From contig JAIOZK010000031.1 in NCBI GenBank assembly GCA_021740625.1, positions 1-42,864 on the forward strand: a stretch of DNA of 42,864 bases. The letters are read 5' to 3'. Below are positions 1 to 42,864 of this stretch, piece by piece. The stretch comes from Bacteroidales bacterium. GTDB taxonomy: Bacteria; Bacteroidota; Bacteroidia; Bacteroidales; JAIOZK01. The number at the start of each line of letters is the position of its first letter. The stretch's first letter is position 1. Under the pieces are notes generated by a model. The model searched no databases. It was given only the letters and a program-made list of their open reading frames with translations, and was not told where the DNA came from. The translations under genes and the position numbers were made by a program.

Positions 1-136
1 CAATTCTTCTGGATTACGACCTGTGAAAGCTTTATGATGAAATTAAAAGGAAAGCCGTATGCGGGAAAACCGCACGTACGGTTTGACGAGGGGGTTACAG
101 AGCGAGGATGAAGCCTTGCTCTGTACTCTACTCTAC
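1..136 (+). mobile_element. Group II intron, 3' end only (domains V and VI)
   Basis: The first ~136 bases look like the catalytic 3' end of a bacterial group II intron. Positions 51-84 form a 34-nt hairpin with a GAAA-type loop (stem arms 51-64 and 70-84) and carry the AGC triad at 53-55; this is the size and pattern of domain V. A second hairpin follows, with arms 97-107 and 114-124 and a loop at 108-113, in the place of domain VI. The CTACTCTAC stretch after it is typical of the last bases of such introns, so the 3' splice site is probably near 135-136. The reverse transcriptase/maturase gene, if present, lies before base 1. A reading frame at 1-108 runs through these helices and is probably not a protein. 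The exact 3' boundary and intron class are inferred. Confidence 0.8.
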
Positions 137-308
137 CGTCTTTGCGTGAAAATTAATTCTTTGTCTGATGGCGGGGATTTCGATGGGACAGTAAGGTGAA
201 ATTTGTGTAACACTTTTCAGCGAAGCTCTCGCCAGGTTTTTAATTTGTAAGAAAAAATGGGCCTGACATTAGGCACGGACACAGTAACAAGAAATATCCT
301 GATAGTTG

Positions 309-453
309 TTACGCAAAGTTGCGCCAAGAATACGCAGAGTTGCGCAAAGGAAAATGCTTGATCTTATTCTGGCTATTCCAAAATCATAGTAGGACTTTCA
401 AAAGGATCATAACTCTGCGGTTCCTGGCGCCACCTTTGCGCAATTCTGCGTAA
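309..453. repeat. Modular inverted repeat in the 322-bp gap before the arylsulfotransferase gene
   Basis: The region 137-459 has no convincing gene. Inside it, 309-350 and 411-453 are imperfect inverted copies built from shared modules (TTACGCAAAGTTGCGC, ATACGCAGAGTT, GGCGCCA). The first 16 bases of the left arm match the reverse complement of the right arm at 14 positions, and the GCGCCAAGAA-type module matches in shifted register. The arms are separated by about 60 bases of ordinary AT-rich sequence. Similar ACGCAGAG/GCGCAAAG strings are familiar as dispersed intergenic repeats in environmental genomes; that statement is from memory and was not searched. Confidence 0.6.
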
Positions 454-459
454 TAGCCT

Positions 460-2628
460 TTAATACTTAACAACCCGATGAACTTCTTTGCTGTAACTAT
501 CTGTGTAATATATTTCCAAAAGATAAATGCCCGGGGGAAGACTGCTGAGATCAATAGTTAATGCATCTTCTGAAAAATTATTATATTCTCTGAGGCAAGA
601 AGCTTCCAGAGTGTAGATCTTTATTTTCCCGATCTTATGTTTCTTCGAAACAAGGTTGATTTTGCTATGAAAAGGCACAGGAAAGACTCTGGTGAATTTC
701 ATTGTTTCCGCTGAAGTCCCGGTTGTATTGTACGAACTGCCTGTCAATGCAACCTGACTGGCGATTCTTTGATTTAGATAACCATTGTAAAGTCCATCAC
801 AATTAAAGGTAAGTATGTCATCATAATCATCCTGTACATGGGATAAAAATTGTACCGTCATTTCCAGACTGCCCTGGGCAGGAATTGTTGCCGGCAGGGA
901 TGTGATCAGTTGAAAAACTTCCTCATGATGGGAAGCACTGTTAATTTGTATTTCCTCATCTGTATGATTGCTCAGAACAAAGTTTGTTGTGGCAGGAGTG
1001 CCGGGTTCATTATTTCCGAAATCGATGGTGTCAGAATTTGAACTAAAAGTGCCCGTTTCCCAGTCGTCTTTGAATACCTGATATTGCCAAATGTTTTCGG
1101 GAAATTCCACCTCCCACTGTTTAATACGATTGATGTTAACTTCAGTATAAGCAACCGGCCAGGTGAATCCCCAGCAAATGAGCATGTTCCCCTTGTCAAG
1201 CAATTTCGAACTTCCTGTGGCAGGTGCATATACCGGGGGTATATTCATATACGTCCATACCAGCCCGGCGTTTAACTGTTCTTCGTTGATTATATATTTC
1301 ATCGGCCTGGAAATACCCAGGCCCTGTTTGGTGTCATTGTTATAAACGCTCAGGGTATCACCTGTATAATAAATGGCATCATGCTGCCAGTAAAATCCTT
1401 GTGGATCATTTTCAATGGTGAAGGTGTTATTTTTGGCATGTTTGCCCAGCCGCCAAATGATTTCCCCGGTATTCCGGTTGATCTTGGTTACCTCGCACAT
1501 GTTTCTGCAACTGACCACGAAGTGGCCGTCGGGAGTTGGATTTATCGAATTTGCATGAACATAATCCACTGTAGGTGCTGTAAGGCTGATCCCGACAGCA
1601 TCGGTTATTTCAAAATGATCCCAGCTTCTCCATTGAAATACGACATTGTGGTTGGCATCCAGTTCCTGTATGACAAGTCCGATCACGGTTGCGTTCGGGT
1701 TTCCACCGGGTACAACCTTGCTCATATTTATCTGCTGGGCATCATAGGAGATGAGCAAATGATTGCCGTTTGCATACATATAAATAGCATGCCGGTCGGG
1801 GATATAACCATTCCCCATGGTCAGGGTGTCGAGATGTTCATATTTATTGTTCATGGTATAAAATACGCATTCTTCGGGATGCTCTTCGTCAAACTGACCG
1901 TAAACCAATCTGTTGCCTGGAATCACCTGCAGGAGGGATGTACGCATGTGCCATTCCCGGTAAAACAGTGGAGTGCCATATTTGTCGATAATAAGATTGT
2001 AAGGTGCGTAAGTATTGGTAGGTGACTCAACCGGCCTGGGGGTACAAAAAGCATAACCAGGATGGGGATTTGTCATAAAGGAAACCTGAGGTTCGGGAAA
2101 ACTCTGTGGCAGCCCGTAATTGCCATAGGTGATCAGATTGATGTTTGTCTTCGTATTGGATCGTGTAAGAGGTGCCGACTGCAGGAGTTTTATTCTTTCT
2201 TTTTCTTCAGATTGATAGAAAGCACGCAAAAGATGCTTGTTATCGCCCGCTTTTATTGTAAAGTCAAACGTAAGAGCGGGTAGTACTTTGCCTTCAAGAG
2301 TTCTTACACCTTTAGAAATGCTGACAAATACTTTTTCTTTGTACTGGAAATTCCTGGAAGGAATAAAAATAAGGGTTTTTCCATCCTTGCTCAGTTTGAA
2401 ATCTGCAGGGATGTTCCCGCTTTTGGTACCGCTTAATTTTATCATTTGCTCATTAACCGATGCGATATCAATCAAATCCCCGGTTCTCAGTGCAATCCGG
2501 TTTTCAGGATTGATATATTCAGAACCCGGTTCAGGAGAAACATATATCCATTCATTTTGGGCTGCTAAAGAACCTATTGTGAAAAATGTCAGCACAAGGA
2601 GCAGAATTAATTTTATGAAAGAACGCAT
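460..2628 (-). CDS. Secreted arylsulfotransferase (ASST)-family protein with T9SS sorting tail
   Basis: A 722-residue exported protein. Residues 1-23 are a signal peptide ending in LAAQ. Residues ~27-125 resemble a bacterial Ig-like domain (SPEPGSEY...TFDFTI). Residues ~170-520 look like the arylsulfotransferase beta-propeller: YVHANS near residue 358, SCRNMCEV, TGEIIWRLG and QHDA near residue 415 are the conserved blocks of the family. The family transfers sulfate between phenolic compounds without PAPS, but many Bacteroidota members are untested, so the substrate is unknown. An immunoglobulin-like stretch follows (~530-635), then a C-terminal T9SS type A sorting domain (~645-722, ending in PPGIYLLEIYY...VVKY). 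The gene is divergent from dnaE across 182 bp. Family and export route are fairly sure; enzymatic activity is not. Confidence 0.83.
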   Translation of the reverse strand: MRSFIKLILLLVLTFFTIGSLAAQNEWIYVSPEPGSEYINPENRIALRTGDLIDIASVNEQMIKLSGTKSGNIPADFKLSKDGKTLIFIPSRNFQYKEKVFVSISKGVRTLEGKVLPALTFDFTIKAGDNKHLLRAFYQSEEKERIKLLQSAPLTRSNTKTNINLITYGNYGLPQSFPEPQVSFMTNPHPGYAFCTPRPVESPTNTYAPYNLIIDKYGTPLFYREWHMRTSLLQVIPGNRLVYGQFDEEHPEECVFYTMNNKYEHLDTLTMGNGYIPDRHAIYMYANGNHLLISYDAQQINMSKVVPGGNPNATVIGLVIQELDANHNVVFQWRSWDHFEITDAVGISLTAPTVDYVHANSINPTPDGHFVVSCRNMCEVTKINRNTGEIIWRLGKHAKNNTFTIENDPQGFYWQHDAIYYTGDTLSVYNNDTKQGLGISRPMKYIINEEQLNAGLVWTYMNIPPVYAPATGSSKLLDKGNMLICWGFTWPVAYTEVNINRIKQWEVEFPENIWQYQVFKDDWETGTFSSNSDTIDFGNNEPGTPATTNFVLSNHTDEEIQINSASHHEEVFQLITSLPATIPAQGSLEMTVQFLSHVQDDYDDILTFNCDGLYNGYLNQRIASQVALTGSSYNTTGTSAETMKFTRVFPVPFHSKINLVSKKHKIGKIKIYTLEASCLREYNNFSEDALTIDLSSLPPGIYLLEIYYTDSYSKEVHRVVKY

Positions 2629-2810
2629 AGTCAGTTTTTTTTATCTAAGTTAATGATCAGGTAAAGCTTATTTTCAAGACAGGCGCATTGTTAAAATGTT
2701 GCTTAATCATCTTTTAAAAACTTTTCAACATCCTGCCTCAACATCCCCTTTTTAATTATTTTTATAGAAATAGATTACGTTTTCTAAACAATATATAATC
2801 AGCTATTTAG

Positions 2811-5800
2811 ATGTCAGAATTCACGCATTTGCATGTGCATACACAATACTCCATCCTGGATGGGGCCGCGCGCATTCCAGATCTGATCAAAAAGGCCAAA
2901 GAAAGTGGTATGAAAGCCCTGGCCATTACCGATCACGGCAATATGTACGGGGTGCTCCAGTTTTGCAATGAGGCCGTTGCCAAGGGAATCAAACCCATTA
3001 TAGGCTGCGAGATCTACATTACCGAAGACCGCCATCTGAAAAGAGGCAAGCAGGACCGCAGCGGCAATCACCTCATCCTCCTGGCCAAAAACCTGGAAGG
3101 GTATCGCAACCTCTCCAGGCTTACTTCAAAAGGTTTCCTGGAAGGTTTTTATTATACCCCCCGAATCGACAAGGAAATCCTCAGGCAACACCGCGAGGGA
3201 CTGATCGCCTCTTCCGCCTGCATCGGGGGTGAGGTGCCTTCAGCCATTCTGAACAAAGGGGAGGAAGCCGGTGAAAAAGTTCTGCAGGAATACATCGATA
3301 TTTTCGGGGATGATTTTTATCTGGAACTGCAGAACCATAATCTGCCCGAGCAGCACAAGGTGAATCCCATCCTGGTAAAACTGGCGAAAAAGTACAATCG
3401 CAAAGTAATTGCCACCAATGATGTGCATTACATCAACCAAGAAGATTTCGATGCCCATCGCATCCTGATCTGCCTGAACACGGGGAAAGACCTGGATGAT
3501 GAAAGCTCCATGGAGTACACCGGGGAGGAATACCTCAAAACTCCGGAAGAGATGAGCGCACTTTTCCCGGATTACCCCGAAGCAATCACCAACACCCAGG
3601 AAATTGTCGACAAGATCGAAGACTTTGACATCAAATCCAAGATCATCCTTCCCGTTTTTCCTTTGCCGGAAGACTTTGATGAAGAGTCTGATTACCTTCG
3701 GCACCTGACTTATGAAGGTGCCAAGGAGCTCTATCCGGAGATTACCAATGAGATCCGTGAACGCCTGGATTACGAATTAAGAGTCATCAACGACATGGGT
3801 TTTCCGGGTTATTTCCTTATTGTACAGGATTTCATCCGCAAGGCCAAAGAAATGGATGTGATCGTGGGTCCCGGGCGAGGCTCGGCTGCCGGTTCTGCTG
3901 TTGCCTATTGTACCGGCATTACCAATATTGATCCCATCAAATATAACTTGTTGTTTGAGCGCTTCCTGAATCCCGAGCGTGTTTCCATGCCCGATATCGA
4001 CATCGACTTCGATGACGAAGGACGGGAGAAGGTCTTGGATTATGTGGTGGAAAAATACGGCAAAGACCGTGTAGCCCAGATCGTGACCTTTGGTACCATG
4101 GCAGCCCGCCTGGCCATACGCGACGTGGCCCGGGTATTGAAACTCCCTTTGTCCGATGCCGACCGCATCGCCAAAATGGTCCCCGAACGTCCCGGTACAA
4201 CACTGAAAAAGGCATACAAAGAGGTACCCGAACTGAACGAGCTGAAGAAAAACGGGCAGCCTCTTGAATCCAAGACCCTGCAGTTTGCCGAAACCCTGGA
4301 AGGCTCGGCACGCCATACGGGCACCCATGCCTGCGGGGTCATCATCGGTCCCGACGACCTGATCGATCATGTACCCCTTAGCACTGCCAAGGATTCCAAG
4401 CTCATGGTAACCCAGTACGAAGGTAAACTGGTGGAATCGGTGGGTATGTTGAAGATGGATTTCCTGGGGCTTAAAACCCTGTCCATTATCAAAGATGCCA
4501 TCGAGAACATCAGGCAGAGCAAGGGCGTCGAGATCAGCCCGGATGAGATCCCCCTTGATGATGAAAAGACCTTTGAGCTTTACCAGCGTGGCGATACGGT
4601 AGGTACCTTCCAGTTCGAATCGGATGGTATGCGGCTTTACCTGCGGGAACTCAAGCCCACCAGCATAGAGGATTTGATCGCTATGAACGCCCTCTACCGC
4701 CCGGGCCCCATGGCTTATATCCCCATGTTTATCAACCGCAAGCATGGCAAGGAAAAAGTGGATTATCCCCATCCCAAACTGGTGGATATCCTCAAACCGA
4801 CTTATGGGATCATGGTGTACCAGGAACAGATCATGCAGACGGCCCAGATCATCGGGGGCTTCTCCCTCGGACAAGCCGATCTGCTGCGGCGTGCCATGGG
4901 AAAGAAGAAACGCGAAATCATGGAAAAACAAAAAGTGGTGTTCGTGGAAGGGGCAGCCAAAAGGGAGATCGAAAAAGAAAAGGCCGAAGAGATCTATGGC
5001 ATCATGGAAAAATTCGCAGAATACGGTTTCAATCGTTCCCACTCGGCAGCTTATTCCGTGATCGCCTATCATACGGCCTATCTGAAAGCCAATTTCCCGG
5101 CCGAATACATGGCTTCCGTGCTCACCCACAACCTGAATGACATCAAGAAGATCACCTTTTTTATCGATGAGAGCAGACGCATGGGGATTCCCGTGCTCGG
5201 ACCGGATGTGAATGAAAGTGAGATGAACTTTACGGTGAATGACAAAGGCGAGATCCGATTCGGAATGGCTGCCATCAAAGGTGTGGGGAGCAATGCCGTG
5301 AAAGCTATCGTGGATGAAAGGGAAGAAAATGGCCTTTACAAAGATGTGTTGGATTTTGCCAAGCGAATTAATCTCAAATCCGTGAATCGCAAATGTTTCG
5401 AAGCCCTGGCCCAGGCAGGCGCTTTCGATTGTTTCGAAGGATCTCACCGGGCACAGTATTTTTATCGCGAAGCCAGTGATGATACGATCTTTATTGAAAA
5501 AATCATCCGGCATGCAGCCACATACCAGGAAAAGCAGAACTCCAGCCAGGTTTCCCTTTTTGGAGATGACACGGATTTTGAAGAACCCGACATTGAACTT
5601 CCGGAATGTGAACCCTGGTCAAAAATACAACAACTTAAGAATGAACGGGATGTTACGGGATTTTATATTTCGGGTCATCCACTGGACGACTACCGAATCG
5701 AAATGGACAGCTTTTGCAGTCATAAGATCGGTGAACTGACACAAGACCTGCGGAAACTCAGAAATAAAGTGGTGAGCTTTGCCGGCATGGTCACCATGGC

Positions 5801-6266
5801 AGAACACAGGACCACTAAAAACAACAAACCATTCGGTCGCTTTGCCATCGAGGATTTTAACGACAGTATTTCCTTGATGCTTTTTGGAGAAGATTATCTG
5901 AAGCTCAGGCATTTCCTGGTGGAAGGATCTTACCTGCTGGTGAAAGCCAGGGTGGCGCCCCGTTTCAACAACGAAGCACAATTGGAGGTAAGGGTGTCGG
6001 GGATGAGTCTGCTGGCCGAAGCCATCGACCAGATGACCCATGAAGTCATTCTACGGCTGAACCAGGAAAGTGTAACCGATGAATTTATTTCCAGAATATC
6101 TGAACTCATCCGGGCAAATAAAGGCAAAAAAGCCCTCCGACTCAAAGTATATGATAAGGAAGAAAACGTAACCCTGGAATTGAAATCCAAAAAATCACGG
6201 GTCAATCCATCTGCACTTGTCAAAGATGTGAGTTCCATGCCTGAACTTGATTTCAAGCTTAGTTGA
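2811..6266 (+). CDS. dnaE: DNA polymerase III subunit alpha
   Basis: The replicative polymerase of the chromosome, 1151 residues, of the DnaE1 type. The N-terminal PHP domain begins at once (H6, H8, H10 in THLHVHTQYS). The palm carries PDIDIDF with D395 and D397, and the third catalytic aspartate is D550 in KMDFLGLKTL; their spacing matches E. coli D401/D403/D555. VGPGRGSAAGS and the fingers region with EYGFNRSHSAAY are present. A beta-clamp binding motif QVSLFG starts at residue 913. An OB-fold follows (~960-1050). The protein is essentially full length. The ATG at 2811 opens directly on the conserved N-terminus, so the start is secure. trxA follows after 100 bp. No separate 3'-5' exonuclease domain is fused, as usual for DnaE. 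Confidence 0.98.
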   Translation: MSEFTHLHVHTQYSILDGAARIPDLIKKAKESGMKALAITDHGNMYGVLQFCNEAVAKGIKPIIGCEIYITEDRHLKRGKQDRSGNHLILLAKNLEGYRNLSRLTSKGFLEGFYYTPRIDKEILRQHREGLIASSACIGGEVPSAILNKGEEAGEKVLQEYIDIFGDDFYLELQNHNLPEQHKVNPILVKLAKKYNRKVIATNDVHYINQEDFDAHRILICLNTGKDLDDESSMEYTGEEYLKTPEEMSALFPDYPEAITNTQEIVDKIEDFDIKSKIILPVFPLPEDFDEESDYLRHLTYEGAKELYPEITNEIRERLDYELRVINDMGFPGYFLIVQDFIRKAKEMDVIVGPGRGSAAGSAVAYCTGITNIDPIKYNLLFERFLNPERVSMPDIDIDFDDEGREKVLDYVVEKYGKDRVAQIVTFGTMAARLAIRDVARVLKLPLSDADRIAKMVPERPGTTLKKAYKEVPELNELKKNGQPLESKTLQFAETLEGSARHTGTHACGVIIGPDDLIDHVPLSTAKDSKLMVTQYEGKLVESVGMLKMDFLGLKTLSIIKDAIENIRQSKGVEISPDEIPLDDEKTFELYQRGDTVGTFQFESDGMRLYLRELKPTSIEDLIAMNALYRPGPMAYIPMFINRKHGKEKVDYPHPKLVDILKPTYGIMVYQEQIMQTAQIIGGFSLGQADLLRRAMGKKKREIMEKQKVVFVEGAAKREIEKEKAEEIYGIMEKFAEYGFNRSHSAAYSVIAYHTAYLKANFPAEYMASVLTHNLNDIKKITFFIDESRRMGIPVLGPDVNESEMNFTVNDKGEIRFGMAAIKGVGSNAVKAIVDEREENGLYKDVLDFAKRINLKSVNRKCFEALAQAGAFDCFEGSHRAQYFYREASDDTIFIEKIIRHAATYQEKQNSSQVSLFGDDTDFEEPDIELPECEPWSKIQQLKNERDVTGFYISGHPLDDYRIEMDSFCSHKIGELTQDLRKLRNKVVSFAGMVTMAEHRTTKNNKPFGRFAIEDFNDSISLMLFGEDYLKLRHFLVEGSYLLVKARVAPRFNNEAQLEVRVSGMSLLAEAIDQMTHEVILRLNQESVTDEFISRISELIRANKGKKALRLKVYDKEENVTLELKSKKSRVNPSALVKDVSSMPELDFKLS

Positions 6267-6300
6267 TGACAAATTGGCGGAAGGCATTTATGGCAATATT

Positions 6301-6335
6301 TTTGACAAACGGACGTAAATAATTTTGTAGTTTTG
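6301..6335 (+). promoter_or_regulatory. Possible Bacteroidota-type promoter for trxA
   Basis: Upstream of trxA there is TTTGAC at 6301-6306 and two candidate -7 boxes of the TAnnTTTG form, TAATTTTG at 6320-6327 and TAGTTTTG at 6328-6335. Neither spacing is the ideal 19-21 bases (15 or 23), so which box is used is unclear. Transcription from here would give trxA a short leader and make it partly independent of dnaE. Confidence 0.4.
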
Positions 6336-6366
6336 GAAATATTTTAATCACAGAAATTTAAAAATC

Positions 6367-6684
6367 ATGGCAAAAGAATTAACAGACACAAATTTTGATG
6401 AAACTGTCCTGAAATCAGATAAACCTGTAATCGTAGATTTCTGGGCCGAATGGTGTGGCCCATGTCGCATGGTTGGTCCCATTGTGGAAGAAATCGGAGC
6501 CGAATATGATGGAAAGGCAATGATTGGGAAAGTAGATGTGGACAACAATCCCGGCGTAGCTGCCAAATTTGGAATCCGCAACATCCCTACCATACTGTTT
6601 TTTAAGAATGGAGAAGTTGTTGATAAACAGGTAGGTGCGGTACCCAAGCAAGTGCTGGTGAATAAGCTTGAAGCACATTTGTAG
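6367..6684 (+). CDS. trxA: Thioredoxin
   Basis: A 105-residue single-domain thioredoxin, a cytoplasmic protein-disulfide reductase recycled by thioredoxin reductase. The active site is C30-G-P-C33 within FWAEWCGPCR. The cis-proline motif (IPTILFF) follows at about residues 74-80, and there is no signal peptide or membrane anchor. The length and all core motifs are those of classical TrxA. It lies 100 bp after dnaE and is closed by a strong terminator (6706-6750), so it is probably transcribed as a short unit from its own promoter and possibly also by readthrough from dnaE. Confidence 0.96.
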   Translation: MAKELTDTNFDETVLKSDKPVIVDFWAEWCGPCRMVGPIVEEIGAEYDGKAMIGKVDVDNNPGVAAKFGIRNIPTILFFKNGEVVDKQVGAVPKQVLVNKLEAHL

Positions 6685-6705
6685 AAAGATCGTGATTAAT
6701 ACTGG

Positions 6706-6750
6706 CAAGGTCTGAGATTGCATATTGTTGATCTTAGACCTTGTTTTGTA
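6706..6750 (+). terminator. Rho-independent terminator after trxA
   Basis: A 13-bp stem with 6706-6718 pairing to 6731-6743 (CAAGGTCTGAGAT against ATCTTAGACCTTG, one G-T pair), a 12-nt loop and a following TTTTGTAT tract. It lies 22 bases after the trxA stop codon and separates trxA from the DUF58 gene. Confidence 0.85.
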
Positions 6751-6787
6751 TAAGTAATATATTAATCCTCATAGCGTTCAGTATCCA

Positions 6788-7723
6788 GTGAAATATTCCA
6801 TTGATCAAAATCGCTTACAGCAGTTCGGCTCCATCGAATTCATCGCAAGACAAGTTGTGGAGGGCTTTATCACGGGCCTTCATAAAAGTCCTTTTCATGG
6901 CTTCTCAGTGGAGTTTGCCGAACATCGTCTTTATAACACGGGCGAAAGTACCAAACATATCGACTGGAAACTTTATGGAAGGACAGATAAGCTGTTTGTG
7001 AAACGTTACGAGGAAGAGACAAACCTGCGTTGCTACCTGGTAATAGACAACTCCTCTTCCATGTATTTCCCGATGAAGGGCAATGTCTCCATCGACAATC
7101 CCAACAAGATTACTTTTTCAGTTTATGCTGCGGCAGCCATCATGCAAATGATGAAACGCCAGCGCGATGCCGTGGGCTTGAATGTCTTTTCTGATACCCT
7201 GGAACTGGCCACCCCGGTCAAATCCAATACGGTGCATCATAAATATATTTACACAGAGATGGAAAAACTGCTGGAGCCCATCGGCAAAAATGTTCATCGT
7301 AAAACTTTTGCAACAGATTCCCTGCATCTGATTGCCGAAAAGATACATAAAAGATCCCTGGTGATCCTGTTCAGTGATATGTTCGAAACACACAGCGATA
7401 AAGAAGAGCTATTTTCTGCCTTGCAACATTTGAAGCATAATAAACATGAAGTTGTGCTTTTTCATATAACGGATAAAAACAAAGAAGAAAAATTTGATTA
7501 TAAAAACCGTCCTTACCGTTTCATCGACATGGAAAGTGGTGATGAGCTGAAGCTAAATCCCAATGATGTGAAAGAACAATACAGGCAAAAGGTCTCGGAA
7601 TTTTTTCATGAATTGAAACTTCGCTGCGGGTATTATCATATCGATTTTGTGGAAGCTGATATCAACCAAGGATTCGAACAAATACTTACTCCTTATTTGT
7701 TAAAACGCCAGAAACTTTTTTAA
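6788..7723 (+). CDS. DUF58 (vWA-like) protein
   Basis: A 311-residue soluble protein of the DUF58 family. The family hallmark HIDWKLYGRTDKLFVKRYEE is present around residues 57-76, and a von Willebrand A-type fold follows with the metal-site motif DNSSS starting at D87. Family members are usually encoded beside a MoxR AAA+ ATPase and vWA membrane proteins (BatA/BatB); none of these is in the window, so this copy stands alone. Its biochemical role is not established. The start is GTG at 6788: the reading frame is closed by a stop at 6755, no ATG lies in between, and the conserved N-terminus begins just after. The trxA terminator lies upstream, so it probably has its own promoter. Confidence 0.9.
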   Translation: MKYSIDQNRLQQFGSIEFIARQVVEGFITGLHKSPFHGFSVEFAEHRLYNTGESTKHIDWKLYGRTDKLFVKRYEEETNLRCYLVIDNSSSMYFPMKGNVSIDNPNKITFSVYAAAAIMQMMKRQRDAVGLNVFSDTLELATPVKSNTVHHKYIYTEMEKLLEPIGKNVHRKTFATDSLHLIAEKIHKRSLVILFSDMFETHSDKEELFSALQHLKHNKHEVVLFHITDKNKEEKFDYKNRPYRFIDMESGDELKLNPNDVKEQYRQKVSEFFHELKLRCGYYHIDFVEADINQGFEQILTPYLLKRQKLF

Positions 7724-7778
7724 CGATTGCTCCGCTGGTATTACAGTCTTTTTTTGGGGAGGTAGTCGTTCAAGAATT

Positions 7779-7892
7779 TTATAGCCACCAAGGCACAATT
7801 CCCCTGCGGGGAAGACAAAGGAAACACGAAGAAACAACTGACCTTTTATGTTTACTTGTTGTGTACTTCTTGCCTTGGAGTCTTAGTGGCAT
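7779..7892. repeat. Interspersed inverted repeat between convergent genes
   Basis: The 171-bp gap between the DUF58 gene and the HhH-barrel gene holds an inverted pair: ATAGCCACCAAGGCA (from 7781) faces TGCCTTGG...GTGGCATAT (7871-7893), with exact 8-bp and 5-bp matching modules. A separate perfect hairpin, TTCCCC-TGC-GGGGAA, lies at 7799-7813. It sits between two convergent genes and could act as a terminator for either, although a T-tract is not evident. Confidence 0.5.
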
Positions 7893-7894
7893 AT

Positions 7895-10015
7895 TTAAAA
7901 CCTAAGCCTCACCTGAAACTTCACTTCCGATTTCTTGTTTCTTTTTATTTCATTCAAACCCGAAGAGATCACATCCCGGTCGGTGAAAATGTTGATGGCA
8001 TATCGAAGCCAGAACTCAAAGTGATAAGATATTTTATAATTCAGCAGGGCATAGATCCGGCTGCCTTTTCCATAATATGCCGGGATGCTGAAGGCGTACA
8101 AAACATCATGTTCATAAGCGTAAATCCTGGCATCGTAATCTGCGGCATCAAAAAGGGCATAGCGCAGGTGTATATCAAAGTCTTTCTCAGGTATAAAGTA
8201 AGCTACATCCTGATAAACCAGGTATCCGGGATGGATCCCTTCATGATCTTTGTAGCTGCTCAATACACTGCGGCTGGCAAAATGCCAACGCTCACTGATC
8301 TGGTAAGCAATATGAAAGCGGAGGTTTTGCCTGATATAAGCAGAAACAGGGGGGATAAAGGAATCAGCATTACTTTTATTCAATGCCTTCTTTTTGTATT
8401 TGTATCGTATATACATTTTGTAATCCTCTTCTTCCCAACTGGCCTGTAAAAAATATGCTTTGCCTGAAGACGGGGCATCTACCCTGAATTTAAGCCAGGG
8501 AAACCGGAAAAGATCGGCATAGGCACTCAGGCTTAGCTTTCGGTTTATCTTGGTGCTGGCACCTATATAGATTCCTTCTTCATTCTGATTGCCAGAACCC
8601 TCGGCAAATGCTCCGCTGAATAGATTTTGATATTTCCTGCCGTAATTCCTATACAGGACCGAAAGCCTGAACCTTGACTGTATAGAAGCATTCAGACCGA
8701 CAATTCCTGCAATGCCCCCGTTTTTGCTCCTGCTCATCTCACCAAAAAAATTCAGACGCCCGATCATCAGGTCAAAGTCGATCCCGAAATTCAGGTTTTC
8801 ATCACCCCGGAAAGCGTAGCGTTTTTCTGCTGTGCTGTCAGGCTTCAATGCAGCGGAAAGGCTGGTTTTTAATCCCGTCAGTCCGATTTTAAAGGCATAA
8901 GAATGGAAACTGATGTTTCCCCCCATGAGTTCCTGTACCACAGTGTTTTTGTCCTGCAGTTCATTGGGGGTTCTGTGATAACCTGTTTGCTGCAGGGAGC
9001 TGACTTCCAAAGCATTTTCATGGAGTGTATCCCAAACTGTCACATTGCCATCGATTTTGCTTTTTGCATAAAACATCGACAAATTCATCTTTTTATAGCT
9101 GAGGACGGTTCCGCCACCCCTTAGGTATCCATTCTCATTGGCCGAGGTATTGGGCCTGAGTTTTCGGGCGTATTTCTTGATGCTGTTGGGATCGCTCGAC
9201 ATTCCCATGGAAAAACCGCTCCAGCAGGTGAGCCCCTGGCCGAACATGGGATGGAAGTCACCAATGACAAGCTTTTCCACGATGCCCATATTTTCCAGCA
9301 ACAAACTGCCTGAATAAAAATCAAAACCTTTTTTCAGTTTACCAACGGTTAACTTTTTTACAGAATCCGGAAGGTCGGTGTTGAGAAATATTTCTCCTGC
9401 ATCTTTTTCCGCCAGGAATGAAAGCTTGAGTTTGCGTGGCAGTTCGTATTTGTATTTCAGATAAATTTTCTCCGGATTTCCGAGGTACCTGGAATTGGGT
9501 TTGCTGATCCATGCTGAATCAGATAAAACCGCGTATCCCCTTGCCTTTTCCAGTATCTGGCTGAAACGGAGAAGAAGATCATGTCTGCCATATTTAAATA
9601 ATTTCCTGGGTGTAATTAACTGCTTCTCCTTCTGATTCTCAAATGTTATAAAAGGAGATAGCCTTCTGGCGGTTTCCTGTCCGAATCCATTCACATATTG
9701 CAATTCATAAATGCTCCGGATCGCATCATAGCGATGGATATAGGCCTTCAGATCATTGATCTGTATATCATCCAGCAAATGAAGTTCTGTAAGCCTTTCT
9801 ATTTCTTTCATATCATTGATGTTCACGGGATCACCTGCCAGATCCTGTAGTTTCTCCGTGAGGTAAGAATAATCAAAATCTTCTTCCAGTGTTTCCGCCA
9901 GGGATTCAATGATGCTTTCGATATTGCCGCCGCTTTCTGCATGCTGGCTGGTCGCTGATGATGCGCAAAGCAAAAACAGTATCAATAAAACATATGTGCC
10001 ATGCTGTTTTATCAT
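7895..10015 (-). CDS. Helix-hairpin-helix protein with C-terminal outer-membrane beta-barrel
   Basis: A 706-residue exported protein of unknown function. The signal peptide is MIKQHGTYVLLILFLLCASS. A region of about 130 residues follows with two ComEA-like helix-hairpin-helix units (DPVNINDMKEIERL and YELQYVNGFGQETARRL). The rest, ~150-706, is rich in alternating aromatic/polar beta-strands and ends in VKFQVRLRF with a terminal Phe, as in outer-membrane barrels. The start is placed at 10015 although the frame is open further upstream. There the ATG overlaps the TGA of the preceding gene (ATGA, 4 bases) and leads straight into the signal peptide. The pair is therefore translationally coupled. 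HhH domains usually bind DNA or protein; which one applies in the periplasm here is unknown. Confidence 0.8.
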   Translation of the reverse strand: MIKQHGTYVLLILFLLCASSATSQHAESGGNIESIIESLAETLEEDFDYSYLTEKLQDLAGDPVNINDMKEIERLTELHLLDDIQINDLKAYIHRYDAIRSIYELQYVNGFGQETARRLSPFITFENQKEKQLITPRKLFKYGRHDLLLRFSQILEKARGYAVLSDSAWISKPNSRYLGNPEKIYLKYKYELPRKLKLSFLAEKDAGEIFLNTDLPDSVKKLTVGKLKKGFDFYSGSLLLENMGIVEKLVIGDFHPMFGQGLTCWSGFSMGMSSDPNSIKKYARKLRPNTSANENGYLRGGGTVLSYKKMNLSMFYAKSKIDGNVTVWDTLHENALEVSSLQQTGYHRTPNELQDKNTVVQELMGGNISFHSYAFKIGLTGLKTSLSAALKPDSTAEKRYAFRGDENLNFGIDFDLMIGRLNFFGEMSRSKNGGIAGIVGLNASIQSRFRLSVLYRNYGRKYQNLFSGAFAEGSGNQNEEGIYIGASTKINRKLSLSAYADLFRFPWLKFRVDAPSSGKAYFLQASWEEEDYKMYIRYKYKKKALNKSNADSFIPPVSAYIRQNLRFHIAYQISERWHFASRSVLSSYKDHEGIHPGYLVYQDVAYFIPEKDFDIHLRYALFDAADYDARIYAYEHDVLYAFSIPAYYGKGSRIYALLNYKISYHFEFWLRYAINIFTDRDVISSGLNEIKRNKKSEVKFQVRLRF

Positions 10016-10830
10016 TTCTTGAATCGATATTCGACGGATATTTCTGGAGAGAACCCAAGGACCTGGTGATATGCAGAGGCGACATCCAACTGGAAGTTTT
10101 TCCAGTGCAAACCACCGCCAAAACTCAGGCTGGCGGGTTTGCTGCTGAGACCAATGCGTCCGCTGCACAACTTATTGATTTCGTATTCCAGTCCGCATTT
10201 CAGGTTCAAAGGCAAATGGCTGTTTTTTTCTGATTCGAAACAAAAGTTTAAATCATCAGAAAAAAAATATGATAAACCAAATTTGAAATTCACCGGAAGC
10301 TTCTCTTCCGGGAATTCTGCAGTTTTTTGCTGCATGGGATGGGCAAGATGAGATCCAATGTTAAGTTTTTCACTAAACCTGTACAGTATACCGATCTCAA
10401 AACTGATCCAGCTTTTGTTGCCATAGCCTTCACCAAAACTGTTGCTCAGGTAATCGATCCTGAGTCCGGTAGAAAACTTATCTGACAGAGCTTTTCCGAA
10501 GGCAAGCCCGATCATGCTTTCGGAGTATAATGCATAGCCGAATTGCTGAAAACTTAGTCCAAAGTTGCCTGTTGAAGTTGGTACAACAATGCCAATAAAC
10601 CTGGTGGAAAGTTCTTTGATCAAAAATCTATTCTTGTATGCTATTCCGGCAGAAATATTTTTTACAAGACCGAGCCCTGCCTGGTTGTTTTGCAGGCTCC
10701 AGAAATCTTCCCGGCAAACTGATGCATCCGCTATGGCAGCGGAAGCTGCACCGGCATCATAAGCAAATTTCTGTGCTACAGTGTTCAGGCATGACAGGAG
10801 TAAAGCGATAAAGAATAAGGTTGTTTTCAT
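10012..10830 (-). CDS. PorV/PorQ-like outer-membrane beta-barrel protein
   Basis: A 272-residue protein with a signal peptide (MKTTLFFIALLLSCLNTVAQ) and about a dozen amphipathic strands. It begins KFAYDAGAASAAIADASV, resembling the PorV/PorQ family whose members carry AGARSxxxGxA-type starts, and ends with SVEYRFKK. PorV shuttles T9SS cargo and PorQ has related roles, but this protein is smaller than PorV and lacks a clear assignment. It is the first gene of a two-gene unit, coupled by a 4-base overlap to the HhH-barrel gene, which suggests the two work together in the outer membrane. Family membership is a moderate-confidence judgement from sequence style. Confidence 0.65.
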   Translation of the reverse strand: MKTTLFFIALLLSCLNTVAQKFAYDAGAASAAIADASVCREDFWSLQNNQAGLGLVKNISAGIAYKNRFLIKELSTRFIGIVVPTSTGNFGLSFQQFGYALYSESMIGLAFGKALSDKFSTGLRIDYLSNSFGEGYGNKSWISFEIGILYRFSEKLNIGSHLAHPMQQKTAEFPEEKLPVNFKFGLSYFFSDDLNFCFESEKNSHLPLNLKCGLEYEINKLCSGRIGLSSKPASLSFGGGLHWKNFQLDVASAYHQVLGFSPEISVEYRFKK

Positions 10831-10963
10831 AAAGGGAAGTGCTTTCCTGTTATGCTTCTTTATTCCTTTTGGGATGGAAATGTCCCGGCTTTTTTGTTAT
10901 TATTTATAAATTGAATTTCGAATAATGAACTCCCAATGTCGAATGTCGAAGTTAATGTCCCTG

Positions 10964-12088
10964 TTATCTTTTTACCTTCATCATAAGGAAGGAGGCAGCA
11001 AAAACAAGCATGATCAGGGCGATGATGCCGAACCCGTTTTGCGGGCCTGCCAGGTTTGCCAGTGGATTGAAGAAGACAGGTGAGAGAAATTGTCCGGTAT
11101 AGACAAAGAAAGAAAGATTTCCGATCATTCTTCCGCGTATTTCTGAAGGAGCAATGTTGACCAGCCAGAGATTGCTGTTGGGCATCAGCAGGCCTGTTCC
11201 GAGACCCTGCAGTAGCAGTCCTGCCAGGAAAAGGATATAGATCTCTGCAAAGCAGATTATTCCGTAGCCCATAGCCATCATGGTAAAAGTAAAGGCATAT
11301 ATGGCATGATAAGAAAGTTGCTTCTTGATTTTTCCGTAGTGATATGAAATCACAGAACCCGTCAGAATGGATATACCCAGAGATAAGCCTACTATTGTGC
11401 TGCTGACTGGAGTCCTGTCATTCAGGAGAAAGGGAATCTCCATGGGGACGATGTAAAAGAAAAGAAACCCGAGAAAAGCGGTGAAATAGATCAGCAATAC
11501 CCTGGGTGGGGCATGCTTAAGGTATTTGAGACTGAATGATTTTGTTTTGCGCTGAATTCGGTCTGGCTCGTAAATGAATTTCACCGCCATTACCATGATC
11601 AGCAGAGAAAAGAAATAAAGTGCAAAGGGCAAACGCCAGTTCAGGTCAGCCAGAACACCTCCCAGGAAAATGAAGACAACACCCCCCAGCCCCATGAATG
11701 AACCCTGGTAACCCATAAACCGGCGCCTCTCGGTTCCATCAAAATAATCACCAATGAGGGTAATCGTAGTGGTCATGGTTCCGGCTACGGCAACTCCCAG
11801 CAAAGCTCTTCCGGCCAGGAGGGTATAAATGTCTTTGAGGTAAAGACCAGAGGTTCCCGCAACAGCATAAAGCAAGAGTGAAATGATCAGGGTTTTTCTC
11901 CTGCCGTAATTGTCGATGATAAAACCGGCAATGGGCGACAGTATTGCAATGAACAATGCCGGAATGGTCAGGATAAGTCGGCTCATAAATGCTGCATGTG
12001 CGGTCTCCTTGAAAACTTCTTCCATCTGGGGGAGGGAAGGGGCGATGGTAGCGCCGGCCATGATGGTCATGGAACTGGCCAGCAGCAA
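10964..12088 (-). CDS. MFS transporter
   Basis: A ~374-residue polytopic inner-membrane protein of the major facilitator superfamily, with about 12 hydrophobic segments. The loop 2-3 signature is visible as GFIIDNYGRRKTLI, and GRALLGVAVAGTMT corresponds to the helix 4 region. The substrate cannot be told; drug/sugar efflux-type carriers have this size. The start is uncertain. No ATG opens the frame before the first helix: TTG at 12088 is used here, yet the frame stays open a further 13 codons (reading KTARKYYIKAT, a credible basic cytoplasmic N-terminus) without any ATG, GTG or TTG. The true start may be TTG, a rare ATC, or a later ATG at 12067. It is divergent from the DUF2461 gene. Confidence 0.85.
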   Translation of the reverse strand: MLLASSMTIMAGATIAPSLPQMEEVFKETAHAAFMSRLILTIPALFIAILSPIAGFIIDNYGRRKTLIISLLLYAVAGTSGLYLKDIYTLLAGRALLGVAVAGTMTTTITLIGDYFDGTERRRFMGYQGSFMGLGGVVFIFLGGVLADLNWRLPFALYFFSLLIMVMAVKFIYEPDRIQRKTKSFSLKYLKHAPPRVLLIYFTAFLGFLFFYIVPMEIPFLLNDRTPVSSTIVGLSLGISILTGSVISYHYGKIKKQLSYHAIYAFTFTMMAMGYGIICFAEIYILFLAGLLLQGLGTGLLMPNSNLWLVNIAPSEIRGRMIGNLSFFVYTGQFLSPVFFNPLANLAGPQNGFGIIALIMLVFAASFLMMKVKR

Positions 12089-12166
12089 AGTAGCTTTGAT
12101 ATAATATTTCCGGGCTGTTTTGATTTTTTATTATTTTGCACCAACGAATTTAACAAATGTTTGTCA

Positions 12167-12853
12167 ATGAAAAATCAAACTGATATGGATACAAAACTTG
12201 TATATGAATTTCTGAATGATCTAAAAGCAAATAATGAGCGAGAGTGGTTTCATGCAAACAAGAAAAGATATAAAGCTGCGCTGAAAGAAGTAGAAACTTT
12301 TCTTAATCAATTAATCCCTGAAATAAAGAAGTTCGACAAAAGCATCGGTGTACTTGCACCCAAAGACTGCCTTTTCAGGATTTACAGGGATATCCGATTC
12401 TCAAAGAACAAACAACCCTATAAAACCAATTTTGGGGCGGTAATGGCAAGGGGTGGCCGCAAAAGTCCGTATGCAGGCTATTACATTCACTTCGAACCTG
12501 GCAGTACTTTCATGGGGGGAGGTATCTGGCATCCGCCATCAGATGTCCTTAAAGCAGTACGAAAGGAAATCTACTTTCATGCAGATGAATTTAAAAAGAT
12601 CATCCAGGCAAAGGATTTTAAAAAATATTTTGGAGAAGTAAGCGGCGATAAGCTTGTCAGACCGCCCAAGGATTTTCCCAATGATTTTCCCGATATTGAT
12701 TTATTGAAATTCAAGGATTATACGGCCATGCATGGCGTTGAGGACGATCTGGTGCACTCCGACCGCTTCATGGATCATGCCCTTTCTGTATTCAAATCCA
12801 TGAAACCTTTTAATGATTTTTTGAACCGGGGGATTGATCTAAAGGAAGAATGA
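12167..12853 (+). CDS. DUF2461 family protein
   Basis: A 228-residue soluble protein matching the DUF2461 (TIGR02453) family. The hallmarks are FLNDLKANNEREWFHANKKRY near the start, LFRIYRDIRFSKNKQPYKTNF, and GGGIWHPPSDVLKAVRKEI. The function of the family is not known. The start ATG at 12167 was chosen because the longer open frame upstream reads through the divergent MFS gene and is not family-like; a second in-frame ATG at 12185 is also possible. The neighbouring REP-like element starts 47 bases after the stop. Confidence 0.9.
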   Translation: MKNQTDMDTKLVYEFLNDLKANNEREWFHANKKRYKAALKEVETFLNQLIPEIKKFDKSIGVLAPKDCLFRIYRDIRFSKNKQPYKTNFGAVMARGGRKSPYAGYYIHFEPGSTFMGGGIWHPPSDVLKAVRKEIYFHADEFKKIIQAKDFKKYFGEVSGDKLVRPPKDFPNDFPDIDLLKFKDYTAMHGVEDDLVHSDRFMDHALSVFKSMKPFNDFLNRGIDLKEE

Positions 12854-12899
12854 ATTATTCTGATTGTCACAATCATACCCTGAAACCAGATGCGCTTTT

Positions 12900-13083
12900 G
12901 GGCTAAAGCCCATAGTAGTCAGTGTATTTCGAGCCCCCACGCTGAAGCATGGGGTAAGTTTCTCTGAACTAATTCCTGTTGTATAAATAAACAGCAAGAA
13001 ATAATTTAGCATTGAATTGCCCCACACTTCAGTGTGGGGTAGCTGAGGACCAATAGCTTTCAAGATAAAGGGGCTTTGGCCCC
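12900..13083. repeat. REP/BIME-like palindromic element
   Basis: Four hairpins are arranged symmetrically in the gap between the DUF2461 gene and the end of gyrB. The outer ones are GGGCTAAAGCCC (12900-12911) and GGGGCTTTGGCCCC (13070-13083). The inner ones are CCCCACGCTGAAGCATGGGG (12935-12954) and CCCCACACTTCAGTGTGGGG (13020-13039). The left inner hairpin equals the reverse complement of the right one at 17 of 20 positions, so the two halves face each other as in a BIME. Such repeats are spread in trans by RAYT (TnpA-REP) transposases; none is in the window. The hairpins may also stop gyrB transcription. Confidence 0.7.
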
Positions 13084-13090
13084 GATAATC

Positions 13091-15058
<1,968 letters not shown>

Positions 15059-15085
15059 TTAGTTAAGTAAAATTAAATATGAACA

Positions 15086-15122
15086 CAAATATAACTAAAT
15101 TTAATGAATAAAATTGCCGAAA
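15086..15122 (-). promoter_or_regulatory. Promoter-like sequence for gyrB
   Basis: Read on the minus strand, TATATTTG at 15093-15086 matches the Bacteroidota -7 consensus TAnnTTTG. A weak -33 element (TTTCG, 15122-15118) lies about 24 bases upstream. The start codon at 15052 would follow a leader of about 25-30 bases. Confidence 0.45.
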
Positions 15123-15212
15123 CATGCTGTAAATAAAGGGTTTTTATTAACAATTTGGGTGTGGAAAAAGTAAGGGGTAGTTTTGAGGTTTGATCGCGAA
15201 AGTTTTGGAGAG

Positions 15213-15302
15213 AGTTTTGAGTTTTGAATTTTGAATTTTGAGTCCCGTTTAAAGGACGAGGATGCCCGTCTGCAGGACGGCATTTTGAATTTTGCATTTT
15301 GT
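15213..15302. repeat. Low-complexity and palindromic intergenic repeat
   Basis: The 317-bp gap between gyrB and the HNH gene holds repeated TTTTGAATTTTGA units (from about 15213 to 15241, and again 15282-15302) flanking two small hairpins: GTCC-CGTTTAAA-GGAC at 15242-15257 and GCCCGTC-TGCAG-GACGGC at 15264-15281. This looks like a dispersed REP-type element with AT-rich flanks. No gene is seen in 15053-15369. Confidence 0.55.
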
Positions 15303-15369
15303 TTTAAATAGATAAAGAACGGTTACTTAAAGCGGATTATATTAAGATTATTAATACTTTTATGAATAT

Positions 15370-16107
15370 TTGCTAATTGAACAGAAGGTCAAAGACTTAT
15401 TAATTGATTTTGGCCCGCCAAGAAAGAATGTAAGACCTTATTACCCTTTTATTAGGCTTGCAAATGATAATATTTGGAGCTTTAATAAATCAGAGTATAT
15501 TGATACTAAAAGAGATTATCCAGGTAAGTATCTCATTGAAAACAATATAAGTGCTGGATTCAATTCTTTTGTACTGGTATCACTTAAACAGAATCCTGGA
15601 CTTATAAAGAGGCTTGTAGATTTTATTCTTAATAATAATTTTCCTGCCTCTCTTCATCCGGATATTTTAAGATCGACAGGATTATCAGAATTTTTACCGA
15701 AGTCTGGTCAAATAAGAGATCCTAACTTTAGAGAGAAAATTCTTGTGGCATATAATTTCAAATGTGCAATTTGTGATTATGCGGTACGGATTAAAAATCA
15801 ATTAGTCGGGGTTGAGGCTGCACATATTAAATGGCATCAGGCAGGGGGGCCAAGTGAAATAATTAATGGCATTGCTCTTTGCTCTTTACATCACAAACTT
15901 TTTGATTCGGGTGCTTTTACTATAAATGATGGCTTTAAAATAATCGTATCCGAGATGGTCAATGGTAGCGGTTCAGAAGAAATCCTATATAGATATGATA
16001 ATAAGGAAATAAATTATCCAAGAAATAAAAAATATTTTCCTGACGATAATTTCCTTGAATGGCATGTTTGTGAAGTTTTTAAAGATTATAAGCTATTAAA
16101 AAAGTGA
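15370..16107 (+). pseudogene. SBD-HNH endonuclease (phosphorothioated-DNA-dependent restriction type), apparently 5'-truncated
   Basis: A 245-residue reading frame similar to McrA-like enzymes that cleave phosphorothioate-modified DNA. Residues 1-~110 resemble the second part of the sulfur-binding domain (FGPPRKNVRPYYPFIRL, SAGFNSFVLVSL, FPASLHPDIL). Residues ~118-235 are the HNH nuclease: C132-x2-C135, EAAH152, N166 and C171SLHH175. Family proteins normally have some 40 more residues before FGPPR, including a KPLLLL-like stretch. Here the frame is closed by a stop at 15352 and has only TTG or later starts, with no good ribosome site. The gene is visibly richer in A+T than its neighbours, suggesting transfer. 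No dnd genes are nearby. The nuclease motifs are intact, so a shortened active protein cannot be excluded. Confidence 0.7.
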
Positions 16108-16291
16108 ATTTTTAAAGTATTTAGGAAAGGACGCGATTACTGTCATTAATCAGGATCTCCTTGCGTATTGCACCCCCTATCAAACTCCATGTTATCCCAA
16201 AAATTGACAATATGGGTTGGGATAGGATTGGGTTAAATTTTGAGTGATGAAACCCCCTATGTTAAAGTTTGTTATTTATTAATTTAAAATG

Positions 16292-16320
16292 TTTTTTACC
16301 AGTAATTTAGACTAACTTTG
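16292..16320 (+). promoter_or_regulatory. Promoter-like sequence for the flavoprotein operon
   Basis: TAACTTTG at 16313-16320 matches TAnnTTTG, with a T-rich -33 region (TTTTTTACC from 16292) about 19 bases upstream. It lies 71 bases before the ATG at 16392. The rest of the 284-bp gap (16108-16391) shows nothing else recognisable. Confidence 0.45.
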
Positions 16321-16391
16321 CCAGGATTACTACTTTCTTTGTTACGCTAATTCAGAAGCTAGTATGAAATATTACAAGAGAGTCATAGAAA

Positions 16392-17462
16392 ATGATGAAG
16401 TCCTTAAAAATGGGGAATTTGAATATTCCTCTTCCCATCATCCAGGGCGGCATGGGTGTTGGTGTTTCGCTTTCCGGCCTTGCCGCAGCCGTTGCCAATG
16501 AAGGTGGTGTTGGTGTTATTTCCAGCGCCGGCCTGGGTTTACTTTATAAAAAAACCGGCAGAGACTACCTGGAATCAAGCATACAGGGTTTAAAAGAAGA
16601 ATTGCAAAAGGCACGCAAATTAAGCCTGGGTGTTATCGGTGTGAATGTTATGGTTGCCATGACAAATTTCGCGGATATGGTGAAAACGGCCATTGCCGAG
16701 AAAGCCGACATCATCTTCAGCGGGGCTGGTTTACCTTTGGATTTGCCTTCATTTCTCACCAAAGAAAGCAAAACAAAGCTGGTCCCCATTGTCTCATCTG
16801 AGAGAGCCACCCGCATCATTTGTGAGAAATGGAAAAAAAATTATGACTATCTCCCGGATGCCATTGTTGTGGAGGGTCCCAAAGCCGGTGGCCACCTTGG
16901 TTTTAAAGATAATCAGATCGATGATGAGCATTATTCTCTCGAACAGATTGTCCCCAAGGTTATTACTGCTGTTAAAATATTTGAGGACTCTTACAGTGTA
17001 AAAATACCGGTTATTGCTGCCGGCGGAATATATACCGGACAGAATATCTATGATATTTTAAAACTGGGCTCTTCAGGGGTTCAACTGGGAACACGTTTTG
17101 TAACCACGACCGAATGTGATGCCTCCGATGCCTTCAAGGCAACATACATCAATGCAAAAGCCGAGGATGTTAAGATTATAAACAGCCCGGTGGGCATGCC
17201 GGGCAGAGCCATCAGCAATGCTTTTATCGATAAGGTGAAGCTTGGTTACAAGCATCCGATCCGCTGTCCTTTCAAATGTATTAAGACCTGCGATATATCT
17301 TCAAGTCCGTATTGTATCATCAAAGCCCTTTTCAGCGCTTTCAAAGGAAAATTCGATCATGGTTATGCTTTCGCCGGTACCAATGCCTACCTGGCCAGCA
17401 AAATCATTTCTGTTAAACAGACTTTTCAGGATATCCTTGATGAATACGGCTTGAGTAAGTAA
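16392..17462 (+). CDS. Nitronate monooxygenase-like NAD(P)H-dependent flavoprotein
   Basis: A 356-residue cytoplasmic TIM-barrel flavoprotein of the 2-nitropropane dioxygenase / FabK superfamily. The FMN-binding start PIIQGGMGVGVSLSGLAAAVA, the GPKAGGHLGF segment holding the family's active-site histidine, and the phosphate-binding AAGGIYTGQNI...GSSGVQLGTRF are all present. The C-terminal region has a cysteine-rich patch, CPFKCIKTCDISSSPYC (~residues 297-313), seen in one branch of the family; it could bind metal. The reaction is uncertain: nitronate oxidation, enoyl reduction or another flavin chemistry. It is followed after 97 bp by the acyltransferase gene. The ATG at 16392 has a second ATG one codon later. 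Confidence 0.88.
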   Translation: MMKSLKMGNLNIPLPIIQGGMGVGVSLSGLAAAVANEGGVGVISSAGLGLLYKKTGRDYLESSIQGLKEELQKARKLSLGVIGVNVMVAMTNFADMVKTAIAEKADIIFSGAGLPLDLPSFLTKESKTKLVPIVSSERATRIICEKWKKNYDYLPDAIVVEGPKAGGHLGFKDNQIDDEHYSLEQIVPKVITAVKIFEDSYSVKIPVIAAGGIYTGQNIYDILKLGSSGVQLGTRFVTTTECDASDAFKATYINAKAEDVKIINSPVGMPGRAISNAFIDKVKLGYKHPIRCPFKCIKTCDISSSPYCIIKALFSAFKGKFDHGYAFAGTNAYLASKIISVKQTFQDILDEYGLSK

Positions 17463-17559
17463 TGTTTTGTGCCCAAAGTCCGAGTGATTTTTTAAATGGT
17501 GTTTTTATAAACATGCCGGTCTCATCGAATAATATTATTTTTGAAAAGAGGCAGCTATT

Positions 17560-18879
17560 GTGAGTAATTTTAGAAATTTGAAAAACGGTAAACAAAAAGG
17601 TGCAGTATCTGAAAAATTTTGGCTTGTCCTTGATAATGCTGCCAAGATTTTTCCGGCGCTTTTAAACGAGGAGTTTACCGCCGTGTTCCGGCTGAGTGCA
17701 GTATTAAAACATCCTGTCCGGATCCATGCCCTTTTTAAAGCTGTTGCGCTCATCGAGAAACGTTTTCCCTATTACAAAGTGCAGCTCAAGAAAGGATTTT
17801 TCTGGTACTACCTTGAGCATATCCCGCTCAAATTTAATGTTGAAGTTGACAATAAAAGACCCTGCCGGAGCTTTTCCAGAGACTCACTCATGATACGCAT
17901 TCTGGTTTCGGGGAACAAAATAAACCTTGAGTTTTCGCATATTTTAACGGATGGAAGCGGTGCATTTGAGTTTTTAAAAAGCATTCTTCTTTTATATTCC
18001 AAAGAAACCGGCCATGAAATCCCTTCATCTTTTGAATATTTAAAACCGGCCGATCCTATTTCAGAAGAAGAATACGAAGATGCATACAAAAGATATTTCA
18101 AAGAGAAGATTCCTCCCATGGTGAAAAAATCAAAAGCATTTCACCTTCCCTTCCCCTTGAAGTCCAAACCTCGTTTTGAAATCATGAATGCCCTGGTTTC
18201 TGTTAAGGACATAAAGTCAAAAGCAAAGGAAAAGAATGTAAGCATAAACGATTATCTTGTTTCGGTATATTTGTTCGTTCTTCAGGAAATTAATAAAGAA
18301 CTGAAGGATACAAAAAAGACAAAGAGCAAAAAGTGTATCCGCATTCAGGTTCCTGCTGATATGAGAAAGATTTTCCCATCCAAAACGATGCGCAATTTTT
18401 CTCTGTTTGTGATGCCTGAAATTGATCTCAGGCTTGGGGAGTATTCCTTCGATGAAATTGTAAAGTTTGTTTATCACCAGATACGTCTCGAAACAGATGA
18501 AAAGCTTATCAATAAAACCATATCAAGAAATGTTGGCGGGGAGAAAAAAATATATGTCAAGAGCATGCCTTTGTTTCTTAAAAGTCTTACCCTCAGGCTT
18601 AAATACTATTCCCTGGGAGCAAATCAATACAGTGGTGTGCTCACAAACCTGGGAATGGTGAAACTACCCCCTGAAACAGAAAACCTGATCGATCATTTTG
18701 TTTTTACTCCACCGCCACCCAATAAATTGCTGAAAGTAAGTTGCGGAATCATCGGATTTGATGATAAATTGCTAATCAGTTTTGGCAATATCAGCAAATC
18801 GAAAATGCTGGAAGACAAATTTTTTCAGTTCCTGAAAGATCAGGGAATACGGTTGTTATTCATGAACGAAAAAAAGTAA
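17560..18879 (+). CDS. Condensation-fold (alcohol acetyltransferase-like) acyltransferase
   Basis: A 439-residue protein with the CoA-dependent acyltransferase / condensation-domain fold. The catalytic motif is SH127ILTD131G, a single-His version of HHxxxDG, within LEFSHILTDGSG. PVRIHALFKAVALIEKRFP and SINDYLVSVYLFVL (the second-lobe floor helix) support the assignment. Such proteins transfer an acyl group from CoA or a carrier to an alcohol or amine. No signal peptide is present. The start is GTG at 17560, preceded by AGAGG about 9 bases upstream. The stop is 3 bases before the next start, so it is co-transcribed with the zinc-ribbon membrane protein. The pairing with a DUF6320-like protein is one I recall from other genomes. 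The substrate is unknown. Confidence 0.75.
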   Translation: MSNFRNLKNGKQKGAVSEKFWLVLDNAAKIFPALLNEEFTAVFRLSAVLKHPVRIHALFKAVALIEKRFPYYKVQLKKGFFWYYLEHIPLKFNVEVDNKRPCRSFSRDSLMIRILVSGNKINLEFSHILTDGSGAFEFLKSILLLYSKETGHEIPSSFEYLKPADPISEEEYEDAYKRYFKEKIPPMVKKSKAFHLPFPLKSKPRFEIMNALVSVKDIKSKAKEKNVSINDYLVSVYLFVLQEINKELKDTKKTKSKKCIRIQVPADMRKIFPSKTMRNFSLFVMPEIDLRLGEYSFDEIVKFVYHQIRLETDEKLINKTISRNVGGEKKIYVKSMPLFLKSLTLRLKYYSLGANQYSGVLTNLGMVKLPPETENLIDHFVFTPPPPNKLLKVSCGIIGFDDKLLISFGNISKSKMLEDKFFQFLKDQGIRLLFMNEKK

Positions 18880-18882
18880 ACA

Positions 18883-19608
18883 ATGAAAATTTGTCCAAAT
18901 TGCGGTGTTGAACTTGAAGGGAACACAAACTTTTGCCCCTTATGTGGCGAAGCCATCATTGATGAAAATACGGAGAATCCGGAGTATTTGAAACTGAGAA
19001 AGAAAGAACAACAGGAAAAGGTGTTGAACGCTTTCCAGAAACTGAGCGGCTTCCAGAAGAGAAAACTCTTTTGGGAAATATCAGGGATATTGCTATTTTC
19101 AGGTATTCTGATCACCCTGATCATTGACCTGCTTGAGGATAACAATCTTTCGTGGTCAAAATATACAGTTACAATATGTGCCATTGTTTTCATTAACATA
19201 TCACTGTTTTCATTCTTATATAAAAGGATTTATTTGCTATTCCTGGGTAGCTTTTTAGCCTCCTCCGTTCTTTTGATTCTTCTTGATATGTTTAACAACA
19301 ATATCGGCTGGGGAAAAAAATTCGGTATCCCTTTGCTTTTTGTCGCCTACCTGATTATTCTGGGACTTATTTTAATGATAAGAAGATCCCGGGAGAAGGA
19401 ACTAAACCTGATCACCTATTCCCTGATCGCTTCGGGTTTGCTCAGTATTTGTATTGAAGCCATGATCTCACTTTATAATAATAAAGGCCTGGAACTGAGC
19501 TGGAGCCTGATCGTGATCATCTGTGTATTACCGGTTTCTTCATTGCTGCTTTTTATTCAGCACAGGCTAAAGAGAGGATTTGAGCTGAAAAGATTCTTTC
19601 ATATCTGA
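18883..19608 (+). CDS. Zinc-ribbon membrane protein (DUF6320-like)
   Basis: A 241-residue protein. The N-terminus is a rubredoxin-like zinc ribbon, C4-x2-C7...C18-x2-C21 (MKICPNCGVELE, FCPLCGEAII). A charged linker follows (~30-65), then six hydrophobic segments from about residue 66 to 230. The architecture fits the DUF6320 family that accompanies alcohol acetyltransferase-like genes; the function is unknown. It starts 3 bases after the acyltransferase stop, so they form one operon. A possibility is a membrane partner that recruits or senses for the acyltransferase; this is inference. The stop codon lies inside the terminator hairpin at 19596-19611. Confidence 0.75.
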   Translation: MKICPNCGVELEGNTNFCPLCGEAIIDENTENPEYLKLRKKEQQEKVLNAFQKLSGFQKRKLFWEISGILLFSGILITLIIDLLEDNNLSWSKYTVTICAIVFINISLFSFLYKRIYLLFLGSFLASSVLLILLDMFNNNIGWGKKFGIPLLFVAYLIILGLILMIRRSREKELNLITYSLIASGLLSICIEAMISLYNNKGLELSWSLIVIICVLPVSSLLLFIQHRLKRGFELKRFFHI

Positions 19609-19620
19609 AAGATTTTTTAT
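19596..19620. terminator. Bidirectional terminator between convergent genes
   Basis: The perfect hairpin CTTTCA-TATC-TGAAAG (19596-19611) is followed on the plus strand by ATTTTTTAT. On the minus strand it is followed by AATCTTTT. It overlaps the stop codon of the zinc-ribbon gene and lies just beyond the end of the CPBP gene, so it can serve both. The stem is short (6 bp). Confidence 0.6.
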
Positions 19621-20258
19621 TGAAAAATCAACAACAACTCATTCCACAAATCTCTTTGTAATACAAAAAATAAAAAAAAGCCGGAAGCCCACCCGTGATA
19701 TAGGCCGAGTGACCATAAATTGTTGTATTTAAAATAAGCGTGAATAAAGATTAATTCCATTAGCAAAACGTAAATCATCAAAGAAATATCCGGATAATGA
19801 ACAAGTGCAAATAGCAAACTCACCATGAGGTTCACCTGAAAATCAGTTATCTTTCCCTTGACAAGTGTTCTTAAATTACCGGCAACCAGCCCGGCGACAA
19901 TAAACTGCTGGGTAAGGCCCCAAACGGGATATAGAATGAGGATCGGAAGAATATGCCAGTTGAGGATGGAGGTATTTGTAAGGGAAGCATACAACAAAGA
20001 TGCTGTAATTACTATTATGCCAAATGGCAAGAGATAAAGCAATGATTTTTTGAAATACTGAAGATTAAATCCCCACTTATTAAGTACCAAAGGATCTGAT
20101 TTATATCTCCGGAAAATGAAAAAAAACCAAAAAACAAGAGCAGCAGTAATATAAAAAATTGAGAAACCGGGTTTGCCAGCTACAGCAAACTTCAACAAAA
20201 CAGTTAGCAGGACTGCTATGATGATATTCCATTTTCTTTTATCAGGATGCTGTTTCAC
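19617..20258 (-). CDS. CPBP-family membrane protein with degenerate protease motif
   Basis: A 213-residue polytopic membrane protein of the CPBP (Abi) fold, related to type II CAAX prenyl endopeptidases. Six or seven hydrophobic segments are seen. Motif 1, normally EExxxR, is Q117-Q118-F-I-V-A122. Motifs 2 and 3 keep their histidines: FALVH154YP and YH188GWASG. Loss of both glutamates and the arginine argues against normal glutamate-dependent proteolysis. The protein might be a binding or scaffold member of the family or work with an altered mechanism. It converges on the zinc-ribbon operon with an 8-base gap. The 284-bp upstream gap (20259-20542), shared with the divergent dehydrogenase gene, has no clear feature. 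Confidence 0.75.
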   Translation of the reverse strand: MKQHPDKRKWNIIIAVLLTVLLKFAVAGKPGFSIFYITAALVFWFFFIFRRYKSDPLVLNKWGFNLQYFKKSLLYLLPFGIIVITASLLYASLTNTSILNWHILPILILYPVWGLTQQFIVAGLVAGNLRTLVKGKITDFQVNLMVSLLFALVHYPDISLMIYVLLMELIFIHAYFKYNNLWSLGLYHGWASGFFLFFVLQRDLWNELLLIFQ

Positions 20259-20542
20259 CTTGCAATTAAAGAGTGACTTTTTTTTGAAGAATCTGACTTG
20301 TATTCATCTGTTTCTATTTGTTAAAAGTACAAATAAATTGATCCTTACACTTATTCAGTTAAACCGGTTCAATGAAAGAAATTGGTTTTTACAATTAAAT
20401 TGCGTATTTTTAAGTCAAACATATGCTATCGATCTGCATTCCTGGATTATTCCCTTAAGAAATTAGATTTCCGGCATACAAAAAATAACAGTTCTGTCCA
20501 GTAAATCTGCGGATCTGAATAAATAATTTTTAAGAAAACATT

Positions 20543-21685
20543 ATGCAAAAGCTAAAATTTGGTGTTATCGGCACATCCAGAAAAGCCGATGAGCGACGTT
20601 TACCAATCCATACCGATCATTTGTCACGTCTCCCGGAGCTTATTCGCCGCCAACTGATATTTGAAAAGGGTTACGGGTTTTCACTTGGGGTTTCCGATGA
20701 TGAGATCGCCTCAATAACCGGCGGGGTGGCCTCACGCCATGAACTACTGGCAGGACTTGGAAATGTCATCATACCCAAACCGGTGGTGGCTGATCTACAG
20801 GAGCTGCGTGAAGGTGGGATCCTTTGGGGCTGGCCGCATTGTGTGCAACAGGAGTCAATCACACAAACCGCCATCGACCGCAAACAAACACTTATTGCCT
20901 TCGAGGATATGTTCGCATGGGATCCACAAGGAAATGCAGGACGCCATACCTTTTATAAAAATAATGAACTGGCAGGTTATTGCGCAGTTTTACATGCTCT
21001 CCAGCTTAAAGGCATTGACGGCCATTACGGCGATCAGCGTAAATGTATAATTTTCAGCTTTGGCACGGTAAGTCGTGGTGCGATTTATGCTCTCAAAGCA
21101 AGGGGTTTCAGGGACATTACCATAATTATTCAAAGGCCTGATTATGAGGTGCGCGAAGAAATTCTGGATGTACATTATGTTCGTTTAAGAAAGGGAAAAA
21201 AAGGAGAGTCACGCCATATCATTGTGGAGCATGATACCACCGAGCGGCCCCTGGCAGAGCTGATCAGCGAATCCGATATTATCATCAACGGAATATTTCA
21301 GAATCCGGACAAACCCATCATCTTCGTTAAAGAAAATGAAAAACATATTTTAAAACCGGGTTGCCTGATCATTGACGTTAGTTGTGATGAAGGAATGGGC
21401 TTTTATTTTGCAAAGCCGACTACATTTAAAAATCCCATGCTGACTTTTGACAAAATTGATTATTATGGTGTCGATCATACCCCGAGTTATTTATGGGAAA
21501 GTGCCACCAGGTCGATCTCAGCTTCTCTTATCCAGTACTTGCCTGCATTGATTGAAGGGCCCGAAAGTTGGGAACGCAATGCAAGTTTGTGCAATGCAAT
21601 AAACATTGATAAAGGAGTGATCAGAAAAGTTTCAGTATTATCATTTCAAAATCGACAACCAACCTATCCCCATGCTATAAATTAA
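20543..21685 (+). CDS. N5-(carboxyethyl)ornithine synthase-like dehydrogenase (AlaDH/PNT family)
   Basis: A 380-residue cytoplasmic oxidoreductase of the alanine dehydrogenase / transhydrogenase fold. It follows the Lactococcus CeoS pattern closely: ERRLPIHTDHL at the N-terminus, FEKGYGFSLGVSDDEI, LREGGILWGWPH, AGYCAVLHAL before the Rossmann segment (IIFSFGTVSRGAIYAL), DIIINGIFQNPDKPI, and LIIDVSCDEGMGF with HTPSYLWESATRSIS near the end. CeoS condenses pyruvate with the ornithine side chain using NADPH. At 380 residues this protein is about 65 longer than my memory of CeoS, with extra residues in the middle, so substrate identity is tentative. It converges on the outer-membrane barrel gene with a 4-base gap. 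Confidence 0.75.
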   Translation: MQKLKFGVIGTSRKADERRLPIHTDHLSRLPELIRRQLIFEKGYGFSLGVSDDEIASITGGVASRHELLAGLGNVIIPKPVVADLQELREGGILWGWPHCVQQESITQTAIDRKQTLIAFEDMFAWDPQGNAGRHTFYKNNELAGYCAVLHALQLKGIDGHYGDQRKCIIFSFGTVSRGAIYALKARGFRDITIIIQRPDYEVREEILDVHYVRLRKGKKGESRHIIVEHDTTERPLAELISESDIIINGIFQNPDKPIIFVKENEKHILKPGCLIIDVSCDEGMGFYFAKPTTFKNPMLTFDKIDYYGVDHTPSYLWESATRSISASLIQYLPALIEGPESWERNASLCNAINIDKGVIRKVSVLSFQNRQPTYPHAIN

Positions 21686-21689
21686 ACCA

Positions 21690-23426
21690 TTAAAATGAAT
21701 ACGTCACACCGCCCAGCACATTGATTTTCTGCACCGGATAGTTATACCATCTCATGTATTGTGAATTGCTCAGATTATTTAGGTTAAGAAATGCTGACAG
21801 GTTTTTGTTGAAACGGTACTCCAAACCCAGGTTCAGGTCGAGCCAGCCGTCGACTTCTTTGTCCATGTAGCCGGCTTCTTCGGTATCCAATATCAGGGCG
21901 TTCATCTTTCCGTAGGCGATGAGTTCACCGCTCAAAAGTATCCTGTTATTGATGTTGTAATCTGCGCCCAGGTTTACCTTGTACTGGGGTTTATAATAAG
22001 CTTCGCTGATGGAATCGGTGCTATAGGTGAAATAATCGGCCGTCAGGCGCAAACGCAACTGCTCTGTATGACGGTACCCGATCTCAAATCGGGCATTTAC
22101 CATGCTGGCATCATCATAAACAACCGTAAAGGCATTGTTCAGCGTATCTGTGCTGCCAGCCGTGGAAGCAATAAAGAATGGCATATTCTCATAAGAAGCG
22201 CTTCCGGCACGTATGGTGTAATCTACCGTTTCCGCCACATTGCCGGTGATCCCGCCGTAAAACTCCATTTTGTTTTTGGTGTAAGCGGTCGGGATTGTGC
22301 TCGTGATATAAGGATTCTCATCTGCAAACTTCCTGAAGCTTGATTTTTCAACGCCCCCGGTAAACCCGACAAATGCTGTCAGATAGCGCGGAACGATCTC
22401 CACCATCCCCTTGATGTCGGGGAAGAAATCTACATTGTTGCTGGAGTCCAGGCCAAAGGCCGTGGTAAAACCCACCCGCAATTGATACAGGCCGAAGTTC
22501 AGGTCTGCATAAGGCTTGATGCGAAAGACCCCATCGCTGTAATCTGTGATGGAATCGGTCAGGCTGTAATAATCCAGATCAAGGTCCAAACCAAAAGTGC
22601 TAACATGATCGTCGAATAATTCAACGCCTTTGTTTAGCCCGGCACCCAGGCCAAAACCATGTTCGGAGGTTTCATAAAAGTCGGAAATGTTGTAATAACT
22701 GATCCCCAGGTGATGCCCCAGCTTTTCCGCATCGGTGTAGTTGCTTTTGATGGCGGCATTCAATCCGAAGGCCTGGAAACGCTGTTTCAGATCCTCTTTT
22801 TCAAAATTCAGCGAATCCATCAGTTTGGGCATGATGCCGTAATAATGCAATACATTTCTTTTGTAAAAAGCCCTGCTTTTGAGGGTGTGATGCTTGAAGA
22901 ATTTTTTAAACCAGATCTCACCCAGGTTGTTGCTGAAAGTAGAATATTTATAGTCTTTCAGTTCGCTGTTAGAAGAGTGGTGTTTCAGGTGAAGCCCGAA
23001 TTGTGTTTCCTCGTTTCTGAGTGAATTTACAAAAAATTCACCGTAGGGTGTGGCATAATTGCCAAAACCGACTTTGATATAATTGCGGTAAAGTTCATTC
23101 AGTCTTTCGCCCCTGACGCGTGCAGGTCTGAGTTTTTCAAGCTCAATACGGGTATTCAGTTGTACAGGCGTGATGCTGTATGTAAGTTCGGGAAGTTCAA
23201 ATTCCTGTTCTTCGATCTGTGGATTATAATTGATCTTGTAGGCATCTGTTATGGTAGGCGTATAAGAACCGATGATGGTCACTTCTTCCTGGTATCCCGA
23301 CTGGGGATCCTGGGCCATTACAGAAGAAATCGAAACCATCAGCAGGCAGATGATGCATATTCTGGAATTTATTATGCTTTTTGACTGGAACATATAAAAT
23401 GCTGATTTTATCGCTTGTTTTTTCAT
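21690..23426 (-). CDS. Plugless TonB-receptor-like outer-membrane beta-barrel
   Basis: A 578-residue outer-membrane protein. A signal peptide (~1-39, ending SVMAQ) and a short periplasmic segment with EEVTIIGSYTPTITDAYKIN, reminiscent of the region before a TonB receptor plug, lead into about 450 residues of alternating beta-strands. The C-terminus, NLSNSQYMRWYNYPVQKINVLGGVTYSF by pattern, is typical of TonB-dependent receptor barrels with terminal Phe. No plug domain is present. The start is set at 23426: GGGGAGG lies just upstream and the preceding TPR stop is one base away (TAAGATG), so a start at 23474 inside the TPR gene is unlikely. It is the second gene of an operon with the TPR protein. 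Confidence 0.75.
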   Translation of the reverse strand: MKKQAIKSAFYMFQSKSIINSRICIICLLMVSISSVMAQDPQSGYQEEVTIIGSYTPTITDAYKINYNPQIEEQEFELPELTYSITPVQLNTRIELEKLRPARVRGERLNELYRNYIKVGFGNYATPYGEFFVNSLRNEETQFGLHLKHHSSNSELKDYKYSTFSNNLGEIWFKKFFKHHTLKSRAFYKRNVLHYYGIMPKLMDSLNFEKEDLKQRFQAFGLNAAIKSNYTDAEKLGHHLGISYYNISDFYETSEHGFGLGAGLNKGVELFDDHVSTFGLDLDLDYYSLTDSITDYSDGVFRIKPYADLNFGLYQLRVGFTTAFGLDSSNNVDFFPDIKGMVEIVPRYLTAFVGFTGGVEKSSFRKFADENPYITSTIPTAYTKNKMEFYGGITGNVAETVDYTIRAGSASYENMPFFIASTAGSTDTLNNAFTVVYDDASMVNARFEIGYRHTEQLRLRLTADYFTYSTDSISEAYYKPQYKVNLGADYNINNRILLSGELIAYGKMNALILDTEEAGYMDKEVDGWLDLNLGLEYRFNKNLSAFLNLNNLSNSQYMRWYNYPVQKINVLGGVTYSF

Positions 23427-23427
23427 C

Positions 23428-26400
23428 TTAAAAATCCTCCCCTTCATTTTGTTCGACATTCTGACTGGCAGCATTTTCTTGTTCCACGATCTGTTTCAAT
23501 CGCTTTTGCGCCAGATCTTTCAGGTCCTCTCCCTTATAGTTGTCGATGATACTTTGCAGGGTTTGTTTGGCCTGGAAGAAATTATCCAGCTTTACATAAA
23601 TATCTGCCAGGAGGATAAAGGATTTGGCCACCCAGAAATCCTGTGAGGCATATTCATCCACAAGCTGGAAGATGGTCTCTTCCGCAGTATTCAGTTCATT
23701 GTTCTCAAACTGAATGTATGCCACATAGTATTTGGCCTCGGCACCCATTTCGTTTGTGGTCAGTTTGTCCACAACTAAAAATTCCCTGGCAGCTTCGTTG
23801 TAATTGTCAAGGGCGAAATAGGATTTGCCCAGTATATAGTGCGCCCGCAGGCTTTGATCGGCACTTACTTTGTCATTTTTCAAAAGCTTCTGCGCTGCAT
23901 CAACCGCCTGCCGGTAATTATCAGAATAAAAACTACTGTTCATCATGCCTTCGATGGCAATGTTGATATTGACATTGCTGGTGGCAGCCTGTTCTAGTGC
24001 TTTGTAATGCCGATAGGCATTTTCATACATTTTCAACTGGTAACTGATGCGGGAAGCTTTCAGCAAAGCATTTTCGGTAAATGTGCTTGTGGGTTGTTCA
24101 ATAACGTATTCAAGGTCTTCCAGTGCTCTGATCTGATTGTCCTGTCTTAATTCACAATCGGCCTTATAATAATGTACATTGACCAGGAAAGCCCCGTCGG
24201 GGAATTTGTCTATGTATTTCTCAAATGATGGAAGTGCCTGATCGCAATTGCCCGACATATACTGGTTCTCGGCTGCAATATAGGTCAGGGAGTCCTGTTC
24301 GGAAGTGCTGACTTTTGCATAGGGCAGGTCTTTGGAGTAATCAAAATAGTCGTTCACTTTGTTGAGATCGATGTAGATGTTTTTCAGACTTGCCAGCGCC
24401 TCACGTGCCTCCGAAGTGTTGGGGTACTTTTCGGCTACCTGCTTCAACAGTTTGATGGCATTGTCATTCTGATCATTGTTATAATAGATCAGGCCCGATT
24501 TCAGCAAACTTTTTCTGGCATAAGGACTGCTGGGCGATTCTTTCACCAGCTTGTCGAAATTCACAAGGGCGCTGCGGTTGTCGTTCATGATTAGATGGGA
24601 GGTGGCAATTTCATAAAGCGCATCATCATAATAGGGCGATTTCTTATGATATCTCACCAGGCGGTTAAGTGTACTGACTTTCTCTTTGAATTTTCCGAGG
24701 GCGCCATACGACATGGCTTTCTGGTAATAAGCATAATCCTGGTCACTCTTGTTCAGGCGCAGTGCCTCGTTGTAATATTCGATGGCAGTTTGATATCGCT
24801 TGTTGATGAAGTAGCAGTCTCCCAGGCGCAGGTACGCATCGCTCATCAATCCCGGGTTTTTATTTCCGGAGGTTTCCAGGAAATCCCTGAAATTATCCAC
24901 AGCATCCGAATAATCTTTCCTTTTAAAATAAGTGTAACCGAGGTTGTAATATGCTTTGCTGTATTCGGGCAAAACGCGGGCAGCCCGGTCGTTTAAGAAA
25001 AGCTTGTAGTACTTCATGGCGCCCCACCAGTTTTTCAGGCGGTAAAAGGCATCGCCCATCCAGTAATTGGCCTGGGCTGTGATCTTTGCATCGTAATCGT
25101 ATTCTGTTGCGGTTTTGAAGAGCTCGATGGCTTCTTTGTACTGCCGTGTATTGAATAACTCAATCCCGCGGTAATAAGCTATTTTTTGATAGGCCTTTTT
25201 CAGTTTGGTGGTTTTGTTGTTGATCTTCTCAATGGATGTCAGGGCTGCTTTAAAATTCTTTGTCGAAAGATACAACTGTGCCAGCAAGTTATAGGCTTCG
25301 GGCAATCTTTCGGAATCCGGGTAATCCTGAATGTATTTGTCCAGGTAGCGGATGGATTCACCGTAAGGATCATGGGCAACTTCCACGCTCAATTTTGCAT
25401 AATTGAAAAGTGCATCTTCCTTGATGTCCTGGTCAAAATCCATCTTATAAGCAGAAAGAAAAGCATTGGCCGCATATTTTTTCTGATCCGTTCGGATATA
25501 GCAATCGGCCAGGTGGTAATAGGCATTTTGCGAAAGGGAATCCTCCACAGAAATTACATTCTGAAAATGACTGATAGCATTGTCAAAACGGTCGGTCCTG
25601 TAGTAGGAGTAAGCGATCTGGTAGTTGTCTTCCCGGCTCAGGGAATGACGTGCAGCCCTTTTGTATTCTTCCAGGTATTGCAGGGCATTTTCATAATCTC
25701 CTGCCCGGTAAAAAGCATCTCCTATGATTCGGGCAATCTCTGCTTTCTTTCGGTAGTCGGCATCCTGGTATAGTTCAGGACCCAGTTCCAGTATTTTATC
25801 ATAATTTTCCTGGTAATAATAAATATGCAGAATATAATAAGGGATCACCCTGCTGAATGAGCGGTCGTTTTTCAGGTCTTCAAATTCCTCAAGCGCCATA
25901 AGGTAATCACCTTCTTCGTAAGCTATATGCCCGTAATAATAAGAGGCTTGGTCGGCGTATGGGTTTCTGCCATCTTTGACTGTGGCAAATCGTTTTTTGG
26001 CATTGGCAAAGTCATCCTGATTCAAATAGCAAAAGCCTGTTTTAAAATTGTATTCTGTGCTTTCATCCCGGGAAAGGTCGAAGCGGTTTACTTCCTGAAA
26101 AGATCTCAGGGCAGAGCGGTAATCACGCTGGTCAAAATGCAAACGGCCGAGCTGGAAAAAAGCCCTGCCGATCTTTGCACTGGTAGGGTGCTCCTCAATA
26201 AATCCGGTAAGCTTGTATTCGGCATTGTCGTTGGTAAGCTCCAGCGCACAAATGGCGCTGTAGTATTCCGCATTGGTCTTCATTTCGGAAGGACTTTCAT
26301 TGATATCCAGAATGATCTGATCGAAAATCTCCTGGGCTGCGGCATATTTTTCTTTGTTGAACAGTTCAAGCGCAGTGCGATATCCGGCAGCAGGTTCATC

Positions 26401-26496
26401 GTAAACGGCAGTTTCCTGTGTAAAAACTTGCAGTGAAATCAAAATAAAAAAGGCTGATAAGCATCCTTTTAGGTTGAATAAGGCTTTGATCATCAT
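23428..26496 (-). CDS. Large exported TPR-repeat protein
   Basis: A 1022-residue protein with a signal peptide (MMIKALFNLKGCLSAFFILISLQ, then VFTQ). It is almost entirely tetratricopeptide repeats from about residue 35 to 1000, with many copies of the A/B helix pattern (YRSALRSFQEV, YLMALEEFEDL, YKEAIELFKTA, YSDAVDNFRDF, YNEAAREFLVV). The tail is acidic and ends NEGEDF. It is probably a periplasmic scaffold. The stop codon is one base from the start of the outer-membrane barrel gene, so the two are co-translated and likely form a complex. Long TPR proteins of this kind occur next to barrels in many Bacteroidota; I do not recognise a named system. The second Met at 26493 is an equal start candidate. 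Confidence 0.88.
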   Translation of the reverse strand: MMIKALFNLKGCLSAFFILISLQVFTQETAVYDEPAAGYRTALELFNKEKYAAAQEIFDQIILDINESPSEMKTNAEYYSAICALELTNDNAEYKLTGFIEEHPTSAKIGRAFFQLGRLHFDQRDYRSALRSFQEVNRFDLSRDESTEYNFKTGFCYLNQDDFANAKKRFATVKDGRNPYADQASYYYGHIAYEEGDYLMALEEFEDLKNDRSFSRVIPYYILHIYYYQENYDKILELGPELYQDADYRKKAEIARIIGDAFYRAGDYENALQYLEEYKRAARHSLSREDNYQIAYSYYRTDRFDNAISHFQNVISVEDSLSQNAYYHLADCYIRTDQKKYAANAFLSAYKMDFDQDIKEDALFNYAKLSVEVAHDPYGESIRYLDKYIQDYPDSERLPEAYNLLAQLYLSTKNFKAALTSIEKINNKTTKLKKAYQKIAYYRGIELFNTRQYKEAIELFKTATEYDYDAKITAQANYWMGDAFYRLKNWWGAMKYYKLFLNDRAARVLPEYSKAYYNLGYTYFKRKDYSDAVDNFRDFLETSGNKNPGLMSDAYLRLGDCYFINKRYQTAIEYYNEALRLNKSDQDYAYYQKAMSYGALGKFKEKVSTLNRLVRYHKKSPYYDDALYEIATSHLIMNDNRSALVNFDKLVKESPSSPYARKSLLKSGLIYYNNDQNDNAIKLLKQVAEKYPNTSEAREALASLKNIYIDLNKVNDYFDYSKDLPYAKVSTSEQDSLTYIAAENQYMSGNCDQALPSFEKYIDKFPDGAFLVNVHYYKADCELRQDNQIRALEDLEYVIEQPTSTFTENALLKASRISYQLKMYENAYRHYKALEQAATSNVNINIAIEGMMNSSFYSDNYRQAVDAAQKLLKNDKVSADQSLRAHYILGKSYFALDNYNEAAREFLVVDKLTTNEMGAEAKYYVAYIQFENNELNTAEETIFQLVDEYASQDFWVAKSFILLADIYVKLDNFFQAKQTLQSIIDNYKGEDLKDLAQKRLKQIVEQENAASQNVEQNEGEDF

Positions 26497-26680
26497 GTTT
26501 GCTTAATTTGAAAAATAAAAGTAAATATTAACCCATATTGTCAGAATGTAAATGTGTTTGAGTTTTCAACATAAAAGCAATAATTTCTTAACGGTGATGT
26601 CAAGTTCTTATTTTAGAGAATCTCCGGGCAGTTTGTATTATTATGATTATCTTTAATTTTCAATTTCATAAAGTATCCAT

Positions 26681-29600
26681 ATGCTGAAACTGCAGTTCAA
26701 GGATAAGATCAACATTGGCTTCGGGGTATTCTTCCTGCTGTATGTGATCGCGATGTTGCTGGTGAGTATCTTCACCCTCCGTAAATCGTTTGAGCAGGTT
26801 TATCAACGCGAACTGGTGAATATGACTGAATCCATATTCCATATTGCACATGCATCTTTTGAGGATACACAGAAAATGCTCAATGATAATATCAATGTGT
26901 TAAAGCATTTTGTTGGCGACAGGTCCAGAATTGATTCATCTGAAAAGATCGAAGTGAGGATTGAAAACCAGATCAGCCGGCAAAGCAAGCTTAAAGAAAT
27001 TCCGCTTATGTTTGTGGACAATCATGTAGGATTAAGCAAAAAGGTAAGCTTCAACAATGAATTGGTTGATTACATCACCCGGCAGATTGGTGCTACGGTT
27101 ACGATCTTTCAACTGATTGACGAAGGTTTGCTCAGGATTTCAACTTCTGTTCAGCGCGCCGATTCAACTTATGCCAATGGAACATACATTCCCACTACAT
27201 CGCCGGTATACAGGACCATCCTCAATGGAGAGACCTATCAGGGCAGGGCTTATGTGGTGGATGATTACTATATCACGGCCTATCGTCCGCTCTATCAGGG
27301 AGATCAACTCATTGGGGCTTACTATGTAGGCGTGAGGCAAAGCAAGCTGGATATGCTCAACCGCACCATCAAAAGTTATAAACTTGGTGAAACTTATTTT
27401 CCCTATGTCATTTCAACGGAGGGGGATGTTGTGATACACCCTTATATTGATGGTGGTAATATATTGCATGCCAGAGATTTGAATGGTCGTTTCTTCATCA
27501 GGGAAATGGTGGAAAATGTGCTGGAAAACAAAAATTATTCCGGAAGCCTTGAATATGAATGGACCCATGAAACAAAGGAAACTCCTGTCACTCGTGTGAT
27601 CTACTATAAGTATTTTCCACAAATGGATTGGATCATTGCGGTGGGAATCAACAAAGAAGTGATATACAATCCCCTCTATGAGCAAATTACAACAACCATT
27701 ATTGTTTCTCTGATCCTTTTCGTGATCGTATTGGTTTTTGTATTCCTGATGGGCCGGGTTTTTACAAGGCAATTGAAATCGCTTACGGCGGGTATTGAGC
27801 AATTTTCCAGGAAGAAATTTGATGTCAGGATACCGGTAAAAACCAGTGATGAACTTGGAATGGTGGCAAAAACCTTCAATAAAATGGCAGCCCAACTCAG
27901 GTCTTTTTATGAAGATTTGGAAAACAAGGTAAAAAAAAGGACAGAGGAAATTACAGAGATCAATCAAAAACTCCTGAAACAAAAGGAGGAATTAGAAGAA
28001 TCGCATGAAGAGATCATGGCTTCTAATGAAGAATTGCAAACACTGAACGAGGCCCTTACGGAAAGTGAAGAAAAATTCAGGCGCCTGGTAGAAAACCTCA
28101 AAGAGGAGTACATTTTTTATTCTCAGTTACCCGATGGAGGCTACAGCTATATCAGCCCATCCGTTAAAAATGTATTGGGATATTCGGTGCAGGAAGCCAT
28201 GGGTGGACTTACCAGGTTTCTTACAGAAGCTGAGGAGAACAAGGAGGCTTTAGAAAAGGTCAGGGAGGGTTTGAAGGGAAAAAGGCAGGAAATATTCACC
28301 CTGGAGTTTTACGACAGCCAGGGAAATCCCAGGACCTTTGAGGTGACCGAAACACCGGTATTTGATAAGAGCAAAAAAATGATCGCACTGGAAGGGATTG
28401 CAAAAGATATCACCCAGTATATAAAAAACCAGAAGATCATCCAGCGTGAAAAAGAATTAGCAGAGATGATCCTGAAGGTTGTTCCCAGTGCTGTGTTTAC
28501 TGTGAATCAAGATGCAGAAATTACCTCCTGGAACCAAAAAGCCCGGGAATTAACAGGTTTTTCTGCGGCAGAAGTTATGAACAAACCCTGCCAGGTTTTT
28601 GCCGAATCACCTTGCAACAAAAGCTGCGGTTTGTTTGATGATAAAGTTGAAAAGCCTATCAGCAAGAAAGAGTGTACCATTGTTACCAAGCATGGCAACA
28701 GGCGAACCGTCATCAAGAATGCCGATCTGTTGAAAGATTTGAATGGGAATGTGATCGGTGGTATTGAGAGTTTTGAAGATATAACGGAACGAAAAAATGC
28801 CGAAGAGAAGATCAAAAAGGCCAACAAGGAGCTTTTTGCACAAAAGGAAGAATTGCAACAGGCGCTGAAGGATCTGGAGGAAGCGCAGAGCCAATTGATA
28901 CAATCGGAAAAAATGGCTGCACTCGGACAATTGATAGCGGGTATCGCGCACGAGATCAATACACCCCTGGGCGCTATCAACGCTTCATCCGGGAATCTTG
29001 CTGATTCGCTGGGTACGGCTGTGGAAAACTTACCCATGCTTATTCGCAACATGGCCCGCGATGGCATCAATCTTTTTATCAAACTGCTCCGGCTGATCGA
29101 ATGGGAGCTTCCGGAATTATCCTCTCGTGAGAAAAGACAATTGAAAAAACAACTGGTGAAAAAGCTGGAAGCGGAGAGGATCGAAAATCCCGATTCCATT
29201 GCGGAATCGATCATTTATATGAAGCTCCAGGGAAATGTCGATACGCTTATGCCTTTGCTGGTCCAAACACCCAATGCCGGCTTTATCGTTTCTTATACCC
29301 GCAATATCGTATCGGTTCAAAAAAATTCAAAAAACATAGGATTAGCTGTCGAGAAGGCTTCCAGTGTGGTGAGCGCCTTGAAGAAGTTTATTCACAAAGA
29401 TCAGACCGGTGAAAAAGTCAGGACCAACATCAATGAAAACCTGGAAGTGATATTTACCCTGTTTGCAAATAAATTCAAGAAGGGCATCGAATTGCAAAAG
29501 GAACTGGGCGAGATACCGGAAGTGAAGTGTTATACGGACGAACTGAATCAGGTGTGGTCGAACATTATACAAAATGCCATACAGGCAATGGGTGACAAAG

Positions 29601-29857
29601 GAACATTGTTTGTGAAAACAACAAAAGATTCGGGGCAGGTTCATGTGTTGATCCGTGATAGCGGCCCCGGTATTCCTGAAGAAATAATTGATAGAATATT
29701 TGAGCCCTTGTTTACAACCAAACCCCAGGGAGAGGGCAGTGGTCTTGGACTGGATATCGTGAAGAAGATAATCGAACGGCATAAGGGAAACATCAAAGTG
29801 GATAGCAAACCCGGAGAGGGTACGACATTTATTGTTTCCCTGCCACTAAATAAATAA
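26681..29857 (+). CDS. Membrane sensor histidine kinase (Cache-HAMP-PAS-PAS-HisKA-HATPase)
   Basis: A 1058-residue kinase. TM1 is ~11-33, an extracytoplasmic Cache-type sensor ~40-325 (YITAYRPLYQGDQLIGAYYVG), TM2 ~337-362, HAMP ~363-415 and a coiled coil ~415-465. PAS1 is ~466-585. PAS2, ~593-705, has a cysteine set C-x7-C-x3-C-x15-C starting at KPCQVF. A second coiled coil precedes the DHp domain, with phospho-acceptor H757 in AGIAHEINTPLG. About 130 residues separate H757 from the second DHp helix (VEKASSVVSALKKF), far more than usual. HATPase motifs are NIIQNAIQAM, DSGPGIP and GEGSGLGL. The stop overlaps the next gene's ATG by one base (TAATG). It probably starts a phosphorelay with the two following genes. 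Confidence 0.92.
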   Translation: MLKLQFKDKINIGFGVFFLLYVIAMLLVSIFTLRKSFEQVYQRELVNMTESIFHIAHASFEDTQKMLNDNINVLKHFVGDRSRIDSSEKIEVRIENQISRQSKLKEIPLMFVDNHVGLSKKVSFNNELVDYITRQIGATVTIFQLIDEGLLRISTSVQRADSTYANGTYIPTTSPVYRTILNGETYQGRAYVVDDYYITAYRPLYQGDQLIGAYYVGVRQSKLDMLNRTIKSYKLGETYFPYVISTEGDVVIHPYIDGGNILHARDLNGRFFIREMVENVLENKNYSGSLEYEWTHETKETPVTRVIYYKYFPQMDWIIAVGINKEVIYNPLYEQITTTIIVSLILFVIVLVFVFLMGRVFTRQLKSLTAGIEQFSRKKFDVRIPVKTSDELGMVAKTFNKMAAQLRSFYEDLENKVKKRTEEITEINQKLLKQKEELEESHEEIMASNEELQTLNEALTESEEKFRRLVENLKEEYIFYSQLPDGGYSYISPSVKNVLGYSVQEAMGGLTRFLTEAEENKEALEKVREGLKGKRQEIFTLEFYDSQGNPRTFEVTETPVFDKSKKMIALEGIAKDITQYIKNQKIIQREKELAEMILKVVPSAVFTVNQDAEITSWNQKARELTGFSAAEVMNKPCQVFAESPCNKSCGLFDDKVEKPISKKECTIVTKHGNRRTVIKNADLLKDLNGNVIGGIESFEDITERKNAEEKIKKANKELFAQKEELQQALKDLEEAQSQLIQSEKMAALGQLIAGIAHEINTPLGAINASSGNLADSLGTAVENLPMLIRNMARDGINLFIKLLRLIEWELPELSSREKRQLKKQLVKKLEAERIENPDSIAESIIYMKLQGNVDTLMPLLVQTPNAGFIVSYTRNIVSVQKNSKNIGLAVEKASSVVSALKKFIHKDQTGEKVRTNINENLEVIFTLFANKFKKGIELQKELGEIPEVKCYTDELNQVWSNIIQNAIQAMGDKGTLFVKTTKDSGQVHVLIRDSGPGIPEEIIDRIFEPLFTTKPQGEGSGLGLDIVKKIIERHKGNIKVDSKPGEGTTFIVSLPLNK

Positions 29858-30279
29858 TGAGCATGATGAATAAGAAAGTTATTGTATGTGTTGATGATGA
29901 GCCTATGATCCTGAGCAGTCTGACCGAACAATTGCAAAAATTATTCGGAGAACAGTATCAGTATGAAACTGCTGAAAATGCAGAAGAAGGCATGGAATTG
30001 CTGGATGAGCTTAAAAAAGAAGGTACCGAAGTCATGGCCATTGTTTCCGACTGGCTGATGCCGGATGTTAAAGGCGATGAATTCCTGATCAGGGTGCATA
30101 AAAAATATCCTGATATTGTGAAGGTAATGCTTACCGGGCAGGCAAACCAGAAATCCATCGAAAATGCCAGACAACATGCCGGGCTGCATGCCTGTATTTA
30201 TAAACCCTGGACTGACAACGACCTGAAAGTCATTATCAACACAGGTCTTGGTGAAAAATCTGACGAAATAGCGAAATAA
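29857..30279 (+). CDS. Single-domain response regulator (REC only)
   Basis: A 140-residue receiver domain without an output domain. Acidic pocket residues are D13-D14, the phospho-acceptor is D65 (IVSDWLMPD), T93 is in MLTGQAN and K116 in YKPW. It starts at 29857 with one base shared with the kinase stop codon (TAATG), and its own stop is two bases before the next gene. It therefore likely carries phosphoryl groups between the Cache kinase and the following receiver-kinase. It closely resembles the receiver of the next protein (both have LTGQAN and a KPW motif), so a local duplication is probable. Confidence 0.92.
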   Translation: MSMMNKKVIVCVDDEPMILSSLTEQLQKLFGEQYQYETAENAEEGMELLDELKKEGTEVMAIVSDWLMPDVKGDEFLIRVHKKYPDIVKVMLTGQANQKSIENARQHAGLHACIYKPWTDNDLKVIINTGLGEKSDEIAK

Positions 30280-30281
30280 TT

Positions 30282-31469
30282 ATGAACCGACCTGTTATAT
30301 TATGTGTTGATGACGAAACCATCATTACAGATGCGCTGAAGGATCAGCTTCAGCATAGCTTTGGTGAGGAGTTTGAAATTGAAACCTCTGATAGTGGAGG
30401 AGATGCACTGGAGCTTTTCGAAGAACTCTTGCAGGACAATCGTGAAGTACCGGTGGTGATTGCCGACTATATCATGCCGGGCATCAAAGGAGATGAACTG
30501 CTGATCAGCATTCATAACAAGGATTCTATCACCAGGAATATCCTGCTGACCGGTCAGGCGAATCTCGAAGGCATTACAAATGCTGTCAATAAGGCCGATT
30601 TGTACCGTTTTATCCAGAAGCCCTGGGATCTGGATGATCTTACACTTACCATCAAAGAAGCTGCCAGGAGCTATTTTCAGCAAAAAACAATTCAAAAACA
30701 AAACAAGGAATTATCGGAACTGAACAAATCACTTGAAAAAAAAGTAGGTGAAAGAACATATGAGTTGCAGGAATTAAACAACACAAAAGATAAATTTTTT
30801 TCGATCATCGCCCATGATCTGAAAAATCCTTTCAATGCCTTGTTGGGGTTTTCACAACATCTTGTGGAGGAGTATGAAAATACATCCGGGGAAGAAATTA
30901 AAGAAATGCTTTATGCGATGAAAGAGGCTTCCGAAAATGCTTACAAGCTTTTGCAGAATCTGCTGGAGTGGTCGCGCTCTCAAACCGGACGAATTTCCTG
31001 GAATCCCGGTAAATTATTTATGGAATCCCTCATTTCTGAGAATATTGATATTTTGAAAAAGGCTGCGATTAACAAGAATATTAAATTCGAAGTGGATCTT
31101 CCCGATGTTTTAATTGCTTATGCGGATGAAAACATGGTGAAAACGATCATCCGGAATTTGTTGTCAAATGCCATTAAATATTCTTATGAAGGCGGAAAGA
31201 TCACTGTTTCCGGAAAGGTTGATAGTAACTACATTCGTATCTGTATCGCTGATCAGGGAGTAGGGATCGACGAGGAAGGTAAAAAGAAACTCTTCAGGAT
31301 CGATTCCGATTATTCTACCACAGGCACTGCCAATGAAGAGGGAACCGGTCTGGGTTTGATCCTTTGCAAAGAGTTTGTTGAGAAGAACAAAGGTGAGATA
31401 TGGGTGGAAAGCGAAAAAGGCAAAGGAAGTAAGTTTTGTTTTACATTGCCGGAGAAGAAGGTACAATAA
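30282..31469 (+). CDS. Receiver-histidine kinase (REC-HisKA-HATPase), soluble
   Basis: A 395-residue cytoplasmic protein with no membrane segment. The N-terminal receiver has D10-D11, phospho-acceptor D62 (VIADYIMPG) and K113 (QKPW). A coiled coil (~130-165) leads to HisKA with H178 in FFSIIAHDLKNPFNALLGF, and the HATPase domain has NLLSNAIKYS, DQGVGIDEE and EEGTGLGL. A receiver in front of a kinase usually tunes the kinase, so this protein may be switched by the upstream kinase or by the lone receiver. It lacks a DNA-binding domain. It is the third gene of the unit; 246 bp with no clear terminator separate it from the hybrid regulator. Confidence 0.92.
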   Translation: MNRPVILCVDDETIITDALKDQLQHSFGEEFEIETSDSGGDALELFEELLQDNREVPVVIADYIMPGIKGDELLISIHNKDSITRNILLTGQANLEGITNAVNKADLYRFIQKPWDLDDLTLTIKEAARSYFQQKTIQKQNKELSELNKSLEKKVGERTYELQELNNTKDKFFSIIAHDLKNPFNALLGFSQHLVEEYENTSGEEIKEMLYAMKEASENAYKLLQNLLEWSRSQTGRISWNPGKLFMESLISENIDILKKAAINKNIKFEVDLPDVLIAYADENMVKTIIRNLLSNAIKYSYEGGKITVSGKVDSNYIRICIADQGVGIDEEGKKKLFRIDSDYSTTGTANEEGTGLGLILCKEFVEKNKGEIWVESEKGKGSKFCFTLPEKKVQ

Positions 31470-31661
31470 CTTCTGCTTATTCCGGTAAATGGCTATTGCT
31501 TTCGCTCGGATTTTTATACCATTCCTGATTAACGCTTCCTCCCGATTCTGCCCATGCCCTGAATCCGGGATAAGCTACAATGATTACCATCCTTTCATTG
31601 GGTATCCGGAATTCTACTGCAAATAATAAGTATATTTGGAACAAACGGATCAGTTAAAATA

Positions 31662-31695
31662 TTTTCCACTTCAATTTGTATTTTAATTAAATTTG
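31662..31695 (+). promoter_or_regulatory. Promoter-like sequence for the hybrid regulator
   Basis: TAAATTTG at 31688-31695 matches TAnnTTTG and has a T-rich -33 region (TTTTCC from 31662) 22 bases upstream. It lies 20 bases before the ATG at 31716. Another TATATTTG at 31631-31638 is a weaker alternative. The rest of the gap 31470-31715 has no recognisable gene. Confidence 0.4.
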
Positions 31696-31715
31696 ACTTG
31701 TAAAGTTTTTCTTAA

Positions 31716-34700
31716 ATGGGGGTTAACTTTTTTAATATCTTGCTTGCCTTGAATTTTTTAATGCTGCTTTGGGCAGGGGCTCCCATAAATAGGGACTCAA
31801 CTCAATATTCAGAGTTGGAGGACGATTTAATTTCTCTTCAAAACAAAGAACAAATTGATAGTGCAATTAATAAAGCATATGCGCTGAATTATTCTGATCC
31901 TGAGCAAGCCCTGAATTTGGCTGAAAATGCCCTAATTCGTTCCAAAGAATTGTCATATACTTCGGGAATAGCATCTGCATATTCTAAAATGGCTATTGTT
32001 TTTAAAAACACAGGAAAATATGAGAAAGGCATTGCTGCATGCGATTCTGCTCTTAAATACTCAAGTTTCATAAACAATAGTGAAATCAAAGCACAGGCCT
32101 TTAACACCAAAGGAACCATTTACTATTATCAGTCCAAATACCGGCTTGCTATTAATTGGTATGAGAGATCTCTCGAAATTTATAAAAGCAGGGAAATGGC
32201 ATCACATGCTGCGACCCTGCTGAATAATATTGGTTTGGCTCTTAGCGAGCTAGCTGATTATAACCAGGCATTGGATTATTATTTTGAGGCCTTGAAAATA
32301 CATGAACAGGAGAACCATAAAGAAGGAATTGCCCTAACCCTGGCCAATATTGGAATCGTTTACTTTAATCTTGGTAATCTGGATAAAGCAATGGAGTTTT
32401 ATGGGAGATCATTAAACATAAGGTTGGAAATAAAAGATGATTTTGGTATTGCTTCATGTTATACCAATATGGGGAATGTTTATATATCACTGGGCAAAAG
32501 CGATACGGCCCTGAATTGTTACAGAAAGGCTTTGCGTATATTTCAAAACAAAAAAGACATCAACAATGTTGCATCTACCTATTTGTTGTTTGGGTATTAT
32601 TTTATAAGCAATGGCGATTACGACAGTGCGCTGATTTATTACGACAAGGTCTTACAAATCGGAAAGGAAATTAAAAGTGAGAATAATATTGCTCATGCAA
32701 GTCTTAACCTTGGCTTTTGCCATATCAATTTAGGAAACTATGATGAAGCCTTTGATTATTTGTTGCTGAGCAAGAGATTTTTTGAAAAAACCGGTGATAG
32801 GAATATGCTTCAATATCCTTATCGTGCGCTAACTGATTATTATGAGCTTGTCGGCAAATATGATTCTTCCTTGGCATATTATAAAAAGTACTCTGATCTT
32901 CATGATAGCCTTTTAAGGGTAGAATCCTCCAAAAGGATCACTGAAGCTGAATTGTTATATGATTCGGAAAAACAGGAAAACAAGATAGCTTTGCTCACCA
33001 AAGAAAAGCAAATTAATGATATTCAGTTGCAAAAGCAGAAGCAATACCGGAATACATTGATTGTCGGAGCACTTGTGATTATATTATTTACTGTGTTTTT
33101 AATATGGCGGTTTTTTGAAAAGCAAAAAGCCAACAAGCTTTTACGATTAAAAAATGAAGAACTCGCCAAAAAAAGCCAACAAATACAAAATCAAAACAGG
33201 CAGATAGAAGAACAAATTGAAAGGTTGAAAGAATTGGATGAAACAAAAGCAAAGTTCTTTGCCAACATTTCGCATGAATTCAGAACACCCTTAACCCTCA
33301 TCAAAGGTCCGGTAGAGGACGTTTTGCGTAGCCACGAAAATAAACTGATCGATGAAAGAAGACGCAACCTTGAGGTTTCTCTGGAAAATATCAATAAGCT
33401 CAGGAAATTGATAGATCAGATTCTTGACCTTGCCAAATTGCAGTCAGGAAAATTAAAACTCCGTACGCATCGGCAGGATCTGATCGCTTTTCTTAACAGG
33501 CAAATAAATTCCTTTCAATCTGCATTGGCCCGTAAACCCGGATTAAACCTGAGTTTTCATCATGCTGATCAAAAGCTGTTCCTTTACTTTGATGAAAATA
33601 AACTGGAAACCATTTTTATCAATATTCTCTCCAACGCCGTAAAATATTCAGCAGGGAAAGGAGAATTAAAGATATCCGTTGAAAATGGCAGGGATCACAC
33701 AAAACCAACCGGTAATTTTATCAGGATAAAGATATCTGATGACGGCATCGGAATCAAGCCCGAAGAACTTGAGCATATTTTTAGTCGTTTTTATCGTTCA
33801 CAATCAGCTTCAAATTCAAATTTGGAAGGAACCGGAATTGGTCTTGAGCTGACCAAAGAGCTGGTTGCATTGCATGGAGGTGAAATCTGTGTGGAAAGCG
33901 AATACGGAAAGGGTACAACATTTATCATTGATCTTCCTGAAGGGAAAGATCATCTTTCGAATGATGAAATCGTGCTTGAAGCAGAAAATGAGATGCTTGC
34001 GCAAACCTACATGTCGGCGAAAGTGGAAAAATCCGGTTCTCAAAAAAATGCTACAATACCTCAGGAATTTGAAGGAGCGAGACAGAAAATCTTGCTGGTA
34101 GAAGACAACACTGAGATGAGAAATTATATTCTGGGCCACCTGAAAGGAAATTTCGAAGTTCTTGAAGCAGAAAACGGGAAGGAGGGATTGGAGAAAGCAT
34201 TAAAAGAAATGCCCGATTTAATCATTTCCGATTTGATGATGCCGGTGATGGATGGTTTGCAATTTCTTCAAAAAGTGCGCGAAAACAAATTGCTCCATGA
34301 TGTAGCTTTTATCATGCTCACTGCCAGGGCTGATGAGGAAGACCGGCTTAGCGGATACAAAGCCAAAGCAGATGAATATATTACCAAGCCGTTCAGTTCG
34401 GAAGAGCTTATTTTAAGGGTCAGCAATTTGCTTTATACCAGAAAACACCTGGAAGAAAAATACAGCAGGAAAGTAATTAACATTGATTTTGAAGACAAAA
34501 ATCTGATTCCTGCAGATAAGGAATTTTTAAACCGGATGAAAGCCATCGTAATTGAAAATATTGCAAATACCGGCTTTGAAATGAAGGACTTTGCTGCAAA
34601 GGCATTTCTGAGTGAAAGACAATTGCGCAGGAAATTAAATGAAATCTCCGGTGTAAGCCCGGTTGAATTCATACGGCAAATCCGGCTTTTAAAAGCAAAA

Positions 34701-34844
34701 GAATTGTTAGAAAACAAAGTTTATTTTAGCATTGCTGAAGTATCGGCAGCCGTAGGTTTTAACAACCCACATTACTTTTCTAAAATGTTCAGAAAGATGT
34801 TTGGTTTAACTCCAAATGATCAGTTGGGCAAAAAGATTTCCTGA
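31716..34844 (+). CDS. Hybrid two-component regulator: TPR sensor-HisKA-HATPase-REC-AraC
   Basis: A 1042-residue one-protein two-component system. Residues 1-~22 are an N-terminal export signal or anchor. About eight TPR units fill ~55-420 (YEKGIAACDSAL, YNQALDYYFEAL, LDKAMEFYGRSL). A transmembrane helix lies at ~447-466 (NTLIVGALVIILFTVFLIW), so the TPRs face the periplasm. A coiled coil leads to HisKA with H520 in ANISHEFRTPL. The HATPase region has NILSNAVKYS, DDGIGIKPEE and GTGIGLELT. The receiver has D839 in IISDLMMPVMDG. A C-terminal AraC-type HTH (~935-1040) has LSERQLRRKLNEISG and AVGFNNPHYFSKMFRKMFG. The family switches on nearby loci in response to periplasmic signals. The downstream giant secreted protein is a plausible target. 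Confidence 0.93.
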   Translation: MGVNFFNILLALNFLMLLWAGAPINRDSTQYSELEDDLISLQNKEQIDSAINKAYALNYSDPEQALNLAENALIRSKELSYTSGIASAYSKMAIVFKNTGKYEKGIAACDSALKYSSFINNSEIKAQAFNTKGTIYYYQSKYRLAINWYERSLEIYKSREMASHAATLLNNIGLALSELADYNQALDYYFEALKIHEQENHKEGIALTLANIGIVYFNLGNLDKAMEFYGRSLNIRLEIKDDFGIASCYTNMGNVYISLGKSDTALNCYRKALRIFQNKKDINNVASTYLLFGYYFISNGDYDSALIYYDKVLQIGKEIKSENNIAHASLNLGFCHINLGNYDEAFDYLLLSKRFFEKTGDRNMLQYPYRALTDYYELVGKYDSSLAYYKKYSDLHDSLLRVESSKRITEAELLYDSEKQENKIALLTKEKQINDIQLQKQKQYRNTLIVGALVIILFTVFLIWRFFEKQKANKLLRLKNEELAKKSQQIQNQNRQIEEQIERLKELDETKAKFFANISHEFRTPLTLIKGPVEDVLRSHENKLIDERRRNLEVSLENINKLRKLIDQILDLAKLQSGKLKLRTHRQDLIAFLNRQINSFQSALARKPGLNLSFHHADQKLFLYFDENKLETIFINILSNAVKYSAGKGELKISVENGRDHTKPTGNFIRIKISDDGIGIKPEELEHIFSRFYRSQSASNSNLEGTGIGLELTKELVALHGGEICVESEYGKGTTFIIDLPEGKDHLSNDEIVLEAENEMLAQTYMSAKVEKSGSQKNATIPQEFEGARQKILLVEDNTEMRNYILGHLKGNFEVLEAENGKEGLEKALKEMPDLIISDLMMPVMDGLQFLQKVRENKLLHDVAFIMLTARADEEDRLSGYKAKADEYITKPFSSEELILRVSNLLYTRKHLEEKYSRKVINIDFEDKNLIPADKEFLNRMKAIVIENIANTGFEMKDFAAKAFLSERQLRRKLNEISGVSPVEFIRQIRLLKAKELLENKVYFSIAEVSAAVGFNNPHYFSKMFRKMFGLTPNDQLGKKIS

Positions 34845-34909
34845 TTTTAATTCTTATACATTCAATTCGGACAAAATATAGCACAAATCGGACGACTTCT
34901 CCAAAACGC

Positions 34910-34941
34910 TTGCATTTGAGGGATTTAAGCTGATAAATTTG
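34910..34941 (+). promoter_or_regulatory. Promoter-like sequence for the giant secreted protein
   Basis: TTG at 34910-34912 and TAAATTTG at 34934-34941 are separated by 21 bases, fitting the Bacteroidota -33/-7 arrangement (TTG, 19-21 bases, TAnnTTTG). The start codon is 29 bases further on. This separates the gene from the hybrid regulator, which ends at 34844. Confidence 0.5.
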
Positions 34942-34970
34942 AGGTGTGAACCCCAAACAATGATCGCGTT

Positions 34971-37900
34971 ATGGATACAAAAAATGATGTTTCCCGAAAA
35001 TTAATTTTAACTCTTTTCTTGGTTTTTTCACTCTCTGGCCTCATGGGACAGTTACAGATCGGTACCGGGACAGCTAATGAGTATTTGCCAATTCGTCCCT
35101 GGTGGGATTATAGTTATTCGCAGGTAATATATTTACAAACAGAGATCAATGCATCAGGAGATATTACCGAACTGCAATGGTATTTTGATGGAGCCTCCTT
35201 AAGTAATTCCAATGATTGGACCATCTATATCGGGCATACTTCGAAAACTGAGTTTTTGTCAGGATCTGACTGGATAGCTGTTTCCTCATTAACCCAGGTG
35301 TGGAGCGGAACATTTCCCGATCCGGGAAGTTCAGGTTGGATAACTTTTGACATTACGGATTTTTACTACAATAATTCTGATAATCTGGTGGTTGCGGTTG
35401 ATGAAAATAAACCCGATGAAAATGGATACTCAGATTACTTTCATAATACTTCAGTTTCTACATACCGCGGATTGGTAGAATATTCCAGTTCAAATATTGA
35501 CCCGGCATCTCCTCCTTCGGGATTAAGAAAACAATACATAGCCAATATAAAGATTGTGATGGGTAGTTCTACCTGTCCGGCCCCGTCTGATTTAACAGAA
35601 ACCAACATTGCCCAAACAACAGTTGATCTGGGCTGGACAGAAAATGGCAGCGCAACTAGCTGGGATATCGAATATGGCGCTGCTGGTTTCTCTTTGGGAA
35701 CGGGTACACAGGTAACAGGTATTGCTTCAAATCCTTACTCGCTTTCCGGCCTCACGGCCAATACGGAATATGATTGGTATGTCAGGTCCGATTGTGGCGG
35801 AGGGGATGCAAGCTCTTGGACCGGCCCCGGGAATTTTACAACACTTGCAGCAGTTCAAACGCTGCCCTTTACTGAAAATTGGGAAAGCGGTAGCATAGGA
35901 AGTGCCTGGAATACCTATACTGCCGGATATGCGCTTATGCAAGTGAATGCAGCTTCAAAGCATAATGGTAGTTATGGTTTGGAACAATACGCGGATGACG
36001 GAAGTTATACTAAACCTTCAGGCCTGGCTGATGCTTATACAAAAGCACAACCCGGTGGTGTGAATGCTTCATGGACCAGCTGGAATTATTTCAGCCTTGA
36101 TCTTTCTGCTGCAACGGCCCCGGAGTTTTCTTTTTGGTATGCTTTAGGACGCAGTTATAACGATAATTATAATTTCTTCTGGGTGCAAATTGATGATGGA
36201 TCCGGGTGGACTGATTTGTTTGCTACGCAACCCGATGGTGATCCAATCCCCTATGAAAGAAAAACCTTTGATTTAAGCTCATATACCGGTGGAACGGTTC
36301 ATATACGCTTTTTCCACAATGGAAAATATGATGACGATTATCTTTATCTGGATGATATTTCGGTGAGTGAGTTTACCTGTCCGGCACCGTCAGACCAATC
36401 GGTTAGCAATATTAGCACTACATCTGTTGACTTGGGGTGGACAGAAAACGGCACTTCAACTTCCTGGGACATCGAATGGGGCGCGCCGGGGTTTACCCAG
36501 GGCACAGGCACAATGATATCCGGAACAACATCCAATCCTTATAATTTGTCCGGCTTATCGGCCATCACGGCTTATGATTGGTATGTACGTTCCGACTGCG
36601 GAGGTGGAAGTTCCAGCAACTGGACAGGGCCACACACCTTTAGCACTACCATCAACTCTTTTCCCTGGACTGAGGGTTTTGAAAACGGGGGTTTTATCCC
36701 TGACGGCTGGACACAGGAGTATGTGTCAGGGATCCACAATTGGGTTTTTCAAACAGGCGGGTACAGCAATTCAAATCCCTCAAGTGCTCATACCGGAACA
36801 TATAATGCAGCTTTTACATATAGCAGCAGTGGTACAAAAACCAAGCTTATCACGCCACAGTTTGACCTTGACGGACAATCAAATCCTCAGTTAAGATTTT
36901 GGCATACACAAGCTGTATATGAGGGGGATCAGGATGAATTGAGGGTTTTTTATAAAACATCTGCCGGGGGAAGCTGGACAATGATCGCTGAATACACCTC
37001 AAGCATTACTAGCTGGACACAGGAAATAATTAATCTTCCCAGTACTTCTTCAACCTATTACATTGCTTTTGAAGGCTATGACGATTTTGGCTATGGAGTT
37101 TGTGTAGATGATGTTGAAGTTTCTGTTTCTGCCTGTCCTGCGCCTTCATCTTTGTATGCAGATAATATTACCCAAACATCGGCTAATTTAAACTGGACTA
37201 CAGGAGGGGCCTCAACATGGAATATTGAATATGGCCCCGAAGGCTTTACACAAGGTGCCGGAACCATGATCACCGGAACAACATCGAATCCATATTCATT
37301 GAGTGGGCTTTCAGCAGGCACTGCTTATGATTTCTATGTGCAGGATGATTGTGGCGGGGGTTCACAAAGCTTATGGTCCGGCCCTTGTTCTTTCACAACA
37401 GTATGTGATGTTGTTAATACATTTCCCTGGACTGAGGATTTTGAAAATGGTGGAAACAGACCGGATTGCTGGACAGAAGAATACAATGTGGGCTCCCATG
37501 ACTGGGTGTTTCAGGATGGGGGAGATATCTATCCTTTAAATGCACATAGTGGATCATACAATGCCGCATTCATACATGAAAACACAAGCTCTTCAACAAA
37601 ACTTATTACCCCGCCATTGGATTTGAGCGCTTTGACCAATCCTCAGATTTCCTTTTGGCATGCCCAGCTTGAATACAATTATTTTGGTACAATTTATCAG
37701 GATGAATTAAGGGTTTATTATAAAACTAGCTCTGATGGGGTGTGGACTTTGATTCCGGGGGCAGAGTATACTACACAAGTGGCTGACTGGACTGAAGTTG
37801 TTTTAAGTCTGCCAAACCCCAGTACTGAATATTATATTGCTTTCGAAGGTACAGATGGGGATGGGCAGGGTGTTTGTATTGATGATGTGGAAGTGGATGG

Positions 37901-40900
37901 AAGTATCACATGCCTGCCTCCCACTAACTTATTGGCCAGCAATATCGGAAGTACTTCCGTTGATCTGAACTGGACAACAGGGGGCGCAACCACCTGGAAT
38001 ATTGAATGGGGTCCGGCCGGTTTTGTTCAGGGAAATGGCACATTGATTACCGGCACTACAAATAACCCTTACAGCTTAAGCGGTTTATCAGCCAATACAG
38101 CATATGATTTTTATGTGCAGGATGACTGTGGCGGTTCGCAAAGCACATGGACAGGTCCGGCGACATTTTGTACTGTAATTAATATTTTTCCCTGGACAGA
38201 AGGTTTTGAAAATGGCGGAGACAGACCCGATGGCTGGACAGAAGAATATGTAAGCGGTACCATTGATTGGGAGTACAGAGATGGGGGCGATGGCGGAATT
38301 CCGGCCCATGCCCATACCGGGTCCTACAATGCCGAGTTCAGCTTTAATACCGGCGATGCTACAATGCTGATAACTCCTGTATTTGACCTGACAGCTTTGG
38401 GCGATCCAAGCTTGGATTTCTGGCATACACAAGATGAATTCATGGGTGGACTAAGTACATTAACAGTATATTACAGAATATCGGAAAGTGACCCCTGGAC
38501 TATGGTACCCGGAGGAAATTTTACAACGGAGGTTGATGAATGGACCATAGAAACACTTGATTTGCCTTCCCCGTCAGCAACATATCAAATAGCTTTTAAG
38601 GCTACTGATGGCGGAGGAACAGGTGTATGTGTGGATGATGTTAGAATAATGGATAACACACCCATGCAATGGGTTTCCAGTACTTGTACCCAAAATACAG
38701 CCTATTCGTACAGAGCTAATTATCAGCAAATAATAGGTATTGAAATTGAAACACAATACATATCTTCTCCCATAGAAATCACCAGTTTCAGAGTGAATAC
38801 AAATGGAGGGACCGTTTATTTTCAAAATATCAATGATTTTAGCATCTATTATACAGGAACTTCTAATGTGTTTGATGAACGGGATCTCTTCAATTTTGAA
38901 ACAATAAATCCTCCAAGTGGAGGTCCAACCAATTACGATATCAACGGTTCACAATTCCTGACAGAAGGCACCAACTACTTTTGGCTGGCAGTGAATGTTG
39001 AACCATTAGCCGTTCCGGGAGAAACCATTGACGCGGAATGTTTGCAGATTACAACAGCATCAAAGGCTGTTTATGTTCCCGATATAACTGCACCTGCCGG
39101 AAATTCTGAGATTCATGCAGATATGGCGTGGACAGGGGCGATTAGCAACGATTGGAATCATACTGGCAACTGGGATCCGCCAGGACCACCGGATACCTTT
39201 ATTCCGATAGTGATTCCTTACGGGACTTCAAACAACCTTCAGCTAAATGGTGATTTGGTAATTTATGGCTATGGGGGCGATTACAATTGCTATTCACTTG
39301 AAATTCAACTGGCAGCTAGTGTAACAAATACAGAGGACCTGGATTGTTTCGGAGATATGGAGGTGGCAGGCACGTATACATCTACAAACAATGCTTCTAA
39401 TTCGCATAAAATTAACAGTGGAGGTGAACTGTATATTACAACTTCAGGCGTGGTAAATATTGGAAATAATATTAATGGAGAAGCTGATTTGATTGTTGGC
39501 AGTGATATCCATTCAGGTGGAACATTGATGAATATTGGAGGGGAGCTTTATGTTGCCGACCAAATCCACCTTCATGATAATGCAACTGTTATTACCGGAA
39601 GCCAGGCAATCATTTTTGCGGGAAAAGGAGGAGGTGGGTCTCCTTACAGTTCCGATAATCCTGCCACATTTTACGTTGAAGACGGCGCATTGGGCAACAT
39701 TATGAATGCAACAATTAAAGTTTGCGGAAAAACTTCGCCCGGTTATAATACTGTGGATATTCGATCAGAAGATTTTGATTTATCAAGTAACGCTAACTTT
39801 GAGATTTGTCATGCTGATGCAGCCACTCACTATGATGCCAATGTAAGTATTGTGGATGGTGCTGAGATGGTGAATTTTATTGTCAATAAGCCGGGAAATG
39901 AGGTTGTTCTGCAGAGTAACTTAAATTGTTCCGGAGACTTCATGCTCAGACCTGAAGCACAATTTACCGTGGATGCAGGCAATACCATCAGTGTTGCGCA
40001 GGATTTTAAACTTGAATCTGATGCAAACGGGACGGCCTCTTTTATTAATTACGGAAACCTGATGGTGGGAGGTCAAGCAACGATGGAATGCTGGATCGAC
40101 GGATACGGTGGCGGTAGTGACCTGGATGGATGGCACTTCCTGTCTTCGCCTGTAGCTGGTCAGTCTATGAACTCAGGTGGTTTTACAACGGATCCCGGGA
40201 ATTTTGATTTTTACCGCTGGCATGAGCCCAGTAAAACATGGGAAAACTATGATATTCACCTTTGGGATACTTTTTCTTTAGGCACCGGATATCTGGTAGC
40301 TTATGAAACCGGGGCTACAAAAACCTTTACAGGAGATGCCTCAGGATTTAATACTTCTGATGTTGGACCACTGCTTGTTACGAATAATGGTGCAGACCCA
40401 CATGGATTTAATCTTTTGGGCAATCCTTATCCAAGTGCCATCATATGGGATAATGCCTGGGCAACTGGTTCGATTGCCAGCTATGTCAAAATCTGGAAAG
40501 AGTCTGCTTCTTCATATATAGATATTGCTAATGGAGAAATTATTCCAGCTTTGAACGGCTTTATGGTATATTCCCATGATGATGAAACGACAGTTAACAT
40601 TCCGGCCTCAGCCAGAACACATGATGCTGCGGCCTGGTTTAAGAATGATGTGCGTAAGGTCAAACTACTTGCTCACGATATGGATCAGACTGTTTACCAG
40701 GAAAGTGTAATATTATTTAATGAGAATGCCACATCCGGATATGATCGATTTCTTGATTCCAGATACCTGCATGGCTACGCCCCTGCTTTATATAGTTTTG
40801 CTGATGGTATTGGCATGTCTACCAATGCTATTGCCTGGAATTCAGACCTGGTCATTCCGTTCTGCTTTGAGAAAAATGCTTCTTCAAACTTCATGATCGA

Positions 40901-41294
40901 ACTGGCCGAAAGCATCGAAGGGATGGATGTTTATCTGAAAGATCTCAAAACCAATACAAGCATTAATCTTAGCGAATATGGGACCTATGCCTTCACCTCG
41001 GCAGAAGGGGATGATCCATATCGATTTGAAATTTTGTTTGTTGCTGCTGGTATTGAAGTTATGCAGCCCCTGGCCGGAGCGCACATCTACTGCGATGGCG
41101 ATATCCTTACCATCGATAATTTGAAAGGTGAAATCAGAATGGATATAATCAACATTCAGGGATGCATCATGCAATCCGAAGAATTTAGGAGCAATGGTCA
41201 TGCTGTATTTGATGTTCAATTGCCGGGTGGTATTTATCTGGTGCGCATATACAACAATGGAGAAGCGAAGACAACAAAAGTATTTGTGAAATAA
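34971..41294 (+). CDS. Giant T9SS-exported multidomain protein (Fn3/MAM-like repeats, BNR-associated domain)
   Basis: A 2107-residue secreted protein. The signal peptide ends near LMGQ (residue ~27). After an N-terminal beta domain (~28-200) come four tandem Fn3 units (starting CPAPS or CLPPT), each followed by a MAM/choice-of-anchor J-like jelly roll (FPWTEGFENGG, FPWTEDFENGG). Near residue 1230 is a domain like that preceding BNR-neuraminidases (SFRVNTNGGTVYF, EGTNYFWLAVNV). A long low-complexity beta region follows (~1390-1900), resembling repeat-helix or autotransporter-like cores. The C-terminus ends with a T9SS type A sorting domain (GGIYLVRIYNNGEAKTTKVFVK-type). No catalytic domain is seen, so an adhesin or matrix role is the best guess. 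It is followed by a 75-residue peptide gene. Confidence 0.88.
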   Translation: MDTKNDVSRKLILTLFLVFSLSGLMGQLQIGTGTANEYLPIRPWWDYSYSQVIYLQTEINASGDITELQWYFDGASLSNSNDWTIYIGHTSKTEFLSGSDWIAVSSLTQVWSGTFPDPGSSGWITFDITDFYYNNSDNLVVAVDENKPDENGYSDYFHNTSVSTYRGLVEYSSSNIDPASPPSGLRKQYIANIKIVMGSSTCPAPSDLTETNIAQTTVDLGWTENGSATSWDIEYGAAGFSLGTGTQVTGIASNPYSLSGLTANTEYDWYVRSDCGGGDASSWTGPGNFTTLAAVQTLPFTENWESGSIGSAWNTYTAGYALMQVNAASKHNGSYGLEQYADDGSYTKPSGLADAYTKAQPGGVNASWTSWNYFSLDLSAATAPEFSFWYALGRSYNDNYNFFWVQIDDGSGWTDLFATQPDGDPIPYERKTFDLSSYTGGTVHIRFFHNGKYDDDYLYLDDISVSEFTCPAPSDQSVSNISTTSVDLGWTENGTSTSWDIEWGAPGFTQGTGTMISGTTSNPYNLSGLSAITAYDWYVRSDCGGGSSSNWTGPHTFSTTINSFPWTEGFENGGFIPDGWTQEYVSGIHNWVFQTGGYSNSNPSSAHTGTYNAAFTYSSSGTKTKLITPQFDLDGQSNPQLRFWHTQAVYEGDQDELRVFYKTSAGGSWTMIAEYTSSITSWTQEIINLPSTSSTYYIAFEGYDDFGYGVCVDDVEVSVSACPAPSSLYADNITQTSANLNWTTGGASTWNIEYGPEGFTQGAGTMITGTTSNPYSLSGLSAGTAYDFYVQDDCGGGSQSLWSGPCSFTTVCDVVNTFPWTEDFENGGNRPDCWTEEYNVGSHDWVFQDGGDIYPLNAHSGSYNAAFIHENTSSSTKLITPPLDLSALTNPQISFWHAQLEYNYFGTIYQDELRVYYKTSSDGVWTLIPGAEYTTQVADWTEVVLSLPNPSTEYYIAFEGTDGDGQGVCIDDVEVDGSITCLPPTNLLASNIGSTSVDLNWTTGGATTWNIEWGPAGFVQGNGTLITGTTNNPYSLSGLSANTAYDFYVQDDCGGSQSTWTGPATFCTVINIFPWTEGFENGGDRPDGWTEEYVSGTIDWEYRDGGDGGIPAHAHTGSYNAEFSFNTGDATMLITPVFDLTALGDPSLDFWHTQDEFMGGLSTLTVYYRISESDPWTMVPGGNFTTEVDEWTIETLDLPSPSATYQIAFKATDGGGTGVCVDDVRIMDNTPMQWVSSTCTQNTAYSYRANYQQIIGIEIETQYISSPIEITSFRVNTNGGTVYFQNINDFSIYYTGTSNVFDERDLFNFETINPPSGGPTNYDINGSQFLTEGTNYFWLAVNVEPLAVPGETIDAECLQITTASKAVYVPDITAPAGNSEIHADMAWTGAISNDWNHTGNWDPPGPPDTFIPIVIPYGTSNNLQLNGDLVIYGYGGDYNCYSLEIQLAASVTNTEDLDCFGDMEVAGTYTSTNNASNSHKINSGGELYITTSGVVNIGNNINGEADLIVGSDIHSGGTLMNIGGELYVADQIHLHDNATVITGSQAIIFAGKGGGGSPYSSDNPATFYVEDGALGNIMNATIKVCGKTSPGYNTVDIRSEDFDLSSNANFEICHADAATHYDANVSIVDGAEMVNFIVNKPGNEVVLQSNLNCSGDFMLRPEAQFTVDAGNTISVAQDFKLESDANGTASFINYGNLMVGGQATMECWIDGYGGGSDLDGWHFLSSPVAGQSMNSGGFTTDPGNFDFYRWHEPSKTWENYDIHLWDTFSLGTGYLVAYETGATKTFTGDASGFNTSDVGPLLVTNNGADPHGFNLLGNPYPSAIIWDNAWATGSIASYVKIWKESASSYIDIANGEIIPALNGFMVYSHDDETTVNIPASARTHDAAAWFKNDVRKVKLLAHDMDQTVYQESVILFNENATSGYDRFLDSRYLHGYAPALYSFADGIGMSTNAIAWNSDLVIPFCFEKNASSNFMIELAESIEGMDVYLKDLKTNTSINLSEYGTYAFTSAEGDDPYRFEILFVAAGIEVMQPLAGAHIYCDGDILTIDNLKGEIRMDIINIQGCIMQSEEFRSNGHAVFDVQLPGGIYLVRIYNNGEAKTTKVFVK
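35573..38652 (+). repeat. Four tandem Fn3 + MAM-like repeat units inside the giant gene
   Basis: Repeat starts, marked by the Cys codon of CPAPS/CLPPT, are at 35573, 36377, 37132 and 37910, giving periods of about 804, 755 and 778 bp. Each unit holds a Fn3 domain with the pattern NPYSLSGLxAxTxYDxYVxxDCGG and then a FPWTExFENGG jelly roll. Units 3 and 4 are the most alike (NLNWTTGG). The pattern implies stepwise duplication, and recombination could change the copy number. Confidence 0.8.
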
Positions 41295-41313
41295 TCCTCA
41301 ATTGCAGATAGAT

Positions 41314-41541
41314 ATGAGAAAAAAAATATTGAAAATGTTATTTGTATTTGCCATTTTGCTCATGAGTAATGGAGTTTTTACCCAGACCGGTGCACCTTTG
41401 CCACCGGGTCATGGTGAAACGGATGATCAACAGGGGCAGGCAGCGCCTATTGGCAGTGGTGTTTTCTTACTGATAGGAATGGGAGCAGCCTATGCCGGCA
41501 AAAAAGTATATGATATTAAAAGAAATCGCTACCAGGATTAG
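41314..41541 (+). CDS. Small exported protein with C-terminal PID-CTERM-like anchor
   Basis: A 75-residue protein with a signal peptide (MRKKILKMLFVFAILLMSNGVF), a short Pro/Gly/acidic linker (PPGHGETDD), and a C-terminal module APIGSGVFLLIGMGAAYAGKK followed by KVYDIKRNR. The layout matches the small Bacteroidota proteins with a PID-type CTERM sorting signal (P-I-D/G, transmembrane segment, basic tail); here the D is a G. The start is placed at 41314 (MRKK) rather than an upstream TTG at 41302, because the signal peptide begins there. It lies 19 bases after the giant protein gene and ends just before a terminator, so the two are probably one transcription unit. Confidence 0.6.
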   Translation: MRKKILKMLFVFAILLMSNGVFTQTGAPLPPGHGETDDQQGQAAPIGSGVFLLIGMGAAYAGKKVYDIKRNRYQD

Positions 41542-41597
41542 AAAACAACTGATCATGGCTACGGGTTTTTATTTCAAATCTTATGGCTGATAAGAAT

Positions 41598-41634
41598 AAA
41601 ATCCCCCCTCACGAATAAGGGAGGATTTTTTTAA
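41598..41634. terminator. Bidirectional terminator between the small exported gene and rnpB
   Basis: A strong stem (AAAATCCCCCCT from 41598 against AGGGAGGATTTT from 41618, with some G-T pairing) with an 8-nt loop is followed on the plus strand by a run of seven T. On the minus strand it is followed by ATTTTATTC. It ends the giant-protein unit and can also end RNase P RNA transcription. Confidence 0.8.
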
Positions 41635-42021
41635 CAAGCCCGTAAGCGGGATTCTGTTTTAAACTGTCATTTATCTGGCCCCTGCATTGCTGCAGGGATC
41701 TAGCAGCCAACCCCCCGGGATCGGACGGGCCGCCCTTATCCTTGCGGACCCCCGGTATATTTGGCCTTTCAGCCCATGAGGTTTGCCTGCATGCTGCGTC
41801 ACCGCAACAAGCCGTGGTCTCTTACACCGCGTTTTCACCTTTACCCGCCGTAGCCCTGGCGAAGGCGGGCCCTCGCTCAAATAGCCACAACAAGGCAGTC
41901 TGTTTTCTGTGGCACTTGCTGTATCCCACCATATGGTGAAACCCTTCCCGTTAGGAAGCATGGCGCCCTTTGCTGTCCCGACTTTCCTCCACCCGTATGG
42001 GCAGCGACAGCCCGGCTTGTT
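41633..42021 (-). ncRNA. rnpB: RNase P RNA (bacterial class A)
   Basis: The minus-strand sequence has the core of RNase P RNA, the ribozyme that trims tRNA 5' leaders. The universally conserved 5' block GGAGGAAAGTCGGGACAGC is at 41990-41972. The 3' conserved block (AGATAAATGACAG... then ACAGAA) is at about 41675-41651. The 5' end AACAAGCC (42021-42014) pairs with GGCTTGTT at the 3' end (41640-41633), forming helix P1. The length of about 389 nt is normal. The plus strand has GC-rich open frames that are artefacts. The ends are set from P1 and may shift by a few bases. Confidence 0.95.
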
Positions 42022-42194
42022 AAGAACGTTGATCCAGGCAAATTCGTTGAAATGATATTTGCCAGTAAATATGTTGTATCCGGTTTTTTTATGCTGGATT
42101 TTACCTTCTATCTTGTCTTAATGCAAAGATACACAAAGGATACAAGTCCAATAAATGATATACGCAATCATTTTTAGAATGTTCCACTTATGTT

Positions 42195-42202
42195 TATTTT
42201 TG
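42195..42202 (+). promoter_or_regulatory. Possible -7 box upstream of tatA
   Basis: TATTTTTG matches TAnnTTTG and lies 22 bases before the tatA ATG at 42224. No good -33 element is visible, so the call is weak. Confidence 0.3.
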
Positions 42203-42223
42203 TGTTTGTTATATTTTAATCGT

Positions 42224-42490
42224 ATGGATATGATACTACTTGGTATGTTTGGCGGTCCGGAGATCATCATCATTGCTGTGGTGATCCTGCTGCTGTTTGG
42301 CGGCAAGAAGCTGCCCGAGCTAATGAAAGGTCTTGGCAAAGGCATTCGTGATTTTAAGGATGCCACCAGTGGGAACGACATGAAAAAAGAATTTGATGAT
42401 GTGAAGAAAGAAGTCCGCAATGCAGGAGAAGGTATGAGCAAGGCCAATGATGCGGCAAAATCCCTGGGAAAACCCTTGCGGAAAAAATAA
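42224..42490 (+). CDS. tatA: Sec-independent protein translocase TatA/E
   Basis: An 88-residue single-span protein of the twin-arginine translocase. One hydrophobic helix (PEIIIIAVVILLLFGGKK, residues ~10-27) is followed by the hinge and amphipathic helix LPELMKGLGKGIRDFKDA, the TatA/E signature, and a charged tail (MKKEFDDVKKEVRN). It oligomerises to form the translocation pathway for folded proteins. The ATG at 42224 is chosen because upstream codons in the same open frame are non-homologous hydrophobic residues. ATG 42230 is also possible. tatC is not in the window. Confidence 0.93.
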   Translation: MDMILLGMFGGPEIIIIAVVILLLFGGKKLPELMKGLGKGIRDFKDATSGNDMKKEFDDVKKEVRNAGEGMSKANDAAKSLGKPLRKK

Positions 42491-42570
42491 GTCTTTCCCG
42501 GGGCAATTCTGTTGGCTTGCATTTCAGATACGCAAAACCGGTTAGAAAAGTCAGGAAGCTATTTTCCTAA

Positions 42571-42655
42571 ATCGTACAATCGCCCAATCAATCACCCACC
42601 CATCCAATATGCATAATTTGGAAATATTAATATCGCGATTAAACGATTGTACGAT
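42571..42655. repeat. Perfect 12-bp inverted repeat in the terminal gap
   Basis: ATCGTACAATCG (42571-42582) and CGATTGTACGAT (42644-42655) are exact reverse complements separated by 61 bases. The gap 42491-42864 otherwise shows only AT-rich sequence and a weak minus-strand frame at its end. Similar CGATTGTACGAT strings recur as dispersed repeats in Bacteroidota (recalled, not searched). Confidence 0.55.
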
Positions 42656-42744
42656 GTATCGATATTCGAAGTAGTATCTCGTCCGATTCATGTTTTCAGT
42701 TCACTTCGTTCCTGAAAATATAGTCCTAAAGTTTCGCACTTAAT

Positions 42745-42864
42745 TTAAATGTCTGTTATTACCTGTTTATAGAGAAAGATTGTTTTTCTATGTTGTTGAA
42801 TAACAGTCAATATAAGTTTTCCTTTTTCGTCATGCCGCATCATGGTGCATATAATCCTCTTGGA
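42745..42864 (-). CDS. Possible C-terminal fragment of a gene extending past the window
   Basis: A minus-strand frame is open from the window edge to a TAA at 42747-42745, about 39 residues, including RIICTMMRHDEKGKLI. There is no recognisable family and the fragment is short, so it may be chance. It would be the end of a gene convergent with tatA. Confidence 0.2.
   Translation of the reverse strand, partial: SKRIICTMMRHDEKGKLILTVIQQHRKTIFLYKQVITDI

Follow-up and report, generated by a model that had tools for sequence, protein, structure and literature searches.

A conserved pair of a probable acyltransferase and a DUF6320 membrane protein beside a putative FabX/UfaA-type flavoprotein gene in a Bacteroidales contig

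A probable O-acyltransferase of the condensation fold (AT) and a membrane protein of the DUF6320 family form a true conserved unit. The pair was analysed in a 42,864-nucleotide stretch of Bacteroidales DNA (contig JAIOZK010000031.1, positions 1 to 42,864), referred to throughout as the window. On balance, the pair is probably a membrane-bound two-protein O-acyltransferase that would esterify a lipophilic alcohol, a reaction that a hydrolase would undo in certain lineages, and the FabX-like flavoprotein encoded upstream would be a mere neighbour. The genes considered are as follows.

16392..17462, + strand: FabX/UfaA-type flavoprotein of the NMO fold by Pfam NMO match and best PDB sequence matches; 356 aa, ATG start
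17463..17559, + strand: gap of 97 bases between the flavoprotein and AT genes
17560..18879, + strand: AT, condensation-fold protein of the AATase/PapA5/C-domain superfamily, probable O-acyltransferase; 439 aa, GTG start, H127-x3-D131-G132
18883..19608, + strand: DUF6320 membrane protein; 241 aa, ATG start, PF19845 match
19617..20258, - strand: CAAX/Rce1-like integral membrane protein, convergent; Pfam Rce1-like match of 30.7 bits (cut-off 22.4)

The first three genes are real open reading frames, all on the + strand, and their coordinates agree with those of the preliminary description. That description had placed the three together. This holds for AT and DUF6320, which are exactly 3 bases apart (AT ends at 18879 and DUF6320 starts at 18883), and more loosely for the flavoprotein, which is set off by the 97-base gap.

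Pairing of AT with DUF6320

The best 80 of 130 relatives of AT were kept as fetched loci (31 from Bacteroidota and 49 from other groups), with flanks of at most 10 kb and often shorter. In 75 of these 80 loci, which come from several phyla, the gene directly downstream of AT and in the same orientation encoded DUF6320. Of the remainder, two carried AT and DUF6320 as a fusion (L095 and L100), one lacked DUF6320 (L038) and two ended at a contig end. Pfam confirmed both fusions: the proteins of 618 and 627 aa carry a C-terminal DUF6320 match of 182 and 164 bits, respectively. With 75 pairs and two fusions among the best 80 of 130, pairing is far beyond chance. The 75 calls are matches to separate downstream open reading frames; at L076 and L098 a spurious antisense frame had been ranked as the next gene by the automatic call, and in nine of the 75 pairs the automatic starts gave gaps outside -60 to +20, partly through wrong start choice. 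The third-round DUF6320 profile includes the fused proteins, so its weak matches to plain AT proteins are artefacts, among them an apparent fusion at L038.

In a sample of 198 genomes from the order, AT (E below 1e-100) and DUF6320 (above cut-off) were present in the same 12 genomes and adjacent in all 12. A draw across the phylum gave DUF6320 above cut-off in one of 296 genomes, namely the window's own. The identities of AT and DUF6320 proteins were correlated (r 0.96, 71 rows), a value confounded by shared phylogeny. Among the papers listed for alcohol acetyltransferases none dealt with the pair, neither DUF6320 nor PF19845 was named in the literature searched, and COG4908 led only to a Mycobacterium comparison.

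Features and predicted chemistry of the pair

The SHILTDG motif described earlier is present in AT. H127, D131, G132 and 14 further residues were invariant in a 42-row AT alignment, L038 being outside it with HILTDA in place of HILTDG. The condensation fold attributed to AT in the preliminary description was read from a model of the fused homologue L095 (mean pLDDT 87.7, pTM 0.84) rather than of AT of the window. Over more than 300 residues, the AT part of this model matched the condensation/PapA5/AATase superfamily (Z 21-30), with AzeD as the closest fold (Z 30.2, 3.2 A, 374 aligned), and with matches to PapA5 (Z 25.1, 3.8 A, 348 aligned) and wax synthase/DGAT (Z 22.5, 4.0 A, 313 aligned). 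For AT of the window itself no Pfam match, PF07247 included, was obtained up to E 1, and single and profile searches of PDB sequences gave nothing credible. The alcohol acetyltransferase model PF07247, of which yeast Atf2 is presumably a member, was matched by 22 of the 42 AT homologues (E up to 1; best 4.6e-9). The likeness of AT to the alcohol acetyltransferase/PapA5/condensation superfamily lies in the fold of the fused homologue, the HxxxDG motif and these 22 matches. What sets AT apart from that superfamily is a membrane protein dedicated to it, in places as a fused domain, together with the subfamily signatures LDNAAKI-P and GFFWYY, which are missing from three distant relatives in genomes without a DUF6320 match.

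The partner protein scored 41.3 bits against PF19845, a Pfam entry without an assigned function, and so lies above the curated family cut-off of 29.9. The zinc ribbon reported for it was recovered at C4/C7/C18/C21 (Zn_Ribbon_1, 27.9 bits, cut-off 25); the ribbon is dispensable to the family, because it is missing from eight separate and both fused DUF6320 proteins. A simple hydrophobicity scale gave the six membrane spans already described, and the helices of a structural model (pLDDT 87.4) are compatible with them. No match to this fold was obtained with Foldseek at E up to 0.001, and a search by VIA reached only Z 7.8, which is in the chance range for helical bundles and does not imply a new fold. 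The window protein ends in KRFFHI. The charged C-terminal tail is conserved in the form [K/R]-x-[F/L]-His-aliphatic-COOH, and the penultimate histidine was present in 63 of 71 complete DUF6320 proteins, in two of these by accident of a longer tail.

These features are consistent with a reaction in which an alcohol, either lipophilic or embedded in the membrane, would have its hydroxyl activated by His127 of AT and would receive from AT an acyl group taken from CoA or ACP. The six-span DUF6320 protein would anchor AT at the membrane and present or channel the lipid, its charged tail docking on AT. The ester could be reversed by an Abhydrolase_3 (HSL-type) hydrolase that adjoins the pair in some other lineages. 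A more far-reaching version of this model is unlikely: a previously undescribed, multi-phylum membrane O-acyltransferase complex in which the DUF6320 C-terminal peptide docks on cytoplasmic AT, its His-aliphatic-carboxylate end lying close to the active site, where it would gate the transfer to a lipid alcohol or help it along, and which together with Abhydrolase_3 would make up a bacterial reversible lipid-acylation cycle.

An Abhydrolase_3 hydrolase, called as such from those neighbours scanned against Pfam, was the commonest third neighbour; in 17 of 80 loci (the best 80 of 130) it lay no more than two open reading frames from AT. Among 79 genomes of the genus of L038 it adjoined AT in all 11 that carry AT. 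In the window's genome the hydrolase homologue is on another contig. That it is a universal third partner was judged less credible, as the hydrolase is clade-linked: a homologue (E 1e-20) was found in only two of the 12 genomes with the pair in the order sample. The CAAX/Rce1-like gene adjoined the pair in nine of these 12 genomes, and in 11 of the best 80 of 130 loci.

A sterol acetylation cycle run by Atf2 and Say1 has been described in yeast (PMC4076087). By this precedent AT would acetylate a lipophilic alcohol on a DUF6320 platform and the alpha/beta hydrolase would deacetylate it, an arrangement that resembles Atf2/Say1 in combining an enzyme of the alcohol acetyltransferase kind with an alpha/beta hydrolase. 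Such acetylation might serve export, detoxification or storage. We know of no DUF6320-like partner in yeast, and in the AT/DUF6320 loci the hydrolase is optional. The PF07247 matches speak for such a cycle, as do five neighbouring hydrolases that scored 48-71 bits against the steryl acetyl hydrolase model PF10340 (cut-off 21). However, four Abhydrolase_3 control stretches (matched regions, not whole proteins) from AT-free genomes scored 50-63 bits, and the PF10340 match is non-discriminating because these controls score equally. With ten of the 12 pair-bearing genomes also lacking a close hydrolase, a reversible acetylation cycle of the Atf2/Say1 kind is considered fairly unlikely.

It is markedly improbable that AT is a catalytic variant, such as a dehydratase or an epimerase-like enzyme, or a non-catalytic scaffold with a condensation fold. 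In favour of such a reading, the structure that gave the best fold match (AzeD) bears the title of a dehydratase, a fold does not prove acyl transfer, and AT was not found to contain DFGWG, a motif of classical C-domain and BAHD enzymes. Against this, the His, Asp and Gly of the motif do not vary among the 42 aligned members, and the commonest sequence matches are acyltransferase-type models.

The flavoprotein and its relation to the pair

The flavoprotein was described earlier as a nitronate monooxygenase-type protein with a C-terminal cysteine patch. Both features were borne out (Pfam NMO, 183 bits; C292/C296/C300/C308), and by sequence it belongs to the FabX/UfaA type, [4Fe-4S] flavoproteins that act in the synthesis of unsaturated fatty acids. 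The best matches in a search of PDB sequences were 7e1q/9lt5 and relatives (E about 1e-69), over flavoprotein residues 2-348. In H. pylori FabX (HP0773), the published description (PMC8626469) gives C300/C304/C308/C320 as the [4Fe-4S] ligands, His182 as catalytic, N99, E175, Q240 and T243 as FMN contacts, and T130, K152, I156 and R164 as ACP-contact residues. The window protein shares the NMO/FabK barrel with four cysteines in the C-terminal subdomain. All four cluster cysteines are aligned with C292/C296/C300/C308, the catalytic histidine with His168, and the FMN contacts with N85, E161, Q231 and T234. It differs from FabX in the spacing to the fourth cysteine (8 versus 12) and in the ACP contacts, where T130 is replaced by L116, R164 by N150 and K152 by R, I156 being kept. 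The cysteine pattern together with GGH was present in all 30 fetched FabX-type loci of the order. As a separate enzyme, the flavoprotein would probably introduce a double bond into acyl-ACP.

Assignment as the enoyl-ACP reductase FabK was rejected, the score against TIGR03151 (NCBIfam) being 133.7 bits and the cut-off 453.1. A separate, more distant match to the flavoprotein at G000:C42:583-1281 (E 2.4e-25) may be a real FabK. Alongside H. pylori FabX, N. gonorrhoeae NGO1024, presumably UfaA, is the nearest known counterpart of the flavoprotein, and a search for UfaA in titles and abstract starts returned nothing on this enzyme. HMPREF1077_RS10180 is, we assume, from Parabacteroides. This FabX from a gut Bacteroidales has already been recognised and was expressed in B. 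theta (PMC11300592).

The preliminary description had read the three genes as one operon for an undescribed lipid or ester modification pathway. The proposal survives for AT and DUF6320, an uncharacterised conserved module for which an ester role fits fold and motif; it is not supported for the flavoprotein, which is probably a neighbour outside the core unit, and the trio was rejected as a single operon. In the co-occurrence check that the preliminary description had proposed, the flavoprotein mostly occurred without the other two genes: 65 of 74 FabX-type genomes in the order sample had no AT. The 97-base gap contains one TAnnTTTG match at 17536-17543, which we take to be the Bacteroidota -7 motif and which is weak evidence (34 matches in the window versus 40 expected), and one sigma-70-like 9-of-12 match at 17504-17533. 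No terminator-like element was found by the terminator scan in 17463..17559. The promoter and terminator scans as a whole (13 observed versus 8.0 expected from shuffling, and 7 versus 3.6) are not decisive.

A single lipid pathway, in which unsaturated acyl-ACP from the FabX-like enzyme would be passed by AT to a membrane acceptor, is very improbable. All three genes plausibly act in lipid metabolism, and a flavoprotein homologue lies near the pair in three of the 12 order genomes and in the flanks (at most 10 kb) of three of the 31 Bacteroidota loci (from the best 80 of 130), where 0.09 were expected on assumed copy number and genome size. The near-pair flavoproteins, including those of L021, L029 and L049, all keep the FabX cysteine pattern, and FabX-type genes, tallied by hand from search matches, were present in nine of the 12 pair-bearing genomes of the order sample and in 65 of the 186 others (Fisher p 0.01, uncorrected for phylogeny). 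Against this, the three order genomes show three different arrangements. In the window the gene lies upstream and codirectional, whereas in G041 it is divergent. G103/L021 and L049 have it downstream and antiparallel, and in L029 it is again downstream, on the far side of a convergent gene. L021 probably belongs to the three order genomes with a flavoprotein near the pair. Among the fetched loci from the best 80 of 130, with the same flanks, a directly upstream and codirectional homologue was found in none of the 31 from Bacteroidota, and no homologue in any of the 49 others. In G001, a genome of the same genus, the pair is present and a FabX-type gene is lacking. Because proximity is above chance and co-occurrence mildly enriched, the flavoprotein and the pair may share a loose theme.

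Implications

Re-reading the flavoprotein as FabX/UfaA-type suggests that unsaturated fatty acids are synthesised by the bacterium with this Bacteroidales-like genome. For the pair, near-obligate association or fusion with AT in Bacteroidota, Clostridia, Spirochaetes and other groups would give DUF6320 its first testable role, and the pairing predicts an undescribed ester lipid or acylated alcohol.

Organisation of the locus

The preliminary description had joined three genes, for a flavoprotein, an acyltransferase (AT) and a zinc-ribbon membrane protein (DUF6320, Pfam PF19845), into one operon for an undescribed lipid or ester modification pathway. All three are present as open reading frames on the forward strand, and the ORF coordinates bear out the 3-base spacing reported for the last two; 97 bases separate the flavoprotein and AT genes. 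The genome comprises 4.0 Mb in 52 contigs, the window being contig 52.

Genes at the locus (first three from ORF calls, last from Pfam)
16392-17462, +, flavoprotein
17560-18879, +, AT
18883-19608, +, DUF6320 membrane protein
19617-20258, -, CAAX/Rce1-like membrane protein, converging on the DUF6320 gene

Two further genes flank these. An HNH protein at 15370-16107 (+) matches the family of phosphorothioated-DNA-binding restriction endonucleases (262 bits, cut-off 180); it covers model positions 47-284 and looks 5'-truncated, because in-frame stops lie upstream and the N-terminal part is absent. The protein at 20543-21685 (+) is alanine dehydrogenase/transhydrogenase-like (Pfam 49.5, cut-off 23), scores far below the NCBIfam alanine dehydrogenase cut-off (56.6 against 391.85) and is probably a different dehydrogenase.

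The acyltransferase and its paired membrane protein

A genome collection scan returned 130 AT relatives, the best 80 of which were kept as loci. DUF6320 was found directly 3' of AT on the same strand in 75 of these 80; in 66 of the 75 the gap, measured from automatically assigned ORF starts, was -60 to +20 bases. The two were fused in two of the 80, one from a Clostridium sp. (L095) and one from a Clostridia MAG (L100), where Pfam places DUF6320 in the C-terminal part at 182 and 164 bits, respectively; two loci run into a contig end. Taxa appearing in the record titles include Bacteroidota (31 of the best 80 loci), Clostridia, Spirochaetes, Cloacimonadota, Lentisphaeria and Erysipelotrichaceae, and the closest named relatives of AT are Bacteroidales MAGs. 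Loci L057 and L058, titled Brachyspira murdochii, are two contigs of one MAG on which the AT-DUF6320 pair has identical coordinates and scores; the assembly may contain one contig twice.

Distribution of the pair was sporadic. When 198 genomes of the order were searched for AT, DUF6320 and FabX-type proteins, AT was detected in 12 at E <1e-100, and the same 12 carried DUF6320 above cut-off; at E <=0.001 the counts were 15, including three distant relatives, and 17. In Bacteroidales the CAAX-like gene is a frequent neighbour, found beside the pair in 9 of the 12 genomes that carry it. Across the phylum draw, DUF6320 exceeded the cut-off in 1 of 296. At L147:2-4299 (genome G009), a distant AATase-like protein (hhalign probability 99.6 against the AT alignment) lies 3' of an aminotransferase class I/II gene and, by eye, an apparent short-chain reductase, a gene order reminiscent of sphingolipid synthesis, and 5' of a 7TM-HD protein.

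A fused homologue was modelled with a pLDDT of 87.7 and a pTM of 0.84. Its residues 1-415 matched AzeD (Z 30.2, 3.2 A, 374 aligned), PapA5 (Z 25.1, 3.8 A, 348 aligned) and wax synthase/DGAT (Z 22.5, 4.0 A, 313 aligned). Condensation domains and a glycolipid acyltransferase were matched as well. PF07247 matched 22 of 42 single AT members, and HxxxDG was invariant across the 42-row AT alignment.

The window DUF6320, modelled alone (pLDDT 87.4, pTM 0.71, tail below 60), gave no significant fold match in structure searches. Zinc-ribbon cysteines were kept in 88% of 72 DUF6320 sequences, and W91, W143 and P150 in at least 95%. The protein ends in a tail resembling KRFFHI, and of 71 complete proteins 63 have histidine as the penultimate residue, although in two of these the match is a chance effect of a longer tail; both fused proteins terminate in RRFHI. 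This tail is read as a likely docking element.

Outside the 42-row alignment, the AT of Chitinophaga sp. GbtcB8 (by title; L038:9740-11137) has HILTDA at the HxxxDG site. It terminates in FKRIFHT, and a family alignment search found no DUF6320 in its genome; the ending looks like a DUF6320 tail transferred to AT when the membrane portion was lost. In the 10 further genomes of the genus that carry AT, the protein has no such tail; with its HxxxDG site altered too, the L038 gene may be decaying.

A FabX-type flavoprotein beside the pair

The flavoprotein belongs to the Pfam nitronate monooxygenase family (183 bits). Assignment as FabK was rejected, the NCBIfam score of 133.7 being far below the cut-off of 453.1. 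The best PDB sequence matches were four '2-nitropropane dioxygenase' sequences (7e1q, 9lt5 and others; E ~1e-69, residues 2-348), compared with only 1.7e-28 for the best FabK-type chain; by alignment numbering their GGH histidine is position 182. From this numbering, we take these PDB entries to be FabX. PMC8626469 places a histidine at 182 in H. pylori FabX and has the cluster bound by C300, C304, C308 and C320. In the window protein, cysteines stand at 292, 296, 300 and 308, and H168, N85, E161, Q231 and T234 are present; two ACP-contact residues are changed. Cysteine pattern and GGH were kept in 30 of 30 FabX-type proteins from the fetched order loci. According to PMC11300592, a FabX from one gut Bacteroidales has already been recognised and expressed by others, and a gonococcal homologue, cited there, is required to make unsaturated fatty acids anaerobically. 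PMC11091888 records a homologue in Fusobacterium that has the key cysteines. A [4Fe-4S] cluster is thus the most likely occupant of the cysteine patch.

A gene-neighbourhood survey for the trio found the flavoprotein mostly apart from the pair. It was near the pair in 3 of the 12 order genomes: the window's own, G041 (divergent) and G103 (downstream, antiparallel). G001, of the same genus as the window, has AT, DUF6320 and the CAAX-like gene but no NMO match closer than a distant one (E 4e-23). Flavoprotein homologues lay within the flanks of 3 of the 31 Bacteroidota AT loci (L029, L049 and L021, the last of which probably comes from the G103 genome), in none of the three directly upstream of and codirectional with AT. 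FabX-type proteins (E <1e-70, counted by hand) occurred in 74 of the 198 genomes, 9 of these with AT; 9 of 12 AT genomes against 65 of 186 others gives p 0.01, a value that ignores phylogeny. Since three linkages were seen against 0.09 expected by chance (assuming 0.75 copies per 4.2 Mb), the association is one of loose attraction or shared ancestry, with no sign of a conserved operon. The flavoprotein most likely lies outside the AT-DUF6320 system, and its inclusion in the proposed pathway was most likely wrong.

A hydrolase beside some of the pairs and the proposed reaction

In 17 of the best 80 loci AT had, no more than two ORFs away, a member of a hydrolase cluster, identified as Abhydrolase_3 in the members scanned. 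Among 79 genomes from the genus of L038's genome, which is titled Chitinophaga, the hydrolase adjoined AT in all 11 that carry AT, and DUF6320 did so in 10. A DUF6320 without the zinc ribbon occurs in ten loci, as a separate protein in eight and fused in two, and outside Bacteroidota it is exactly these ten that have the hydrolase. In the window's genome a homologue is encoded elsewhere (G000:C18; 40% identity to the L035 hydrolase). The AT-neighbour hydrolases score above the cut-off for steryl acetyl hydrolase, and AT beside such a hydrolase is reminiscent of yeast Atf2/Say1 as presented in PMC4076087. This likeness is a lead and not a membership, because four stretches taken as controls from AT-free genomes also exceed the cut-off.

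At DUF6320's membrane face, AT most likely transfers an acyl group to the hydroxyl of a lipophilic alcohol, and the hydrolase, where present, would reverse this acylation. The pairing, the fusion, the homologue's fold and the motif are demonstrated; the chemistry, the substrate and the docking are inferred. What stands of the original proposal is that the locus holds an undescribed, probably ester-type system.
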